A DNA stretch of 64,000 nt, from positions 62,001 through 126,000 of the forward strand of contig NZ_QPJM01000002.1 in NCBI RefSeq assembly GCF_003337575.1, given 5' to 3'. Positions 1 to 64,000 of this stretch are shown piece by piece (the first letter of the stretch is position 1; every line of letters starts with the position of its first letter). Below the pieces are notes generated by a model. It was not told the origin of the DNA and ran no database searches. It saw only the letters and a list, made by a program, of their open reading frames with translations. The position numbers and the translations under genes were made by a program. This stretch comes from Phyllobacterium bourgognense (lineage in GTDB: Bacteria; Pseudomonadota; Alphaproteobacteria; Rhizobiales; Rhizobiaceae).

Positions 1-181
1 GTGGCTCGATTTCGTCGGGCTCGAATGTGTAGACCGACACCTCGAATATTTCACGATCCTCGTCGATTTCGGCGTTGGAGACCGGCAGTCCGTCCTCTTC
101 GAATTCACGTTCGAGCATGGTGAAGATGCGCTCGGCTTCGATCTTGCCGGCGGTAACGAAAAGGCGGGTCTGGGTGGTCAT
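1..181 (-). CDS. prmA: Ribosomal protein L11 methyltransferase, N-terminal part (cut by window edge)
   Basis: About 60 residues are visible, read leftwards from an ATG at 181. They open [18 protein letters not shown] and continue with [29 protein letters not shown]. This matches the N-terminal substrate-recognition domain of rhizobial PrmA, which trimethylates ribosomal protein L11. The SAM-dependent methyltransferase domain lies beyond the window. Family assignment rests on recalled similarity of this N-terminal pattern (EEDGLP...EIDEDR..FEVSVY), so it is good but not complete. The gene is 60 bp from the SCO1 stop and on the same strand. Confidence 0.72.
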
Positions 182-241
182 TCAAACAAGTTCTCTGCTC
201 TAGGGTGTGTCGAGTTCATGTCAGGCGTGAATACGACAGAC

Positions 242-835
242 CTAGCTTTTGGCGAGGCGTTTCAGTTTCTCGACAGCCGTATCAGGATTTTCGCCATAGG
301 CAATGGTGCCGAAGAAACGGCCTTTACTGTCGAGAAGAAAGATCGAGGCAGTGTGGTCCATCGTATAGTCGCCGCCTTCAACGGGGACCTTGCGCGCAAA
401 GACGCTATAGCCCTTCAGCATGGCGGCGATCTTGTCGGGATCGCCTGTCACGCCCGTGATCCGGTCAGATACATTGCTGACATAGGATTTCATCACGGGA
501 ACAGTGTCCCGCTCCGGATCTACTGTCACGAAATAGGCGTTGACGTACGCGCCCTCGGTGCCGAGTTTCTTGAGCCAGCCGTCAAGCTCGAACAATGTCG
601 TCGGACAGACTTCCGGACAATGGGTGAAGCCAAAGAATATGGCGGATGGCTTTTGCCGGAATGCCGCCTCTGTGATCGGTTCGCCGTTCATCGTCGTAAG
701 CTCAAAAGACGTGCCGAATGGCCCCTGATTGCCGGTCGTCGTCGTCTGGCGTGACGACTGGAAGGTGATCCAGCCCGCAGCCCCGGCAAGAAGTGCAATC
801 GCCACGATCAAAAAAGGCAGCAGACGTTTGTTCAT
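242..835 (-). CDS. SCO1/SenC/PrrC family copper chaperone
   Basis: The 197-residue protein has one N-terminal membrane anchor (residues about 4-23) followed by a thioredoxin-fold domain facing the periplasm. The copper-binding CPEVCP motif is at Cys73/Cys77 and the distal His ligand is His161 (YTMDHTAS). SCO proteins deliver copper to the CuA centre of cytochrome c oxidase or act as thiol-disulfide reductases for it. Length and motif spacing are normal for the family. No oxidase genes are nearby, so the partner is inferred. A 53-codon membrane ORF lies just upstream on the same strand and may be cotranscribed. Confidence 0.93.
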   Translation of the reverse strand: MNKRLLPFLIVAIALLAGAAGWITFQSSRQTTTTGNQGPFGTSFELTTMNGEPITEAAFRQKPSAIFFGFTHCPEVCPTTLFELDGWLKKLGTEGAYVNAYFVTVDPERDTVPVMKSYVSNVSDRITGVTGDPDKIAAMLKGYSVFARKVPVEGGDYTMDHTASIFLLDSKGRFFGTIAYGENPDTAVEKLKRLAKS

Positions 836-863
836 GGATGATTACTCAGGGACTGCCAAGCGT

Positions 864-1025
864 CTACATACACCAGGCCAATCCCGCATTGATGAGGGAA
901 AGGAAGATGGAATCGCCCTTGTTGAACCATGCAGCAAAGGTGAGCCCCGAAGCTACGGATGCCGCAAGCGCAAGGGTCGTATAGAGCATCACTCTCGGTG
1001 TACTGATGGACGATGACGTTTTCAT
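864..1025 (-). CDS. Small hypothetical membrane protein (53 aa)
   Basis: Reading leftwards from an ATG at 1025 gives a 53-residue protein beginning MKTSSSISTPRVMLYTTLAL and ending NAGLAWCM before a TAG at 864. It has a basic N-terminus, one clear hydrophobic segment (about residues 13-33) and a second weaker one at the C-terminus. It ends 28 bp before the SCO1 start on the same strand, so the two could be one transcript. The arrangement hints at a role beside the copper chaperone, but that is inference. No family is recognised. Without conservation data the ORF could be spurious. Confidence 0.5.
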   Translation of the reverse strand: MKTSSSISTPRVMLYTTLALAASVASGLTFAAWFNKGDSIFLSLINAGLAWCM

Positions 1026-1092
1026 TGTTTGATTATAGGATTTCGCTTGGGTTTATGCAAAAGAATTGCCCGAGTTAAAATTTGGGAACATC

Positions 1093-1725
1093 ATGGCCGC
1101 TGCTGACGATCCGCGCTTTCAGAATGACCAGCCGCGCATCCATCCGAGCGCGCAGCTAAAAGGCGTCAAGCTCGGCAAATATACCGAAGTGGGCGAGCGC
1201 GTTGTGCTGCGCGATGTGACAGCCGGTGATTTTACCTATTTCGAACGGCACAGCGAGGGTATCTATGCCGATATTGGGCGGTTTTGCTCGATTGCAGCGA
1301 ACGTTCGCATCAACGCGCTCGAACACCCGATGGAGCGCCTGACGACGCACAAGATCAGCTACCGGCCCAACGAGTTCTTCAAATACCAGGGCATCGATAA
1401 CGTCTTTCGCGCACGCCGGCAAGCGAAACGCGTCGGGATCGGCCATGACGTGTGGATCGGGCATGGCGCGGTGATCATGCCGGCAGTCCAGATCGGTCAT
1501 GGCGCAGTCATCGGCGCCAATGCGGTGGTGACCAGGAATGTAGCACCCTATACGATCGTCGCGGGCAATCCCGCCCGGCCGATACGCCTTCGCTTCCCCG
1601 AAGAGATTGCCGCGCGGCTGCAGCGGCTTGCCTGGTGGGACTGGCCTGCGGAAACGCTATTTGAGGCCATCCCCGACATCCAGTCACTCGCCATCGAGGA
1701 TTTCCTGGCGAAATGGGAACGTTAG
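1093..1725 (+). CDS. Hexapeptide-repeat acyltransferase, phosphonate-metabolism (TIGR03308-like) type
   Basis: This is a left-handed beta-helix transferase of about 210 residues. Isoleucine-patch hexapeptides are visible at both ends (HPSAQLKGVKLGKYTEVGER; VWIGHGAVIMPAVQIGHGAVIGANAVVT) and the family ending YTIVAGNPARPIR is present. It resembles the xenobiotic/chloramphenicol acetyltransferase group and the hexapeptide transferases found in phosphonate operons, but no phn genes are in the window. ATG 1093 is preferred over an in-frame TTG at 1066 because GGGAA lies just upstream of it. The acyl acceptor is unknown. Confidence 0.85.
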   Translation: MAAADDPRFQNDQPRIHPSAQLKGVKLGKYTEVGERVVLRDVTAGDFTYFERHSEGIYADIGRFCSIAANVRINALEHPMERLTTHKISYRPNEFFKYQGIDNVFRARRQAKRVGIGHDVWIGHGAVIMPAVQIGHGAVIGANAVVTRNVAPYTIVAGNPARPIRLRFPEEIAARLQRLAWWDWPAETLFEAIPDIQSLAIEDFLAKWER

Positions 1726-1792
1726 AGCAATTCCAGCAAAAGTGGGAACCGGTTTTGTCCGGAATTGCGTAAAAACAAAGAGTTAGACCGTT
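1726..1792. repeat. Dispersed intergenic palindromic repeat (rhizobial type)
   Basis: Directly after the acyltransferase stop comes a stretch beginning AGAGCAATTCCAGCAAAAGT and ending near GTCCGGAATTGCGTAAAAAC. The arms GCAATTCC and GGAATTGC are inverted repeats, so a transcript would fold into a stem. This pattern is familiar as a high-copy intergenic repeat of Rhizobiales genomes. Only one copy is seen here. Confidence 0.6.
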
Positions 1793-1909
1793 GCAGTGAC
1801 TCGATTGAAAACGGAATGCTCCAAACACCGCCCACCGTTTTGCTTGCAATCGTTCCGCGCAGTGTCCAACTGTGTTTTGCCCCAACGTCAAACCCTCGGG
1901 AGTTTTCTG

Positions 1910-2392
1910 ATGAAGCGCACCCTTGCTGCACTGGCCCTTCTAGGCGCCGCAGTTCTTCCTGCACAAGCCGAGGAAGTCGGCAAGGTCGGTGTAGACTGGC
2001 TTGGCAATGACATTGTCATCGACGCCGTCACCGATCCGAAGGTGCAAGGCGTTACCTGCCATCTCGCATCTTTCTCGCGGGGTATGATCGACCGGCTGCA
2101 GAAAGGCAACTGGTTTGAGGATCCGTCCAATGCCTCGATTTCCTGTCAGCAGACGGGTCCCATAACGATCGCTGATATCGAACTGGGCGAAGGTGGCGAG
2201 CGGGTATTCTCCGAGCGCACCAGCCTCATCTGGAAGAAGCTCGTCATTACGCGCATCTACGACAAGCCAAACAACACGCTCATTTATCTTGCCCATGCCA
2301 CGCAGGTTCAGGATGGCTCTGCCAAGACATCCATCTCGACGATCCCGCTCTTTGCGGGGAACGTGAGTTGGTCCAAAGGCAAGCCGGAGTAA
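1910..2392 (+). CDS. creA: CreA family protein (secreted)
   Basis: The 160-residue protein has a signal peptide ending near PAQAEE (residues about 1-20). The mature part carries the CreA pattern: D..IVIDAVTDPKVQGVTCHLASFSRG, then SISCQQTGPI, a RTSLIWKKL segment and the YD...TLIYLA block near the C-terminus. Two cysteines at the CreA-typical positions (VTC, SISC) could form a disulfide. The function of CreA is not established. The start at 1910 is chosen because a CGGGAG ribosome-binding site precedes it and the signal peptide begins there; longer upstream reading lacks both. Confidence 0.9.
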   Translation: MKRTLAALALLGAAVLPAQAEEVGKVGVDWLGNDIVIDAVTDPKVQGVTCHLASFSRGMIDRLQKGNWFEDPSNASISCQQTGPITIADIELGEGGERVFSERTSLIWKKLVITRIYDKPNNTLIYLAHATQVQDGSAKTSISTIPLFAGNVSWSKGKPE

Positions 2393-2498
2393 TCATTCTG
2401 GCTTTGGCGATTTGGTAAATAATCTTATACTATTGGCTAATAGGAATTTAATCTTATTTACGGCAAGGTGGATCGAGCATTTATCTGAAGGTTTGACC

Positions 2499-3167
2499 AT
2501 GAATTTTCGCATTAAAAATCACAGACTCGGCACTGGCACATCGAATGTGAATTTCATCGGCTCGCCGAATATTGGCGGCGAATTGAACCCCAGATTTCTG
2601 ATCATCCATTACACCGCGAGCGGACCGGACGCCGATATCGCCAGGTATTTTTCGCAAGAAGCTGCCAATGTTTCGGCACATCTCGTCGTCCGCCGCGATG
2701 GATCAGTCACGCAATGCGTGCCATTCAATGTTGTCGCCTGGCATGCGGGCAAGAGCCAGTGGACGGGGAGGGGCGGTACCAGATATTCGGGGCTGAACAG
2801 TTCGGCTATCGGCATCGAGATCGAGAACTGGGGACCGCTTGGCAAGAGTGCTGGAGGCTGGGTGTCGTGGACCGGAGTGGCCGTTGATGGGTCGAAGGTC
2901 ATCGAAGCCCGCCATAAGTTCGGCGTGCCCGATTGCGGCTGGGAAGTCTTCACCACAGCGCAGATCGAGACCGTGATTGCCATCGCGCAAGCTATCTGTC
3001 GCGCATATGCCATCGAGGATATCATGGGTCATGACGATATCGCCCCCCGCCGCAAGTCTGATCCCGGGCCGGCGTGGGACATGGAAGCGTTCAAGGCGCG
3101 GGTGAAAGAGAAGACTGAATATAAGAAAACAAATGGTACACGGATGCTGCAACGGACTGAGCGCTAG
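2499..3167 (+). CDS. N-acetylmuramoyl-L-alanine amidase (Amidase_2 family)
   Basis: This 222-residue zinc amidase cleaves the bond between N-acetylmuramate and L-alanine in peptidoglycan. Likely zinc ligands are His37 (IIHYTASG), His178 (GHDDIAP) and Asp188 (RRKSDPG), with Glu107 (GIEIEN) in the catalytic position. No signal peptide is evident, so it may act in the cytoplasm on muropeptides like AmpD, or be a prophage-type endolysin relic. The ATG at 2499 follows CTGAAGG; a longer reading from 2412 adds residues that fit no domain. The gene is convergent with uvrD and the stop codons almost touch. Confidence 0.9.
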   Translation: MNFRIKNHRLGTGTSNVNFIGSPNIGGELNPRFLIIHYTASGPDADIARYFSQEAANVSAHLVVRRDGSVTQCVPFNVVAWHAGKSQWTGRGGTRYSGLNSSAIGIEIENWGPLGKSAGGWVSWTGVAVDGSKVIEARHKFGVPDCGWEVFTTAQIETVIAIAQAICRAYAIEDIMGHDDIAPRRKSDPGPAWDMEAFKARVKEKTEYKKTNGTRMLQRTER

Positions 3168-3168
3168 C

Positions 3169-5616
3169 TCAAATGCCCTTCACGAAGCTGTCCAGCACAC
3201 GCTTTTGCCCGGCCTTGTCGAAATCGATCGTCAGCTTGTTGCCTTCGATCGCCGAGACATTGCCATTGCCAAACTTGATGTGGAACACGCGGTCGCCCAC
3301 ATCGAAATTCGAGGGCGTCTCGCTGACGGATTTCGCCACCAGTTCGCCATCGATCGTGCGGCCCTTCACTGAACCGCGCCCTGCGCCGAGGACGGAATCC
3401 GTTTCGCCGTAGCCGATGCGCTCCACCTTTGCGCCGGAGCGCGAGCCCCAGTTGTTGCGGGTAGCGTCGGAGCGGTTTTGCTGGGCGCGTTGCCAGCCGG
3501 GTGTCGAGTAGGTATTTTCGAACGGATCGGCGCGATCGAAGCGCGACTGGCCGTATCCGCCGCCCCGGCCGCCATAGCCTCCATAGCTATCGCCGCCCGC
3601 TACCACATCCACATGCGCTTCCGGCAGCTCTTCGAGAAAACGGGAAGGGATCGTCGATTGCCACAGGCCATGGATACGCCGGTTTGAAACGAACCAGATA
3701 TGCAGGTTCTTCTTGGCGCGCGTCAGCCCGACATAGGCGAGGCGGCGTTCTTCTTCGAGGCCCGAGCGGCCGCCTTCATCCAGCGCGCGCTGGTGCGGAA
3801 ACAGGCCTTCCTCCCAACCCGGAAGGATGACCGTCTCAAACTCAAGGCCCTTCGCCGAGTGAAGCGTCATGATATTCACGGCATCGAGGTTTTCGTTCTG
3901 CTCGGCATCCATGACCAGTGCCACATGTTCGAGGAAAGAGCGCAGCGACTCGTATTCCTCCATCGAGCGGATCAGTTCTTTCAGGTTTTCGAGCCGCCCC
4001 GGTGCCTCGGCGGAGCGATCCGCCTGCCACATGGCCGTATAGCCGGATTCGTCGAGGATTTTCTCGGCAAGCTCCGTATGCGGGGTCGTGTCAATCTGCC
4101 CCTGCCAGCGCTGGAAATTTTCCACCACTTCGCGCAAGGCTGAGCGCGGCTTGGGCTTCAGCTCTTCCGTCTGGATCAGGTCGGCCGCCGCGTCGAGCAT
4201 GCTGATGTCGCGGGCCCGTGCATAATCATGCACCTGCCGGATCGCTGCTTCGCCAAGTCCGCGCTTCGGCGTGTTGATGATGCGTTCCAGAGCGAGATCG
4301 TCAGCGCCTTGCGCCACGACGCGGAAATAGGCCAGCGCATCGCGGATTTCGAGACGTTCATAAAACCGCGGGCCGCCGACCACCCGGTAGTTCAGGCCGA
4401 GCGTGACGAAACGGTCTTCGAACTCGCGCATCTGGAACGAGGCACGCACAAGGATCGCCATGTCGTTAAGATTGTGGCCCTTGCGCTGGGCTTGTTCGAT
4501 CTCTTCGCCGACAGCGCGGGCTTCCTCTTCGGAATCCCACGAGGCGTGCACATTGACCTTCGCGTCTTCAGGATTGGCCGCATCGGTGAAGAGGGTTTTG
4601 CCGAGACGGCCTTCATTGTGCGAAATCAGGAACGAGGCAGTACCGAGAATATGCGCTGTCGAGCGGTAGTTGCGCTCCAGCCGGATCACAACCGCGCCGG
4701 GAAAATCCTTCTCGAAGCGCAGGATATTGTCCACCTCCGCGCCGCGCCAACCGTAAATCGATTGATCATCATCGCCGACACAGCAGACATTCTTCGAACC
4801 CTGCGCGATCAGCCGCAGCCACATATATTGCGCGGTATTGGTGTCCTGATACTCGTCGACGAGGATATAGCGAAACTTGGCGTGATATTCTTTCAGCACA
4901 TCCGGATAGGCGCGGAACATGCGGATCGGATGGCAAAGCAGGTCGCCGAAATCGCAGGCGTTCAGCGTCTTCAGGCGGTTCTGGTAGGCGCTATACAGCT
5001 CGCGGCCCTTGCCGTTGGCAAAGGCGCGTGCGTCGCCTTCCGGTATTTCGGAAGGGCCAAGCCCCTTGTTCTTCCAGCCGTCGATCATCAAGGCGAACTG
5101 CTTGGCGGGCCAGCGTTTGTCGTCGAGGCCCTCGGCCTGGATGATCTGCTTGATCAGACGGACGACGTCATCCGTGTCGAGAATGGTGAAATCGGACTTG
5201 AGGCCGACCAGCTCCGCATGACGCCGCAGCAGCTTGACGCCGATCGAGTGGAAGGTGCCGAGCCATGGCATGCCCTCCACTGCACCGCCAACCAGAACGC
5301 CGATACGCTCTTTCATTTCGCGGGCGGCCTTGTTGGTAAAAGTCACCGCCAGGATCTGGCTTGGCCAGGCTTTGCCCAGCGAAAGGATATGCGCAATACG
5401 GGAGGTCAAAACGCGCGTCTTGCCCGTACCGGCACCAGCCAGGACGAGCACCGGACCTTCCGTCGTTTCAACCGCCAGTCGCTGTTCAGGATTGAGTCCG
5501 CTAAGGTAGGGTGGCGCCCCACGCGCTTGCATAGCGCGCGCAGCTATACCCGAAGGCTGGCGCGGCGGCGCATCAGCTTCGTCGAAAAACGGCATATCGT
5601 CAGGTAATCCGGACAT
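3169..5616 (-). CDS. uvrD: ATP-dependent DNA helicase UvrD/PcrA (superfamily 1A)
   Basis: The 815-residue protein carries the full SF1A motif set: Q-motif LNPEQRLAV, Walker A AGAGTGKT (residues 60-67), DEYQDTN (motif II), VGDDDQSIYGWRGA (III), MTLHSAKGLEFETV (V) and VGLTRAK (VI). The C-terminus has a glycine/tyrosine-rich linker (GGYGGRGGGYG) and then a PcrA/UvrD-like small domain (FDVGDRVFHIKFGNGNV). It translocates 3' to 5' in nucleotide excision and mismatch repair and removes RecA from DNA. Length is slightly above the E. coli protein because of the linker. It is convergent with the amidase gene. Confidence 0.95.
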   Translation of the reverse strand: MSGLPDDMPFFDEADAPPRQPSGIAARAMQARGAPPYLSGLNPEQRLAVETTEGPVLVLAGAGTGKTRVLTSRIAHILSLGKAWPSQILAVTFTNKAAREMKERIGVLVGGAVEGMPWLGTFHSIGVKLLRRHAELVGLKSDFTILDTDDVVRLIKQIIQAEGLDDKRWPAKQFALMIDGWKNKGLGPSEIPEGDARAFANGKGRELYSAYQNRLKTLNACDFGDLLCHPIRMFRAYPDVLKEYHAKFRYILVDEYQDTNTAQYMWLRLIAQGSKNVCCVGDDDQSIYGWRGAEVDNILRFEKDFPGAVVIRLERNYRSTAHILGTASFLISHNEGRLGKTLFTDAANPEDAKVNVHASWDSEEEARAVGEEIEQAQRKGHNLNDMAILVRASFQMREFEDRFVTLGLNYRVVGGPRFYERLEIRDALAYFRVVAQGADDLALERIINTPKRGLGEAAIRQVHDYARARDISMLDAAADLIQTEELKPKPRSALREVVENFQRWQGQIDTTPHTELAEKILDESGYTAMWQADRSAEAPGRLENLKELIRSMEEYESLRSFLEHVALVMDAEQNENLDAVNIMTLHSAKGLEFETVILPGWEEGLFPHQRALDEGGRSGLEEERRLAYVGLTRAKKNLHIWFVSNRRIHGLWQSTIPSRFLEELPEAHVDVVAGGDSYGGYGGRGGGYGQSRFDRADPFENTYSTPGWQRAQQNRSDATRNNWGSRSGAKVERIGYGETDSVLGAGRGSVKGRTIDGELVAKSVSETPSNFDVGDRVFHIKFGNGNVSAIEGNKLTIDFDKAGQKRVLDSFVKGI

Positions 5617-5882
5617 TTGAACCCAATGTAGTGATTCGGTACCGAAAAACCAGAAAAATGCGATACAAAAAGAGAACGGCGAGGCTTAGGCCAATCTTCT
5701 ACACCTAAACTTGAAGTTGAAATATACGCCAAGCGATATTGCGTCCTTTGGATTTACGGCATACCCATTTTGATTGAGACGACTCTTTGACTTGAGCACA
5801 CCCTGACAACCGCCGGCACGTTCGCAGCCGCGTGTCAGAGATCATTCGATCCTGATTGAGCTTGGAAAAGGACTCCCGCCCC

Positions 5883-8219
5883 ATGGCAATCACTCTGACA
5901 GCCCTTGTTTTCCTCCTGATCGGTGCGGCGCTGGGTGCCGGCGGTGTCTGGCTCGCGGTGCTTGGTGGCAGCTGGTATTATATCTTCGCTGGGCTGGCTT
6001 TCCTGATCACCTCCTATCTTCTCGTCCGAAAACGCGCTTCGGCGTTGCTTGTTTATGCGATCCTGGTGATCGGTACGCTCGGCTGGGCTATCTGGGAGAT
6101 CGGCTTCGATTGGTGGCAGCTCGCGCCGCGCGGCGGTGTCATCATCCTGCTCGGGCTATGGTTGCTGACACCTTGGATTCGCCGCGGACTGAATGCTGGC
6201 GCTGACGCACAGCGGACTTCGTGGGGTCCGGCCGTTCCTCTGCTTCTCACCGTTCTCGCTGCACTTGTGGTTGCAGGCTACGCTATGATGGGTGATCCGA
6301 AGCAAATCACGGGAGAGCTCAGCGAAGAGGTTATCACAACCGAGCCAGATCTTGGCGGCAACGTTCCCGCCGACGATTGGCACCAATACGGTCGCACCCC
6401 CTATGGCCAGCGCTATTCGCCGCTGAAGGAAATTACGCCAGACAACGTCAATAGTTTGCAGGTTGCCTGGACCTACCAGACCGGCGATGTGAAACTGCCC
6501 GATGATATCGGTGAAACCACCTATCAGGTGACGCCACTGAAAGTGCGCGACACGCTCTATATCTGCACGCCGCACAATTGGGCCATCGCGCTCGATGCCG
6601 CAACCGGCAAGGAGAAGTGGAAGTTCGACCCGAATGTCGGGCTCAATCCCGATCGCCAGCACCAGACATGCCGCGGCGTCTCCTACTATGCCGACCCGGC
6701 TTTGCAGCCCGGCCAACCTTGTGCTGAACGGGTCTATCTACCGACCTCTGACGCGCGATTGATTGCGCTTGATGCGGCAAACGGCCAGATCTGCCCCTCC
6801 TTCGCCGACAAAGGCACCCTGCATCTCGAAAAGGGCATGCCATACAACCCGGCGGGTTATTATTATTCGACGTCACCGCCCGTCGTCGCTGCCGGCAAGA
6901 TCATTGTCGGCGGTGCGGTCAATGATAATTACTCGATACATGAGCAGTCCGGCGTCATTCGTGCGTACGATATCAATACAGGCGCGCTCGTCTGGAACTG
7001 GGATTCAGGCAATCCCGACGTGACGACGCCCTTGCCGGAGGGCCAGACCTATACCCACAATTCACCCAACAGCTGGTCGGTCTCAAGTGTGGATGAGAAG
7101 CTCGGCCTGCTCTTCGTCCCGCTCGGCAACCAGACGCCGGACCAGCTTGGCGCGGGACGGTCGGAGAATGTCGAGAAGTTTTCGTCGTCGATCGTTGCGC
7201 TTGACCTGAATTCCGGCAAGTTGCGGTGGGTCCGCCAGACGGTTCATCACGATCTCTGGGACATGGATGTTCCCGCGCAGCCAACACTTCTCGATATCAA
7301 TACCGCAACGGGCGCCATTCCAGCACTCGTCGGGCCGACCAAGCAGGGCGACATTTATGTTCTCGACCGGCGTACTGGCGAGCCTATCCTGCCGGTAGAG
7401 GAAGTTCCGGCGCCGACGGGTGCCATAGAGGGGGATCATACCGCTCCGACACAGCCTGTATCTGCTCTCAACTTCATACCGCAGCGTTTGACGGGCAAGG
7501 ATATGTGGGGCGTGTCGATGTTCGACCAGCTGGCGTGCCGCATCGAGTTCCTCAGGCTACGCTACGAAGGCCGCTACACGCCGCCATCGCTGCAGGGATC
7601 GCTGATCTATCCGGGCAATTTCGGCGTGTTCAACTGGGGCGGCATTGCTGTCGATCCCGGGCGCCAGATCATGTTCGGCATGCCGACCTATCTTGCCTTT
7701 ACGTCAAAGCTGGTTCCGCGTGCCGATGTTCCGCCACCGGGCGACAATACCAAGGGCAGCGAGCAGGGTCTCAATCGCAATGAAGGCGCCCCCTATGCGG
7801 TCATCATGGGACCGTTCGTTTCGCCGCTCGGCCTGCCTTGCCAGGCTCCACCATGGGGCTATGTGGCCGGGGCTGACCTGCGCACCGGCAAGATCACCTG
7901 GAAGCACCGGAATGGTACAGTGCGGGATTCGTCGCCGCTGCCTTTGCCTTTCAAGGTCGGCGTTCCGGGTATCGGCGGTCCGATGATTACCGCCAGCGGC
8001 GTCGCTTTCCTCGGCGCAGCCGTGGATGATTATCTGCGCGCGTATAATGTCACGAACGGCGAGCAGCTTTGGGAAGCACGCCTCCCAGCAGGCGGCCAGT
8101 CGACGCCCATGTCCTTCGCTTTGAATGGCAAGCAGTATGTCGTCATGGTTGCCGGAGGGCACGGTTCGGTTGGGACCAAACCCGGCGACTATGTCATTGC
8201 CTATACCCTGCCACAATGA
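5883..8219 (+). CDS. gcd: Membrane-bound PQQ-dependent dehydrogenase, glucose/quinate/shikimate type
   Basis: The 778-residue quinoprotein has about five N-terminal membrane helices (residues 1-140) and then an eight-bladed propeller in the periplasm. It starts with the family hallmark WHQYGRTPYGQRYSPL and contains HDLWDMDVPAQPTL. It oxidises aldoses such as glucose directly in the periplasm and passes electrons to ubiquinone, producing gluconate, which is linked in rhizobia to phosphate solubilisation. Substrate could also be quinate or shikimate. PQQ synthesis genes are not in the window. The ATG at 5883 is chosen over upstream frames because the first membrane helix begins there. Confidence 0.92.
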   Translation: MAITLTALVFLLIGAALGAGGVWLAVLGGSWYYIFAGLAFLITSYLLVRKRASALLVYAILVIGTLGWAIWEIGFDWWQLAPRGGVIILLGLWLLTPWIRRGLNAGADAQRTSWGPAVPLLLTVLAALVVAGYAMMGDPKQITGELSEEVITTEPDLGGNVPADDWHQYGRTPYGQRYSPLKEITPDNVNSLQVAWTYQTGDVKLPDDIGETTYQVTPLKVRDTLYICTPHNWAIALDAATGKEKWKFDPNVGLNPDRQHQTCRGVSYYADPALQPGQPCAERVYLPTSDARLIALDAANGQICPSFADKGTLHLEKGMPYNPAGYYYSTSPPVVAAGKIIVGGAVNDNYSIHEQSGVIRAYDINTGALVWNWDSGNPDVTTPLPEGQTYTHNSPNSWSVSSVDEKLGLLFVPLGNQTPDQLGAGRSENVEKFSSSIVALDLNSGKLRWVRQTVHHDLWDMDVPAQPTLLDINTATGAIPALVGPTKQGDIYVLDRRTGEPILPVEEVPAPTGAIEGDHTAPTQPVSALNFIPQRLTGKDMWGVSMFDQLACRIEFLRLRYEGRYTPPSLQGSLIYPGNFGVFNWGGIAVDPGRQIMFGMPTYLAFTSKLVPRADVPPPGDNTKGSEQGLNRNEGAPYAVIMGPFVSPLGLPCQAPPWGYVAGADLRTGKITWKHRNGTVRDSSPLPLPFKVGVPGIGGPMITASGVAFLGAAVDDYLRAYNVTNGEQLWEARLPAGGQSTPMSFALNGKQYVVMVAGGHGSVGTKPGDYVIAYTLPQ

Positions 8220-8230
8220 TCGAAGGTTTC

Positions 8231-8701
8231 TCAACGTTGCGGGAGCTTCAACGGAGCTCCCGTTTTCACGGTGCGGATGGCGAAATTCGAACGGATGTCC
8301 GCAACACCAGGAAGCAATAACAGCTTTTCAGTTAAGAACCGCTCATAGGCGCTGAGATCCTCGACAACCACCTCGGCGAGAAAGTCCGCAGTTCCGGAGA
8401 TGAGGAATGCGGCTGTCACTTCCGGCATGGCAATCAGCGCCGCCTGTTGCGCGTCCGAATTTTCGCGGCTGTGCTGCCCGACCTTGATTTCGACGAAAAC
8501 CGTCAAGCCGAGACCGACTTCCTTGCGGTCGATATCAGCGCGGTAACCACGGATGATTCCGGCCTTTTCCAGATTGCGGATACGGCGCAGGCAAGGTGAG
8601 GGCGAAAGGTTCACCTTCTCGGCAATCTCGACATTGGTCGCCCGTGCGTCCTCCTGCAGAGCTTCGAGTATTCCGATATCGAATTTATCAAGGTTTGGCA
8701 T
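8231..8701 (-). CDS. Lrp/AsnC family transcriptional regulator
   Basis: This 156-residue regulator starts MPNLDKFDIGILEALQEDAR, a standard AsnC-type winged-helix entry, with the recognition helix around SPSPCLRRIRNLEKAGII. The RAM/ACT-like ligand domain follows (GTADFLAEVVVEDLSAYERFL). The ATG at 8701 is preceded by AGGCGG and gives the usual Lrp length; longer reading to 8785 adds unrelated residues. It is divergent from a DMT exporter across about 150 bp. The pair suggests an amino acid or related metabolite is sensed and exported. The ligand is unknown. Confidence 0.9.
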   Translation of the reverse strand: MPNLDKFDIGILEALQEDARATNVEIAEKVNLSPSPCLRRIRNLEKAGIIRGYRADIDRKEVGLGLTVFVEIKVGQHSRENSDAQQAALIAMPEVTAAFLISGTADFLAEVVVEDLSAYERFLTEKLLLLPGVADIRSNFAIRTVKTGAPLKLPQR

Positions 8702-8847
8702 AAACCGCCTCATAGTCCCATTAAACTTACCGAATATTGCTGATAACGTATCAACAGCAGCATCAACTTGCAAGGACATGCTCATGCCATGGGCGCTATC
8801 CTGCCTTTCAACCGAAGATGTTCGGGCATTTTTGAAAGGAAGTTCCG

Positions 8848-9759
8848 ATGGTTGCTCTCAGTCCAGAATTCAGAAAATCCAATTCGCTTGCCACGGGCTA
8901 TGCGGGTGCGCTGGTCACCGTTTTCATCTGGGCGACTTGGATCATTGCCACCCGCCACAGTAGCGGCACGCATCTGGGCACGATCGATCTTGGCCTCATC
9001 CGCTACGGTGTTCCCGCATTGGTCCTCGCACCGGTGTGGTTGAAGACGGGACTTGTTCCTCGCGATGTTCCACTCGCCGTTGTAACGATCATGGTTTGTG
9101 GTGCTGGTGCGCTGTTCTTTCAGATCACCACCTTCGCCATTCATTCGACGCCTGCTTCGGCAGTGGGTGTTCTCCTCGGCGGTTCCATGCCGCTTGCTGC
9201 CGCGCTGATCGGTGTCATTGTGTTCGGCGAGCGGCCGGATTTCACGCGCTGGCTGGGCCTCGGCTCGATTGTCGCCGGTCTTGCCATCCTTCTCGTGCTT
9301 GCCCTGAACAGCCATGAAATCACTTGGGTCAGCTTCGTCTTCCTGCCGCTCGGCGCCTTGCTCTGGGCTGGCTATACCCATGCATTCAAGCGTTCCGGTT
9401 TGACCGCAATGCAGGGCGGTGCGCTGATCGCGATCTGGTCTTTCCTCATTCACGTTGGCCTCGCGCTTACCTTCGGCTCCACGATTCTCGAGGTTCCACT
9501 GCCTGAACTCGGTTTGCAGTTCCTGAGCCAGGGCGTCCTGTCGGGTCTTGCCGCGATGTTGGCATATGGCATTGCCGTCCGTTCCCTTGGTGGCAGCCAA
9601 GCAGCCGCCTTCAGTGCACTGACGCCGGTTCTGGCTGCCCTTGGCGGTGCCATATTCCTTGACGAGCCGGTCGGCGTCTGGGAGATTGTGGCAGCATTTA
9701 TCACCGGACTTGGCGTCGCCCTTTCAGCCGGTATCCTCTCGCATCGCGCCAAGGGCTGA
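8848..9759 (+). CDS. EamA/DMT superfamily transporter
   Basis: The 303-residue protein has about ten hydrophobic helices arranged as two EamA repeats; the second starts near LPLGALLWAGYTHAF and ends with the typical ALTPVLAALGGAIFLDEP motif. Members export amino acids or other small metabolites. A GAAAGGAAG ribosome-binding site precedes the ATG. It diverges from the Lrp-type gene, which probably regulates it, and a dienelactone hydrolase follows on the same strand after 45 bp. The substrate cannot be told from the sequence. Confidence 0.9.
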   Translation: MVALSPEFRKSNSLATGYAGALVTVFIWATWIIATRHSSGTHLGTIDLGLIRYGVPALVLAPVWLKTGLVPRDVPLAVVTIMVCGAGALFFQITTFAIHSTPASAVGVLLGGSMPLAAALIGVIVFGERPDFTRWLGLGSIVAGLAILLVLALNSHEITWVSFVFLPLGALLWAGYTHAFKRSGLTAMQGGALIAIWSFLIHVGLALTFGSTILEVPLPELGLQFLSQGVLSGLAAMLAYGIAVRSLGGSQAAAFSALTPVLAALGGAIFLDEPVGVWEIVAAFITGLGVALSAGILSHRAKG

Positions 9760-9804
9760 TGCGAGGGACGCACGCCTCGTCCTCCACCTTTGGAGAAAAC
9801 AGTT

Positions 9805-10680
9805 ATGGACAAGCCGACAATCACCCAGGCGATGGTCGAGGCCTACGACGAATATACCCACCTGTCGCTTGACCGCCGCGCCTTCATGGAAAAGCTGACC
9901 AAGCTTGCCGGTTCCGGAGCTGCTGCCGCCGTCATCGCCCCGATGCTGGCGGCAAACGCTGCGCAAGCCGGCATCATTGCGGTCGATGACCCGAGGCTTC
10001 GCACCAAGGATATCGTTTTTTCGACATCGGCAGGAGACATCAAGGGATATCGGGCAAGCCCGGCCGAACGCTCCGGCAAGCTCCCGGCTGTCATCGTCAT
10101 CCATGAGAATCGCGGCCTGAACGAGCATATTCGTGATGTTGCCCGCCGCATGGCGCTCGAAGGTTTTGTCGCGTTGGCGCCGGACCTGCTTTCCGCATCT
10201 GGCGGAACGCCGGGCGATGAGGACAAAGCGCGGGAGATGATCGGAGCACTCGACCCAAAAACTGCGATTGCAGAAGGCATTGCAACCATCGAATATCTTA
10301 AGCAGGACAAAGGGACCACCGGCAAAGTGGGCGTCGTCGGCTTTTGCTGGGGCGGTGGCCTGGTCAATGATCTTGCCGTCAACGCTCCTGATCTCGGCGC
10401 CGGTGTGGTGTATTATGGCCGGCAGCCAAAAGCCGAGGACGTTGCCAAAATCAAGGCACCGCTGCTTTTGCAATATGCCGGTCTTGATACACGGATCAAT
10501 GCAGGTATCGATGCCTACAAGAAAGCCCTCGAACAAAACGGCAAGAGTTTCGAGATCCATATTTATGATGGCGCGAACCACGCTTTCAACAATGATACGT
10601 CGGAGGCCCGCTATGACAAGAAAGCGGCGGATCTCGCCTGGAGCCGGACAGTAGCGTTCTTCCAGAAGAATTTAACCTAG
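9805..10680 (+). CDS. Dienelactone hydrolase family protein, probable Tat export
   Basis: This 291-residue alpha/beta hydrolase has the dienelactone hydrolase triad: Cys181 in GFCWGGG, Asp228 in AGLDTRI and His259 in GANHAFNN. Near the N-terminus there is a twin-arginine-like DRRAFMEKL (Arg24-Arg25) followed by an alanine-rich hydrophobic stretch ending ANAAQA, so export by Tat is likely. The in-frame TTG at 9790 is rejected in favour of ATG 9805, which follows TTTGGAG. The natural substrate is unknown; many such proteins are carboxylesterases not linked to chlorocatechol breakdown. Confidence 0.9.
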   Translation: MDKPTITQAMVEAYDEYTHLSLDRRAFMEKLTKLAGSGAAAAVIAPMLAANAAQAGIIAVDDPRLRTKDIVFSTSAGDIKGYRASPAERSGKLPAVIVIHENRGLNEHIRDVARRMALEGFVALAPDLLSASGGTPGDEDKAREMIGALDPKTAIAEGIATIEYLKQDKGTTGKVGVVGFCWGGGLVNDLAVNAPDLGAGVVYYGRQPKAEDVAKIKAPLLLQYAGLDTRINAGIDAYKKALEQNGKSFEIHIYDGANHAFNNDTSEARYDKKAADLAWSRTVAFFQKNLT

Positions 10681-10760
10681 TACGAAAAACAAAAGGGAAA
10701 CCAAAAGCTTGCGGGACAGTTCCAAGGCGATTACTTCTGGCTGAAAGAAGGAATGCCCCG

Positions 10761-11711
10761 ATGCGTATTGCTACTCTTATCCTGAGCCTCGCGTTTTTTC
10801 TGCTGGCCGCCGCCCATCCGGGTTTTGCACAGGAACGGGTTTTCCCTGGCGGTTCCGGCGTCGGGCTCGTGCCTCCTCCAGGTCTGGTCCTGTCTAGCAA
10901 TTTCAGCGGGTTTGAAGATGCCGCCAAAGGTACATCGATCGTCCTGACGGAACTGCCGGTGGACGCCTATGCCGAGCTCGCGGCGAAATTCAATCCCGAT
11001 GGTCTTCGCGCGACGGGGATCGAAGCTGGCCAACCGGAAGATTGGCCGGTCCAAGGTGCTGTTGTCTCAAAACTCATCCGCGGCAGCCAGGTCGCGGCCG
11101 GGGTGAGATACCGGAAGTGGGTGGTGCTGGTCGGTGCCACGACCACAACTGCCATGGTGACGGTACAAATACCCGATGGCGTCCAGGGAGGCTTGTCTGA
11201 TGCGGATGTCGAGACCGCCCTGCGCACGATCACAATCCGCAACCCGCCAAGCCTCGACGAACAGGTCGCTGCCTTGCCGTTCAAGGTGTCCGATACGGCC
11301 GGGTTCCGCCCGGTGCGCGTCATAGCAGGGGCGACTTTTCTTTTGACGGAAGGTCCGAATGATGTCGCGGCAAACTCGGCCCAGCCCATCATCATCATTG
11401 CGTCCAATCTCAACACCGCGCCGGAAGCATCGGCGCGGATGTCCTTTGCCAAACAGGCATTCGCATCATTGACCGGCATCAAGGATGTGCAGTCGGACAA
11501 CGAGACGAGCTCTGAAGAAAATGGCGCCGAATGGGTCGAGATCGACGGGAGTGCCAAGGATGCTGCCAGCGGAGATGCGCTGTACGTCGCGCAAATTGCT
11601 CGTTTTGAAACAACCCGTTACGTGCGCGCCATCCTGATCGTGCGGGATAGCGAGAAAGACAAGTTTTCCGATCGTTTTCGAAAACTAGCCAAATCCCTGA
11701 CGATCAACTAA
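10761..11711 (+). CDS. Hypothetical secreted protein
   Basis: The protein has 316 residues with a clear signal peptide (residues 1-23, cut after HPGFAQ). The mature part has no motif I recognise for certain. It shows two similar halves, each with a V(R/K)..GA(T/V) strand pattern (VRYRKWVVLVGATT and VRVIAGATFLLTEG), suggesting a duplicated beta-rich fold, and ends RKLAKSLTIN, which resembles the tail of stress-related DUF1795-like lipoproteins. It is followed 8 bp later by a DUF2185 gene on the same strand. Function unknown. Confidence 0.75.
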   Translation: MRIATLILSLAFFLLAAAHPGFAQERVFPGGSGVGLVPPPGLVLSSNFSGFEDAAKGTSIVLTELPVDAYAELAAKFNPDGLRATGIEAGQPEDWPVQGAVVSKLIRGSQVAAGVRYRKWVVLVGATTTTAMVTVQIPDGVQGGLSDADVETALRTITIRNPPSLDEQVAALPFKVSDTAGFRPVRVIAGATFLLTEGPNDVAANSAQPIIIIASNLNTAPEASARMSFAKQAFASLTGIKDVQSDNETSSEENGAEWVEIDGSAKDAASGDALYVAQIARFETTRYVRAILIVRDSEKDKFSDRFRKLAKSLTIN

Positions 11712-11719
11712 AATTGGCT

Positions 11720-12094
11720 ATGGAGAAAAGCTACCGACTCACCAAGAACGAGATACGGCCATTGATCCGCAACTATGGCGGTTGCATCGCGACGGATACG
11801 ATCACGATCGATGGCTATCCGGTGCGCTTCATGTACCGCGAGGATCCCGACAACGAGATGGATAGCGGTTGGCGGTTTCTCTCCGGCTTCGAGAGCGACG
11901 ACTACATGGAAGACCCGGACAACAGCGGGATCTTCGAGGTCAATACCATCGCCAATTACGATCCCAGCATCATTCCGCTTCTGGACGCCCCTGTCGGCAG
12001 TGTGTTCGAAAAGACCGGCGAGCAGGAGCGCTTCATCCCCGTTACCGATTGGCAGCCGGGCGAAGACGATGATGAGGACGACGACGACAATTAG
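11720..12094 (+). CDS. DUF2185 (Imm33-like) domain protein
   Basis: The protein has 124 residues. It opens MEKSYRLTKNEIRPLIRNYGG and contains GYPVRFMYREDPDNEMDSGWRFLSG, the core pattern of the DUF2185/Immunity protein 33 family; an acidic Asp/Glu tail closes it. Some members are toxin immunity proteins, but no toxin or secretion gene is adjacent, so a housekeeping role is equally possible. Start is uncertain: no strong ribosome-binding site precedes ATG 11720, and it may be translationally coupled to the upstream gene that stops 8 bp earlier. Confidence 0.8.
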   Translation: MEKSYRLTKNEIRPLIRNYGGCIATDTITIDGYPVRFMYREDPDNEMDSGWRFLSGFESDDYMEDPDNSGIFEVNTIANYDPSIIPLLDAPVGSVFEKTGEQERFIPVTDWQPGEDDDEDDDDN

Positions 12095-12120
12095 ATCCCG
12101 CCTTTTCGCGTGCGGGAAGT
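12095..12120. terminator. Hairpin after DUF2185 gene
   Basis: TCCCGC ... GCGGGA forms a short GC-rich stem just after the stop codon. There is no T-run, so it may be a weak terminator or a stability element. Confidence 0.35.
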
Positions 12121-12216
12121 CGTCACGGTAATCACACAGAGTTACAACTGGACAAGTCGTGTGCATTCCCCGAAAATGCACGCGTGGAAGACGTATATTG
12201 AAGGGTGGACACTGGA

Positions 12217-13626
12217 ATGGCATTGGCAGACGCGGGAGCTTTGCTACGCAACGAAAACGGTATCGCGACGGTCGTTTCTATTCTGAAGAAACGCTTCGGC
12301 GACAATGCGCAGTCGGGCAAATCCATCCGTGAACAGCACGCGCATACGACGAGTTACGTGCCGAACCAGGCACCGGATCTGGTTGTTTTCGTTGAGTCGG
12401 CCGAGGATGTTCAGGAGATAGTGCGCCTGTGCAGCGAATGGGGTGTTCCGGTTATCGCGTTTGGAACGGGCACTTCCCTTGAAGGTCATGTCAACGCGCC
12501 AGCCGGCGGCATTTCCATTGATCTCTCGCGTATGAACCGCATTCTCAAGGTCTATAGCGAGGATTTGAATGTCGTTATAGAACCGGGGGTTACGCGCAAG
12601 CAGCTCAACGAATATCTACGCGACACGGGTTTGTTCTTCCCCATCGATCCCGGCGCCAATGCCAGCCTTGGAGGCATGGCGGCAACGCGCGCTTCGGGCA
12701 CCAATGCCGTGCGCTATGGCACGATGCGCGAGAACGTGCTGGCACTGAAGGCGGTGATGCCGGATGGACGCTTGATCACCACGTCGAAGCGGGTCAAGAA
12801 GACATCGGCAGGCTATGACCTGACACGTCTGCTCGTCGGCTCGGAAGGCACGCTCGGCATCATCACGGAACTGACGCTGAAGCTTTATGGGATTCCGCAG
12901 GCGATTTCCGGCGGCATATGCGCGTTTCCGGATCTTGAAAGCGCCTGCAATGCGGTGATCGAGACCATTCAGATGGGCATACCGGTCGCGCGTATCGAAC
13001 TGGTCAATCAGCTCGAAATGCAAGCGATGATCGCCTATTCCAAGCTGGATTACGAGCCTGCACCCTATCTCTTTCTCGAGTTCCACGGCAGCGAAACCAG
13101 CGTGGCCGAGCAGGCGGAACTCTTCGGTGAAATTGCCGCTGCCAATGGCGGCGGCGAGTTCAAATGGACAGTCAATGCAGAAGAGCGTGAGAAGCTCTGG
13201 TCGGCACGTCACAATTCCTATTTCGCATGCATGACGCTCGCGCCTGGAAAGCAGTCGCTTTCGACCGACGTGTGCGTGCCGATTTCGCGTTTGGCGGAGT
13301 GCATCGTCGAGACCGAGAAGGATATCGAGGAGTGCGGGCTAATCGCGCCGATCGTCGGTCATGCCGGCGATGGTAATTTCCACGTGCTGGTGCTGTTCGA
13401 CGAGAAGGACCCGGCCGAGATCCAGAAGGTCGAGGCGTTTGTCGAGCGCCTCAATTTGAGGGCGATCGCGATGGATGGAACCTGCACGGGTGAACATGGC
13501 ATCGGCCAGGGCAAGATCAAGTTCCTTCGGGCAGAGCTGGGCGGTGCTGTCGACGTGATGGAAGCGATCAAGCGCGCAATCGATCCGGACAATATCATGA
13601 ATCCCGGCAAGATCTTGCGCCTCTAG
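12217..13626 (+). CDS. FAD-linked oxidase, D-lactate dehydrogenase (cytochrome) / glycolate oxidase type
   Basis: The 469-residue flavoprotein has an FAD-binding type 4 (PCMH) domain with FGTGTSLEGHVNAPAGG and PGANASLGGMAATRASG, and a C-terminal FAD-oxidase domain with GHAGDGNFH and CTGEHGIGQGK, where the histidines lie at the active site. The family oxidises D-lactate, glycolate or D-2-hydroxyglutarate and feeds electrons to cytochrome c or quinone. The GHAGDGN and GEHGIG motifs are intact. Start ATG 12217 follows GAAGGGTGG; a GTG four codons earlier is possible. The exact substrate is not determined by sequence. Confidence 0.9.
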   Translation: MALADAGALLRNENGIATVVSILKKRFGDNAQSGKSIREQHAHTTSYVPNQAPDLVVFVESAEDVQEIVRLCSEWGVPVIAFGTGTSLEGHVNAPAGGISIDLSRMNRILKVYSEDLNVVIEPGVTRKQLNEYLRDTGLFFPIDPGANASLGGMAATRASGTNAVRYGTMRENVLALKAVMPDGRLITTSKRVKKTSAGYDLTRLLVGSEGTLGIITELTLKLYGIPQAISGGICAFPDLESACNAVIETIQMGIPVARIELVNQLEMQAMIAYSKLDYEPAPYLFLEFHGSETSVAEQAELFGEIAAANGGGEFKWTVNAEEREKLWSARHNSYFACMTLAPGKQSLSTDVCVPISRLAECIVETEKDIEECGLIAPIVGHAGDGNFHVLVLFDEKDPAEIQKVEAFVERLNLRAIAMDGTCTGEHGIGQGKIKFLRAELGGAVDVMEAIKRAIDPDNIMNPGKILRL

Positions 13627-13756
13627 GCTCGCAGATTGATTCCGGGCGCTAAACCATCGTGTGAGCGTTGCAAATTGACCAGAAAGACTGTCATGTCTTG
13701 CCGCCGCCAAAAACTGGTGCTTATGGTGCCCGGCACGTATCGATCGGAGTAGGACA

Positions 13757-16700
13757 CTGGCACGCCTGTTCGTATTTATCGGCGGATTATTGGTACTGGT
13801 GCTGACAGCGGCGCTGGTCGTGCCGTATTTCGTCGATTGGGCCGGTTATCGGTCCTCCTTCGAGCGCGAGGCTTCGGCGCTGCTCGGGCGGCCTGTGACA
13901 GTCGCAGGCACTGCTAGTGCGCGGCTTCTGCCGTTTCCCTCCGTGACGTTTTCCGATGTGAAGGTCGGTGACCCGGGTTCCGAGCCGGTGATGACGATCG
14001 AGAAGTTTTCGATGGACGCCGAGCTTGCGCCATTCGTACGTGGCGAAATCCTGATCTTCGACATGCGGATAGAGAAGCCGACGGCAAGGGTTGCCATCGA
14101 CAAGAACGGCGTCATCGACTGGGCGATCCGTCCGCGCGCGCCTTTCCATTCGGCACAGGTCCGGCTGGAGGATATGCGCGTTACAGATGGCTCGGTTGTC
14201 ATTCGCGATGCCTCGACAGGAACCACCCGGACGATCGAAAACCTTAACGCGTCATTGTCGGCAACCGACCTTTCCGGGCCTTGGAAATTCGACGGCACGC
14301 TGTTTTTCAACGGTGCAAAGACGGCTGTTTCCGCTTCGACAGGGGCAGTGAAGCCGGATGGCACGCTGAACGTCCATGCACGCGTTTCCCCCGACCGCAT
14401 TCCGGCGGCATTTGAGACCGACGGCGAATTGACTGTGAATGAAGGTGTGCTGAAATATGCCGGCAATATCGACATTCGTTCAGCTGACGAGGTGGCTGCC
14501 GCCGACGGTGCCAGAAAAGCCGAAAAACCGTTGCTTTCCAGCGTTCGCGTCACCGGGCGTTTTGAAGCCGATCACGCCAAGATCAACATCCCCGAATTTC
14601 GCATGGAGCAGGGGACTGTGGACGATCCCTACATCGTCAATGGCAACGCATTTTTCGATTATGGCAATAATCCGCGTTTTGAAATCAAGGCGGACGGGCA
14701 GCAGGTCACTTTTGCCAACCAGAATGAACAAGCCAAAGGCACGACACCCAAACCGGCTACCGCATCGGAACGGTTGGGTGTGTTCCGGCGTCTGATGGAC
14801 CAGCTGCCAATACCAACCGTTCCCGGCACGATCGATCTGAAACTTCCGGCGATCGTTGCAGGCGATACGACGATCCGCTCGGTCACGATCGACGCGGCTC
14901 CGTCGAACGGGGCGTGGCAGATCAATCAGGTCAAGGCGGAGCTTCCGGGGCGGACCCAGTTCGAAGCCAAGGGTACGTTGCAGGTCGGAGAGGATTTTGG
15001 CTTTGACGGGCGATTATTGATTGCATCGCGTCAGCCCTCGGGACTTGCCGCATGGCTGACCGATTCGGTTGACGAGGCGATCCGCCGTCTGCCGGGAGCC
15101 GGTTTTTCCGGTGATGTGAGCCTGCATGACGAGTTGCAAAAGGTCGACAATCTCGAATTGGCGCTTGGCGGTGCATCGCTCAAAGGCTCGCTGGTGCGTA
15201 GCGCCAAGGGTGAATCCCTGCCGCTGACGCAACTGACGCTTGAGGGTGGGGCGCTCGACGCCGATGCGCTGGAGGCTTTCGCAGCGATTTTCGGCAATAA
15301 TGAAGCGCCATCTGCCAATGGTTCGCCGCAGTTGCGCGGCCAGGATCTCGATGTGCATCTGAAGGCGGGACCCGTCACACATAACCGGCTGGTTGCCGAG
15401 ACTCTGGACACGGCTTTCCGCCTGCGCGATGGCGTTTTCGATATCGATCGGCTGACAATCGGCAACGTTGCGGGCACTACCATAACAGCGACCGGCAAGC
15501 TTGAGCCCTTCAAGGCCGAACCTTCGGGGTCGCTCGACTCAACCATCCTTTCCGATAATCTCGCTCCCTTTGTTGCGGCGATGGCTACCCGGTTTCCGGA
15601 TTTCCCGTTCATCAGGACGTTAAGCGAAAACGCCGCCCGGTTTCCGGGTCTCTTCGAGGAGACCAATCTCAATGTCATTGCCAACACTTTGCATGTCAAA
15701 GGCGGGTCCGAGTTTTCATTGAGTGCGGCCGGAAAAACCGGGGGGATGGACGTAACCCTGTCCGGCACGACGACGGAAAACGCTGAAAAGTTGCGCTCGC
15801 TCGAGCTGACGATGGATGCGCGCAGCGCACAGGCGGAGACGCTGATGGCGTTGATGGGGCTTCCGGCGCTGCCACTCGGCATGGCGGGTGAGATGGAGGC
15901 CGACCTCGCGTTCAAAGGTAATGAAAGAGATGGGCTGCAGACACAGCTTTCGCTGAAATCCTCGGATGGACAGGCGCTCGTCGATGGCAGTTTTCGCAAT
16001 ATCGGCGGCCAGCTGACCGGCGAAGGCCGTGCCTCGATCAAGGCAGCGGACCTCGAATCCTATATCGCAACAGCAGGTTATTCATTGCCCGGCTTTGGCA
16101 ATGGCATGCCCGTGGACATCGCAAGCAGTTTCCAGCTCTCGAAGGGCAGACTGACCTTGCCAGATTTGAACGGCGAAGTGAGCGACACGAAGATCGCTGG
16201 CCGACTGGGCTTCGATGTCGAGAACGGTATACCGACGGCGCAAGGTGATCTGACCTTGGCACAACTCGACCTTCCGTCATTGGCGCAATTCATGCTGGGT
16301 GGGAACGCGCTCGAAACTGAAGGTCGCAATGCTTGGCCGAAGGCGAACTTCGCAGCCGCACCGCTTTTTCCGGTAAATTTCAATGTGAAGGTCAATGCCG
16401 CTGAAGCCTCTGCGGGGATTCTTGGCACAATGGGTAAACTCCAGACGATTGCTACCCTGAAGGACGGCTCTCTTCGTCTCGACGATGCGAAAGGCGATCT
16501 ACTTGGCGGCCAGGTCCACGGCATGTTCGAATTGCGCAATACCAGCGGTACAGGTCTTGCGACCGGACAGTTTACGCTCGACCAGACGGCTCTCGAGGCC
16601 CTCTACAAGCCGGACGAAGACCAGACGCCGCTGAAGGGCAAGGCGAAGATATCGGCCTCGGTCAATGCGACAGGTACTTCGATAGCGGAAATGATGGAAT

Positions 16701-17560
16701 CTGTCGCCGGTTCGGGCGTGGTTTCGGTCACCGATCTTGTGATCAATGCAATCAACCCCGGCGCGCTGAAGCCCATTCTTCAAGAGGCCGACGCGATGGA
16801 AGGTCCCGTCGCTGCCGCAGCCGTGACTGCCACGATTGGCAAATATCTGCATGAAGGCACGTTCAATGCCGGCGCTGCCGAATTTGCCTTCACCATTGCC
16901 GGCGGCATGGCGCGGACCTCGACATTCCAGCTTCAAAGCGACGCCGCAACGCTGGCCGCCGATCTGCGGCTGAACTTTTCCGACATGAGCGTTGCATCGC
17001 AAGGGCGTTTTGCCTTCGATCCCGGCAAGGCCGTGGTTGCCGGAGCCGACCCGCTTGTCGAGTTCAGTCTGGCCGGTCCATTGGACAATCCAAAATTGGC
17101 TTTGAACCGGCAGCCGCTTGAACAGTTCCTGACCCAGCGCACCCTGGAGCGCGAACAACAGCGTGTGGAAACCATGCAGGCCGCGCTTGTCGAAAAGCAG
17201 CGTCTGCGGCGCGAGGTGCAACTTTATCAGGCCCGCGCGAATGAGCGTGTGCGGCTTGCCGAAGAAGCCCGGATCAAGGCAGAACAGGAGGCGCGAGCAG
17301 CTGCTGAACGCGCCGAGGCTGAGAAGCGCGCGGCAGAGGAGCGGGCTGCCGCGGAAAGGCGTGCGGCCGAGGAGGCGGCACAAAAAGCGATCGAACAATC
17401 GCAACCGGCACCAGCCCGGGCTGCGCCACAGATGCAAACGCCACCCGGACCGGGTGGCGCTGCAGCAGCACCGCAGGGGACTGGAGCGCTCGACAAGCAG
17501 TCAGTCGACGAGTTCCTGAAAACGCTCGAGCCCAAGTCTCTGGACCCGAAGATTCAGTAA
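13757..17560 (+). CDS. AsmA family protein, probable CTG start
   Basis: A very large (1267-residue) inner-membrane protein with a signal anchor at residues 1-22 and an AsmA N-terminal domain (YFVDWAGYRSSFEREASALLGRPVTV). The long middle is beta-rich, as in AsmA-like proteins thought to bridge lipids across the periplasm. The C-terminal ~100 residues hold an Ala/Glu/Arg-rich coiled coil (EEARIKAEQEARAAAERAEA) and a proline/alanine tail. Starting at TTG 13790 would cut the anchor to a few residues; reading back to CTG 13757 gives MARLFVFIGGLLVLVLTAAL, preceded by GGAG at proper spacing. That start is inferred. Confidence 0.88.
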   Translation: MARLFVFIGGLLVLVLTAALVVPYFVDWAGYRSSFEREASALLGRPVTVAGTASARLLPFPSVTFSDVKVGDPGSEPVMTIEKFSMDAELAPFVRGEILIFDMRIEKPTARVAIDKNGVIDWAIRPRAPFHSAQVRLEDMRVTDGSVVIRDASTGTTRTIENLNASLSATDLSGPWKFDGTLFFNGAKTAVSASTGAVKPDGTLNVHARVSPDRIPAAFETDGELTVNEGVLKYAGNIDIRSADEVAAADGARKAEKPLLSSVRVTGRFEADHAKINIPEFRMEQGTVDDPYIVNGNAFFDYGNNPRFEIKADGQQVTFANQNEQAKGTTPKPATASERLGVFRRLMDQLPIPTVPGTIDLKLPAIVAGDTTIRSVTIDAAPSNGAWQINQVKAELPGRTQFEAKGTLQVGEDFGFDGRLLIASRQPSGLAAWLTDSVDEAIRRLPGAGFSGDVSLHDELQKVDNLELALGGASLKGSLVRSAKGESLPLTQLTLEGGALDADALEAFAAIFGNNEAPSANGSPQLRGQDLDVHLKAGPVTHNRLVAETLDTAFRLRDGVFDIDRLTIGNVAGTTITATGKLEPFKAEPSGSLDSTILSDNLAPFVAAMATRFPDFPFIRTLSENAARFPGLFEETNLNVIANTLHVKGGSEFSLSAAGKTGGMDVTLSGTTTENAEKLRSLELTMDARSAQAETLMALMGLPALPLGMAGEMEADLAFKGNERDGLQTQLSLKSSDGQALVDGSFRNIGGQLTGEGRASIKAADLESYIATAGYSLPGFGNGMPVDIASSFQLSKGRLTLPDLNGEVSDTKIAGRLGFDVENGIPTAQGDLTLAQLDLPSLAQFMLGGNALETEGRNAWPKANFAAAPLFPVNFNVKVNAAEASAGILGTMGKLQTIATLKDGSLRLDDAKGDLLGGQVHGMFELRNTSGTGLATGQFTLDQTALEALYKPDEDQTPLKGKAKISASVNATGTSIAEMMESVAGSGVVSVTDLVINAINPGALKPILQEADAMEGPVAAAAVTATIGKYLHEGTFNAGAAEFAFTIAGGMARTSTFQLQSDAATLAADLRLNFSDMSVASQGRFAFDPGKAVVAGADPLVEFSLAGPLDNPKLALNRQPLEQFLTQRTLEREQQRVETMQAALVEKQRLRREVQLYQARANERVRLAEEARIKAEQEARAAAERAEAEKRAAEERAAAERRAAEEAAQKAIEQSQPAPARAAPQMQTPPGPGGAAAAPQGTGALDKQSVDEFLKTLEPKSLDPKIQ

Positions 17561-17565
17561 CACTG

Positions 17566-18051
17566 TTAAACGCCGTTATAGGCGTCCTTGATCTTCTGGA
17601 TGTCGATTTTGTACATCTTCATCATCGCTGCCATGACACGGTCGGCTTTCGCCTGGTCCTTGTCCCGCAGCATTTCGGGGAGAATGGTTGGAACGATCTG
17701 CCATGACAGGCCAAATTTGTCCTTGACCCAGCTGCAGGGGCGAATTTGCCCGCCACCGGCGGTGAGTTTTTCGGTCAGTCTATCCACTTCCTCCTGGGTA
17801 CTGCAGTCGATGGACAGCGAAATACCCTCGGAAAACTGGAATTCCGGCCCCCCGTTCAAGGCAATATATTCCTGGCCTGCAAGCTGGAAAGTGGCGACGA
17901 GCAGAGAGCCTTCCTTGGATCCACCCTCTTTGCCCCAGTTGAGTTTATTGATAATTTTGCTGTCCTCGAAAATGGACATGTAAAAATCCATTGCCTCCTG
18001 GGCGTTTCCATTGAACCAAAGGCAGGGGGTAATCTTTTGTTTGGCAGGCAT
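17566..18051 (-). CDS. VOC family protein (PhnB/3-demethylubiquinone-9 methyltransferase-like)
   Basis: The 161-residue protein has the glyoxalase/VOC fold typical of the PhnB-like group: ITPCLWFNGNAQEAMDFYMSIF at the N-terminus, GQEYIALNGGP in the middle and a DKFGLSWQIVPTILPEML block, ending with a MMKMYKIDIQKIKDAY helix. Despite the family name, methyltransferase activity is not expected. The function is unknown. It is convergent with the AsmA gene, 6 bp apart. Confidence 0.9.
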   Translation of the reverse strand: MPAKQKITPCLWFNGNAQEAMDFYMSIFEDSKIINKLNWGKEGGSKEGSLLVATFQLAGQEYIALNGGPEFQFSEGISLSIDCSTQEEVDRLTEKLTAGGGQIRPCSWVKDKFGLSWQIVPTILPEMLRDKDQAKADRVMAAMMKMYKIDIQKIKDAYNGV

Positions 18052-18174
18052 CGCTTTTCCCTTTCATAGCGGTTTGCGCTGACTACAAGACGAATGAAGT
18101 TTGACCGTTCCGACATTGCAGGATAATTTTTTCGTCGCGATCGATCAATCAAACAGATGGCTGGAGCCGAGGCT

Positions 18175-18396
18175 CTATCGCCTGTCGTTTCTCACCCAGT
18201 CCAGCGCATAGATGCGCAGCGCCGATGACAGGTTGGAATTGCGATCACGGCTTGCGTCGATTTCGGCAATCAGGCCCGCAAGCGTCATGCCGCGGCTTGT
18301 CGCGATCGATGCAATGATTTCATAGAACGGATCTTCGAGCGAAAAGCTCGTGCGGTGCCCGCGAATGGCGACAGAGCGCTTACGAACGCCGCTCAC
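18175..18396 (-). CDS. Ribbon-helix-helix domain protein
   Basis: A 73-residue protein with the rhizobial RHH_4 pattern: RKRSVAIRGHRTSFSLEDPFYE as the strand, then two helices (IIASIATSRGMTLAGLIAEI; SNLSSALRIYALDWVRN). It is probably a small DNA-binding regulator. Its start overlaps the end of the DUF4169 gene by 4 bp, so the two are translationally coupled in an operon headed by sspB. Target unknown. Confidence 0.85.
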   Translation of the reverse strand: MSGVRKRSVAIRGHRTSFSLEDPFYEIIASIATSRGMTLAGLIAEIDASRDRNSNLSSALRIYALDWVRNDRR

Positions 18397-18605
18397 TTGC
18401 CGTCCGGATGATCTTCTGTGGAGGAAGGGTTCGTTTCGAGGCGGTGGTCGTCAAGAAACCGCTCTCTCTTGCGATCGGCTTCCCGGTCAAACCGTTTTTC
18501 GGCCTTGGTCCGTCCAAACAGGATCCTGTTTTCGGCTGCGATCTTCTCAGCAGCCTCCTTGGCCTTGCGCTTCTTGACCAGTCGGAGATTGACGATCTCG
18601 GCCAT
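18393..18605 (-). CDS. DUF4169 family protein
   Basis: A 70-residue, highly charged protein starting MAEIVNLRLVKKRKAKEAAE and rich in Lys/Arg/Glu with an FGRTKAEK motif, the pattern of DUF4169. It is expected to be helical and soluble. Function unknown. It sits between sspB (8 bp upstream) and the RHH gene (4-bp overlap), the same order as in many Rhizobiales. Confidence 0.85.
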   Translation of the reverse strand: MAEIVNLRLVKKRKAKEAAEKIAAENRILFGRTKAEKRFDREADRKRERFLDDHRLETNPSSTEDHPDGK

Positions 18606-18612
18606 AGCCCAA

Positions 18613-19188
18613 TTATTTCTTCTTGCGAAAAGAATCCAGCGACACCACGGACGCGGTGGCTTTATCTCCGCTCCCCTCGGTATCTGATTTGTCGCCAGCC
18701 TTGGCCGGCTTTTTCACGGTCTTCACCGGTGGCTTCGGCTTGGCGCTGGGCGTTGCAAGCTTGGGCTTGTCGGTTTGGGGGACAGGAGCAATGCTGGTTA
18801 TGCCCTGATCATTGTCGCCAACAGTCTCTTCGACTTCGACATCGAATTCCAGTTCGAAATTCACCGATGGGTCGTAGAAGCCGCGAATCGCCGAGAAGGG
18901 GACGACGAGACGTTCGGGTACATCGCCAAAGGAGAGTCCGACCTCGAAAAGCACGTCGGTAACCTGCAGGTCCCAGAACTGATGTTGCAAAACGATCGTC
19001 ATCTGTTCCGGATATTTTTCGTGCAGACGCGACGATATGCGAACACCTGCCGCACCGGTGAGGAAAGTGACAAAGAAATGATGGTTGCCGGGAAGGCCAG
19101 CCTTGGCGACTTCGCCTAGCACCTTCCGGATAACGCCGCGAAGCGCTTCCTGGGCAAGTATATCGTAGCGGATCATATCTTGTGGCAT
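18613..19188 (-). CDS. sspB: SspB, ClpXP adaptor for ssrA-tagged proteins (alphaproteobacterial type)
   Basis: The 191-residue protein begins MPQDMIRYDILAQEALRGVI and contains NHHFFVTFLTGAAGVRISSRL and ILQHQFWDL-type strands of the SspB fold, then a flexible Lys/Pro-rich linker and a C-terminal ClpX-binding tail (VVSLDSFRKKK). It delivers ssrA-tagged polypeptides to the ClpXP protease. The alpha type is diverged from E. coli SspB. The tag RNA gene ssrA lies about 3.4 kb away in this window, and its tag (ANDNYAEARLAA) is the presumed substrate. DUF4169 and RHH genes follow in the operon. Confidence 0.93.
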   Translation of the reverse strand: MPQDMIRYDILAQEALRGVIRKVLGEVAKAGLPGNHHFFVTFLTGAAGVRISSRLHEKYPEQMTIVLQHQFWDLQVTDVLFEVGLSFGDVPERLVVPFSAIRGFYDPSVNFELEFDVEVEETVGDNDQGITSIAPVPQTDKPKLATPSAKPKPPVKTVKKPAKAGDKSDTEGSGDKATASVVSLDSFRKKK

Positions 19189-19392
19189 GCACTCTTATCC
19201 CATGGACTCACCCCTCCCTGTCAAGCGGAGATGGCTGTCATCATTCACCATTATGGCGCATGGCTAGCGGAATTGCGACCGCTTGTCTGCCGTACAAAAA
19301 AATTTAACGTTCGCCGGGAAATTGACGAACGTAAAATACAATTTAAACGTCGTTTGCGGCGAATTTTAAGATGAAAAATATCTCAGCGGGTA

Positions 19393-20091
19393 CTAGCTGA
19401 CGACAGCAAGGGCAGGCGTTCGCGGCGCCGTTTCGCTCGCAGTCCCTGAATAGGCGCGGATGAAAGTCTGCACTGCGTTGCGCGCAGCATTTTCGAGCTC
19501 TTCATCAGTCGGCGTACCGCCGAACAGCGTGATCATCTGCAGATCGGCGTTGACCAGGGCAAGAAACTGCCGGGCAGCAAGGTCGAAATCGTCGATCCGC
19601 AGCACGCCTTTGTGGCTGAGGCGCGCAAAAAGAGCACCCAGAGCGGTGCCGATCTTGCCGGGCCCATGCTGGCGCCATGTTTCAAAAAGATGCGGGTAAC
19701 GCTCGCCCTCGGACTGCACAAGCTTGCGCAGGAATTTGCCGTCTTGATTGCACAGGCAATTTTTTGTGAGACGAACGGCAAAGGCGGTCAGATCGTCCTC
19801 AAGACGATCCGACTTGTCGGGAAACGTTGACAATATCGAGTACAGCATGGCGTTGGCACGGTCCATGACATCTTCGACAACCGCCGTGAACAGCGTCTCC
19901 TTTTCGCGGTAGTGGTTGTATATGGTCTGGCGGGAGACACCGGCCTCTACAGCAATTTCGTCGATACTAGTTCCCGAAAAGCCTTCACGGCAAAACACCT
20001 CGGCGGCGGCATCCAATATGGAAATGCGTTTTGCGCATTGACCGCGCTGGGTGTGGCCCATTCCGGCTCTTGGTTCGCTGCGATTTTTCAT
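19393..20091 (-). CDS. TetR/AcrR family regulator (AefR-like C-terminal domain)
   Basis: The 232-residue regulator has a helix-turn-helix at residues about 22-68 (ILDAAAEVFCREGFSGTSID, then VSRQTIYNHYREKETLF) and a C-terminal domain of the AefR type (FLRKLVQSEGERYPHLFETW). It diverges from a Bcr/CflA efflux gene across about 220 bp that contain two palindromes, so it most likely represses that gene and itself. A later in-frame ATG (20061) is an alternative start; neither start has a strong ribosome-binding site. Confidence 0.9.
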   Translation of the reverse strand: MKNRSEPRAGMGHTQRGQCAKRISILDAAAEVFCREGFSGTSIDEIAVEAGVSRQTIYNHYREKETLFTAVVEDVMDRANAMLYSILSTFPDKSDRLEDDLTAFAVRLTKNCLCNQDGKFLRKLVQSEGERYPHLFETWRQHGPGKIGTALGALFARLSHKGVLRIDDFDLAARQFLALVNADLQMITLFGGTPTDEELENAARNAVQTFIRAYSGTASETAPRTPALAVVS

Positions 20092-20119
20092 GAACTGAGG
20101 ATAATGCGTCTTGACGTTT

Positions 20120-20151
20120 TAGACAATGGTGTCTAGTTTGACATCTGTGTC
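20120..20151. promoter_or_regulatory. Twin palindromic operator between tetR and bcr genes
   Basis: TAGACA-ATGG-TGTCTA (20120-20135) is a perfect 6-4-6 inverted repeat. A second, GACA-TCTG-TGTC (20140-20151), has the same arm core and the same 4-bp spacer. The centres are 18 bp apart. Two like sites in the shared promoter region of a divergent TetR/efflux pair fit a TetR operator. Confidence 0.6.
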
Positions 20152-20309
20152 CAAATTTGTTGACACAGCTTTTGCCCTGTTGATGCGCTATCCTCCCAAG
20201 CTCGCGCACTCATATCGGCTCCCGAAAATCAGTTTGAACTCCTCCCGAGAGCGAAGTGGCGTGAAGACAATCCGGTTTTTTCGCCGCGGTTTTCTGAAAG
20301 ATCACCATC

Positions 20310-21518
20310 ATGACAAGCTCCTTCTTTCGTAGTGCCCTTATCCTTGGCCTTCTGACAGCCATTGGTCCCTTTGCGATTGATATGTATCTCCCTGCGATGC
20401 CTTCCATCGGACAGGACCTCGGCGCAGAAAACAATGCCGTGCAGATGAGCCTTCTGGCCTTCTTCATTCCATTTGCGGTCGCCCAGCTTTTCTATGGGCC
20501 CATCTCCGATATGTGGGGGCGCAAGGCGCCGCTCTATATGGGTATCGGTTTGTTCGCCGTTGCGAGCATCGGCTGTGCGCTGGCAAGCGATGTCGAAACC
20601 TTGATCGCCTTCCGCTTTCTGCAGGGTATCGGCGGTGCCGCTGGCATGGTTATTCCCCGGGCTATCGTTCGAGATATGCATACGGGCGTACAGGCCGCAC
20701 GGCTGATGTCGCTGCTGATGCTGGTTTTCAGCATCTCGCCAATCCTTGCTCCGCTGACAGGCAGCGCCGTCATCGTACTCTTTGGCTGGCGCGGCGTATT
20801 CTGGGCGGTGATGATCGCTGCGTTTCTCGGTCTGATCCTCCTGTCGACGCAGTTGACGGAGACGCGGACCAAGGAAGCCCGCTCGGAAAGCGGTTTCGGC
20901 ACCGCCATGGCGGCCTATCGCCTGCTATTTAAGGACGGCAACTTCCTGACGCTGACGTTCATCGGTGGTCTTGGCCTGTCCAGCTTTCTCGTCTATCTGG
21001 CCAACTCACCCTTCGTGCTGATCAACCATTACGGATTGACGCCGACACAGTACAGTTTTGCCTTCTCGATCAACGCCGTGTCGTTCTTTGCTGTCTCGCA
21101 GCTGACGGGTTGGCTCGGGGCGCGCTACGGCCTCGTTCGCGTGATGCGCAACGCTGTGACAGGCTTTTCGCTGGCCATGGTTGCCATGGTTGTCGTCATG
21201 AGCCTTGGCTTCAATCAGCTGCCGGTCATGGCGACCTTCCTCTTCATCGGCTATGGCTTCCTCGGGCTTGTCCTTCCGACAACCGGTGTGCTTGCGCTTG
21301 AAGACCACGGCGAAATCGCCGGCACGGCATCGGCACTGATGGGGACGCTGCAGTTCGTCACCGCCGCTGTCGCCATGGGTATCGCCGGCGCGTTCTTTGA
21401 TGGTACCGCCTTGCCGATGGCGGCCGGCATTGCCCTTTGCGCCGTCGGTGCATTGATCGTCACGCAGACAACGGTTGCTCGCCGCCGCGTTGTCGAGGCG
21501 GAAGCCGCCGCAGAATAA
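20310..21518 (+). CDS. Bcr/CflA family multidrug efflux MFS transporter
   Basis: The 402-residue transporter has 12 predicted helices. The N-terminus holds FAIDMYLPAMPSIGQDLGA, the Bcr/CflA hallmark, and the loop motif GPISDMWGRKAPL (motif A) follows helix 2. It exports drugs such as bicyclomycin or chloramphenicol analogues by proton antiport. It is divergent from the TetR gene and probably induced by its ligand. A strong hairpin terminator follows the stop. Confidence 0.92.
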   Translation: MTSSFFRSALILGLLTAIGPFAIDMYLPAMPSIGQDLGAENNAVQMSLLAFFIPFAVAQLFYGPISDMWGRKAPLYMGIGLFAVASIGCALASDVETLIAFRFLQGIGGAAGMVIPRAIVRDMHTGVQAARLMSLLMLVFSISPILAPLTGSAVIVLFGWRGVFWAVMIAAFLGLILLSTQLTETRTKEARSESGFGTAMAAYRLLFKDGNFLTLTFIGGLGLSSFLVYLANSPFVLINHYGLTPTQYSFAFSINAVSFFAVSQLTGWLGARYGLVRVMRNAVTGFSLAMVAMVVVMSLGFNQLPVMATFLFIGYGFLGLVLPTTGVLALEDHGEIAGTASALMGTLQFVTAAVAMGIAGAFFDGTALPMAAGIALCAVGALIVTQTTVARRRVVEAEAAAE

Positions 21519-21540
21519 CCCTCCATCAGATGCAAAGAGA

Positions 21541-21570
21541 AAGGCCCGGACGATGTCCCGGGCCTTTTTT
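21541..21570 (+). terminator. Rho-independent terminator after bcr/cflA gene
   Basis: GGCCCGG and CCGGGCC (21543-21549 / 21558-21564) form a 7-bp GC stem followed at once by TTTTTT. It would end transcription of the efflux gene. Confidence 0.85.
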
Positions 21571-21598
21571 CATGTCGAATGTTTGATCGGGAGATCTG

Positions 21599-22072
21599 TC
21601 AGTCCTGCGCGAGCAGCTCTTCCAGCCGATCGAAGGCACTATTCCAGCCTTCCCGGTGACCGTCGCAATCTTCAGGCGTATCGAAGACACTCTGACGGAA
21701 CGTCATCAGGGTCTTGTCGTTCTGGCCGTCGAAGGTGATGTCAACCAAGGTTTCCAGACCGGGGGTGCCATTCGCCTGATCCCAGGCGAAGGTGAATGCC
21801 AGGCGCTTGCCCGGCACGATCTCGCGATAGACGCCGCCATGCCACAGCTTCTCGCCGCTTGCCTGCGAATCAAGGCAAGCGCGCCATTTGCCGCCAACCC
21901 GCATGTCCGATTCGACGTAGCTTGCCGGGTAATCGCGCGGGCCGAGCCATTGCAACATGCGTTTTGGATCCGAGAAGGCATCGAAAACCAGCACGGGCGG
22001 CGCGCTGAAGATGCGCGTTATGGTTAGAACGCGCCCAGTTGAAGTGTTCGTTTCAACGTTGGTCTGTGCCAT
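21599..22072 (-). CDS. SRPBCC (AHSA1-like) domain protein
   Basis: This 157-residue protein has the AHSA1 form of the START-like fold: LTITRIFSAPPVLVFDAFSD at the start, then GGKWRACL and GGVYREIVPGKRLAFTFAW. Such proteins bind hydrophobic ligands. The ATG at 22072 lies inside the end of the arsR-type gene (20-bp overlap) and is preceded by GGAGATAGCG within it, so translation is coupled. The conserved ArsR-plus-AHSA1 pairing suggests the regulator controls the ligand-binding protein. A longer frame to 22303 is ignored because it would overlap the regulator in another frame. Confidence 0.9.
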   Translation of the reverse strand: MAQTNVETNTSTGRVLTITRIFSAPPVLVFDAFSDPKRMLQWLGPRDYPASYVESDMRVGGKWRACLDSQASGEKLWHGGVYREIVPGKRLAFTFAWDQANGTPGLETLVDITFDGQNDKTLMTFRQSVFDTPEDCDGHREGWNSAFDRLEELLAQD

Positions 22073-22406
22073 CGCTATCTCCATTTGTCTGAACCTCCTG
22101 CAGATATTCTTCCAGCCGGTCGAAACTGGTTTCCCAGAAGCGCCGGTAATGTTCGAGCCAGTCTCTGACTTCCTTGAGCGGAGCCGCATCGAGACTGCAT
22201 GGACGCCATTGCGCCTCGCGGCCGCGAATGATGAGTCCGGCGCGTTCGAGCACCTTGAGGTGCTTCGATACTGCTGGTCCGGACATGCGAAATGGCTCGG
22301 CAAGCTCCGTCACCGAGGTCGTGCCCAGTGCCAGACGTGCCAGGATCGCCCTGCGCGTCGGGTCTGCGAGTGCCGAGAAGATGTTATCGAGACGATCAGG
22401 TGTCAT
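22053..22406 (-). CDS. ArsR family winged-helix regulator
   Basis: The 117-residue regulator starts MTPDRLDNIFSALADPTRRA and has the recognition helix MSGPAVSKHLKVLERAGLII. It lacks the CxC metal-binding motif of arsenic sensors and belongs to the group paired with AHSA1/SRPBCC genes. It overlaps the SRPBCC gene by 20 bp and is probably autoregulated. An A/T-rich stretch with possible operator symmetry (22408-22445) precedes it. Confidence 0.92.
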   Translation of the reverse strand: MTPDRLDNIFSALADPTRRAILARLALGTTSVTELAEPFRMSGPAVSKHLKVLERAGLIIRGREAQWRPCSLDAAPLKEVRDWLEHYRRFWETSFDRLEEYLQEVQTNGDSDGTDQR

Positions 22407-22534
22407 ACTGATAATAAACCATTCAGTTATTTAACTATTTGGTTTTATACACCGCAATAAAGTGCGCGTCAAGCCTGCCTGGAGCCAGGCGGGAAGGGTG
22501 AGGGAAGGAGAATGAATGGAGAGGGGGAAAGTGA

Positions 22535-22850
22535 AGGCTTCTGTTGCCAGGTGCCTCCGAACCCCGCCTAGAAGTGCGAACCCCTAGGACTTGATTTGAA
22601 GCTATCGCACCGCATTAAGCGGCGAGACGTGCTTCCGCATAGTTGTCGTTTGCAACTACTAGGTTAGCCCGATAACGGTGGTACAATGCCGGGCAAAAGT
22701 TCGATCTTTACACTCTTGTCGATCCTATTTCGCCCCCGCCACAAAGCAGCCAAACCTGCTGCGTTCTGGTGGAGGCGCCGGGTACCGCCCCCGGGTCCAA
22801 TAAGCTTATTACATCGTCCGTTTATCGCCATAGCTGGCCGAAGCCAGCAG
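22535..22850 (-). ncRNA. ssrA: ssrA tmRNA, circularly permuted two-piece alphaproteobacterial form
   Basis: Read leftwards. The acceptor piece comes first (about 22850-22767) and ends GGCGCCTCCACCA with an encoded CCA at 22769-22767. A spacer of about 29 nt follows. The coding piece starts GGGGGCGAAATAGGATCGAC at 22737; GGGGGCG pairs with CGCCTCC of the acceptor piece to rebuild the tRNA-like stem. The tag frame (22653-22615) encodes ANDNYAEARLAA and a TAA stop, the Rhizobiales ssrA tag. Mature RNA rescues stalled ribosomes and marks the peptide for ClpXP. Outer ends are approximate; a CTATATAAG near 22858 could be the -10 box. Confidence 0.93.
22615..22653 (-). other. ssrA: ssrA tag-peptide reading frame
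   Basis: Thirteen codons, GCA AAC GAC ... GCC GCT TAA, encode the degradation tag ANDNYAEARLAA. The C-terminal LAA is the ClpX-recognition end. Confidence 0.93.
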
Positions 22851-23046
22851 CTCTTATATAGGAGCTGTTTAGCCGAATTGAAAGAGTGGCCGAATTGAAA
22901 CAGTGATTGACTTGGAACTGATGCTGGGGAATGTTTCGGGTGTCTAAAGGGCCATCGCCTCATGCATCTGCCAGTTTGTGCGATGTCTTCATTGTCAGGG
23001 AGGTTGCAATGCCACGCATTGAACCGAGCAATCAGGGGGTTTTTCG

Positions 23047-23358
23047 ATGAGTGACTATCTAAAGGATGTTCGTCATTACGATGCGGCTGCCGATGAGGCG
23101 ACTGTCGCGAAAATCGTCAAACATCTCGGAATTGCTCTGCGCAACAGGGATTCTTCGCTGGTTTCCTGCACAGATCCGGACGAATTGAAGCGTGTTCGCA
23201 CCAATTGGGTCGAAAAGAAACTCGGTCTCACCGATACCGCCAAGTCCGATGCCGCCATCGAATCCGTGTGCGCGGCCATGAGCGCGGACAGCTCCAAGAG
23301 CCGTGTTACCTTCTATTACCTGACCGCCAAGGCCCTCGGCGCTCTCGGCAAGCTTTGA
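23047..23358 (+). CDS. DUF2853 family protein
   Basis: A 103-residue soluble, mostly helical protein starting MSDYLKDVRHYDAAADEATV and containing RTNWVEKKLGL and KSRVTFYYLTAKALG, the DUF2853 pattern. Function unknown. It is a single-gene unit: ssrA is transcribed away from it, and a terminator follows 25 bp after the stop. Confidence 0.88.
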   Translation: MSDYLKDVRHYDAAADEATVAKIVKHLGIALRNRDSSLVSCTDPDELKRVRTNWVEKKLGLTDTAKSDAAIESVCAAMSADSSKSRVTFYYLTAKALGALGKL

Positions 23359-23383
23359 GCATTGGCGCCAGCGGATCCGAATC

Positions 23384-23411
23384 ATCCCCGGCGAATCACC
23401 GGGGATTTTTC
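23384..23411 (+). terminator. Rho-independent terminator after DUF2853 gene
   Basis: ATCCCCGG-CGAATCA-CCGGGGAT forms an 8-bp stem followed by a run of T residues. Confidence 0.85.
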
Positions 23412-23496
23412 ATTGAATACATAATTTCATCCACGCGGCCCTGTGGATCACGCACAAGTTCAAGTGTTTCGCCGGGCGAATCTGCTACAAGAAATC

Positions 23497-23640
23497 ATGC
23501 GCACTTATCTTGATCTTCAGCATGTGTTCGATCCGGGCGCTGATTGCGGCGACCGGACCTGTATTCGGTCCGTTTTCGGCCGTCAGATGCGTTTCGGCGA
23601 CACGAACATCGCTTATCTCGAGACTAGCCATTACTTTTAA
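23497..23640 (+). pseudogene. thyA: Remnant of a second (native-type) thymidylate synthase gene
   Basis: An open stretch of 47 codons starts MRTYLDLQHVFDPGADCGDR and continues RSVFGRQMRF, then jumps to GDTNIAYLE before a stop. Native rhizobial and E. coli-type ThyA begins MRTYLDLLQHVLD...DRGDRTGTGTRSVFGYQMRF, and the GDTNIAYLK motif comes some 30 residues later. So the remnant keeps the N-terminus, has lost one Leu and two residues of GTGT, has a large internal deletion, and lacks the whole catalytic part. A complete but different thyA starts 18 bp downstream. Confidence 0.85.
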
Positions 23641-23658
23641 GTACCACACGGATTTCAT

Positions 23659-24585
23659 ATGGCCCGCCACCCGGAATACCAGTATCTCGACCTGTTAGAG
23701 CATCTCCTTGAAAAGGGCGATCGTCGTATTGATCGCACAGGCGTCGGCACGCTGTCGATGTTTGGAACGATGATGCGTTTCGATTTATCCGATGGAACCT
23801 TCCCCGTTTACACAACGAAGAGGGTGTATTGGAAAACTGCAGTGAAGGAGATGCTGTGGTTTCTCACGGGGCAAACCAACATTCAATCACTCCTTCGCGA
23901 AAATGTGCGAATCTGGACTGACTGGCCTTTGGATAAGTACCGCAAGGCAACGGACGAGGCGATTTCGCAAGACGAGTTCGAGTCTCGCATTCTCTCGGAC
24001 GATGAGTTTGCCTTGAAATGGGGCGATCTGGGTCCGGTGTATGGAAAGCAATGGCGGCACTGGCTCGACGCGAATGGAAACGAGCACGACCAGATCGCTG
24101 ACGTCATCCAGACACTGAAAACCAATCCGGCGAGTCGTCGCATGCTGTTCCATGCCTGGAACGTAGGCGAGCTTGACCGCATGGCTCTGCATCCGTGCCA
24201 TATGACCTATCAGTTTTATGCGAGCGAAATGGCAAGCGGCGAGGGCAGCGGTTCGCGTGGTAAACTCTCTCTGCTTGTTGGACAGCGTTCCTGTGACCTC
24301 GGCCTGGGGAATGCCTTTAATATATGTCAGCAGGCAGCATTATTGTACATGGTCGCTCAACAGGTCGATATGACGCCTGGCGAGTTGATTTGGGTCGGAG
24401 GCGATGTACATCTGTACCTGAATCACATCGAAATGGCGAAGACACTGCTGTCGAGAGAGCCGAGGCCCTTCCCAAAATTGCGGCTTGCAAGACGACCAGA
24501 CTCCATCGATGGGTATCGGATAGAGGACTTCCAAGTAACGGGATATAACCCCCATCCGCCGCTCGAAGCGCCCGTAGCAGTCTAA
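23659..24585 (+). CDS. thyA: Thymidylate synthase, divergent long type
   Basis: The 308-residue enzyme makes dTMP from dUMP with methylene-THF. The catalytic cysteine is Cys180 (MALHPCHMTYQFY). DRTGVGTLSMFG, WGDLGPVYGKQWR, the RSCDLGLGNAFNI dUMP-binding block and the C-terminal PPLEAPVAV are present. An insertion around residues 88-121 (PLDKYRKATDEAIS...) distinguishes it from the short E. coli/rhizobial type and is shared with the long Firmicutes/Neisseria-like type. A remnant of the short type lies just upstream, so this gene probably replaced it by transfer. folA, its usual neighbour, is now 5.6 kb away beyond the ars island. Confidence 0.93.
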   Translation: MARHPEYQYLDLLEHLLEKGDRRIDRTGVGTLSMFGTMMRFDLSDGTFPVYTTKRVYWKTAVKEMLWFLTGQTNIQSLLRENVRIWTDWPLDKYRKATDEAISQDEFESRILSDDEFALKWGDLGPVYGKQWRHWLDANGNEHDQIADVIQTLKTNPASRRMLFHAWNVGELDRMALHPCHMTYQFYASEMASGEGSGSRGKLSLLVGQRSCDLGLGNAFNICQQAALLYMVAQQVDMTPGELIWVGGDVHLYLNHIEMAKTLLSREPRPFPKLRLARRPDSIDGYRIEDFQVTGYNPHPPLEAPVAV

Positions 24586-24693
24586 AAATCTGCCAACAAC
24601 ACTTTAGTTTGCTTCTTGGGATATCACGAAGATAAGCGGGCAAAAATTTGAGAAGGCGTCAGGAATTCTCATTACAACCTCAATCTTGTTGCG

Positions 24694-25965
24694 TTACCGA
24701 TTCCCTTGGCCCGCCCGCAGTTGTCGTCCAATAAGCGCGAACGACATTGCTGCCATTGAACCGATGGCGACGCAAATCAGCAGGGATGGTCCAATGCCCA
24801 GCCCATGCATGATGAAGGCAAATACAAAAGGTGCGCCCGACGATGCAACCAGACGGACGGCAGTGGACTGTCCAACTCGCTCGCCGTAACCCATGCTGCC
24901 GAACAGCGCCAGCGGAAGCGTCCCCTGCGCAATGCTGGCAAGCCCGCTTCCAAGGCCGAATATAACGGCAAACGCCAACGCCCCCGTTAGCCAACTACCG
25001 CTCCACAGCAGGATGGCTATCGCCGATGTCATCAGGGCCGTCGAAATGACTGCCAAACCGAGAGGTTGCAGTCTGTTTCCGCTCATGAGGCTGAACAATC
25101 GGCTGGCGACCTGTGCTGGACCGAACAAAGTGCCGACGAGAACATTGACGCTGCCCAGCCCGAGGGCCGTCAGGATTGGCAGCATATGGATCAAAATAGC
25201 AGCGTTGATAAAACCGAGAAGAGCGAAACCCGATACCATCAAGACGAATCCCTGACGAAGCCGATCTGTCGGAAGCGTACCCTCGACAATCGGCATCGCT
25301 GACGTTGTCGCTTGTTTGTGATGGTTGCGCGAAAGCACTGCCAACCAGAAGTGGATCGGGAGGCAAAGGAGCAAATGGGCTGCCGCGAACACATAGTACA
25401 CCTCGCGCCAGGTCAGATGTTGATGAAGCGCCGTCGTGACTGGCCAGAATATGGTTGAGGCAAATCCGGCGATCAGAGTGAGATGAGTGATGCTGGTTTT
25501 TGCCGTCGCCGGCTTGATCTGTACGAGCAGGGCGAATGCGGCATTGTAAAGCACGAACGTCGATGCGAGCTCGATGACGACAAGGCCGATAACGAAGGCA
25601 ATTGCATTTTGGGAAAGGGCACATGCCAGTAGGGCAATGGCAGCGCCAATTGAACCCAGCGCCATAACACGGCCCGCGCCAAACCTGTCAATCCATCGAC
25701 CCACCCAAGGAGATGCCAAGCCGCTTGCAAGGAGTGATGCGGAAAACGCTCCGAACACCCAATCTGATGGCCAGCCGAATTCCCGGCCCATTGAAGCCGC
25801 CAACGGACTGAAGCTGTAGTAGAGTGTCCCATAACCGATAATCTGCGTCACTCCGAGCGCGGCGACGATGAGGCGGCTTTGGCTGAGCAGCGGTGCGTTT
25901 TGAAACGTCCTCAATTCGTTCCTACGCCTCGCAGGTCTGGGTGCAGGTGTCGGCAGCAGGATCAC
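24694..25965 (-). CDS. MFS transporter of the arsenic island
   Basis: The 423-residue protein has 12 predicted membrane helices (ALGVTQIIGYGTLYYSFSPL at the start of helix 1; GRWIDRFGAGRVMALGS as the motif A loop). It starts at a GTG inside the end of the arsR gene (44-bp overlap) after AGGGACG, so it is translationally coupled to that regulator. Cotranscription with an arsR whose tail is cysteine-rich suggests efflux of an arsenical or a related metalloid compound, as with ArsK-like or other ars-linked MFS pumps. The substrate is inferred from context only. Confidence 0.85.
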   Translation of the reverse strand: MILLPTPAPRPARRRNELRTFQNAPLLSQSRLIVAALGVTQIIGYGTLYYSFSPLAASMGREFGWPSDWVFGAFSASLLASGLASPWVGRWIDRFGAGRVMALGSIGAAIALLACALSQNAIAFVIGLVVIELASTFVLYNAAFALLVQIKPATAKTSITHLTLIAGFASTIFWPVTTALHQHLTWREVYYVFAAAHLLLCLPIHFWLAVLSRNHHKQATTSAMPIVEGTLPTDRLRQGFVLMVSGFALLGFINAAILIHMLPILTALGLGSVNVLVGTLFGPAQVASRLFSLMSGNRLQPLGLAVISTALMTSAIAILLWSGSWLTGALAFAVIFGLGSGLASIAQGTLPLALFGSMGYGERVGQSTAVRLVASSGAPFVFAFIMHGLGIGPSLLICVAIGSMAAMSFALIGRQLRAGQGNR

Positions 25966-26251
25966 AGCGTCCCTGGCAGCAGTCCTTCATCAGGAACTCG
26001 ATCAAACCGGAAAGCGCCGGATAGACAGCACTATAGATGATCGAACGCGCCTCACGACGCGATTGTATAAGCCCCGCCCGCTCGAGATGGCTGAGGTGGA
26101 AGGATATCTTCGACGAGGACGCCCCCATGGCATCGCCGACAGCGCCGGCCGGCATGCCGTCTGGTCCGGCAATGACGAGCAGACGGACAATGCGGAGCCG
26201 GGTTTCCTGGGAGAGCGACGCAAATGCATCGAGTGCTTGCAATTCGTTCAT
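25922..26251 (-). CDS. arsR: ArsR family metalloid-responsive repressor (first copy)
   Basis: This 109-residue winged-helix protein begins MNELQALDAFASLSQETRLR, with recognition helix ASSSKISFHLSHLERAGLI. The C-terminus has clustered cysteines (KDCCQGRC, CTQTC), suited to As(III) binding at a C-terminal site as in the Acidithiobacillus/Corynebacterium-type ArsR proteins. It is divergent from the DUF6428-arsR-arsC operon and overlaps the MFS gene downstream by 44 bp. It probably controls both directions from the 46-bp gap. Confidence 0.92.
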   Translation of the reverse strand: MNELQALDAFASLSQETRLRIVRLLVIAGPDGMPAGAVGDAMGASSSKISFHLSHLERAGLIQSRREARSIIYSAVYPALSGLIEFLMKDCCQGRCDPAADTCTQTCEA

Positions 26252-26297
26252 AAGTACCTCAATATCTCAAAAGATGTTGAAATGAGGATAGATCAAC

Positions 26298-26825
26298 ATG
26301 AACACCGTGACCAGCCCGGTTTCTCTTGAATTTTATGGTGAGGGTACCCTTTCAGCGATGCTTGCCGCAATGGAACCGCACGCCGACAAATCGTTGGTCA
26401 TCGAGTATGGCGGACGCACGATCCAATCCGGCTATCATGTTACAGAAGTCAAGGCTGGGTCCTTCGTCACGCTCGATTGCGGTGGCAATCCCGATCAATG
26501 GCACGAAACCATTCTCCAGGTGGAAGACCTCCCTTCGGAAAGCGGTCGTGATTTCATGAAAGTGAGCAAATTCCGCGGGATATTAACTCAGGTCGCGAAC
26601 CAGATCGAACTTGACGCCGGCGCCCGCCTGACATTTGAGGTGGGAACGCCTGACACGCCCATGCAGGTCTTTGATGTCAGCGCGCTGGCAATCGAGTCCC
26701 ATCGCATTGTACTGGCCCTTGTCGCACGTCTTGCAATCTGCAAGCCGAGGCATCGCGCGGCAAAAGAGGCGGTCGCTGTATCGTGTTGTGGCTCAGCAGC
26801 GAAAAGCGCGGGATGTTGTCCCTGA
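26298..26825 (+). CDS. DUF6428 family protein of ars operon
   Basis: A 175-residue protein with SLVIEYGGRTIQSGYHVTEV near residue 33 and DCGGNPDQWHETILQV near residue 58, the DUF6428 pattern found in arsenic operons next to arsR. The C-terminus has paired cysteines (VSCCGSAAKSAGCC) that could bind metalloid. Function unproven. It is the first gene of the rightward ars transcription unit and is followed by arsR after 41 bp. Confidence 0.85.
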   Translation: MNTVTSPVSLEFYGEGTLSAMLAAMEPHADKSLVIEYGGRTIQSGYHVTEVKAGSFVTLDCGGNPDQWHETILQVEDLPSESGRDFMKVSKFRGILTQVANQIELDAGARLTFEVGTPDTPMQVFDVSALAIESHRIVLALVARLAICKPRHRAAKEAVAVSCCGSAAKSAGCCP

Positions 26826-26866
26826 GCGCCTTGACGATTTGACATAATATCGATATATCGCGATAT

Positions 26867-27223
26867 ATGGAAAAGAATGGTGCCATCGACGCCTTTTCGG
26901 CCATTGCGCAGCCAACGCGCATGGACGCATTCAAGCTCATCGTCATGCACGAGCCGGAGGGTATCGCGGCTGGCGAGGTATCCCGCATCCTCGACGTTCC
27001 GCAGAACACGATGTCGACCCATCTGGCGATCCTGTCGCGTGCCGGGCTGATTTCCTCGGAGCGGCAAAGCCGTTCCATCATTTACCGCGCCAGGTTCGAG
27101 AACCTGCGTGAAGCAATCAATTACCTTTTGAAGGATTGCTGCGCTGGCCATCCGGACATCTGCGCTCCATTGCTTGCCGACATCGTTCCGTGCTGCCCGC
27201 CGAAGGAGAACTTCAATGCATGA
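26867..27223 (+). CDS. arsR: ArsR family metalloid-responsive repressor (second copy)
   Basis: A 118-residue regulator with HTH core VPQNTMSTHLAILSRAGLIS. The C-terminal cysteines (KDCCAGHPDIC and PCCPP) suit trivalent arsenic sensing. It is a paralogue of the arsR on the other strand, with the same KDCC motif but diverged elsewhere. Its stop codon overlaps the start of arsC-arsN2 by 8 bp, so the two are translationally coupled. Confidence 0.92.
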   Translation: MEKNGAIDAFSAIAQPTRMDAFKLIVMHEPEGIAAGEVSRILDVPQNTMSTHLAILSRAGLISSERQSRSIIYRARFENLREAINYLLKDCCAGHPDICAPLLADIVPCCPPKENFNA

Positions 27224-28148
27224 TCGCATTTATAACGTCCTTTTTCTCTGCACCGGAAACTCTGCGCGCTCGATCCTGGCGGAATCAATCTTGAACACGG
27301 AGGGCAAGGGACGCTTTCGCGCGTACTCCGCCGGCAGTCAGCCGAAGGGCGAGGTCAACCCGTTCGCGCTCAAAGTTCTCGATGCTCTCGGTTACCCGGC
27401 GGAAGGTTTTCGCTCTAAGAGTTGGGATGAATTTGCCGAGCCGGGCGCGCCGGAATTGGATTTCATCTTCACGGTCTGCGACAGCGCGGCGGGAGAGGCG
27501 TGTCCGGTTTGGCCGGGCCATCCCATGACGGCTCATTGGGGCATCGAAGATCCGGCCGCCGTCGAAGGCGCCGACATGGAAAAGGAGAGAGCCTTTTCGC
27601 TTGCGGCCCGATACATGAAGAACAGGATCACGGCGTTCCTCAACCTGAGGCACGATTCCGTCGATCGGTTATGGCTGACAACAAGGCTGCAGGCAATCGG
27701 CCGCCGTGAGGGGTTGGAGGCGGAAGAAATAAATTCGATCGATACGGACTTCGAGAGGGCTCTTCAAGCGGCATCATTGCCGACCGGCGATCTTGCCGAA
27801 TCGAACGGCACGTTCTTTCGCTTTGCTGACCGCCAAGGCAATCCCGTCGGATTTGGCGGCGTCGAATTCTACGGAAAGGATGCGCTCTTGCGCTCGATCA
27901 CAGTGTCACCCGAGGCGCAAAAACATGGCCACGGCAGCGCCATTACACGTCTGTTGCTCCGCTATGCCGATATTCAGGGAGCCGAGACGGGCTATCTACT
28001 GACGACCAACGCCGCGCCATTCCAAGGCAAACTCGGCTTCCGCCCGGTCGACCGAAGCCTTGTGCCCGCCGCAATCCTGGCATCGCCGCAGGCATCCAGG
28101 CTTTGCCCCGCGACAGCGTCTGTCCTGACGCGGTCGGTTTCCATCTGA
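27216..28148 (+). CDS. Arsenate reductase (thioredoxin-type) fused to ArsN2-like GNAT acetyltransferase
   Basis: The protein has 310 residues in two domains. Residues 1-145 are a low-molecular-weight phosphatase-like arsenate reductase: FLCTGNSARS with Cys12 and Arg18, plus Cys88 (TVCDS) and Cys96 (EACPVWPGHP), the three-cysteine relay of thioredoxin-coupled ArsC. After a linker, residues about 178-300 form a GNAT domain (FGGVEFYGKDALLRSITVSPEAQKHGHGSA; TNAAPFQGKLGFRPVDRS) like arsenic-resistance acetyltransferase ArsN2. It reduces As(V) to As(III) and may acetylate an arsenical such as arsinothricin. The fusion is known in the ArsN2 group. Confidence 0.9.
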   Translation: MHDRIYNVLFLCTGNSARSILAESILNTEGKGRFRAYSAGSQPKGEVNPFALKVLDALGYPAEGFRSKSWDEFAEPGAPELDFIFTVCDSAAGEACPVWPGHPMTAHWGIEDPAAVEGADMEKERAFSLAARYMKNRITAFLNLRHDSVDRLWLTTRLQAIGRREGLEAEEINSIDTDFERALQAASLPTGDLAESNGTFFRFADRQGNPVGFGGVEFYGKDALLRSITVSPEAQKHGHGSAITRLLLRYADIQGAETGYLLTTNAAPFQGKLGFRPVDRSLVPAAILASPQASRLCPATASVLTRSVSI

Positions 28149-28157
28149 GGAAGAGCC

Positions 28158-28265
28158 ATGTCCATCTTTGAACATTATCTCGTTATCGGGCTGGCCTTGC
28201 GCAGGGCCGTCGGTGTCGCATTCGGGTCCGGTGAAATTGGCCGCATTCAGGCGGGAATGGGTTAA
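28158..28265 (+). pseudogene. Remnant of ACR3 arsenite efflux permease
   Basis: A 35-codon frame reads MSIFEHYLVIGLALRRAVGV, then AFGSGEIGRIQAGMG, and stops in TAATG overlapping the aqpS start. ACR3 pumps begin MSxFERYLxLWVALCIVxGIALG, so this is the N-terminus of an ACR3 gene whose remaining roughly 320 codons are gone. The start and the segment around AVGVAFG align; the rest is diverged. It sits exactly where an efflux pump belongs in an ars operon. It may still be translated to couple aqpS. Confidence 0.75.
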
Positions 28266-28978
28266 TGGCCGTGACGCCGGACCTGTCCCGTCGCCTCGCG
28301 GCAGAAGCGCTGGGCACGGCGATGCTCGTTGCGACCGTCCTCGGTTCGGGAATCATGGCCGACCGGCTGACGAACGATGTGGCGCTTTCGCTGCTTGGCA
28401 ATACGATCCCCACTGGTGCGATCCTGGTGGTGCTGATCACCATCCTTGGACCGATTTCGGGCGCACACTTCAATCCGGCGGTGACGATGGTCTTCGCGCT
28501 TCGGCGGGAGATGGAGCCGAATGCAGCGGTCCTCTACATCATCGCGCAGATCGCGGGGGGTGTAGCCGGATCGCTGATTGCCCACGCGATGTTCGAGCTT
28601 CCGATCATCGAGATTTCGGCGAAAGTTCGCACCGGGACGGGACAGTGGATTGCGGAAGTCGTAGCCGCTTTCGGTCTCGTCTTTACAATCCTTGCGGGCC
28701 TTCGCTTTCGGCCGGATGCAATTCCCTGGCTGGTCGGACTCTACATCACCGCCGCCTACTGGTTCACCGCCTCGACATCGTTTGCCAATCCAGCCGTCGC
28801 GATCGCGCGAGCGCTGTCGAATACCTTCGCAGGTATCCGGCCCGTCGATTTACCTGGCTTTGTCATCGCAGAGATATTCGGGGCATTGCTTGCAATGGCC
28901 CTGGCAAGCTGGATGCTGGCGGAACAGACTCCCGCGCCGCAGGCGCCCAACAGATTGAAAGGTGCTGAACAGCCATGA
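28265..28978 (+). CDS. aqpS: Aquaglyceroporin of ars operon (AqpS-like, MIP family)
   Basis: A 237-residue channel with six helices and both half-helix motifs intact: GAHFNPAVT and FANPAVAIAR. In Sinorhizobium meliloti, AqpS replaces an efflux pump in the ars operon and lets As(III) produced by ArsC flow out down its gradient. The same role is inferred here because the operon has two arsenate reductases, a broken ACR3 gene and no other dedicated arsenite pump on this strand. The start overlaps the ACR3 remnant stop (TAATG) and the stop overlaps the next arsC start by 4 bp. Confidence 0.93.
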   Translation: MAVTPDLSRRLAAEALGTAMLVATVLGSGIMADRLTNDVALSLLGNTIPTGAILVVLITILGPISGAHFNPAVTMVFALRREMEPNAAVLYIIAQIAGGVAGSLIAHAMFELPIIEISAKVRTGTGQWIAEVVAAFGLVFTILAGLRFRPDAIPWLVGLYITAAYWFTASTSFANPAVAIARALSNTFAGIRPVDLPGFVIAEIFGALLAMALASWMLAEQTPAPQAPNRLKGAEQP

Positions 28979-29397
28979 CCGTCACCATCTACCACAATCC
29001 GTCGTGCGGCACGTCACGCAACACGCTGGCTCTCATCCGAAACGCGGGCATCGAGCCGACGATCATCGAATATCTGAAGTCGCCGCCCGCTCGACAGGAA
29101 CTCAAGGATTTGATCCGGAGAGCCGGACTGACGGTTCGCGAAGCGATACGCGAAAAAGGCACTCCATACGCCGAACTCGGTCTCGACAACCCGTCTTTGA
29201 CCGACGAGCAGTTGCTGGACGCGATGGAGGCGCATCCAGTTTTGATCAATCGCCCCTTTGTTGTAAGCGAGTTGGGCGTACGCTTGAGCCGGCCATCGGA
29301 GGTCGTCCTGGACATTCTGCCAAACCCGCAAAAGGCGCCATTTGCGAAAGAAGACGGTGAGGTCGTCATCGATGCCGAAGGAAAGCGTGTTGTCTGA
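28975..29397 (+). CDS. arsC: Arsenate reductase, glutaredoxin-type
   Basis: This 140-residue enzyme has the ArsC/Spx thioredoxin-like fold: [15 protein letters not shown] with catalytic Cys12, IIEYLKSPP and [19 protein letters not shown] with the arginines that bind arsenate. It reduces As(V) with glutathione and glutaredoxin. The operon therefore holds two unrelated arsenate reductases. The start overlaps aqpS by 4 bp, and the arsH frame begins inside its end. Confidence 0.95.
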
Positions 29398-30087
29398 TCT
29401 GCCTAATATTCTTCCCGACGCGCTGCATGTCCCGGAGCGTTCGAAGCTCTCTGCGCCAGAATCCACCCATCGTCCGCGTATCTTGCTGCTCCATGGCTCG
29501 TTGCGGAAAGTCTCCTACAGCCGTCTTCTGACGCAGGAGGCGGCGCGGCTGCTCGAGCATTTCGGGGCGGAAACCCGCATCTACGATCCAGCCGGATTGC
29601 CGCTGCCTGACGATGCACCGATTGACCATCCAAAGGTGCAGGAACTGCGCGATCTCTCTCTATGGTCGGAGGGCCAGGTGTGGACAAGCCCTGAGCGGCA
29701 CGGTGCGATGACCGGCGTTATGAAGTCACAGATCGACTGGATACCATTGGCAATGGGAGCGATTCGCCCAACCCAGGGGCGGACGCTTGCCGTCATGCAG
29801 GTGTCAGGCGGTTCGCAGTCGTTCAACGCTGTCAACCAGATGCGCGTGCTCGGGCGCTGGATGCGCATGGTCACCATCCCTAACCAGTCGTCGGTTGCGA
29901 GTTCGACGAGCACGGCCGTATGAAGCCGTCCGCCTATTATGACCGCGTCGTTGACGTGATGGAAGAACTCGTCAAGTTCACGCTGCTGACGCGTGATGTT
30001 TCGGAATATCTCACGGACCGTTACAGCGAGCGCAAGGAAAGTGCGGCCACATTTGAAAAGCGCGCCAATCTCAAGAATGCTGTTTGA
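29372..30087 (+). pseudogene. arsH: arsH, NADPH-dependent FMN reductase of ars operon, frameshifted
   Basis: From about 29372 to 29897 the frame encodes ArsH ([79 protein letters not shown]). It then shifts and stops at 29923. The rest continues in another frame from about 29900 ([36 protein letters not shown]) to a TGA at 30087. About 13 nt that should encode a KAFQ-like segment before EFDEHG seem deleted. ArsH oxidises trivalent organoarsenicals. A sequencing error is less likely than a deletion but not excluded. Confidence 0.88.
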
Positions 30088-30163
30088 ATTTCACCCGAGC
30101 ATCAGGACGCCGATCGCGGTATAGACTCCGCGCGAATGTTTGTTTGAAACGGATGGATACCTG

Positions 30164-30664
30164 ATGATCAGTTTTGTCGTTGCGATTGCCGAAAATGGCG
30201 TGATCGGCCGTGAGAATGGTTTGCCATGGCGGCTGTCCTCGGATCTGAAGCGGTTCAAGGCGACCACCATGGGCAAGCCCATCATCATGGGGCGCAAGAC
30301 ATGGGATTCGCTCGGGCGGCCGCTGCCCGGCCGAACCAACATCGTCATCACGCGCGATCCTGCTTTTTCCGTTGAGGGTGTTATCGCCGCCCGGTCTATC
30401 GATCAGGCACTGATGATTGCGGGAAGCCATGCCGGTGCCGACAAGGTCGACGAGATCTGCATTATCGGCGGCGGCGATATTTTTCGGCAGACCTTGAACC
30501 GTGCCGACAGGCTGTATGTCACCTGGGTGCTCGCCGAAGTCGAAGGCGATGTCGTTTTCCCCCCGATCGATCCGAAGGTATGGACCGAGGTTTCCAGCGA
30601 GGATTTCCCGGCGGGTGAAAAAGACAATTATGCAACGCGGTTTGCCATCTACGAACGCGGTTAA
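30164..30664 (+). CDS. folA: Dihydrofolate reductase
   Basis: The 166-residue enzyme reduces dihydrofolate to tetrahydrofolate with NADPH, recycling the dihydrofolate made by ThyA. Motifs: VVAIAENGVIGRENGLPWRL, then GKPIIMGRKTWDSLGRPLPG and ICIIGGGDIFRQTL. The length is normal. ATG 30164 is the family start; a TTG eight codons earlier has no support. In related genomes folA directly follows thyA; here the ars island separates them. Confidence 0.95.
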   Translation: MISFVVAIAENGVIGRENGLPWRLSSDLKRFKATTMGKPIIMGRKTWDSLGRPLPGRTNIVITRDPAFSVEGVIAARSIDQALMIAGSHAGADKVDEICIIGGGDIFRQTLNRADRLYVTWVLAEVEGDVVFPPIDPKVWTEVSSEDFPAGEKDNYATRFAIYERG

Positions 30665-30673
30665 TTTTGGCGT

Positions 30674-30795
30674 CCGTCGATATTCACGCCATAGCGAGGC
30701 GAAAACGGCGGATTTCGACCAACGAAGCGCAGCGTACATTTGGTACGTGAGCACCGGAGCGCAGAAAAACGTCGTTTGCAGGCCGCTATGACATG
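30674..30795 (-). repeat. Intergenic repeat family A, copy 1
   Basis: Read on the minus strand this matches the copy at 53321-53441 over about 120 bp, with the shared core CTCCGGTGCTCACGTACCA, a short GTAC...GTAC hairpin, then CTGCGCT and GCCGTTTTCGCCTCG. It fills most of the folA-hflK gap. The remaining bases (30796-30906) carry the hflK leader with AGAGGTAGGA before the ATG. Confidence 0.7.
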
Positions 30796-30906
30796 AATAA
30801 GCGTCCCCACGCGTTGAAAGCGTGCCTCGCCATCCCTATAAACGGGAAGTTGGATTAGCGGGAGGAAGCCACGGGGTGGCGCTTTCGTTCAAATTAAGAG
30901 GTAGGA

Positions 30907-32016
30907 ATGCCCTGGAGTAATCAGAACGGTGGCGGCGGCCCATGGGGTGGCGGCGGTAATAATAGTGGCGGCGGTGGCCCTTGGGGTCAAAAGCCGCAAG
31001 GAGGTGGAGGCAAGACCCCTCCCGATCTCGAAGATATATTCCGCCGCGGTCAGGATCGTTTGCGCCAGGCGCTTCCGGGTGGTTCCGGCGGCAGTCCGGC
31101 GATCTGGGGCCTGGCCGCGCTTGCGCTGGTGGCTTTCTGGCTCTTCCAGTCGATCTATACCGTCCAGCCGGACGAACGCGCTGTGGAGCTGCGTTTCGGC
31201 AAACCCAAGCCTGATATCGCCGAGCCGGGCCTGCATTTCCATTTGTGGCCGATCGAATCCTACGAAAAGGTCGAGATCGTCGAAAAGCAGAAGAATATTG
31301 GCGGGCAGGGCACTCGCGGCGCCAAGGAAGGCCTGATGCTCTCCGGCGACCAGAACATCGTCGATGTCCAGTTCTCCGTGCTGTATCGCGTTTCCGATCC
31401 CGTCGCCTATCTGTTCCATGTCGAAAATCCGGAAAACCTCGTACAGCAGGTTTCGGAAAGCGCCATGCGCGAGATCGTCGGGCGCAGCCCGGCTCAGGAT
31501 ATCTTCCGTGATAACCGTGCTGGCATCGCCAATGATGTGCGCGCCATTATCCAGAAGACGCTCGACGATTACGGCGCGGGCGTTGCGATCAATGCCCTGT
31601 CGATCGAAGATGCGGCACCGCCGCGTGAAGTGGCCGACGCGTTCGATGAAGTTCAGCGTGCTGAACAGGACGAAGACCGTTTCGTCGAGGAATCGAACCA
31701 GTATTCCAACCAGAAGCTGGGTCAGGCCCGCGGTGAAGGCGCGCAGATCCGTGAAGATGCGGCTGCCTATAAGAACCGTATCGTCCAGGAAGCCGAAGGT
31801 GAGGCGCAGCGCTTTACCTCTGTCTATGACCAGTATGTCAAAGCACCGGAAGTCACGCGCAAGCGTCTCTTCCTTGAAACGATGGAGCGTGTACTGAAGG
31901 ATTCGAACAAGGTGATCGTCGATCAAAGCGGACAAGGCGTCATACCTTATCTGCCGCTGCCGGGTTTGACTCCTAAACCTGCCCCCGCCACCACCACAGA
32001 GGGGACAAAGCCATGA
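30907..32016 (+). CDS. hflK: HflK, FtsH protease modulator
   Basis: The 369-residue stomatin/prohibitin-family protein has a cytoplasmic N-terminus very rich in Gly/Asn/Pro (GGGGPWGGGGNNSGGGG), one membrane helix (residues about 65-82, IWGLAALALVAFWLFQSIYT) and a periplasmic SPFH domain with a coiled coil (NQYSNQKLGQARGEGAQIRE). With HflC it forms a large cage around the FtsH membrane protease and limits its substrate access. It overlaps hflC by 4 bp. Confidence 0.95.
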   Translation: MPWSNQNGGGGPWGGGGNNSGGGGPWGQKPQGGGGKTPPDLEDIFRRGQDRLRQALPGGSGGSPAIWGLAALALVAFWLFQSIYTVQPDERAVELRFGKPKPDIAEPGLHFHLWPIESYEKVEIVEKQKNIGGQGTRGAKEGLMLSGDQNIVDVQFSVLYRVSDPVAYLFHVENPENLVQQVSESAMREIVGRSPAQDIFRDNRAGIANDVRAIIQKTLDDYGAGVAINALSIEDAAPPREVADAFDEVQRAEQDEDRFVEESNQYSNQKLGQARGEGAQIREDAAAYKNRIVQEAEGEAQRFTSVYDQYVKAPEVTRKRLFLETMERVLKDSNKVIVDQSGQGVIPYLPLPGLTPKPAPATTTEGTKP

Positions 32017-32969
32017 ACCAGAATCGTGTTCCGCTTCTCGTTGGCCTTATCGCGTTCATCGCCCTATTGGCCTATTCGTCGCTTTTCGTTGTCAGGGCCG
32101 GCCAGCAGGCCATCGTTCTGAGGTTCGGTGAGATCGTCGATGTGAAGGCCGACCCCGGCATTTACTTCAAGTGGCCTTTCGGCTTTCTCGAGGCAGACAA
32201 CGTCCAGATGATCGAAGATCGTCTCCTGAGCTTCGAACTCGACAATATCCGTGTTCAGGTTTCGGGCGGCAAGTTCTACGAGGTCGATGCGTTCCTCGTC
32301 TACCAGATCACCGATCCGCGCAAGTTCCGTCAGACCGTTTCGGGCGATGTCACATTGGCCGAAGCCCGGTTGCGTACGCGCCTCGATGCGGCGTTGCGTG
32401 GTGTTTATGGTCTGCGCGGTTTCGAAGCTGCCCTGTCGGACGAGCGTGCCGGCATGATGAACGAAGTGCGTCAGCAACTGCGTCCCGATGCGGAATCGCT
32501 CGGCCTGCAGATCACCGACGTGCGTATTCGCCGGACGGACCTGACGCAGGAAGTGTCGCAGCAGACATTCGACCGCATGAAGGCAGAACGTCTGGCGGAA
32601 GCCGAGCGCCTGCGTGCCCGCGGCCGTGAAGCGGCTCAGCGCATCAAGGCCATCGCCGATCGCCAGGTTGTCGAAATCATCGCGGAAGCCCGCAAGGAAT
32701 CGGAAATCGCCAGAGGTCAGGGTGAAGGCGAGCGCAGCCGTATCTTCGCCGACGTCTTCTCGAAGGATCCGGATTTCTTCGCGTTCTACCGCTCGATGAC
32801 GGCCTATGGCACGGCGCTGGATAATACGGGAACGACGATGGTGATTTCACCGAATTCCGAGTTCTTCCGGTATTTCCAGGATTCGAATGGTGGTCTGCCT
32901 CCGGTCAGCGGTGCCACGCCGCCAGCCGGTGCGACGCCGCCTGCTCCCGCCACTCCCGCCCCTCAATAG
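32013..32969 (+). CDS. hflC: HflC, FtsH protease modulator
   Basis: The 318-residue partner of HflK has an N-terminal membrane helix (residues 7-27), an SPFH domain (GQQAIVLRFGEIVDVKADPG), an ERLAEAERLRARGREAAQR coiled coil and a Pro/Ala/Thr tail. The stop codon lies in the loop of a perfect 8-bp GC hairpin (32955-32976). DUF2065 follows 15 bp later, the usual order. Confidence 0.95.
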   Translation: MNQNRVPLLVGLIAFIALLAYSSLFVVRAGQQAIVLRFGEIVDVKADPGIYFKWPFGFLEADNVQMIEDRLLSFELDNIRVQVSGGKFYEVDAFLVYQITDPRKFRQTVSGDVTLAEARLRTRLDAALRGVYGLRGFEAALSDERAGMMNEVRQQLRPDAESLGLQITDVRIRRTDLTQEVSQQTFDRMKAERLAEAERLRARGREAAQRIKAIADRQVVEIIAEARKESEIARGQGEGERSRIFADVFSKDPDFFAFYRSMTAYGTALDNTGTTMVISPNSEFFRYFQDSNGGLPPVSGATPPAGATPPAPATPAPQ

Positions 32970-32976
32970 GGGCGGG
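32955..32976 (+). promoter_or_regulatory. Perfect GC hairpin across the hflC stop codon
   Basis: CCCGCCCC-TCAATA-GGGGCGGG is a perfect 8-bp stem with the TAG stop codon starting in its loop. There is no T-run. It may set the ratio of hflC to the downstream small gene by mRNA stability or partial termination; this is inference. Confidence 0.5.
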
Positions 32977-32984
32977 TTCATATC

Positions 32985-33170
32985 ATGGTTGATTTCATCG
33001 ATGCCGTAGGGCTGTTCCTCGTATTCGAGGGGCTGCTTTACGGCCTTTTTCCGCTCGTTGCAAAACGCGTTGCCCGCGATGTCAGCGAACAGCCGGACGG
33101 CTTTTTGCGCATCGCCGGCGTTGCCTCCGTCGCCATCGGCGTAGGGGTCGTGTGGCTGGCTCGGGGGTAG
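32985..33170 (+). CDS. DUF2065 family small membrane protein
   Basis: A 61-residue protein with two membrane helices (AVGLFLVFEGLLYGLFPLVA and IAGVASVAIGVGVVWLAR), typical DUF2065, the YjeT-like partner found after hflC in proteobacteria. Function unknown. The usual next gene, degP, is here displaced by about 3.2 kb of extra DNA. Confidence 0.9.
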   Translation: MVDFIDAVGLFLVFEGLLYGLFPLVAKRVARDVSEQPDGFLRIAGVASVAIGVGVVWLARG

Positions 33171-33386
33171 GCGCCGCGCGTTTGAGCCTATTTGATGCGT
33201 AGTGTCATCATTGATCCACCACCTGCCTTGCAGTTCGACCCCGTCGAGGGTTGGTTTCGGGGTGGAAAGCAGGCGGTTGTGCTCAGGCATTGTAAAAGCT
33301 TCGAACCGCAGACAAATCATCCCTTGGAACCCGCGTGTTGTTGAGCCGTTGCATGTAACCATGCAACCCTTTCAGCGGAGGAGAAT
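33171..33386. other. Intergenic stretch without assigned gene
   Basis: A rightward 50-codon open frame (33195-33347, MRSVIIDPPPALQFDPVEGW...) is present but I recognise no family and see no convincing ribosome-binding site. It marks the left edge of the DNA inserted between DUF2065 and degP, so it may be a gene relic. Confidence 0.3.
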
Positions 33387-34148
33387 ATGGCTCGACAAGA
33401 AGGTCCCGGAGTCCCGGCTCCGTCTATGCGCGAACCTATGGGCGACTTCGATGTGGTCTCTGAAGATGAATGGAACCTTGCCCGCGAGAAGCTGCTCGCG
33501 GAGGAAAAGGCCCTGATGAAGGCCAAGGATCGCCTGGCCGCCAAGCGCAGACTGCTTCCGGTGACCGAAGTTGACCGCAATTACAAATTCATAGGCACGA
33601 ATGGCGACAGGGATCTGCTGGGACTGTTCGAAGGCCGACGACAGCTAATCGTCTATCGTTTCTTCTATGCGCCCGATGTCGAGAATTGGCCGGATGGGGC
33701 GTGCAGCGGTTGCTCGCTGTTTGCGGACACCGTCGTTCATCCTGCCCATCTTGCAGCACGCGACACAACCCTCGCCTTCGTCACTGCTGCCCCCATCGAC
33801 AAGGTCGAGAGCCTGCGCGAACGGATGGGATGGAACCACATCCCTTTCTATTCGCTGCCCGACGAGCGATTCTCCCGGGATTTCGGTGTTGAAGAAATGT
33901 TCGGCATTAACGTCTTCATCCGGCGCAGTGAGCGTATTTTCCGCACCTACTTTCTGAATGGACGCGGCATTGAGGAGATAGGCCCCGTCTGGTCATTTCT
34001 CGACATGACGCCGTTGGGTCGGCAGGAGAATTGGCAGGAGGTGCCGCACGGCCGTCCTCAGGAAGATCCCTACACCTGGTGGCGCCTTCACGACAATTAC
34101 GGTCCGGCCGCTGCTCCCAACCCACCGCAACCGAAGGGGGACGCATGA
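33387..34148 (+). CDS. DUF899 family thioredoxin-like protein
   Basis: This 253-residue protein shows the DUF899 pattern: LLAEEKALMKAKDRLAAKRR, then YKFIGTNGDRDLLGLFEGRRQLIVYRFFYAPDVE, CSGCSLFADTV with a CxxC at about residues 107-110, and EIGPVWSFLDMTPLGRQE. The fold is thioredoxin-like and the role may be redox-linked, but no reaction is established. GGAGGAGAATATG gives a strong start. It lies in the segment inserted between DUF2065 and degP. Confidence 0.88.
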   Translation: MARQEGPGVPAPSMREPMGDFDVVSEDEWNLAREKLLAEEKALMKAKDRLAAKRRLLPVTEVDRNYKFIGTNGDRDLLGLFEGRRQLIVYRFFYAPDVENWPDGACSGCSLFADTVVHPAHLAARDTTLAFVTAAPIDKVESLRERMGWNHIPFYSLPDERFSRDFGVEEMFGINVFIRRSERIFRTYFLNGRGIEEIGPVWSFLDMTPLGRQENWQEVPHGRPQEDPYTWWRLHDNYGPAAAPNPPQPKGDA

Positions 34149-34295
34149 GTTGGGGTCGCATCACGAAGCGAGAATAGGGCGAGTTCCGCAACCGCGGCCG
34201 GAAGCGCCGCCGCGTAGGCCAGTCCGTCTCGACACTCCTGAAGCGCGGTGGGCGGCCATCGATTGGTCGCCCGCCCTATCGCAAACCGGGCGGTC

Positions 34296-35951
34296 CTATT
34301 TGACCAGTTCGACTTCACTCAGCCGCCATTCCTTCGTGAAGAAGGGCTCGGTAGGGCTGTAGAGGCGCAGGATCGTGAACCAGCCCTTTTTGGGGTCGGA
34401 CTGGATCCAGTTGCCAGGCTTCACCCCGTCGGGCTGGGTCGGGCCGAAGTAGATGGTCGTGGAGCCGTCGGCCGCGGCCTCGGCGGCAGGCGACGGAAAG
34501 CTCTGGCTGCCGGCGCGCGGATAGCGCTGCGGCGTATCGAGCATCGAGCGCGTCATGTTGTCATAGAGCGTGAGCGACCAGAAGTTTTCTTCGGGAATGC
34601 CCTTGGGCAGCGTTACCTTGTAGGTCTTGGCGCCGTCGAAGTGGTTCTTGTCCGCGTCCGTCATCGCCAACAGATATTGCGAGCCGATGCCCGTAAGTCG
34701 CATGGCCATGCCAGGCGTTATGCCGGTGACGCCATAAAAGAAGTTTGTTCGCGCATCCATGGTGCGGTAGCCCGTGGCTGGATAGGGCTTGACCCCCTCG
34801 GGCGTTATTTCAGGGATCGGTGTTTCGAATTCGTATCCGGTCTCGAACAGGTAGTTGAACCACGACGAGTTGGGATAGTAGTACCAAATCGGATCGCGCG
34901 GAGACATGAACAGGGTGCGCGAGCTGGCATTGGCGACCGCCAGCGCTTCGGTCATGATCTTCTTCATGCGTTCGTCGGGCGCGAAGGGTTTGCCCTTGAC
35001 GATACCGATCGCCGCGATCGGGCCCATCAGCTCCGGGTCGAGCGACGTGGCCGGTTCCTTCTGCACGACCTCGTTGAGCATCTCGTAGAAGCTCCAGTCG
35101 TTGGGCGGAATGGTATTCATCACCTTGCCGCTTCCGTCGTGGAACACGGTCGGCGGAGGGGGGGTGATCTTGCCAAGCTTGGTCTTACCAGCCAGGAAGT
35201 CGGCGACGGGAGTGCCGATACCGCCGACTTCGAAAGGATAGACCTTGGTGAATTTCTTGATACCTTCGACTACTGGTTTGGGATCGTTGTGATTTTCAAG
35301 GAATGACCGGCCGAACCATACGATGGAATTGGTGCGGGCACGCGCGACGAAGAATCCTCCTTCCGGCAGCGGTCCGGTGTAGTCCGGCCCCACAATCAGA
35401 TACTTGCCACCCTCCCCGCGGTCGGGCCCAGGCGCGCCAAGGTCGATCACCCAGCGGAACCAGGCGTCCTGCACAGCGCCAAGAAACTTGGGCGGAGTCT
35501 CCAGCACTACGGGCCCCTTGCTAAGATCGAGGCCACCCATCACGTAGATCGTATCGGCATTCGCGGTCAGGAACAGCGACTTGGCATCCATCAACTGTTC
35601 GAAAACAATGACCTCGTTGTCTTTGACGCCAATGCTTTCCAGACCCTCGCGGAAGGCCTGAATGCTGACGCCACGCAAGTTGTCCATGAAAGCGCGGTAG
35701 GCGTAGGTGAAGTCGAGGTTGTCGTAGAGTTTCTCGGCGGTCGCCTTGCTCGGTACGCCGTCCTTAAACTCTATCGTGCCTAGCCGGGACTCCACCTTGT
35801 CGGGAGTAACGAGCGATGGCGGTATTTCGGCGGTTTGTGCGAAGCTGGAAACCGGTAAGCCACCTGCCGTGACGAGCATCGCCAGTCCGGCGATGATGCC
35901 TCGAGTCGGATTGACGGCGCATTGCTTCGTTTTATCGTTGGTATCGATCAT
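34296..35951 (-). CDS. DUF1254/DUF1214 domain secreted protein
   Basis: The 551-residue protein has an N-terminal export signal (residues about 15-38, GIIAGLAMLVTAGGLPVSSFAQ). Then comes a DUF1254 domain (AYRAFMDNLRGVSIQAFREG; TANADTIYVMGGLDLSKGPV) and a C-terminal DUF1214 domain (FDGAKTYKVTLPKGIPEENFWSLTLYD). Members are periplasmic or outer-membrane associated with unknown activity and are often near sulfatases or xenobiotic genes. About 110 bp upstream is a motif that also occurs upstream of the sulfatase gene at 62 kb. Confidence 0.9.
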   Translation of the reverse strand: MIDTNDKTKQCAVNPTRGIIAGLAMLVTAGGLPVSSFAQTAEIPPSLVTPDKVESRLGTIEFKDGVPSKATAEKLYDNLDFTYAYRAFMDNLRGVSIQAFREGLESIGVKDNEVIVFEQLMDAKSLFLTANADTIYVMGGLDLSKGPVVLETPPKFLGAVQDAWFRWVIDLGAPGPDRGEGGKYLIVGPDYTGPLPEGGFFVARARTNSIVWFGRSFLENHNDPKPVVEGIKKFTKVYPFEVGGIGTPVADFLAGKTKLGKITPPPPTVFHDGSGKVMNTIPPNDWSFYEMLNEVVQKEPATSLDPELMGPIAAIGIVKGKPFAPDERMKKIMTEALAVANASSRTLFMSPRDPIWYYYPNSSWFNYLFETGYEFETPIPEITPEGVKPYPATGYRTMDARTNFFYGVTGITPGMAMRLTGIGSQYLLAMTDADKNHFDGAKTYKVTLPKGIPEENFWSLTLYDNMTRSMLDTPQRYPRAGSQSFPSPAAEAAADGSTTIYFGPTQPDGVKPGNWIQSDPKKGWFTILRLYSPTEPFFTKEWRLSEVELVK

Positions 35952-36060
35952 CGTTTCCCCCCTGTCTGAACTGAAAAAGGACGCCCTACAGCCTTTGGCT
36001 AACTGTCAGGACGGCCTCGCTTGGTTGCCCCGATGAGACCATTGAATGGGGTATCTGGCC

Positions 36061-36077
36061 AAGTACGTAACAGTAAC
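36061..36077. promoter_or_regulatory. Motif AAGTACGTAACAGTAAC upstream of DUF1254 gene
   Basis: Sixteen of 17 bases match the site at 62366-62382 upstream of the sulfatase gene. In the 62-kb copy its core GTAAC-A-GTTAC is a perfect 5-1-5 palindrome. Both copies precede minus-strand genes. It could be an operator shared by the two genes, for example of a TetR-type regulator elsewhere. Confidence 0.45.
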
Positions 36078-36119
36078 TAACCCGGCAGATACGGGTCTGG
36101 CGTATCAGGCCGCTGCTCC

Positions 36120-36255
36120 CGAACACGCGGCGTACGGCGGTATCTTCTGGATGTTGCGATCAGGTGCGCTGTGGCGCGATCTGCCGGAGAGCTTCGGTCC
36201 CCATACTACCTGTTACAATCGCTTCGTTCATCGGCGTTGGGGCGAAAGCGGGGTA
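36120..36255 (+). mobile_element. IS5-family transposase fragment
   Basis: One open frame contains GGIFWMLRSGALWRDLPESF and then GPHTTCYNRFVHRRWGESGV, the conserved N-terminal block of IS5-family (IS4/IS5 DDE) transposases. The catalytic DDE part is absent and no terminal inverted repeats are clear, so this is a relic. It lies between the DUF1254 gene and degP. The rest of 35952-36381 holds the shared motif at 36061 and no further gene. Confidence 0.75.
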
Positions 36256-36381
36256 GAAGCCAATTCATCAACTCTTGAATTGACTGATCCGAAATAAATG
36301 CTGCAATAGCCGCTCGGTCATATTTATGTCGCCTCTCGCCGTTCTGTTGTATCATTCTGTTTCCGATAAGGGCCCGAACGC

Positions 36382-37929
36382 ATGTTTTTCAAGACTGGTC
36401 GCCTCGCTCTCCGTTCCGCAACCGCGGCTACCGCGCTGATTGCGCTGACCGCGACAAGCCTCAACCCTGCCTATGTCGGCGCCGCCCGGGCGCAGGTGCA
36501 AGCGCCCATTGTGCCGAACAGTCAGCAGCCGCGAGCACAGGGGCCGGCCTCCGTTGCCGACCTTGCCGTGGGCCTGCTCGATGCCGTGGTCAATATCTCC
36601 ACCTCGCAAACGGTCAAGGGGCAGGATGGGGAATCGGGGCCGGTGCCGATGCCGAAGGTGCCGGATGGCTCGCCCTTCCAGGAATTCTTCGACGAATATT
36701 TCGGCAAGCAGAATCCCGGCGAGAGCAATCCTTCCCGCAAGGTTCAGTCGCTCGGTTCGGGTTTCGTGGTCGACGCGGCCGAGGGCATCGTCGTCACGAA
36801 CAATCACGTGATTGCCGATGCCGACGAGATCGAAGTCAATTTCAATGACGGTTCCAAGCTGAAGGCGACCCTTGTCGGCAAGGATACCAAGACCGATCTC
36901 GCCGTGCTCAAGGTCGATCCGAAAAAGCACAAGCTGGTTGCCGTCCAGTTCGGCGATTCATCGAAGACGCGCATCGGTGATTGGGTCATGGCCATCGGCA
37001 ACCCCTTTGGTCTCGGTGGCACCGTGACCGTCGGTATCGTCTCGGCGCGCAACCGCGATATCAATTCCGGTCCTTATGACAATTTCATCCAGACCGACGC
37101 TGCGATCAACCGCGGTAATTCCGGCGGGCCGCTGTTCGATATGTATGGTCAGGTCATCGGTATCAATACCGCCATCATTTCGCCGACCGGCGGATCGATC
37201 GGTATCGGTTTTGCCATTCCGGCCGAGCTTGCATCCGGCGTCATCGCGCAAATCCGACAATTCGGCGAGGCTCGTCGCGGGTGGCTTGGCGTGCGCATCC
37301 AGCCTGTGACAGACGATATAGCCGAAAGCCTTGGCATGACATCCAGCAAGGGCGCGCTGGTCGCCGGGATCATCGAAGGCGGTCCGGTCGCCAATGGTGC
37401 GATACTGCCCGGTGATGTAATCACGCGTTTCGATGGCAGGGATGTCAACAACGTCAAAGACCTTCCGCGTGTTGTGGCGGAGAGCCCCATCGGCAAGGAA
37501 GTCGATGTCGTCGTTGTCCGCAAGGGCAAGGAGCAGACTGTGAAGGTTACGCTCGGCCGTCTGGAAGATGGTGATCAGGCGGACGCCAAGAAGGACGACC
37601 AGACAACCGGTGAGGACGGCGCTGCCCAGAACGTGGACGTGCTCGGAATGAGCCTTGGAAAACTCGACGATGCAACGCGCAAGACCTTCGGCATCGCCAA
37701 GGAGGTCGAGGGCGTGCTCGTGACCGAAGTGCAGAATGGCTCGATTGCGGCCAACAAGCGGATCGCGGCTGGTGATGTTATCGTCGACATTGCGCAGGAG
37801 ACAGTTTCGACGCCCGAGGATGTGGCAGCGCGGATCGAAAAACTTCGCGACGAAGGTCGCAAGAATGCGCTGCTCATGCTGGCGTCGAAAACCGGCGAGC
37901 TGCGGTTTGTCACGCTCCAAATGGACTGA
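36382..37929 (+). CDS. degP: Do-family periplasmic serine endopeptidase (DegP/HtrA)
   Basis: The 515-residue protease has an N-terminal signal sequence (residues 1-37, ending GAARAQ) and a trypsin-like domain with His142 (VVTNNHVI), Asp172 (TDLAVLKV) and Ser247 (NRGNSGGPLFD). Two PDZ domains follow, at residues about 300-390 (RRGWLGVRIQPVTDDIAESLG) and 420-510. It degrades or refolds misfolded envelope proteins. Its normal neighbours hflKC-DUF2065 are 3.2 kb upstream. Confidence 0.95.
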   Translation: MFFKTGRLALRSATAATALIALTATSLNPAYVGAARAQVQAPIVPNSQQPRAQGPASVADLAVGLLDAVVNISTSQTVKGQDGESGPVPMPKVPDGSPFQEFFDEYFGKQNPGESNPSRKVQSLGSGFVVDAAEGIVVTNNHVIADADEIEVNFNDGSKLKATLVGKDTKTDLAVLKVDPKKHKLVAVQFGDSSKTRIGDWVMAIGNPFGLGGTVTVGIVSARNRDINSGPYDNFIQTDAAINRGNSGGPLFDMYGQVIGINTAIISPTGGSIGIGFAIPAELASGVIAQIRQFGEARRGWLGVRIQPVTDDIAESLGMTSSKGALVAGIIEGGPVANGAILPGDVITRFDGRDVNNVKDLPRVVAESPIGKEVDVVVVRKGKEQTVKVTLGRLEDGDQADAKKDDQTTGEDGAAQNVDVLGMSLGKLDDATRKTFGIAKEVEGVLVTEVQNGSIAANKRIAAGDVIVDIAQETVSTPEDVAARIEKLRDEGRKNALLMLASKTGELRFVTLQMD

Positions 37930-37993
37930 TTTGAAGGGCTGGGTTCAACCGCGGCATTTTTCATTCAGAGGATTGAGGATCGCGTGCAAGTTT

Positions 37994-38077
37994 GCGCAAG
38001 AACTACGCGATCTTGCACAAGAACTCGTAAATCTGATGCAAGAGTTGTCGATTCTGGCGCAAGATTTTCAACCATTG
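37994..38077 (+). repeat. Four tandem degenerate 21-bp repeats, locus 1
   Basis: Units begin at 37994, 38015, 38036 and 38057, each opening GCRCAAGA or a variant. Example units: GCACAAGAACTCGTAAATCT(G) and ATGCAAGAGTTGTCGATTCT(G). A matching array lies at 53490-53573 on the other strand. The array falls in the gap between degP and serB, which otherwise holds no gene. Confidence 0.7.
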
Positions 38078-38105
38078 CGAGAAAAATGGTTGTGGCGACG
38101 CGAGT

Positions 38106-38993
38106 TCAGACCACAAAATCGGTTTTTCGATAGCCCTGGATATAGAGAAGGGCGGTCAGATCACCATGGTCGATCCGCACCTTTGCCTGTTCCGCAACGA
38201 TCGGTTTGGCGTGGAGCGCCACGCCTGTGCCGGCCAGTTGCAGCATGCCGAGGTCATTGGCGCCGTCGCCAACTGCTATCGCATCTTGCGGTGAAAGGCC
38301 GAAACGCTGGCAGATCGACACGAGTGCCGCGACCTTCGCCTCGCGGCCAAGGATTGGTTCCTTGACTTCTCCCGTCAAGACTTTTCCATTATCTATCAAT
38401 GTGTTGGCGCTGTTTTCATTGAAGCCGATCATCTCGGCGATACGCTGAGTGAACACGGTGAACCCGCCTGAAACAAGCGAAGTATAAGCCCCGTGCTTCT
38501 TCATCGTGCGCACCAGTTCCGGTCCGCCCGGCATGAGTGTGATGCGGCCGGCAATCACCTTGTCGATCACTGTGTAGGGCAGGCCCTTGAGCAGCGCAAC
38601 GCGTTCACGCAGCGCAGGTTCGAACGCGATTTCGCCATTCATCGCCCGCGCAGTGATCGCCGCAACTTTTTCGCGGAGGCCGGCTTCTTCGGCCAGTTCA
38701 TCGATGCATTCCTGCCGAATCATGGTCGAATCCATGTCGGCAATCAGAATCTTTTTACGTCTAGTATCTTGATTTTGAACGATAATATCGATTGGCGCGC
38801 CATCGATAGCGCGGGCCAGTTCAAGGCGGGCTTCAGCGGCATCGGTGCCATCCCTGAGAGGCAGGTCACAGGCAATCCCATCGGCCAGCCAGTAAAGACC
38901 TGTTGCATTGACCGCCGCCGAGGCTTTAATCCCGAGCGATGGTACAAGGTCCGAAGTGGCGGGATTGGCAATGAGCGTGGCCATCAAGGGCAT
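38106..38993 (-). CDS. serB: Phosphoserine phosphatase
   Basis: The 295-residue HAD-family enzyme catalyses the last step of serine synthesis. The N-terminal ~80 residues are an ACT-like regulatory region. The catalytic loop is IADMDSTMIRQECIDELAEEA with Asp86 as nucleophile and Asp88 as acid; LVSGGFTVFT (motif II) and the GDGANDLGML motif near the C-terminus bind phosphate and Mg. It diverges from miaA across 26 bp, the usual rhizobial order. Confidence 0.95.
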   Translation of the reverse strand: MPLMATLIANPATSDLVPSLGIKASAAVNATGLYWLADGIACDLPLRDGTDAAEARLELARAIDGAPIDIIVQNQDTRRKKILIADMDSTMIRQECIDELAEEAGLREKVAAITARAMNGEIAFEPALRERVALLKGLPYTVIDKVIAGRITLMPGGPELVRTMKKHGAYTSLVSGGFTVFTQRIAEMIGFNENSANTLIDNGKVLTGEVKEPILGREAKVAALVSICQRFGLSPQDAIAVGDGANDLGMLQLAGTGVALHAKPIVAEQAKVRIDHGDLTALLYIQGYRKTDFVV

Positions 38994-39019
38994 AGGGCAA
39001 TTTCCGATTGGGCGTTAGC

Positions 39020-39904
39020 GTGGCGAAAAGACAGATAATCCTGATAGCTGGACCGACGGCAAGCGGCAAGTCGGCGCTTGCGCTTCGTTTGGCGGACAAA
39101 ACAGGCGGTGTGATCGTCAATACCGATTCAATGCAAGTCTATGATGTCCTCAATCTCCTGACCGCACGGCCCGGTCCGGACGATCTCAAAGCCGCACCGC
39201 ATTATCTCTACGGGCATGTTTCGCCGAGCAGCGCCTACTCGACCGGACGCTGGCTCGCGGATGCCGAAGAAGTGCTGGACAGGCCAGAACTAACTGAAAA
39301 GACTATGATTTTTGCTGGCGGTACCGGGCTGTATTTTCGTGCACTTCTCGGAGGGCTATCGGCAATGCCTGATATTCCGGCAGATATCCGGGCGCATTGG
39401 CGTCAGCAGGATGCGGAGCTGGGCTCTGTGGAACTACACGCGATTCTCACCGGGAAAGACCCGTTGGCGGCGTCTACATTGCGTCCGACCGATAGCCAGC
39501 GGATTGTACGAGCGCTCGAAGTCATCGATACTTCGGGTCGGTCCATCGTCGAATGGCAGAAGGCGACCGGCAGATCGCTGATTGACTCTGCAGCTGCGCG
39601 CAAGATTGTTATCGAGCCCGATAGGAAATGGCTTGGCGCCCGCATCGCATCACGCTTTGAAAACATGATGCGCACCGGAGCCATTGACGAGGTTAAGGCA
39701 TTGTTATCACTTGGACTTTCGAGTGAACTCCCTGCCATGAGGGCGATCGGTGTGCGCGAAATTGCCGAGGTTCTTGCCGATCGGCTGGGCCCAGAGGAGG
39801 CCGCAGAGCTGGCGACGATCGCTACCCGTCAATATGCAAAGCGCCAGATGACATGGTTCCGCAACCAGCTCGGCGATGACTGGGAAAGGTTGCCTTATCC
39901 GTGA
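39020..39904 (+). CDS. miaA: tRNA dimethylallyltransferase
   Basis: The 294-residue enzyme adds a dimethylallyl group to A37 of tRNAs that read codons starting with U. The P-loop is [33 protein letters not shown] and the [16 protein letters not shown] block near the C-terminus are family signatures. GTG 39020 gives the usual MAKRQ start; TTG 39008 is a weaker alternative. The gene stops 2 bp from the convergent herA-like gene. Confidence 0.95.
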
Positions 39905-39905
39905 C

Positions 39906-41801
39906 TCAGGTCTTGTCGTTGCGGAATGTGCGGATCAGGTCGCTGGCACGGAACCGGTCCGTGCCCTCCGTTTGCGCCTTGGGCGGTTCCTCTTTGCGGA
40001 TCGCAGCATCGATGTTGCGCCACTGGGTTCTTACCGGCTCCTGGGCCAATGGAACCGTGTGCCTCTGGCTCGCGATCGGCTTGCCAATAGTTTCGACCAC
40101 ATCGAAGGCATCATCCTGATTGCTTGTGCTTTCTGCCGCGTTTAGCTGACGCATTCGCATCAAGATCGTGTCGAGAGAGAGGTGAGAATCGCCAAGCCGC
40201 ACGGATTGCTGGCTTTTGGTCATATGTGCGGCCGGCAATTGGTCAGGCGCAATTGTCTCGAACATCATGCGCATCGGCGTCGGAACGGCCTCACCAAATG
40301 CTATCGCTTCTCGATTGGCAATCGACGACAAAAATCCGATCGTACTTTGCGATGCGCCGGTAATGGCGCCCCGAATGATCTCCTGATCGCGCTCATTTCC
40401 GAGGCGCATGGCAAACACGGTGCTGCATTGGGAAAGAATGGTTGCATCAAGCTCGCCGGGACGCTGCGTAATGACAGCCAGATAGACGCCATATTTGCGG
40501 CCTTCCTTGGCAATACGGGCAATTGCCTGACGGGTTGGCCAGAAACCCGCGTTAGCATCCGCGGGAATGTAACGATGCGCTTCCTCGCAGACGACGAGCG
40601 TCTGTGCGCGGCCGTCGCTAGACACCGCGAGGTCGAAAGCCATGCGGCAGAGTACTGAGGCGACAGAGTTCACCACTTCCGATGGCAGCCCAGCCAATTG
40701 AAAGACGCAAATCGGACGATCGTTCTTGGGTATGCGAAAAATGTGGCCAATCGTCTGGCGCATCGTGTCCATCGTCGTCGGGGCCGAGAACATGAAGCGA
40801 TAGCGGGGGTCGGTAACCAGCGCCTGCAACCGCTGCCGCAGCGCCTTCATGATCGGCCGATCCGTCTTGCCTTCCAACTGGCCGATGCGCTCGTCGATCA
40901 GCTTGATGAGATCAGCGATACGATATGGTGTCGGTGTATCGGCGGTCATCGACGAATAATCGCGGTCTTTTTTGAGGAGCGATGCGGCGGTCGTCGCTTC
41001 GGAACTGGCAAAGCGCGCCCGTGCAATCGGGATCAGATCGCGCAAGGCATCAACTTCGGCTGGCACGGTCGGCCTGCCGCGGAAGACAGCCTCAGCAAAC
41101 TCTTCCAGCCTGAACAGCCAATAAGGCAACTCCAAGGTGTTGTAATCGATCGAGATCGCGTGATCAGGAAAAGCGCTGGCAAATTCGTTGTGAGGATCGA
41201 GAATCAGCACGCGTAGATCGGGTCGCTGCGCGATAATCTTGCGCAAAAGCAGGGAAACAGCGCTCGATTTACCCACACCGGTGCTGCCAAGAACGGCAAA
41301 GTGCCGTGAGACCAGACTATCGATCGATATCAATGCCGGGATCGATGCATTCTGCGACAGATGCCCGATCGATACGGTGTTCTTCAGGCTGGCTGTGTAG
41401 ATAGTTGCGAGATCTTTCGCACGAATCCGATGCGCTACAGCACCCATGTGCGGATAATTCGCGATGCCGGATGAAAAGGTCAACGAACCATCATCATGCT
41501 CATTAACCTGTCCGATGAGCTCGACATGGATGCGAATGTTCTGGTCGGCGTCGACGATCCATTGCGCTTCATGGGCATTGACTTCATAGACGAGCCCAAC
41601 CACGCGGTTGTTTCCGACCTGAATGGAAATCAACTGGCCGACAGTCCAATAGTCCTCCGATGCTGCGACGGACGGCCCGGTCAACGCACAAATGACGGCT
41701 TTTTCACCGTTGCATTCAATGACATGCCCATCGGTCCGATTGCGAACAAAGGGCCTGGGTTGTTCAGCCGGCAAGGCTTCAGCGTTCATTGTTGGTGACA
41801 T
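39906..41801 (-). CDS. HerA-type ATPase (DUF87 family)
   Basis: The 631-residue protein has an N-terminal beta-barrel (HAS-barrel, VIECNGEKAVICAL) and a FtsK/HerA ATPase core: GSTGVGKSSAVSLLLRKI (Walker A), LVVCEEAHRYIP (Walker B) and the AKEGRKYGVYLAVITQRPGEL sensor region with VFAMRLGNERDQ. HerA hexamers translocate DNA and usually work with the NurA nuclease; no nurA is adjacent. The C-terminal ~90 residues look disordered. It lies between miaA and the ilvIH leader. Confidence 0.88.
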   Translation of the reverse strand: MSPTMNAEALPAEQPRPFVRNRTDGHVIECNGEKAVICALTGPSVAASEDYWTVGQLISIQVGNNRVVGLVYEVNAHEAQWIVDADQNIRIHVELIGQVNEHDDGSLTFSSGIANYPHMGAVAHRIRAKDLATIYTASLKNTVSIGHLSQNASIPALISIDSLVSRHFAVLGSTGVGKSSAVSLLLRKIIAQRPDLRVLILDPHNEFASAFPDHAISIDYNTLELPYWLFRLEEFAEAVFRGRPTVPAEVDALRDLIPIARARFASSEATTAASLLKKDRDYSSMTADTPTPYRIADLIKLIDERIGQLEGKTDRPIMKALRQRLQALVTDPRYRFMFSAPTTMDTMRQTIGHIFRIPKNDRPICVFQLAGLPSEVVNSVASVLCRMAFDLAVSSDGRAQTLVVCEEAHRYIPADANAGFWPTRQAIARIAKEGRKYGVYLAVITQRPGELDATILSQCSTVFAMRLGNERDQEIIRGAITGASQSTIGFLSSIANREAIAFGEAVPTPMRMMFETIAPDQLPAAHMTKSQQSVRLGDSHLSLDTILMRMRQLNAAESTSNQDDAFDVVETIGKPIASQRHTVPLAQEPVRTQWRNIDAAIRKEEPPKAQTEGTDRFRASDLIRTFRNDKT

Positions 41802-41940
41802 TCCGTGAACTGATAGCAGTGTTTTGACAAGACTTGTCGGGTCACCCTAATTCGAAGGCATTGAGATTATCTTAGCGTGATTATGACAATTGTTTCGACC
41901 GGTTCAGCGCGGGCATTCGATTTGATTTGCATTTTTGCCG

Positions 41941-41969
41941 TTGACGTATGGAATTTGCTTAACTATCGT
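41941..41969 (+). promoter_or_regulatory. Predicted promoter of ilvIH leader
   Basis: TTGACG (41941-41946) and TATCGT (41964-41969) are separated by 17 bp. Transcription would begin near 41976-41978, at or next to the leader-peptide ATG at 41978. The stretch 41802-41940 upstream shows no gene; it has a short GACAAG-A-CTTGTC palindrome near 41828. Confidence 0.55.
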
Positions 41970-41977
41970 CCGCGACC

Positions 41978-42025
41978 ATGAAAACAGTTCTTATCGTCGT
42001 GGGATCGCGCATGGGCAGGGTGTAG
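41978..42025 (+). CDS. ilvIH leader peptide (15 aa)
   Basis: The frame encodes MKTVLIVVGSRMGRV and a TAG stop. Five branched-chain residues in a row (VLIVV) sit just before the first stem of the attenuator, as expected for ribosome-mediated attenuation by valine, leucine and isoleucine. The predicted promoter leaves almost no untranslated leader, so it may be translated as a leaderless mRNA. Confidence 0.8.
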   Translation: MKTVLIVVGSRMGRV

Positions 42026-42084
42026 CAAGCACCCGGCGAAAGCTCCCATGCGCGATACACAGGCTCCTTCGGGGGCCTTTTTTA
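42004..42084 (+). promoter_or_regulatory. ilvIH transcription attenuator
   Basis: A perfect 12-bp stem, ATCGCGCATGGG with CCCATGCGCGAT (42004-42015 / 42045-42056), encloses a smaller GGGTG/CACCC hairpin (42018-42034). A terminator follows: AGGCTCC-TTCG-GGGGCCT (42061-42078) and a T-run. Stalling at VLIVV would cover the left arm of the first stem. The exact antiterminator pairing is not clear to me. Confidence 0.8.
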
Positions 42085-42154
42085 TTTCCAGCATTTCAGT
42101 TAGATCAAACACCTTCTGAGGGCCAAGGGCCGCAGAATACACGGGAAGAGACCG

Positions 42155-43960
42155 ATGAAAGCAGACAAGCAGGATAGTGACAGGCAACCATCGCAACGAC
42201 GTGAAATGACTGGTGCCGAGATGGTCGTCCAGGCGCTCATTGATCAAGGGGTAACCGATATTTTCGGATATCCGGGTGGCGCAGTGCTTCCGATTTACGA
42301 TGAACTCTTCCAACAGGACAAGATCAATCACATTCTGGTCCGGCACGAACAGGGTGCGGGCCATGCCGCCGAAGGTTATGCCCGTTCTACCGGTAAAGTC
42401 GGTGTTATGCTGGTCACATCAGGGCCCGGTGCAACCAATGCGGTTACGCCGCTGCAGGATGCACTGATGGATTCCATTCCGTTGGTTTGCATCAGCGGAC
42501 AGGTCCCGACGAGCTTGATCGGTTCGGATGCCTTCCAGGAGTGCGACACCGTCGGTATCACGCGCCCTTGTACCAAGCACAATTGGCTGGTGAAGGATGT
42601 CAACGATCTGGCGCGTGTTCTGCACGAGGCATTCCACGTTGCCAAGACCGGGCGACCCGGTCCCGTCCTCGTTGACGTTCCGAAGGACGTTCAGTTTGCG
42701 ACCGGCATGTATACCCCACCGGACGTCTCCCCGCGCACCAGCTACCATCCCAGGATCCAAGGCGATATCGAGGCGATCAAGCAGGCTGTTGCTCTCATGT
42801 TGACGGCAAAACGCCCTGTGATCTACTCGGGCGGCGGTGTTATCAACTCCGGCAACGAAGCAAGCAAATTGCTGCGGGAACTCGTCGAGCTGACCAATTT
42901 CCCGATTACCTCGACGTTGATGGGCCTCGGTGCTTACCCGGCATCCGGCAAGAATTGGCTTGGCATGCTGGGCATGCACGGAACCTACGAAGCCAACATG
43001 ACAATGCATGATTGCGACGTCATGCTCAATATTGGCGCGCGCTTCGACGATCGGATTACCGGTCGCATCAGCGGTTTCTCGCCAAACTCCAGGAAGATTC
43101 ACATTGATATCGATCCATCTTCCATCAACAAAGCGGTTCGGGTTGATGTTCCGGTCATCGGCGATGTTGCCCATGTGCTCGAAGATATGATTCGCCTGCT
43201 GCGCGCGTCGTCGACAAAACCTGACGAAAAGGCGATCGATGCGTGGTGGTCGCAGATCGACAGATGGCGCGCACGGAAATCTCTGTCCTATACGCGGAAC
43301 AAGGACGTCATCATGCCGCAATATGCGCTTGAGCGGCTGTACGCACTGACCAAGGATCGCGATACCTATATCACGACCGAAGTAGGCCAGCACCAGATGT
43401 GGGCGGCGCAGTTCTATCATTTCGAAAAGCCCAATCGCTGGATGACATCCGGCGGTCTTGGAACGATGGGCTACGGCCTACCGGCAGCGCTTGGGGTGCA
43501 GATCGCACATCCGGATTCGCTGGTTATCGATATAGCTGGCGACGCATCCGTACAGATGACTATGCAAGAGATGAGTGCTGCTGTTCAGTATGAGGCGCCG
43601 ATCAAGATCTTTATCCTGAACAACCAGTATATGGGTATGGTTCGCCAATGGCAGCAACTGCTGCATGGCAATCGACTGTCGCATTCCTATACGGAAGCCT
43701 TGCCCGATTTCGTCAAGCTGGCGGAAGCTTATGGCGGTCACGGTATTCGCTGCGAAAAGCCTGGCGATCTCGACGATGCCATTCAGGAAATGATCGACGT
43801 CAAAAAGCCGGTTCTTTTCGATTGCCGTGTGGCTAATCTCGCAAACTGCTTCCCGATGATCCCGTCCGGCAAGGCTCACAATGAGATGCTTTTGCCGGAT
43901 GAAGCGACGGATGATGCAGTCGCCAATGCCATTGATGCCAAGGGCAGACAGCTCGTTTAG
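42155..43960 (+). CDS. ilvI: Acetolactate synthase, large (catalytic) subunit
   Basis: The 601-residue ThDP enzyme makes 2-acetolactate or 2-aceto-2-hydroxybutyrate, the first common step of valine/leucine and isoleucine synthesis. It has the N-terminal EIFGYPGG-like pocket (DIFGYPGGAVLP), the catalytic Glu region (RHEQGAGHAAEGYARSTGKVG), an FAD-binding middle and the C-terminal ThDP/Mg motif GDASVQMTMQEMSAAVQ...NN. It is expressed from the attenuated leader, with ilvH 21 bp downstream. Confidence 0.96.
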   Translation: MKADKQDSDRQPSQRREMTGAEMVVQALIDQGVTDIFGYPGGAVLPIYDELFQQDKINHILVRHEQGAGHAAEGYARSTGKVGVMLVTSGPGATNAVTPLQDALMDSIPLVCISGQVPTSLIGSDAFQECDTVGITRPCTKHNWLVKDVNDLARVLHEAFHVAKTGRPGPVLVDVPKDVQFATGMYTPPDVSPRTSYHPRIQGDIEAIKQAVALMLTAKRPVIYSGGGVINSGNEASKLLRELVELTNFPITSTLMGLGAYPASGKNWLGMLGMHGTYEANMTMHDCDVMLNIGARFDDRITGRISGFSPNSRKIHIDIDPSSINKAVRVDVPVIGDVAHVLEDMIRLLRASSTKPDEKAIDAWWSQIDRWRARKSLSYTRNKDVIMPQYALERLYALTKDRDTYITTEVGQHQMWAAQFYHFEKPNRWMTSGGLGTMGYGLPAALGVQIAHPDSLVIDIAGDASVQMTMQEMSAAVQYEAPIKIFILNNQYMGMVRQWQQLLHGNRLSHSYTEALPDFVKLAEAYGGHGIRCEKPGDLDDAIQEMIDVKKPVLFDCRVANLANCFPMIPSGKAHNEMLLPDEATDDAVANAIDAKGRQLV

Positions 43961-43981
43961 GAAAACCGGAGAAAATAACAA

Positions 43982-44554
43982 ATGAACGCTCAAAACCTGG
44001 CCTCCGGTTCGGCATATTTCATTGCCAAGGAGACTGAACTACCTGTCACGACAGTTCTGTCGGTCCTGGTCGATAACGAGCCCGGCGTCCTTGCACGTGT
44101 GATTGGCCTATTCTCCGGACGGGGCTATAACATTGAAAGCCTTACGGTTTCCGAGACCGAGCACGAACAGCATCTGTCGCGTATCACGATCGTGACGCGC
44201 GGCACACCGCACATTCTGGACCAGATCCGCCACCAGCTGGAGCGCATTGTGCCGGTGCACCGTGTGGTGGATTTGTCTGTGCGTGCAGACGAACTTGGCC
44301 AGAGCGGACCAATCCAGCGCGAACTGGCCCTGATCAAGGTCGCCGGCCTTGGCGAGCACCGCAATGAAGCATTGCGTCTGGCCGATGCGTTCCACGCCAA
44401 GGTAACGGACGCAACGACGGAGCATTTCATCTTCGAGATCACGGGCAAGGGTTCGAAGATTGACCAGTTCATCGCGATCATGAAGCCGCTTGGCCTTGTC
44501 GAGATTTGCAGGACGGGTGTTGCCGCCATGAACCGCGGTCCGGCGGGAATGTGA
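43982..44554 (+). CDS. ilvH: Acetolactate synthase, small (regulatory) subunit
   Basis: A 190-residue regulatory subunit with an N-terminal ACT domain (LSVLVDNEPGVLARVIGLFSGRGYNI) that binds valine for feedback inhibition, and a C-terminal ALS_ss_C domain (RELALIKV...EITGKGSKIDQFI). Length is normal. It activates IlvI and gives it valine sensitivity. A 9-bp hairpin without a T-run follows at 44584. Confidence 0.96.
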   Translation: MNAQNLASGSAYFIAKETELPVTTVLSVLVDNEPGVLARVIGLFSGRGYNIESLTVSETEHEQHLSRITIVTRGTPHILDQIRHQLERIVPVHRVVDLSVRADELGQSGPIQRELALIKVAGLGEHRNEALRLADAFHAKVTDATTEHFIFEITGKGSKIDQFIAIMKPLGLVEICRTGVAAMNRGPAGM

Positions 44555-44583
44555 TTCTGGCGCGTACCTAGCTTTGGTTACTA

Positions 44584-44614
44584 TTGTCAGGGCGCTCGAT
44601 TGTATCCCTGACAA
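44584..44614 (+). terminator. Hairpin after ilvH
   Basis: TTGTCAGGG and CCCTGACAA form a perfect 9-bp stem with a 13-nt loop. No T-run follows, so it is a possible Rho-type or stability element rather than a clear intrinsic terminator. Confidence 0.4.
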
Positions 44615-44677
44615 GTCCACCCTTGAGCCAGATATCGCCAGACCCTATGGGTGCCTCTTTCAAAGGGTGGGATCATA

Positions 44678-45271
44678 ATGACACTTGAGATTTTTCTAAC
44701 CCTTTTGGTGTTCGCTTTCGTCACGTCGATAACGCCGGGACCAAATAATCTCATGCTGCTGACGTCGGGCGTCAATTTCGGCTTCAAACGCACGATTCCC
44801 CACATGTTCGGTATTGGCTCGGGTTTCTTTACTCTGCTTATTGGGGTGGGTTTGGGTCTTGGCGCTTTGCTGCAGACGTATCCCCTTCTTTATACGGCCC
44901 TGAAATTTGCTGGTGGTACTTATCTGATCTTTCTCGCGTACAAGATCGCCATGTCCCGCTCGCTGAACGCCGTCGACGGCAGGGCGCGACCGATGACGTT
45001 CCTGGAAGCTGCGGCATTCCAGTGGATCAACCCGAAAGCGTGGGTGATGGCTGTGACCGCCATGGCGACTTATACGTCGCCACATGCTTATTTTACGACG
45101 GTTTTAATCGTGGGGATCGCGTTTGCCATCGTGAATATCCCATCCGTTTCCAGTTGGGCAGCCTTCGGCCAGATTATGCGCGGCTGGCTTGCTGATCCGT
45201 CGCGGCTCAAATGGTTCAATATCACAATGGCCGTTTTGCTCGTAGCCACCTTGTGGCCGATGTTGAAATAG
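44678..45271 (+). CDS. LysE family amino acid exporter
   Basis: The 197-residue protein has six predicted helices and the LysE/RhtB signature SITPGPNNLMLLTSGVNFG near the N-terminus, with FQWINPKAWVMAV in the second half. Members export amino acids such as lysine, threonine or homoserine. ATG 44678 follows AGGGTGGGATC. Its place after ilvIH fits export of excess amino acids, but this is inference. Confidence 0.9.
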   Translation: MTLEIFLTLLVFAFVTSITPGPNNLMLLTSGVNFGFKRTIPHMFGIGSGFFTLLIGVGLGLGALLQTYPLLYTALKFAGGTYLIFLAYKIAMSRSLNAVDGRARPMTFLEAAAFQWINPKAWVMAVTAMATYTSPHAYFTTVLIVGIAFAIVNIPSVSSWAAFGQIMRGWLADPSRLKWFNITMAVLLVATLWPMLK

Positions 45272-45277
45272 GTATCA

Positions 45278-45751
45278 CTAGCTGAAGTGTGGCTTTGCTA
45301 GCATCAGCCACAAAATTCCGATAACTGCTGCAAAGGCCGGAAAGCCGCAAATAAACCAGATGAGGTAAAGTCTATAATAGCGCACAGGCAGTTCGCTTTT
45401 GCTTGCTACAGCTTCGGCGGCGAGGTTACGCAGTTGGACCTGTATCCACACCACGGGAAGCCAAAAAAGTCCTGTCAAGACATATAGACCGAGAGATAGT
45501 GAAATCCACGGAGTGTCCAGAGACCAGCCCGCAGACCGCGCAAGCAGGTATCCGCTGATTGGCTGCGCGATCACCGCGGATGCGGTGAATAGAGCATCGG
45601 CAAGAACGACGATACCAGCGACATGACTGATGATCGCCGGATTGCGCGTGCGATGCGCCATCACCATGAAGAACGCTATTCCGATTCCTGTACCGAAAAG
45701 TACAGCCGCGCCAATGACATGGATCAGGCGGAGAACGTCTTCATGCATCAT
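45278..45751 (-). CDS. DUF2269 family integral membrane protein
   Basis: The 157-residue protein has four predicted helices; RLIHVIGAAVLFGTGIGIAFF contains the conserved His of DUF2269. Function unknown. It follows the SDR/DoxX-like gene by 3 bp on the same strand, so the two form an operon of membrane proteins possibly working on the same redox process. Confidence 0.85.
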   Translation of the reverse strand: MMHEDVLRLIHVIGAAVLFGTGIGIAFFMVMAHRTRNPAIISHVAGIVVLADALFTASAVIAQPISGYLLARSAGWSLDTPWISLSLGLYVLTGLFWLPVVWIQVQLRNLAAEAVASKSELPVRYYRLYLIWFICGFPAFAAVIGILWLMLAKPHFS

Positions 45752-45754
45752 GTA

Positions 45755-47041
45755 TCAGCGTTCATTAAGGATAGAGAGACCAATAAGGGTGAGAAGTAAT
45801 GATGGAAATATCTTGACGTACGATCCCAGAGGATCAAGCCAGAGTGAGGGCTCAAGCAGCGTCCCTCCGACAAGATAGACGATGCTCAAGCTCAACATGC
45901 CCAGCATTGCTCCTGCAGCGTGGCGTCGGAACAACACCAGACCTCCCAGCAGGATATCGGCAATGCTTGTCGCGATTGTCACTGACGCCGCACCGGCTTG
46001 TCCAAGATGTGCTGCGAGATGCATTGTTGCCGCATCAAGGCTCCACAAAGTGAGAGCTCCAGAAGCAATCCAAAAGAGGGACAGTGTAAGAATGACAAGT
46101 GGCTTGAGGAGATAGAGTCGCGCAAACCATAGGTCCTGAGCGCCAGCTGGGTTTGCCGCAAGGGTCTGCTCAAGCGTCAGTAATTGCGGCAGAGACTCTG
46201 TCGGAGGGGAAACGGAAATGACGCCGTCGGACATGATGGTAATCGCAGTGGATCGCAGCGGCGAACGCCACCCCAGGAACCCGGTGCAATCGGCCATCCA
46301 GGCAGCGACCGAAGCAAGTAGTTGTGGTATGCGCACAAGGTTGGCTGGAGGAAGTCCGAGCCAGGATCGATGTGCTGCAACCGCATCTGCCAGGGTGTGA
46401 ACGTGCGATGCGGCCAGGCTCACATCGCTCCCCGGTAGAATTCGGCCTTCAAGGCAGGCACTGACCGCCCGTGCGACATCGTCAAGAGTAACGGTCTGTA
46501 TGGGTTGATCTGCATAGATCAAAGGTGTGATCCTAGGAAAAGACGCCAGCGAGCGAAGCAGCGCTGTGCCGCCATGCGCGTTCCGTCCGATCACTAAGGC
46601 AGGTCGTAAAATGACATGCGGGATCTTCGATTGTCCCAGAATCTCATCGGCTGCGCGTTTGGTTGCGATAAAAGGCAAATTTGCGCCATTCCCCTTAACC
46701 GCTGCTGAAATCTGAACGATCAAACTCAGATTGGATAATTCGGCAGCTTTGTACAGCGCAAACATGGCGTCTTGCTGAACAGTCACCACATCATCTCTGC
46801 TGCTATCCTGCAAAGCGCCAGCACAATTAACGATAACGTCCATTCCCGCTATCGGCGCCTGCCAGCTGTTGGCGCTGGTAAGCGTGCCGATATCGATGGA
46901 GTGCCAAATAACGTTCTTCAAACGCTGGCTGGCTTCCGCGATATTCCGTCCGTAAGCCGTCACGGAGTGGCCCTCCGCCGCCAGCTTTTGGCAGACCGAT
47001 TGACCGATAAATCCATTGCCGCCCAACACCAATATTTTCAT
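45755..47041 (-). CDS. NAD(P)-binding SDR protein with DoxX-like membrane C-terminus
   Basis: The protein has 428 residues. Residues 1-290 form an atypical short-chain dehydrogenase (MKILVLGGNGFIGQSVCQKL, the nucleotide-binding GxxGxxG, and an AAVKGNGANLPFIATKRAAD active-site region). Residues about 300-428 add four membrane helices resembling DoxX (LTLSLFWIASGALTLWSLDA). This fusion is known in proteobacteria, with no defined substrate. It shares an operon with DUF2269. Confidence 0.88.
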   Translation of the reverse strand: MKILVLGGNGFIGQSVCQKLAAEGHSVTAYGRNIAEASQRLKNVIWHSIDIGTLTSANSWQAPIAGMDVIVNCAGALQDSSRDDVVTVQQDAMFALYKAAELSNLSLIVQISAAVKGNGANLPFIATKRAADEILGQSKIPHVILRPALVIGRNAHGGTALLRSLASFPRITPLIYADQPIQTVTLDDVARAVSACLEGRILPGSDVSLAASHVHTLADAVAAHRSWLGLPPANLVRIPQLLASVAAWMADCTGFLGWRSPLRSTAITIMSDGVISVSPPTESLPQLLTLEQTLAANPAGAQDLWFARLYLLKPLVILTLSLFWIASGALTLWSLDAATMHLAAHLGQAGAASVTIATSIADILLGGLVLFRRHAAGAMLGMLSLSIVYLVGGTLLEPSLWLDPLGSYVKIFPSLLLTLIGLSILNER

Positions 47042-47114
47042 GAGAGAGTACGTACACCCGTTTTTGAAAGCTACGCGACTTGCTGAGTCGTAAGCCTCGC
47101 ATTACAGTCAATTC

Positions 47115-47735
47115 ATGCCACATGATCATGACGACCACCACCACGATAATGAGCTCGATCCAATGGCGGCGCGCGTGCGCGCCCTGGAAACGATATTGAC
47201 GGAGAAGGGCCTGATCGACCCGCAGGCGATTGATGCAATCGTTGATACGTATGAAACGAAGGTTGGTCCACGCAACGGGGCGAAGGTCGTCGCAAAAGCC
47301 TGGTCGGATCCGGAATATGCCGAATGGTTGAAGCGCGACGCAACAGCCGCAATTGAGTCGCTGAGCTACACAGGGCGCCAGGGCGAGCACATGCAAGCGG
47401 TATTTAATACGCCGGACACACACAATCTCGTCGTGTGCACGCTGTGCTCGTGCTACCCGTGGTCGGTGCTTGGCTTGCCTCCTGTCTGGTATAAATCACC
47501 GCCCTATCGATCGAAGGCCGTTATTGATCCGCGTGGCGTACTGGTCGAGTTTGATCTGACGCTTCCGGAAACGACCAGAATTCGTGTCTGGGATTCGACT
47601 GCCGAACTGCGTTACCTGGTCGTTCCAATGCGCCCGGAAGGTAGCGAAGGTCTGAGTGAAGAACAGCTTGCCGAGCTCGTCACGCGAGACTCAATGATCG
47701 GGACGGGTCTGGCACGGGCACCGGGGGCAGGATGA
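47115..47735 (+). CDS. nthA: Nitrile hydratase alpha subunit (cobalt type)
   Basis: The 206-residue catalytic subunit converts nitriles to amides. The metal motif [10 protein letters not shown] has Cys108, Cys111 and Cys113; Thr109 after the first Cys marks the cobalt type (iron enzymes have Ser). A His/Asp-rich N-terminus ([10 protein letters not shown]) may help metal loading. It overlaps nthB by 4 bp. The operon continues with the activator-like gene. Confidence 0.95.
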
Positions 47736-48391
47736 ACGGGCCGCATGATCTTGGCGGACAGATGGGTTTTGGGCCCGTTGCGCCCGAGAAGAACGAGCCG
47801 TTGTTTCACGCCGATTGGGAAAAACGGGCGATGGGCATGACAATCGCCGCAGGTGCGATGGGGCATTGGAACATCGACGAGAGCCGTCATGCCCGCGAAA
47901 GTCTGCATCCTGCGGATTATTACGCCTCCACCTACTATGAAATATGGGCCAAGGCGCTGGAGGTCTTGCTGAAGCGCCATGGATTTGTCCAGTCGCAGGA
48001 ACTCGAAAAAGGACGCTCACTTGGCAAAGGAACTCAGCCAAAGCGTGTTTTGAAAGCGGAAAATGTCGCTGCAGCCCTTGCGAAAGGTGGCCCTTGCGAT
48101 CGTCCTGTGGCAGGTGAGCCGCGCTTCCAGCCAGGCGATCGCATCCGTACTCGTAATTTCAATCCGGTAACGCATACGCGATTGCCGCGCTATGCGCGCG
48201 GCAGGTTGGGGGTAATCGAGGCTGTCCGCGATGGCTTTGTCTTTCCGGACTCCAATGCTCACGGCAAGGGTGAGAACCCCCAATATGTTTATACGGTGGT
48301 CTTTACCGCGCCAGAGATATGGGGCGATGGAGCTGATCCTACTTTGACCGTCAGTATTGATGCCTGGGAGAGTTATCTTGAGCCTGCGTGA
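47732..48391 (+). CDS. nthB: Nitrile hydratase beta subunit
   Basis: The 219-residue beta subunit starts [20 protein letters not shown]. The C-terminal SH3-like barrel is seen in [30 protein letters not shown]. Conserved arginines in this subunit contact the metal-centre cysteines of the alpha subunit. Overlaps on both sides show a coupled operon. Confidence 0.95.
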
Positions 48392-48740
48392 GCTGATCAC
48401 TCACTCGCGCGGACTACCCGCGAGCGGTGACGGTCCGGTATTTGCCGAACCTTGGCAGGCGGAAGCCTTTGCAATGGCCGTTACCCTCCATGACCGCGGG
48501 TTGTTCACCTGGGAGGAGTGGGCGGCCACGCTTTCCGGCAAACTGAAACACCCTGGCGCGCTGGATGATGCTAGTGACTACTATCATTGCTGGCTTGAGG
48601 CGTTGGAGTCGCTCATTGCCTCCAAGAATGTCGCGGATAGCCATGATATCGATCAATTGGCCGCGGCCTGGCAACGCGCTGCTCATGCGACACCGCATGG
48701 CCAACCCATCCGCCTCGAAAATGATCCGGACCGATCCTGA
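48378..48740 (+). CDS. Nitrile hydratase accessory (activator-like) protein
   Basis: The 120-residue protein resembles the beta-subunit N-terminus and the P14K/NhlE-type accessory proteins (PVFAEPWQAEAFAMAVTLHDRG, FTWEEWAATLSGKLKH, YYHCWLEALESLIA). Such proteins swap subunits to insert cobalt into the alpha subunit. The start is taken as TTG 48378, preceded by GGGAGAG; it overlaps nthB by 14 bp. An ATG at 48360 is the alternative. Confidence 0.88.
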   Translation: MSLRELITHSRGLPASGDGPVFAEPWQAEAFAMAVTLHDRGLFTWEEWAATLSGKLKHPGALDDASDYYHCWLEALESLIASKNVADSHDIDQLAAAWQRAAHATPHGQPIRLENDPDRS

Positions 48741-48741
48741 G

Positions 48742-49173
48742 ATGAATATACGCTCGCTCGCTACACTGCTGGTCTCCACTTTCATGTTGTTTATCAGTCA
48801 TGCCTCGGCACAAGACACGTCTTGGTCGACGCCGAACGAAGACGATCTACGCAAAGTCATCACCGGAGCAACCCTGACCGGCGAAGTCAAAGCTGAGCCG
48901 CCCTTCAACTTCACTGAATTCCTTGGCCCGGATGGCAAGTCTCGCGGCAAGATGATCCAGTGCTGCAAGCCCGAGGAGGTTGCGACGAAGGGCATGCCCT
49001 ATGCCGGCGAGTGGAACCTGGAAAAGGACAATCTTTGCCTGACCTATGAGGGCGAGGACCAGAAGATATGCTGGACATTGCAAGTTAATGGCGATCGTTT
49101 TCGCATGATGAATCAACAGTTCGGCCGTGTTGGCGAGGGACAGATACGGCCGGGAAATCCCGATAACCTATAG
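48742..49173 (+). CDS. Hypothetical secreted protein of nitrile hydratase operon
   Basis: The 143-residue protein has a signal peptide (residues 1-23, ending SHASA) and a mature part with DLRKVITGATLTGEVKAEPP, then CCKPEEVATKGMPYAGEW and CLTYEGEDQKICW, giving four cysteines. The family is unknown to me, though the strand pattern suggests a small beta-barrel. It begins 1 bp after the activator stop, so it is cotranscribed, but a link to nitrile metabolism is uncertain. The first 2 bases of a hairpin overlap its stop. Confidence 0.7.
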   Translation: MNIRSLATLLVSTFMLFISHASAQDTSWSTPNEDDLRKVITGATLTGEVKAEPPFNFTEFLGPDGKSRGKMIQCCKPEEVATKGMPYAGEWNLEKDNLCLTYEGEDQKICWTLQVNGDRFRMMNQQFGRVGEGQIRPGNPDNL

Positions 49174-49204
49174 GGTCAGGACCTATTAGTGAGTCTTGAC
49201 CCTA
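49171..49204 (+). terminator. Hairpin after secreted protein gene
   Basis: TAGGGTCA and TGACCCTA form a perfect 8-bp stem, extended inward by GAC/GTC past a mismatch. The stop codon lies in the left arm. No T-run follows; likely an end-of-transcript structure. Confidence 0.4.
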
Positions 49205-49267
49205 AGTCTAATGCTCCTCGCGTCCATTTTCCTTGCCCTTTGACGGCGAATCCTGCCACTCAGGACT

Positions 49268-50395
49268 ATGCAATTATCACCGCAACAAGACGAAGCGCTT
49301 CGGGCTGTTTCAAAATGGCTGAAAGACGGGCGCAGCCCGATTTTTCGGCTTTTCGGGTATGCCGGTACGGGCAAGACGACGCTTGCCCGCTATTTTGCCG
49401 AGCACATCGAGGGTGACGTTCAGTTTGCAGCCTTTACTGGCAAGGCAGCGCAGGTGCTCCGTTCGAAAGGCGCTGCCAATGCCCGCACGCTGCATTCTCT
49501 GATCTATCGGCCGCGCGGTGAAGAGGCGGTGGAAAATGAGACCACTGGCAAAACCAGCATTGCTCCGACATTTTCCTTGAATCGCCAAAGTCCGGTTTCC
49601 AAGGCCAAGCTTATCGTCGTCGACGAATGCTCCATGGTCGATGAGCAATTGGGACGGGATCTCATGAGCTTTGGAACGCCAATCCTAGTGCTGGGCGACC
49701 CCGGTCAGTTGCCGCCAATTTCCGGCGGCGGTTTTTTCACCGAGCACGAGCCAGACTATCTCCTGAGTGAGATTCACCGGCAAGCGCGTGATAATCCCAT
49801 CATTCGTCTGGCGCTCGATGTACGCGAGGGCCGTGAGTTCACGTTCGGCGATTTTGGAGCGGCCAAGGTGATTTCGAAGACGGACGTCACACAGGAACTG
49901 GTGCTCGGTGCCGACCAGGTGCTTGTCGGGACCAACCGAACGCGCCGGCGCTACAATCAGCGTCTGCGAGAGTTGAAGGGTTTTTCCGCGTCTTTTCCAC
50001 AGGCTGGCGACAAACTGGTTTGTCTGCGCAACGACCCGGCAAAGGGCCTGCTCAATGGTTCGCTATGGAAGGTCATGACCTCGTCGCGTGAAACCGTGAA
50101 ACCCGGGATCAATCTTTTGGTCGCTCCTGAAGATGAGGAGCCGGGGCGGGGTGTCGCCAAGATAAAACTGCTGAAATCTCAGTTCGATGACCCAGACGCC
50201 GAAATACCGTGGCAGACCAAGAAACGGTTTGACGATTTCGATTACGGCTATGCTCTGACGACCCATAAAGCGCAAGGATCACAATGGGATGAGGTCGTGC
50301 TCTTCGACGAAAGCTATGCTTTTCGTGATACACGTGAACGCTGGCTCTATACCGCAATCACCCGCGCTGCGGAACGCTTGACTGTCGTGCGATGA
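49268..50395 (+). CDS. RecD-like SF1B ATP-dependent DNA helicase
   Basis: The 375-residue helicase has the Walker A FGYAGTGKTTLARYFAEH, Walker B LIVVDECSMVDEQL, GDPGQLPPISGGG (motif III) and the C-terminal UvrD_C_2 block YALTTHKAQGSQWDEVVLFDES and YTAITRAAERL. It is short compared with RecD2 and lacks an N-terminal domain. It may act in repair or replication restart. Single gene with no obvious partner. Confidence 0.9.
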   Translation: MQLSPQQDEALRAVSKWLKDGRSPIFRLFGYAGTGKTTLARYFAEHIEGDVQFAAFTGKAAQVLRSKGAANARTLHSLIYRPRGEEAVENETTGKTSIAPTFSLNRQSPVSKAKLIVVDECSMVDEQLGRDLMSFGTPILVLGDPGQLPPISGGGFFTEHEPDYLLSEIHRQARDNPIIRLALDVREGREFTFGDFGAAKVISKTDVTQELVLGADQVLVGTNRTRRRYNQRLRELKGFSASFPQAGDKLVCLRNDPAKGLLNGSLWKVMTSSRETVKPGINLLVAPEDEEPGRGVAKIKLLKSQFDDPDAEIPWQTKKRFDDFDYGYALTTHKAQGSQWDEVVLFDESYAFRDTRERWLYTAITRAAERLTVVR

Positions 50396-50495
50396 ACCAA
50401 AGGACTCAATCTTTGAGTTTAGATGAAATAGCAATATTTAATGCCGCGTTTCTGCTGTAAAGAAAATGCCAGTGCTTCCGCGTATGGGTTAGATC

Positions 50496-51236
50496 ATGAC
50501 CGCATCACTCTCCGTCAACCTCAATGCGATCGCGATGCTGCGCAACAGACGCGATCTGCCCTGGCCCAACGTCATTAGTCTTGGACGCATCGCTTTGGCG
50601 GCTGGCGCATCCGGTTTGACGGTGCATCCGCGCCCCGACGAGAGACATATCCGTTTTTCCGATTTGCCGGCAATTCGCGCGCTTATCGATGATGAGTTTC
50701 CGCAGGCTGAATTCAACATCGAGGGCTATCCGACGCCGGAGTTTCTGGGCCTTGTCGCTGCAAATGAACCAGAGCAGGTGACGCTGGTGCCGGACGATCC
50801 GGCGCAATCGACATCGGATCATGGCTGGAATTTGGAACGCGATGCGGAATTCCTCCGACCGATCATTTCCCGTCTTAAAGCACAAGGTATTCGCGTTTCA
50901 TTATTCATCGATCCCCACCCCGATGCGCCTGCCATGGCCAAGGTGCTTGGCGCTGACCGGGTTGAGCTTTATACTGGCCCTTATGGAGGCGCACACGATG
51001 ATCCACGCCTCCAAGCCAGCGAACTCGCAAAGCTGGAATCGACCGCCTTGGCGGCGGCAAAAGCAGTGATTGCGGTGAACGCAGGGCATGATCTGACGGT
51101 GGCCAATCTGGCGGCATTGGTGAAAAAAATGCCAAATCTTGTTGAGGTTTCTATCGGTCATGGGCTTACAGCGGACGCTTTGGTGCACGGGATGTCTGGT
51201 GCTGTGGAAAGATTCCTCAATGCGCTTCAAGCCTAG
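50496..51236 (+). CDS. pdxJ: Pyridoxine 5'-phosphate synthase
   Basis: The 246-residue TIM barrel condenses 1-deoxyxylulose 5-phosphate with 3-amino-2-oxopropyl phosphate to form vitamin B6 phosphate. Signatures: [19 protein letters not shown], then [35 protein letters not shown] and [12 protein letters not shown], with [11 protein letters not shown] at the end. All expected blocks are present. Monocistronic. Confidence 0.95.
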
Positions 51237-51378
51237 GCCTTTGATTCGGGTGCAGGATTTGCTTTGTTATGCATTTTCGCATATCTCGGGCGATCAGCTA
51301 TGAAAAAATGGCGATTGATATTGCGGTGCAACACGACTAACTCGTCCGCCCACGCTGTCAGAGCGAGGGAAAAGTTGT

Positions 51379-53304
51379 ATGAGTGAACAACAGTTGGATG
51401 ACGAGAACTGTGATAACGGTCCCGTCGTTCATGAATCGGAACCGCATCACAAAGAGGCCTTTCCGGTTCTTGTTCTTGGTGCTCTCGGCGTCGTCTATGG
51501 CGATATCGGCACAAGTCCGATCTATGCCTTTCGCGAAGCGCTCCATGCTGCCTCCCTCGATGGAACGTTGAGCCGCACCGATGTGCTTGGCGTTGTTTCG
51601 ATGATCTTCTGGGCACTGACAGTTATCGTAACGATCAAGTATGTCTTGTTCGTTCTTCGCGCCGACAATGACGGCGAGGGCGGTATCCTGTCTCTGATGG
51701 CTTTGGCACGGGCGAGCTTCAAGACTCGCCCGCAGCTTATTTTGGCCCTTGGAATCGTTGGCGCATCGCTGTTTTACGGCGATGCGGTGATTACGCCGGC
51801 AATTTCGGTGCTTTCGGCTGTTGAAGGCCTTGAGATCGTCACACCGAGACTGACGCCGTTCATCGTGCCGATCACGCTGGTGATCCTTTTAACCCTTTTT
51901 TCCGTTCAGCGCTTTGGTACTGCGCGTGTCGCGACCATTTTTGGCCCGATCACGCTGCTATGGTTTCTCGCTATCGGGTTCTTTGGGTTATGGCACCTTG
52001 CCGACGACTGGAGTGTTTTTGCTGCCGTCAATCCCATCTATGCCGTTGAATACATTATAGATAATCCAGTTACCGCATTCCCCACTATCGGCACGGTGTT
52101 TCTTGCTGTTACGGGGGCAGAGGCCCTCTATGCCGATCTTGGCCATTTCGGGCGCAAACCGATCGCGACGGCCTGGATGTGGATTGTCTTCCCTTGTCTG
52201 CTGCTGAACTATTTTGGGCAAGGCGCGTTCATTCTGGCAAACGGGGAGGCAGCGAAAAATCCGTTCTTCGAAATGTTCCCGCACTGGGCTCTTTTGCCGA
52301 TGGTGCTACTCGCCACGATGGCAACCGTTATTGCCAGTCAGGCGGTTATTTCCGGGGCCTATTCCCTGTCCCGGCAGGCCGTGCAGCTCAATCTGTTACC
52401 GCGTCTCAACATCGAGCACACGTCGGAGAAATTGTCCGGCCAAGTCTATCTACCGCGTATCAATGTATTGCTTGGTCTTGTCGTGGTCCTTTTGGTGCTT
52501 GGTTTTGAGCGGTCGTCCAATCTGGCGTCCGCGTATGGTATAGCGGTAACCGGAAACATGCTTGTCACGACGATATTGCTTTTCATCGTCATGAGCAGAA
52601 TTTGGAAGTGGCGTTTGTGGGTGGCAATATCGGTGACCCTTTGTTTCCTCATCATCGATCTGACCTTTGTCAGCGCCAACCTTATCAAGGTCATAGATGG
52701 TGGTTGGGCGTCGCTGGTCGTCGCGTTCCTTGTGGTACTGATCATGTTCACGTGGGTGCGCGGCAGCCGTCAGCTCTTCGAAAAAACCCGCAAGGGCGAG
52801 GTGCCCCTCGATCTCATTTCGAGGAAAATGGCCGAGAACCCGCCGACGCTCGTACCAGGCACTGCTGTTTTCCTGACGGGTGATCCAAAGAGTACGCCGA
52901 CCGCGCTGATGCACAGTCTCAAACATTACAAAGTGCTGCACCAGAATAACGTTATTCTGACGGTGATTACCGCTCCGACGCCTTTGGTAAAAAAGAGCGA
53001 TCGGGTGCGTATCGAGCCTATAAATGACCTCTTCATGCGCGTTACTCTGACCTTTGGTTACATGGAACGCCCGAATATTCCGCGCACACTTGCGATCTGC
53101 CGGAAGCAGGGATGGAAGTTCGATATCATGACGACTTCTTTCTTCCTGTCGCGTCGATCCTTGAAAGCGTCGGCCCGATCGGAAATGCCGCGCTGGCAGG
53201 ATCGGCTGTTCATTGCGCTCGCCCGGACAGCCAGCGATGCGACTGAATATTTCCAGATTCCCACCGGCCGCGTTGTGGAGATTGGAACGCAGGTCAACAT
53301 TTAG
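51379..53304 (+). CDS. kup: Low-affinity potassium transporter Kup
   Basis: The 641-residue protein has 12 predicted helices and a C-terminal cytoplasmic domain. GALGVVYGDIGTSPIYAFRE is the family signature; GDAVITPAISVLSAVEG and GAEALYADLGHFG follow. It imports K+ with protons. The acidic, Asn/Asp-rich first 25 residues are typical. No KtrA or Kdp genes are nearby. Repeat-rich spacer DNA begins right after the stop. Confidence 0.95.
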   Translation: MSEQQLDDENCDNGPVVHESEPHHKEAFPVLVLGALGVVYGDIGTSPIYAFREALHAASLDGTLSRTDVLGVVSMIFWALTVIVTIKYVLFVLRADNDGEGGILSLMALARASFKTRPQLILALGIVGASLFYGDAVITPAISVLSAVEGLEIVTPRLTPFIVPITLVILLTLFSVQRFGTARVATIFGPITLLWFLAIGFFGLWHLADDWSVFAAVNPIYAVEYIIDNPVTAFPTIGTVFLAVTGAEALYADLGHFGRKPIATAWMWIVFPCLLLNYFGQGAFILANGEAAKNPFFEMFPHWALLPMVLLATMATVIASQAVISGAYSLSRQAVQLNLLPRLNIEHTSEKLSGQVYLPRINVLLGLVVVLLVLGFERSSNLASAYGIAVTGNMLVTTILLFIVMSRIWKWRLWVAISVTLCFLIIDLTFVSANLIKVIDGGWASLVVAFLVVLIMFTWVRGSRQLFEKTRKGEVPLDLISRKMAENPPTLVPGTAVFLTGDPKSTPTALMHSLKHYKVLHQNNVILTVITAPTPLVKKSDRVRIEPINDLFMRVTLTFGYMERPNIPRTLAICRKQGWKFDIMTTSFFLSRRSLKASARSEMPRWQDRLFIALARTASDATEYFQIPTGRVVEIGTQVNI

Positions 53305-53320
53305 GGTCCCTGTCGATCTT

Positions 53321-53441
53321 CATGCCATGGCTGTCTGCAAACGGCGTTTTTCTGCGCGCCGGTGCTCACGTACCAGTATGTACGCTGCGCTCCGGTGCTC
53401 GAAAACCACCGTTTTCGCCTCGCCCTGACATGGACCTCGAC
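53321..53441 (+). repeat. Intergenic repeat family A, copy 2
   Basis: About 120 bp that match the reversed copy at 30674-30795. The shared core is GTGCTCACGTACCA with a GTAC...GTAC hairpin, then CTGCGCTCCGGTGCTCGAAA and CCGTTTTCGCCTCGC. It starts 17 bp after the kup stop. Confidence 0.7.
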
Positions 53442-53489
53442 AAACCTTTGCGCGGGCATCCACTCTACCTGGCACACCAAAATTTCAAT

Positions 53490-53573
53490 TTATGGTGGAA
53501 ATTCTTATGCCGGATTCGCGCTTTCTTGTGCCAGTTTTGAGTATTCTTGTGTGGGTTTCGAACTTTCTCGCGC
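53490..53573 (-). repeat. Four tandem degenerate 21-bp repeats, locus 2
   Basis: On the minus strand, units at 53573-53553, 53552-53532, 53531-53511 and 53510-53490 open GCGCGAGAA, ACACAAGAA, GCACAAGAA and GCATAAGAA. They match the unit and period of the array at 37994-38077. The rest of the kup-tetR gap shows no gene. Confidence 0.7.
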
Positions 53574-53650
53574 AAGATTTGAATGGGTTGGGCGAGAAAT
53601 TGTCTCACTTTCGGTCTTGTCAAATACCTGGCGCCGTATTAGAACCGCCG

Positions 53651-53674
53651 CCGTAACGTACGGTACGGTACGGT
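53651..53674 (+). promoter_or_regulatory. TACGG repeats and palindrome before TetR gene
   Basis: CCGTA-ACG-TACGG (53651-53663) and CGTAC-G-GTACG (53657-53667) are nested inverted repeats, and TACGG is repeated three times (53659-53673). They end just before the GGAGGAG ribosome-binding site, a good place for self-repression. Confidence 0.5.
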
Positions 53675-53687
53675 GGAGGAGTTGAGG

Positions 53688-55372
<1,685 letters not shown>

Positions 55373-55380
55373 AAAGACCT

Positions 55381-55490
55381 ATGCCAATCCGCCCCGATGG
55401 CCATCTGATGCAATTTTCTCGACTTCCGGTGCTCACGGACCCAAAAGTCCGCTGTGCGCCGGTTCTCGAAAATCACACGAGCTGATTCAT
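55381..55490 (+). repeat. Intergenic repeat family A, diverged copy 3
   Basis: The core TTCCGGTGCTCACGGACCCA (55423 on), a GGAC...GTCC hairpin, then GCGCCGGTTCTCGAAAA matches the layout of the copies at 30.7 and 53.3 kb, with lower identity outside the core. Confidence 0.55.
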
Positions 55491-55529
55491 CGGGACGAAT
55501 TCTCAAACGGTCTTTAATTTGCCTGGAAT

Positions 55530-55557
55530 GCCGGTGGAGCAATTCACCGGCCTTTTT
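55530..55557 (+). terminator. Rho-independent terminator after ilvC
   Basis: GCCGGTG-GAGCAATT-CACCGGC forms a 7-bp stem followed by CTTTTTG. It lies 157 bp after the ilvC stop, beyond the repeat. From here to 55672 there is no gene. Confidence 0.8.
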
Positions 55558-55672
55558 GTGTGGAGACAACTCAACTGCACTAGTCCGCCTAGGTTGCGCG
55601 ATTACATCCAGTTCCAGACAAGGTTGCGGGCTTAGACGCTGGAGATCAAATATCCGATTGGATGAACGCAAA

Positions 55673-57259
55673 ATGGATATGAAGCGGCCGGCCAATACGA
55701 GCGACATGTCTGTGATTGCGTCTGACACCGGAACACTTCCATCGCGAAACTTCGCCTGCTGGTTTCTGGCGTTATTCGCGGTGACGCAGTTTCCGCTCTA
55801 TTGGGTCCAGTACCCAGACATCACAGACTTTCCAAATCATCTGGCCCGCATTCACACACTAATACATCTTTCGCAGTCCGGGATGCTGCAGCGCTACTAC
55901 GAACTTCGCGACCTGCAGATCGGCACCAATCTGGCGATGGAGGTCATCGTACCGGGACTGGCGCGCTGGATGAGCCTTGCGCTCGCACTCAAGGTCTTCG
56001 CCTCGCTTTCAACGTTGCTGTTGACCACTGGCGCCGTCATAGTCGGTCGCGCCATCACGGGCCGCTTCAGCTATCTGCTGCTTGGGGTGTTGCTGTTTGC
56101 CAACAATGCGATGTTCCAGCTAGGCCTGTTGAACTACCTCTTTGGCGTTGGTGTCGCCTTCTGGCTACTTTCAGCGTGGATCGTCGCGGGCCGGCTTCGC
56201 TTGATAGCCTTCTCGGCAGGTTGCGTCGTCGTATATTTGTGCCACTTGAGTGCGCTGGGCATCTACGTTATCGGCGTCGTGGGGTATGAACTGAGTTTTG
56301 TACGCAGCCGGAGCTGCCTGCCAACTCTTTTCACATGGCGCTCCCTGGTCTTGACACTGATGCAGTTCGTGCCGGCAGCCATCCTGCATGTGCTGGTGTC
56401 GTCGAATTCAGCGGGAAGCTATATACCGGCACCGAGCCCCTACACAGGAATGGGCATATCGATCGTCTATAAGATGATGCTTGTATTTCTTACACCGGGG
56501 ATAGGTGTTTCCGGCTATCTGCTCGCACAGATTGCGATCGGCTTACCTCTGGTCCTGGCGCTCTATTTCAGTTTTCGAAGTGGTGCGCTGCGGCTGGTCA
56601 CTCCAGCACGATGGATGGCGGGACTGCTGGCTATTGCAATCGCCTTTCTCCCGCCCTCCGGGTTCGGATCCAACCTCGTCGACATCAGACTGATCCCCGC
56701 TTGTTGCCTCCTTGCGTGGTGCGGGTTGGAAGCCACGGAGCGCAGCAGGTGGATTCCGGGCGCCGCGCTGGCGGTAATTGCGTCGGTTGTATTTCTGATC
56801 AGTTTGGAGACGACTTACGAGTGGGGAATACGAGATGGCGAGTACGGACGCGTCAGAAGCGCCTTGCATCAGGTTGCTGGGGGCTCAAGGATTGCCACGG
56901 TTACGCTGGACCACGGCGAAACCACTGCCTCCTCGATTTCGGTCCATGCCGGCGCCTGGAGTGTCATCGACGGCTCAGCATTCCTGTCGAATTTCTACAT
57001 CTGGCCGTTCCAGCCATTTTGGGTTGCCTACCGCGCACCTTATGCCTCACTAGCCGCGTTAGCGCGAACCGATGATCCGGCTGCAGCGCCGCCGGCATAT
57101 GAAACACTCAAGAACTCCTACGATTATGTTCTCGTATTTGGTGGAGATAGTGCGGCGCGCCTGCGCTACGCGCCAAACGCCGAGGCGATCTATGACTCGC
57201 GGTCGCTTCGGCTGCTTCGAACAGGCGCTATAGATCGCAGCGGCGTCGCGGGCCGGTGA
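55673..57259 (+). CDS. Hypothetical polytopic membrane protein (glycosyltransferase-like topology)
   Basis: The 528-residue protein has about 10-12 helices, starting ACWFLALFAVTQFPLYWVQY, and an early luminal loop with DITDFPNHLARIHTL. The Asp in that loop and the overall topology resemble GT-C glycosyltransferases, but no family signature is certain. The C-terminal ~110 residues are soluble (SRIATVTLDHGETT; YDYVLVFGGDSAARLRY). Start is taken as ATG 55673 (MDMKRPANTSDMSV); a longer frame to 55454 would run through the repeat and terminator. Its 3' end overlaps the BA14K gene by 32 bp. Confidence 0.78.
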   Translation: MDMKRPANTSDMSVIASDTGTLPSRNFACWFLALFAVTQFPLYWVQYPDITDFPNHLARIHTLIHLSQSGMLQRYYELRDLQIGTNLAMEVIVPGLARWMSLALALKVFASLSTLLLTTGAVIVGRAITGRFSYLLLGVLLFANNAMFQLGLLNYLFGVGVAFWLLSAWIVAGRLRLIAFSAGCVVVYLCHLSALGIYVIGVVGYELSFVRSRSCLPTLFTWRSLVLTLMQFVPAAILHVLVSSNSAGSYIPAPSPYTGMGISIVYKMMLVFLTPGIGVSGYLLAQIAIGLPLVLALYFSFRSGALRLVTPARWMAGLLAIAIAFLPPSGFGSNLVDIRLIPACCLLAWCGLEATERSRWIPGAALAVIASVVFLISLETTYEWGIRDGEYGRVRSALHQVAGGSRIATVTLDHGETTASSISVHAGAWSVIDGSAFLSNFYIWPFQPFWVAYRAPYASLAALARTDDPAAAPPAYETLKNSYDYVLVFGGDSAARLRYAPNAEAIYDSRSLRLLRTGAIDRSGVAGR

Positions 57260-57569
57260 AAGGCTGATAGGTATTGTCGAAAGCCCGATAGGACTGGTAT
57301 TGCGCGCGACAACGTTGCACCTGTGTCCGACCGGATGGACCGATTGGGCGATGAATGCGGAAATCATAGCAGGCCGCCGATCCGGTGCAGTCGCGCAAAG
57401 CAGGATTGGACGGAGTTCCGCTGCCCGGAATATAAGGCTTTCTCGGGACCGCATCGAGCCCGCGCGGTGCCGGGCGGTAGCCCCGGATTTCCTGCGCAGA
57501 TACGCTGACAAGCTGGGTTGTCAGAATAAAGCCGAGGGCCGCGAGTATGATCGTCAAGGCTTTCATCAT
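57228..57569 (-). CDS. BA14K family protein
   Basis: The 113-residue protein has a signal peptide (residues about 2-25, ending SVSAQ) and ends CRAQYQSYRAFDNTYQPF...RRRC, the BA14K domain motif seen in rhizobial lectin-like immunoreactive proteins. The role is unclear; BA14K of Brucella is an immunogenic surface or periplasmic protein. Two further cysteines (RDCTGSAACYD) may form a disulfide. Convergent overlap of 32 bp with the membrane protein gene. Confidence 0.82.
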   Translation of the reverse strand: MMKALTIILAALGFILTTQLVSVSAQEIRGYRPAPRGLDAVPRKPYIPGSGTPSNPALRDCTGSAACYDFRIHRPIGPSGRTQVQRCRAQYQSYRAFDNTYQPFTGPRRRCDL

Positions 57570-57692
57570 CGTTCTGTCCTGATCTCGAATACATACATAT
57601 AAGGACTTGTCGCGTGGATCGCTACTGGTGGGAGCCGGTCAATGCGGCTAGGTTGTCGTTCCCGTCACATGGTTCAACGCTCGAGTCTCCGC

Positions 57693-58808
57693 ATGTCCGT
57701 TCGCATCGCCACTTTCAATGTCGAAAACCTCATGAACCGTTTCGATTTCTCGGGATTCAAGAACAATCTCAACAAGGACCGGACGTTGCAGCTGTTCCAG
57801 ATCGACGATGAGGAGCAGTACCGGCAGCTCGAGCAGGCGCGGGCGATCGCGCATGCAGACGATACGAGGCAATTGACCGCGCTCGCCATCGCAGAAACGC
57901 ATGCGGATATTCTTTGCCTGCAGGAGGTCGACAATATCGGGGCGTTGAACGCCTTCGAGTTCGGCTATCTGTTCAAGATGGTGGGAGAGGGCTACCGGCA
58001 CAAATTCATGATCGAGGGCAATGATAGCCGTGGCATCGACGTGGCCGTTCTGATGCGCGATCACACCCGTTACGGCGAGCCGATCGAATTTGTCGACATG
58101 ACCAGCCACGCGCATCTCACCTACAACGATCTCGGAATTCACACTCCCGAACTTGCGCTTCTGGGAATAGAACCGCATGAGCGTATCTTCAAACGCGATT
58201 GCCTGGAAATCGATGTGCGTATCGGCGGCAAGCCGCTGACGCTTTTCGTCAGTCATTTCAAGTCGATGGGCTCCCCGCGCAACGGCATGGACGGACGCGC
58301 GTCAACCATGCCTGTACGGGTGGCGGAAGCGACAGCAGTTCGCCGGATCATCGAGGACAAGTTTGCGTCAGGCGGCGGCGCGGCCAGCAAGCGCTGGGTG
58401 ATCTGCGGAGACTTCAACGATTATCGCGAAAGAGTGGTCATCGGCGGGGATTCTCTCGTCGGGTATACCTTCGCGCCAGTGAGCGAACCGATCAGCAGTC
58501 TCGACATTCTGCTGAATGACGGATTTTGCGAGAACCTGGTGGAGCGGCGGCCGGTCATGGACCGCTGGACGCTCTATCACACGCGCGGACCAGAAGAGCG
58601 GCATCTGTGCCAGCTCGACTATATTCTCGCCTCACCAGCGCTCGTGCGCAGCAATGCCGATGCGGTACCCGACATTATCCGCCGTGGCCAGCCTTATCGG
58701 ACGATTTTTCCGCCCGATCAGAAGGTGGAGCTTTTTCCGCGCATCGGCTGGGATCGCCCGAAGGCCAGCGACCATTGCCCGGTTTCCGTTACTCTAAGTA
58801 TGGTTTGA
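57693..58808 (+). CDS. Endonuclease/exonuclease/phosphatase family protein
   Basis: The 371-residue protein has the EEP fold: IATFNVENLMNRFDFSG, ILCLQEVDNIGALNAFE with the catalytic Glu, VICGDFNDYRER and the C-terminal PKASDHCPVSVTL with its Asp-His pair. No signal peptide is seen from this start, though an ATG at 57642 would add 17 residues. Members are nucleases or phosphodiesterases. The Nudix gene follows 3 bp later on the same strand. Confidence 0.9.
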   Translation: MSVRIATFNVENLMNRFDFSGFKNNLNKDRTLQLFQIDDEEQYRQLEQARAIAHADDTRQLTALAIAETHADILCLQEVDNIGALNAFEFGYLFKMVGEGYRHKFMIEGNDSRGIDVAVLMRDHTRYGEPIEFVDMTSHAHLTYNDLGIHTPELALLGIEPHERIFKRDCLEIDVRIGGKPLTLFVSHFKSMGSPRNGMDGRASTMPVRVAEATAVRRIIEDKFASGGGAASKRWVICGDFNDYRERVVIGGDSLVGYTFAPVSEPISSLDILLNDGFCENLVERRPVMDRWTLYHTRGPEERHLCQLDYILASPALVRSNADAVPDIIRRGQPYRTIFPPDQKVELFPRIGWDRPKASDHCPVSVTLSMV

Positions 58809-58811
58809 ATA

Positions 58812-59525
58812 GTGCACGATATTCCAGAGAAGACCGTCATCCCGCTCAATAAAGCGGTGATCCGCATCGACAGTGCGCCACTTGAATATGGAATTTCAAA
58901 TGAGACGGCAATTGCTGCTGGATGGGTGAGCGCGACGGCAGCCAATCCTGCCATCTTCAATGGGCCGTTCTTCATGGCTGACGAGGCGGGAGTGGCGGAC
59001 GATGCGTTTCAGGCGCGTTATCATCGCACGCGATTTGCGACGATGATGCACTGGAAGGCCGATGCAAGAAACGTGAAGCCTTGGCATATTTTCGCCGTCG
59101 GTGTGATCGTTTCAAGGGATAACAAGCTGATCGCCGGGCGTATGGCCGCTTCGACATCGGCAGCCGGCCGCATCTATTTTCCGGCGGGTTCATTCGACGA
59201 AGAGGATGTGTCGGGCGATTTCATCGATATTGACGCCAACATGCACCGGGAAGTCCAAGAGGAAACCGGCATCAAGCTCTCCGGGGCCGGAAGGCGTGAC
59301 GATCAGCTATTCCTTGTCACTGCCAGTCGCAGCATCGCTTTGTTCCGGCGCCACTATTTCGATATGAGTGGAGAGGCGCTGCTGGAGCATATTCGTGGCC
59401 ACATCGCGGCTGAAGTGGATTCCGAGCTCGACGACATCACCGCGATTTCCGCAGCAGGGGAAATGGGCGAGGCGACGCCGTGGACGTTTCGCACATTTGC
59501 CGACTGGCACTTTCGCCAAGGCTAG
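58812..59525 (+). CDS. Nudix hydrolase
   Basis: The 237-residue protein starts at a GTG and has the Nudix box spread over GSFDEEDVSGDFIDIDANMH and REVQEETGI, matching Gx5Ex7REUxEExGU with a slightly longer first loop. It hydrolyses a nucleoside diphosphate linked to another group; the substrate is unknown. It follows the EEP-family gene by 3 bp, so both are likely one transcript. Confidence 0.85.
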   Translation: MHDIPEKTVIPLNKAVIRIDSAPLEYGISNETAIAAGWVSATAANPAIFNGPFFMADEAGVADDAFQARYHRTRFATMMHWKADARNVKPWHIFAVGVIVSRDNKLIAGRMAASTSAAGRIYFPAGSFDEEDVSGDFIDIDANMHREVQEETGIKLSGAGRRDDQLFLVTASRSIALFRRHYFDMSGEALLEHIRGHIAAEVDSELDDITAISAAGEMGEATPWTFRTFADWHFRQG

Positions 59526-59619
59526 GGTCCCTGCACGCTAATGTCACCGTCACAAGGTTTGACTTGTACGGGCAGTACCATCAGATTTATGAGTTCACGA
59601 CCTAATCGGGAGAAAGCAA

Positions 59620-60537
59620 ATGGCCGGTCGCCGCTACGAGGTCTATGACGTCTTCACCGACGAGGTGCTGGCGGGGAATCCACTGGCGATCGTGCACGAT
59701 GCCGACGGCCTCGACGATGTTGCCATGCAGCGGATCGCGCGGGAGTTCAATCTTTCCGAAACTGTTTTCGTCCTGCCAGCAAAGAACTCCGCGCATACGG
59801 CGTGGGCGCGTATTTTTACGCCCGATTATGAAATGCCGTTTGCGGGACATCCGACCGTCGGGACCGCTGTCGCCCTGGCTCAGAATCGATTTGGAGAAGT
59901 CAGAGATACTCAGGACGCGCTGATCATCCTGGAGGAGCAGGTTGGACCCGTTCGCTGCGGCGTCAAGCTAAGCGAAAACGGCGCCTTCGCCGAGTTTGAT
60001 CTGCCGAAGCTGCCGCAGGAGGTTCCTTATAAATACGACAAGATCGCCATCGCCAATGCGTTGCGGCTCGAGCCAAAGGAAATCGGCTTCGAGAATCACG
60101 TTCCGAGCATCTGGGATGCGGGCGTACCTTTCATGCTGGTGCCGGTGCATGGACTTGAGGCGGCGGGGCGTATCGTTATCAACCAGATCGCGATGAAGGA
60201 CGTGGCGCCGACCATCGGTCATCGCCAGCTGCCGGTCTATGCCTATTGCCGCGAAACGATGCTGCATGACAGCCATTTTCATTCGCGCATGTTCGTGAGC
60301 GATGAGGGCACCTATGAAGATCCGGCAACGGGTTCTGCAACGGCGGCGTTTGCCGGTGCAATTCATGCCTTCGACGAACCGCTGGATGGCGTCGTGCGCC
60401 TGTCGATCGAACAGGGATATGAAATGGGAAGGCCATCGCGCCTGCAGCTCGAGCTGGATATCGTCGACCAAAAGCTGACCGGGGGGCGCATCGGGGGCTC
60501 GGCGATCAGGGTCGCGGAAGGCCGGCTGTTCGTATAG
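59620..60537 (+). CDS. PhzF family isomerase/epimerase
   Basis: The 305-residue protein has the two-fold diaminopimelate epimerase-like PhzF structure: [20 protein letters not shown], then [12 protein letters not shown] with the catalytic Glu, [10 protein letters not shown] and the C-terminal [15 protein letters not shown]. PhzF proper acts in phenazine synthesis, but most homologues, likely including this one, have other unknown substrates; no phz genes are nearby. GGGAGAAAG precedes the ATG. Confidence 0.92.
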
Positions 60538-60591
60538 TCCTCAACCGGACGTTGTTCCGGTGAAAGCCGTCATAAAGTTTTCAAGAAGGGC

Positions 60592-60620
60592 TGGACAGGC
60601 AAGATTTGCCCCGTTATAGA
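60592..60620 (+). promoter_or_regulatory. Promoter of tRNA-Lys gene
   Basis: TGGACA (60592-60597) and TATAGA (60615-60620) have a 17-bp spacer, close to the sigma-70 consensus. Transcription would start near 60627, about 24 bp before the tRNA. Confidence 0.7.
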
Positions 60621-60650
60621 GCCCTCACTTGTCGCCGCCAAACGGCTGAC

Positions 60651-60726
<76 letters not shown>

Positions 60727-60730
60727 AATT

Positions 60731-60774
60731 AAACCAGCATCTTAGACGATTTTGTTAAAGATGCTGGTTTTCCT
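60731..60774 (+). terminator. Terminator after tRNA-Lys
   Basis: AAACCAGCATCTT and AAGATGCTGGTTT (60731-60743 / 60758-60770) form a perfect 13-bp stem with a 14-nt loop and trailing T residues. It may also serve the sulfatase gene that ends at 60790 on the other strand. Confidence 0.85.
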
Positions 60775-60789
60775 CCTCCGTCTTGTCGT

Positions 60790-62313
60790 TCAACCTCTCG
60801 GCATTAGCGACTCCACGATTTGGTCCACTGTGAAGCTCGCCGGCTTGGCGCGTGGCGGGAACTCCTTGAAGCTTTCCAGCCATTCGGCAACGAGTGCCTG
60901 CGCAGCATATTGCAGTGGGACGTGTTCCACGAACCATTGAGCATAGTAGAGATTGCTTTCTTCGCCACGCTCGAACGGATCGGACCGAAGATCGAAGAGC
61001 TTGGGAATGCGCATCTTTGACAATGGTTCGCGCCAGACATCGAGCCCTGTGCTTCGCTGCTCGCTGAATACCACTTTGTACTGGTTGATGCGCAGCGCCA
61101 TCAGGTCACCGTCGTCGCTCCAATAGAGAAAGCCCTTGCGCGGGGATTCCTTTTCTTTTCCGGCCAGGAAGGGCTGAAGGTCGAAGCCGTCGAGATGAAC
61201 CTTGAAGGTCTTGGTGCCGATTTTGTATCCCTTCCTCACTTTTGCGACGAGATCAGGCTCGCCCGCGGCGGCCGCAAAAGTCGGTATGAAATCCTGTAGC
61301 GAGCAAATGTCGTTGATGACACGGCCCGGCTTGATGACTCCCGGCCAGCGCATAACGCAGGGAACCCGCCAGCCACCTTCCCAATTGGTGTCTTTCTCAC
61401 CCCGGAAGGGTGTTGCACCACCATCCGGCCACGACAGGACCTCGGCGCCATTGTCCGTTGTGAAGACAACGATGGTATTGTCAGCGACGCCAAGCTTCTC
61501 GAGTTTGTCCAGCAACTGGCCGACGTAGCCGTCCAGTTCCACCATGCCGTCCGGATAGAGGCCGTGCCCCGTCTTGCCGACCGACGAGGGCTTCAGATGC
61601 GTGAAGACGTGCATGCGCGTGGTGTTCATGTAGCAGAACCAGGGTCCGCCTTCCTTCGTCTTGCGCTGCATGAAGTCGAGGCCCGCCCCCATAAACTCTT
61701 CGTCCACTGTTTCCATACGCTTGCGCGTAAGCGGACCAGTGTTTTCAATCACCTGTTTGCCGACCTTGCCGTATTTTGGATCGACGGTCTTGTCGTCTTT
61801 GTCGGACGCCTTGCACTTGAGGACACCGCGCGGGCCGAACTTCTCGCGAAACTTTGGGTCCTTCGGATAGTCCGTATATTCTGGCTCCTCCTCGGCATTG
61901 AGGTGATAGAGGTTGCCGAAGAATTCATCGAAACCATGCACTGTCGGCAAATGTTCATTGCGGTCGCCAAGATGGTTTTTACCAAACTGGCCGGTGGCGT
62001 AGCCGAGGTTCTTCAGAAATTGCGCAATCGATGGGTCCTCGGCGCTGAGGCCCAACGTCGCTCCAGGCATACCGACCTTCGTCAGTCCGGTTCGGATCGG
62101 TGCCTGTCCCGTGACAAAGGCAGCCCGTCCGGCAGTGCAACTCTGCTGGCCGTAGAAGTCCGTGAACATCGCACCTTCGCGAGCGATTCGATCGATGTTT
62201 GGGGTTCGATACCCCATGATGCCGTGGTTGTAGCAGCTGACATTGAACCAGCCGATATCATCAGCCATTATGAACAGGATATTGGGCTTGTCGGATTTTG
62301 ATGCCTTGGCCAT
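60790..62313 (-). CDS. Arylsulfatase (type I formylglycine sulfatase)
   Basis: The 507-residue protein has the sulfatase entry PNILFIMADDIGWFNVSCYN with metal Asp residues, and the formylglycine site CTAGR at Cys59-Arg63, which is matured by a formylglycine-generating enzyme elsewhere. FTTDNGAE holds further metal ligands. No signal peptide is seen, unlike many arylsulfatases, so it may be cytoplasmic. It resembles the bacterial arylsulfatases acting on small aryl or alkyl sulfates; the substrate is unknown. A motif shared with the DUF1254 gene lies 53 bp upstream. Confidence 0.93.
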   Translation of the reverse strand: MAKASKSDKPNILFIMADDIGWFNVSCYNHGIMGYRTPNIDRIAREGAMFTDFYGQQSCTAGRAAFVTGQAPIRTGLTKVGMPGATLGLSAEDPSIAQFLKNLGYATGQFGKNHLGDRNEHLPTVHGFDEFFGNLYHLNAEEEPEYTDYPKDPKFREKFGPRGVLKCKASDKDDKTVDPKYGKVGKQVIENTGPLTRKRMETVDEEFMGAGLDFMQRKTKEGGPWFCYMNTTRMHVFTHLKPSSVGKTGHGLYPDGMVELDGYVGQLLDKLEKLGVADNTIVVFTTDNGAEVLSWPDGGATPFRGEKDTNWEGGWRVPCVMRWPGVIKPGRVINDICSLQDFIPTFAAAAGEPDLVAKVRKGYKIGTKTFKVHLDGFDLQPFLAGKEKESPRKGFLYWSDDGDLMALRINQYKVVFSEQRSTGLDVWREPLSKMRIPKLFDLRSDPFERGEESNLYYAQWFVEHVPLQYAAQALVAEWLESFKEFPPRAKPASFTVDQIVESLMPRG

Positions 62314-62365
62314 TCGCTATTCTCCCGGTTATGGGCGAGATATTAGCCACGGCGGTGATGCCAAG

Positions 62366-62382
62366 AAGTACGTAACAGTTAC
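62366..62382. promoter_or_regulatory. Motif AAGTACGTAACAGTTAC upstream of sulfatase gene
   Basis: The core GTAAC-A-GTTAC is a perfect 5-1-5 palindrome. The whole 17-mer differs by one base from 36061-36077. It sits in the narrow gap between the GntR stop and the sulfatase start. Confidence 0.5.
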
Positions 62383-62397
62383 AGACGCGATGCCGGC

Positions 62398-63078
62398 TCA
62401 GCTCACCAAATCCACGAGCACATCATAGGCGGCATCGATATCGGCTTGTATCGCGGCCTCGACGGCCTTTCCATCGTGAGCGCATAGCGCGGCGAACATG
62501 GACTGATGGTGCTCGTTGGCTTTGGTGTAGTTGCCGGAATCATGCAGCATGTTGAAGTACGGGCTGACCTGCAGCCAAAGATTCTCGATGATATTGAGAA
62601 TGCTTTCCGATTTCGCCGCCTGGTAAATCGAGAAATGGAACGCGTAGTTTGCCCGCAGGTATGATTTGATATCGCCAGAGGCGTTGGCTTTTTCCAGTGC
62701 TTTCAGCAGCGAGCGCAGAGTTTCCAGTTCGCTATCCTCGATGCGTTCGGCTGCCCATTTGCCGGCAAGCGCTTCGATCTCAATACGAACATTGCGCAGA
62801 TCCGTGAGCTTGGCCCGGCTCAACCGCGGTATGCCGATGGAACGCCCGGAAACCACGGTCAGTGCATTGGCCGCTGTCAGCCGCCGCAAAGCTTCCCGCA
62901 CCGGCATGGCGCTGACGCCGAAGGCATCGGCAAGGCTTTGCACGGGGACCATCTCGCCCGGAACAATGCCGCCTTCGAGGATCAGGCTGGCAATCTGGCG
63001 ATAGACGCGGTCCTGCAGCGTCTCCTTGGAAAGCGGGAGAATCTCAACACCTGGTCTCCTGTAACCGGCTTCAGCCAT
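62398..63078 (-). CDS. GntR family regulator (FadR/FCD subfamily)
   Basis: The 226-residue regulator has a winged helix at residues about 18-85 (TLQDRVYRQIASLILEGGIV, MPVREALRRLTAANAL) and an all-helical FCD ligand domain (RIEIEALAGKWAAERIEDSE; ANEHHQSMFAALCAHDG with metal-binding His). It diverges from an ABC sugar-type binding protein, and palindromes in the 213-bp gap are likely operators. The effector is probably an organic or sugar acid. Confidence 0.92.
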   Translation of the reverse strand: MAEAGYRRPGVEILPLSKETLQDRVYRQIASLILEGGIVPGEMVPVQSLADAFGVSAMPVREALRRLTAANALTVVSGRSIGIPRLSRAKLTDLRNVRIEIEALAGKWAAERIEDSELETLRSLLKALEKANASGDIKSYLRANYAFHFSIYQAAKSESILNIIENLWLQVSPYFNMLHDSGNYTKANEHHQSMFAALCAHDGKAVEAAIQADIDAAYDVLVDLVS

Positions 63079-63173
63079 TGTTCACCTTTTCGTGGCGGGT
63101 GCCTTTAAACGTGGAATGCAGCGTCCACCACAGCGCGTCAAGAGTTTCTCCTTATCTAACAAATCTTATGCAC

Positions 63174-63208
63174 GATCAATGGTATTTTATCATTGATCTT
63201 TGATCAAA
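63174..63208. promoter_or_regulatory. Palindromes between GntR and ABC transporter genes
   Basis: GATCAATG and CATTGATC (63174-63181 / 63191-63198) form a perfect 8-bp inverted repeat with a 9-bp AT-rich spacer. Next to it TTTGATCAAA (63199-63208) is a perfect 10-bp palindrome. Both fit operators for the divergent GntR protein. Confidence 0.6.
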
Positions 63209-63291
63209 TGGTGATACGGTTGGCTGCAGGAACGACGAGAGGGAAGAGGAGCCCGCTCGGAGATGTTTTCCTGTGTCAGGGAGGAATTATA

Positions 63292-64000
63292 ATGGGAATT
63301 GGATCAATCATCCGGCGCGCTGCCGCTTGCGCCTGTCTCGCGTCAAGCATGGTCATGATCGGCCACGCCGACGCTGCGGAAAAGCACAAGATTTTTCTTA
63401 GCATGAGCTTTATCGGCAATGACTGGCAGGCCGAGGCGGCCAACATGGTCAAGGCCATGGCTGCCCACAAGGACTACGCTGACAAGGTGGATTTGCAGGT
63501 CCAGGTTGCCGGTCCCAATGCCCAGCGGCAAATTCAACAGATCAACGCCATGGTCCAGGCCGGTGCTGAAGCCATTGTGATTTTCCCGATTTCACCGACC
63601 GCGCTCAATCAGGTTGTGAAGAATGCGTGCGACAAGGGCGTTAAGGTATTCGCCTATGATGGCGAGATCACCGAACCCTGCGCCTACAATATAGCGATCG
63701 ATCAGGAAGAGGCCGGCCGCGTGACCGCGGAATGGTTGGTCAAGAAGCTCAACGGCAAGGGCAATATCATTGCGATTACCGGCGTGCCCGGAACGTCTGT
63801 CGACAATCTTCGTACAAAGGCAGCCAAAGAAGTTTTCGCCAAACATCCCGATATCAAGATCGTCGGCGAAGCGGTTGGCATGTGGAGCCAGGCTGTCGCG
63901 CGCACCGAACTCTCGAAGATCCTCGCAACCCGCAACTGGGACGACATTAACGGGCTGTGGATGCAGGTCGGATGCTTCACCGCAAATTCGATGCAGCTCG
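63292..64000 (+). CDS. Sugar-type ABC transporter substrate-binding protein (cut by window edge)
   Basis: About 236 residues are visible. A signal peptide (residues about 1-28, ending HADA) is followed by a Peripla_BP_4 fold: KHKIFLSMSFIGNDWQAEAA, then QIQQINAMVQAGAEAIVIFP and ITGVPGTSVDNLRTKAA. This is the ribose/xylose-type binding protein class that feeds a CUT2 importer, expected beyond the edge. GGGAGGAATTATA precedes the ATG. The GntR gene opposite probably controls it. The ligand could be a sugar, sugar alcohol or sugar acid. Confidence 0.93.
   Translation, partial: MGIGSIIRRAAACACLASSMVMIGHADAAEKHKIFLSMSFIGNDWQAEAANMVKAMAAHKDYADKVDLQVQVAGPNAQRQIQQINAMVQAGAEAIVIFPISPTALNQVVKNACDKGVKVFAYDGEITEPCAYNIAIDQEEAGRVTAEWLVKKLNGKGNIIAITGVPGTSVDNLRTKAAKEVFAKHPDIKIVGEAVGMWSQAVARTELSKILATRNWDDINGLWMQVGCFTANSMQL

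Follow-up and report, generated by a model that had tools for sequence, protein, structure and literature searches.

The native thymidylate synthase gene (thyA) of Phyllobacterium bourgognense was very probably displaced by a thyA-targeting, thyA-carrying integrative element, of which the genome studied here and a sister genome keep the relic. What looks like a gene swap would thereby acquire a mechanism, in which a mobile element disrupts an essential gene and brings the substitute with it. Throughout, the window is the whole stretch of 64,000 nucleotides that was analysed; G000 denotes the window genome, G013 the sister genome and G018 P. trifolii CECT 7015.

Both ends of a native thyA flank a foreign block

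The features of the locus are given below in window coordinates.

23400..23496, plus strand: native thyA 5′ flank, from the hairpin tail to the start codon; 83/96 nt identical to P. trifolii, shuffles 0/1000
23497..23640, plus strand: 5′ relic of the short native thyA; ~36 native codons with minor gaps, then a ~84-nt deletion, GDTNIAYLE and the stop
23641..30094, no strand: foreign block, putative element remains; thyA2 and arsenic genes, about 6.5 kb, between two native thyA ends
23659..24585, plus strand: thyA2, long-type thymidylate synthase, 308 aa; PF00303, E 1.2e-105, profile positions 2-266 of 266
24694..25965, minus strand: arsK, arsenite efflux MFS transporter (cargo); NF033733, E 2.1e-160
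27174..28148, plus strand: ArsC-type reductase/ArsN2 acetyltransferase fusion (cargo); NF040501 above its cut-off, arsC models below theirs
28265..28978, plus strand: MIP-family aquaporin-like channel (cargo); TIGR00861, E 4.5e-21, under its cut-off
28975..29397, plus strand: second ArsC-like frame (cargo), named by eye
29342..29923, plus strand: ArsH-like FMN reductase frame; PF03358, the name ArsH given by eye
30095..30124, plus strand: 3′ relic of the native thyA, its nine last codons and stop; 29/30 nt identical to P. trifolii, shuffles 0/1000
30164..30658, plus strand: folA, the right-hand native neighbour; PF00186, E 2.6e-59

A preliminary description of this DNA had taken the 47-codon frame at 23497-23640 for a decayed native thyA of the short type and had suggested aligning it with short thyA genes at the nucleotide level. 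The identity is present: in local alignment with the native thyA of P. trifolii, 90/100 nt agree over the first ~36 native codons, and past the ~84-nt deletion a second block spanning GDTNIAYLE agrees at 25/27 nt; the final ~5 codons before the stop are non-native. Each alignment was compared with 1000 mononucleotide shuffles, and its score was attained by 0/1000 in every test. The other end of the gene, at 30095-30124, had been overlooked; it is followed by a conserved gap and then by folA. Native thyA ends on both sides of the foreign block indicate that the old gene was split, with ~23641-30094 inside it. The earlier proposal that a transferred long-type gene displaced the native one in place and left a fossil is thus borne out, but the replacement was most likely not a simple gene swap, since eight other genomes share the split and the native 3′ end lies past the arsenic genes.

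A terminator-like hairpin (23384-23406) lies 5′ of the relic, in a scan whose hairpin count is at chance level, and a promoter scan of 23359-24700 found no consensus and nothing exceeding chance. Shortly 5′ of the thyA locus there is a tmRNA gene (22524-22859; ARAGORN, flagged tmRNA*, tag ANDNYAEARLAA).

The sister genome has the identical type of relic at both ends, with the same deletions, and the same cargo genes as the window. Between the two genomes the 47-codon frames show 3 amino-acid-changing and 2 silent differences in 144 nt, which are too few for a decision on selection, and the thyA2 genes differ with a pN of 0.0056 and a pS of 0.129. Because the same relic with the same deletions recurs in G013 and thyA2 has reached this pS, the event took place before the two genomes diverged, and the earlier dating of the replacement as fairly recent is unsupported.

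The block carries thyA2 and arsenic genes

As first described, a complete long-type ThyA begins 18 nt past the relic (23640 to 23659). This thyA2 is the sole match to PF00303 in the window genome at E<=0.001 (assembly 96.5 % complete), and a ThyX match was found in 0/10 genomes, comprising the window genome, G013 and the eight element genomes described below. The single-frame ArsC-ArsN2 fusion of the window is 82 % identical to the fusion in the P. trifolii island. The ArsH-like frame has been shortened by a small deletion (193 aa, compared with 252 aa in G013), which is either real or a sequencing error.

No recombination module was detected in the window genome with profiles of the B gene (E<=1e-20) or the C gene (E<=1e-5) of the relatives' elements; the C-gene profile likewise had no match in G013 at E<=1e-5, and the window showed no intact element end. 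With neither a recombinase gene nor an intact end found there, the element origin of the window block rests on its homologues. The same absence would suit a different course of events, in which a foreign thyA and ars operon entered between thyA and folA by ordinary homologous or illegitimate recombination, no thyA-targeting element taking part, and the native gene decayed later; the long thyA that follows a DUF2853 gene in G026 and G010, with neither island nor visible relic, would also suit such a course. We consider such an entry improbable, since the foreign block lies within the native thyA, the window thyA2 nests among element copies, and the P. trifolii island carries the same kind of gene with ars cargo, accompanied by a module and ends.

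thyA is split at the same codons in eight other genomes

In P. trifolii, G033, G053, R. redzepovicii, G237, G270, G984 and G1107, thyA is cut at LG(V/L)|PF|N codons and a complete long thyA2 lies within the break. The break falls within the coding region in 8/8, about two thirds along the gene, and thyA parts are kept at both attL and attR in 8/8 (split attB retained). Both halves are on one contig in 6/8, the 3′ half being on a different contig in R. redzepovicii and G270, where just the two ends are visible. In 7/8 loci thyA2 lies directly inside the left end in the orientation of the native thyA; in G237 some 35 kb, mostly unread, separate the left end from thyA2. P. trifolii, G033 and G053, which make up the 3/59 relatives with a split thyA (profile positions ~1-178 and ~160-266), have the complete long thyA directly 3′ of the native 5′ part, and their halves lie ~90 kb, ~39 kb and ~4 kb apart, respectively. 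The G1107 locus has only thyA2 and ~0.6 kb before the 3′ half. Arsenic genes lie near the right end of the P. trifolii island. The broken resident thyA of G237 (L059 5374-6054, L060 ~2870-3140) is itself of the long type, with a second long thyA2 in the element.

When type was judged from match length and score in a 20-genome sample of the genus, the best match was short-type in 16/20 and long in G000, G013, G018 and G010. The statement that a short thyA adjoins folA in relatives holds for P. trifolii, whose short native thyA is followed by folA, but not for G006, where ABC-transporter-like frames (by eye) come next and folA does not. Long ThyA is present in several other Alphaproteobacteria, which would accord with vertical inheritance of the long ThyA, the 47-codon frame then being a chance or duplicated fragment. 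This is hardly conceivable given the predominance of the short type in the genus, the match of relic and flank to native thyA and the native 3′ end adjoining folA, and the split-gene relatives contradict it.

Other arrangements were seen among the relatives. G026 (L041 7465-8358) has a DUF2853-like gene, a long thyA and folA in succession with no island and no visible relic, and in G010 (L039 8211-9107) a long thyA likewise follows a DUF2853-like gene, with no island or visible relic and with other genes before folA. G028 (C4), G017 (C19) and G024 (C31) have, alongside a normal thyA, a second partial PF00303 match in frames of 335-384 aa; at a guess, these are perhaps phage-type dCMP/dUMP enzymes.

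Element ends and the target hexamer

The left ends read TTTTCC in 7/8 (TTTTCA in G053) and the right ends GGAAAA in 8/8, forming inverted repeats whose first 5-13 nt are identical in 8/8 (11 nt in P. trifolii), and six nt separate the element from the gene at either end. On the right this hexamer is CCCTTC or CCGTTC (CCSTTC), as in native thyA, in 7/8; in G237, where the element broke a gene of the long type, it is GCCTTC. The left hexamers are CCCTTC in two loci and TGTTTC, GGCAAT, CCGTTT, CCGAGG, AAGGAC and CGGACA in one each. SEs are reported to retain the hexamer of the target at one end and to receive that of the donor at the other, as has been noted for Tn554 too (PMC10214605). The pattern at thyA fits this target/donor rule and suggests that several elements came from sites other than thyA; movement would then take an SE/Tn554-like route with a 6-nt overlap, the target hexamer staying in place and the donor hexamer being carried to the other end.

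Plain GInt/ICE-like cut-and-paste would instead lack this strand bias, and the left hexamers would be products of mismatch repair or of later decay. GInts likewise make 6-nt staggered cuts and have mixed att sequences (PMC5385486, in the passages cited), and 2/8 right hexamers came from a pattern requiring NCNTTC. We regard cut-and-paste as unlikely, though a serious contender, because CCSTTC recurs on the right in 7/8, whereas the left hexamers often bear no resemblance to thyA (AAGGAC, CGGACA, GGCAAT, CCGAGG).

The attR junction pattern was found in 3/397 order genomes and 4/394 family genomes, two samples that partly overlap, and its reversed control in 0 among the matches listed. It flagged G984 and G1107 before their thyA was inspected, and both proved to have a split thyA with thyA2; since the pattern requires NCNTTC, their right hexamers were partly preset by the search. 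Relative to a consensus compiled from native sequences, the att region of thyA2 differs at 9-15/27 nt in 10 genes (eight elements, the window and G013), compared with 0-3 differences in four native short genes and 4-10 in eight non-element long genes. Self-immunity through an altered thyA2 att site was considered and set aside, as the differences in non-element long genes make it inseparable from general divergence.

A four-gene recombinase module accompanies thyA2

A module with the gene order C-B-D-A lies beside thyA2 and is complete in 5/8 element loci; G984 has C and part of B within the stretch examined, and a search with the C profile revealed only a C fragment in G053 and G1107. The products measure 877-1176 aa (C), 663-704 aa (B, with a longest frame of 749 aa in G033), 177-192 aa (D) and 460-546 aa (A). 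A and B are tyrosine-recombinase-like: with motifs identified by eye, R267, H382, R385, H427 and Y436 of A and R360, R475, H498 and Y507 of B are invariant in the five elements. The C protein of the same five, also by eye, has N786 where the first Arg is expected and retains R901, H925 and Y933; it gave no family match, and an AlphaFold model of the 1100-aa C protein was unusable (mean pLDDT 42.8). The small D protein looks coiled-coil-like by eye.

Plasmid pML2037 of Mesorhizobium loti has an A-C-B-D module (L084 4664-9840) annotated as integrase, two hypothetical proteins and ZapB, which is a GInt/SE-like element on a plasmid. HHalign comparison with this module, not with SE proteins, returned probabilities of 97.5 % for A, 99.3 % for B and 93.9 % for C, and of 0.3 % for D, which reveals no relationship to the D protein of M. 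loti. A search of plasmids with the 663-aa B protein gave distant matches only (7 records, 22-34 % identity), and the C protein had no match there. A phage origin of the module was also considered and rejected: the B protein had no phage match, and none was confirmed in viral_contigs, which was scanned with two short patterns only. On the 1.3-Mb plasmid pRlX5 of Rhizobium leguminosarum, a long thyA (L058 13998-14963) has folA- and dut-like frames after it and recA-, sigma factor- and mutL-like frames in its vicinity; these frames, all named by eye, make up a plasmid-borne cluster of replication or repair genes, and no such module was seen by eye in the stretch examined.

ThyA phylogeny and prevalence of the elements

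The preliminary description had also proposed a ThyA tree. In a tree of 23 ThyA, which includes 6/8 element copies (G984 and G1107 were left out), one clade (100/99) holds the thyA2 of the window and G013 together with that of the P. trifolii, G033 and R. redzepovicii elements. The element copies of G053, G237 and G270 form a separate group (85/82, not starred), and the placement of long resident ThyA is unresolved in this tree. All element copies and the window pair formed a single clade in 0/200 bootstrap trees. Accordingly, thyA2 may have been acquired on two occasions, or certain resident genes may be element copies that were captured.

An order-wide integrase search (E<=1e-20) gave matches in 4/397 genomes, two of them in split thyA and two weak ones (G350, G364) in genomes with one intact short-type thyA. 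Prevalence thus comes to at least about 1 % of the species sampled, given the sensitivity of the search; the wider scan of genome contigs used two short peptide patterns and was non-exhaustive. A survey of the class (385 genomes, 114 with thyA) revealed, by eye, no further split accompanied by a long thyA; broken or multiple thyA matches occur in G466, G630, G449, G741, G699 and G776.

A proposed course of displacement

We propose that an element with a four-gene tyrosine-recombinase module inserts at the LG(V/L)-PF-N codons and thereby splits thyA. These are codons that ThyA can hardly change, which would give the element a wide choice of hosts, and because the element supplies a complete, divergent thyA2, dTMP synthesis could survive the break. 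The incoming gene would be placed downstream of the native 5′ flank in the native direction. Once the native gene is broken, thyA2 would become essential, and a simple deletion could then no longer remove the element, or at any rate not thyA2. Judged from their sequences, the elements are presumably mobile and thyA2 presumably active and essential.

An ancestor of the window genome would have carried such an element. In its lineage the module and the greater part of the broken gene would later have disappeared, while thyA2 and the arsenic genes stayed. The loci can be arranged as an erosion series in which module and broken gene decay with time, as in G1107, followed by the window, where no more than the two ends of the native gene remain; the last stage, which is a guess, would be a long thyA at the native position with no visible trace of the element, the arrangement of G026. 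The succession from intact element through decayed element to relic offers a testable path for the replacement of a core metabolic gene, and it implies that ThyA trees and thyA-based markers can track mobile elements instead of hosts.

Comparison with known systems

No description of islands in thyA was found in the open literature, among the matches listed and as judged from titles and the beginnings of abstracts. By its organization, the closest precedent is the tmk island of Pseudomonas putida. In strain KT2440 the tmk gene is split by an island whose dNMPK assumes its function (Wirth et al. 2023, PMC10653934); in the passages cited, tmk islands of several genera share four mobility orthologues, two of which are tyrosine recombinases. 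Both systems split an essential gene of the dTMP pathway and carry a replacement enzyme, a putative one in the thyA elements, and the arrangement of a split target with thyA2 inside the element was found in 8/8 thyA loci. The KT2440 island has an arsenate operon, as the thyA block has arsenic genes, and some strains have stand-alone replacement genes without mobile genes (PMC10653934). The systems differ in that the tmk islands strike tmk and bring a dNMPK akin to the phage T4 enzyme, and in their hosts, which are given as Pseudomonas, Acinetobacter, Psychrobacter and Halomonas, whereas those of the thyA elements are alphaproteobacterial. The tmk replacement was complementation-tested (PMC10653934), and the thyA elements are likened to the tmk islands by their organization.

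Among recombinase systems, SEs are described as having four core proteins, among them an ordinary and a large tyrosine recombinase and a recombinase-like protein, in the order IntA-Tfp-IntB-Srap (PMC10214605). The thyA elements resemble them in the four-gene core, the retained split attB and the inverted repeats around a 6-bp spacer, and differ from them in gene order (C-B-D-A), in their alphaproteobacterial hosts and in carrying the target gene; the words 'thyA' and 'thymidylate' are absent from the main text of that paper. The TetR-like orthologue of the tmk islands may by analogy correspond to Srap, for which a low-confidence TetR-like match is described (PMC10214605).

GInts comprise ginABCD with cargo after ginD, and their GinC lacks the first catalytic Arg (Bardaji et al. 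2017, PMC5385486). Three integrase-type genes and a small gene, with one product lacking the first Arg, were likewise found in the thyA elements (by eye, from motifs only), and large cargo, a fixed site and 6-nt cuts are further points of likeness. In GInts ginA-B-C-D stand at the 5′ end with the cargo after them, whereas the thyA element reads C-B-D-A, with thyA2 before C and cargo on either side. The passages cited name ssb, an ABC transporter and a ribonucleotide reductase gene as GInt targets, but do not name thyA, and the authors regard the target as probably not fully inactivated (PMC5385486), in contrast to the coding region cut in 8/8 thyA elements. Because gene order, hosts and the carried target gene differ, we file the thyA elements as SE/GInt-like and as members of neither group. 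Phage phi3T of Bacillus, with its thyP3, is also a mobile element that delivers a thymidylate synthase gene, but as described it does so by converting thymine auxotrophs or by homologous recombination, with no splitting of thyA (PMC8270828, PMC8637289, in the passages cited).

Together with the tmk island of P. putida, thyA would be the second essential dTMP gene to be struck in this way, and in another bacterial class. We tentatively suggest, at slightly less than an even chance, that the islands in thyA and in tmk both branch from a general SE/GInt-type class, one that targets codons kept invariant in essential dTMP genes and brings the spare along. If so, this class would gain a target conserved in many hosts as well as the dependence of each host on the element; a spare, once captured, could be hit again, as in G237, and repeated rounds could partly account for the scattered distribution of long and short ThyA among bacteria.
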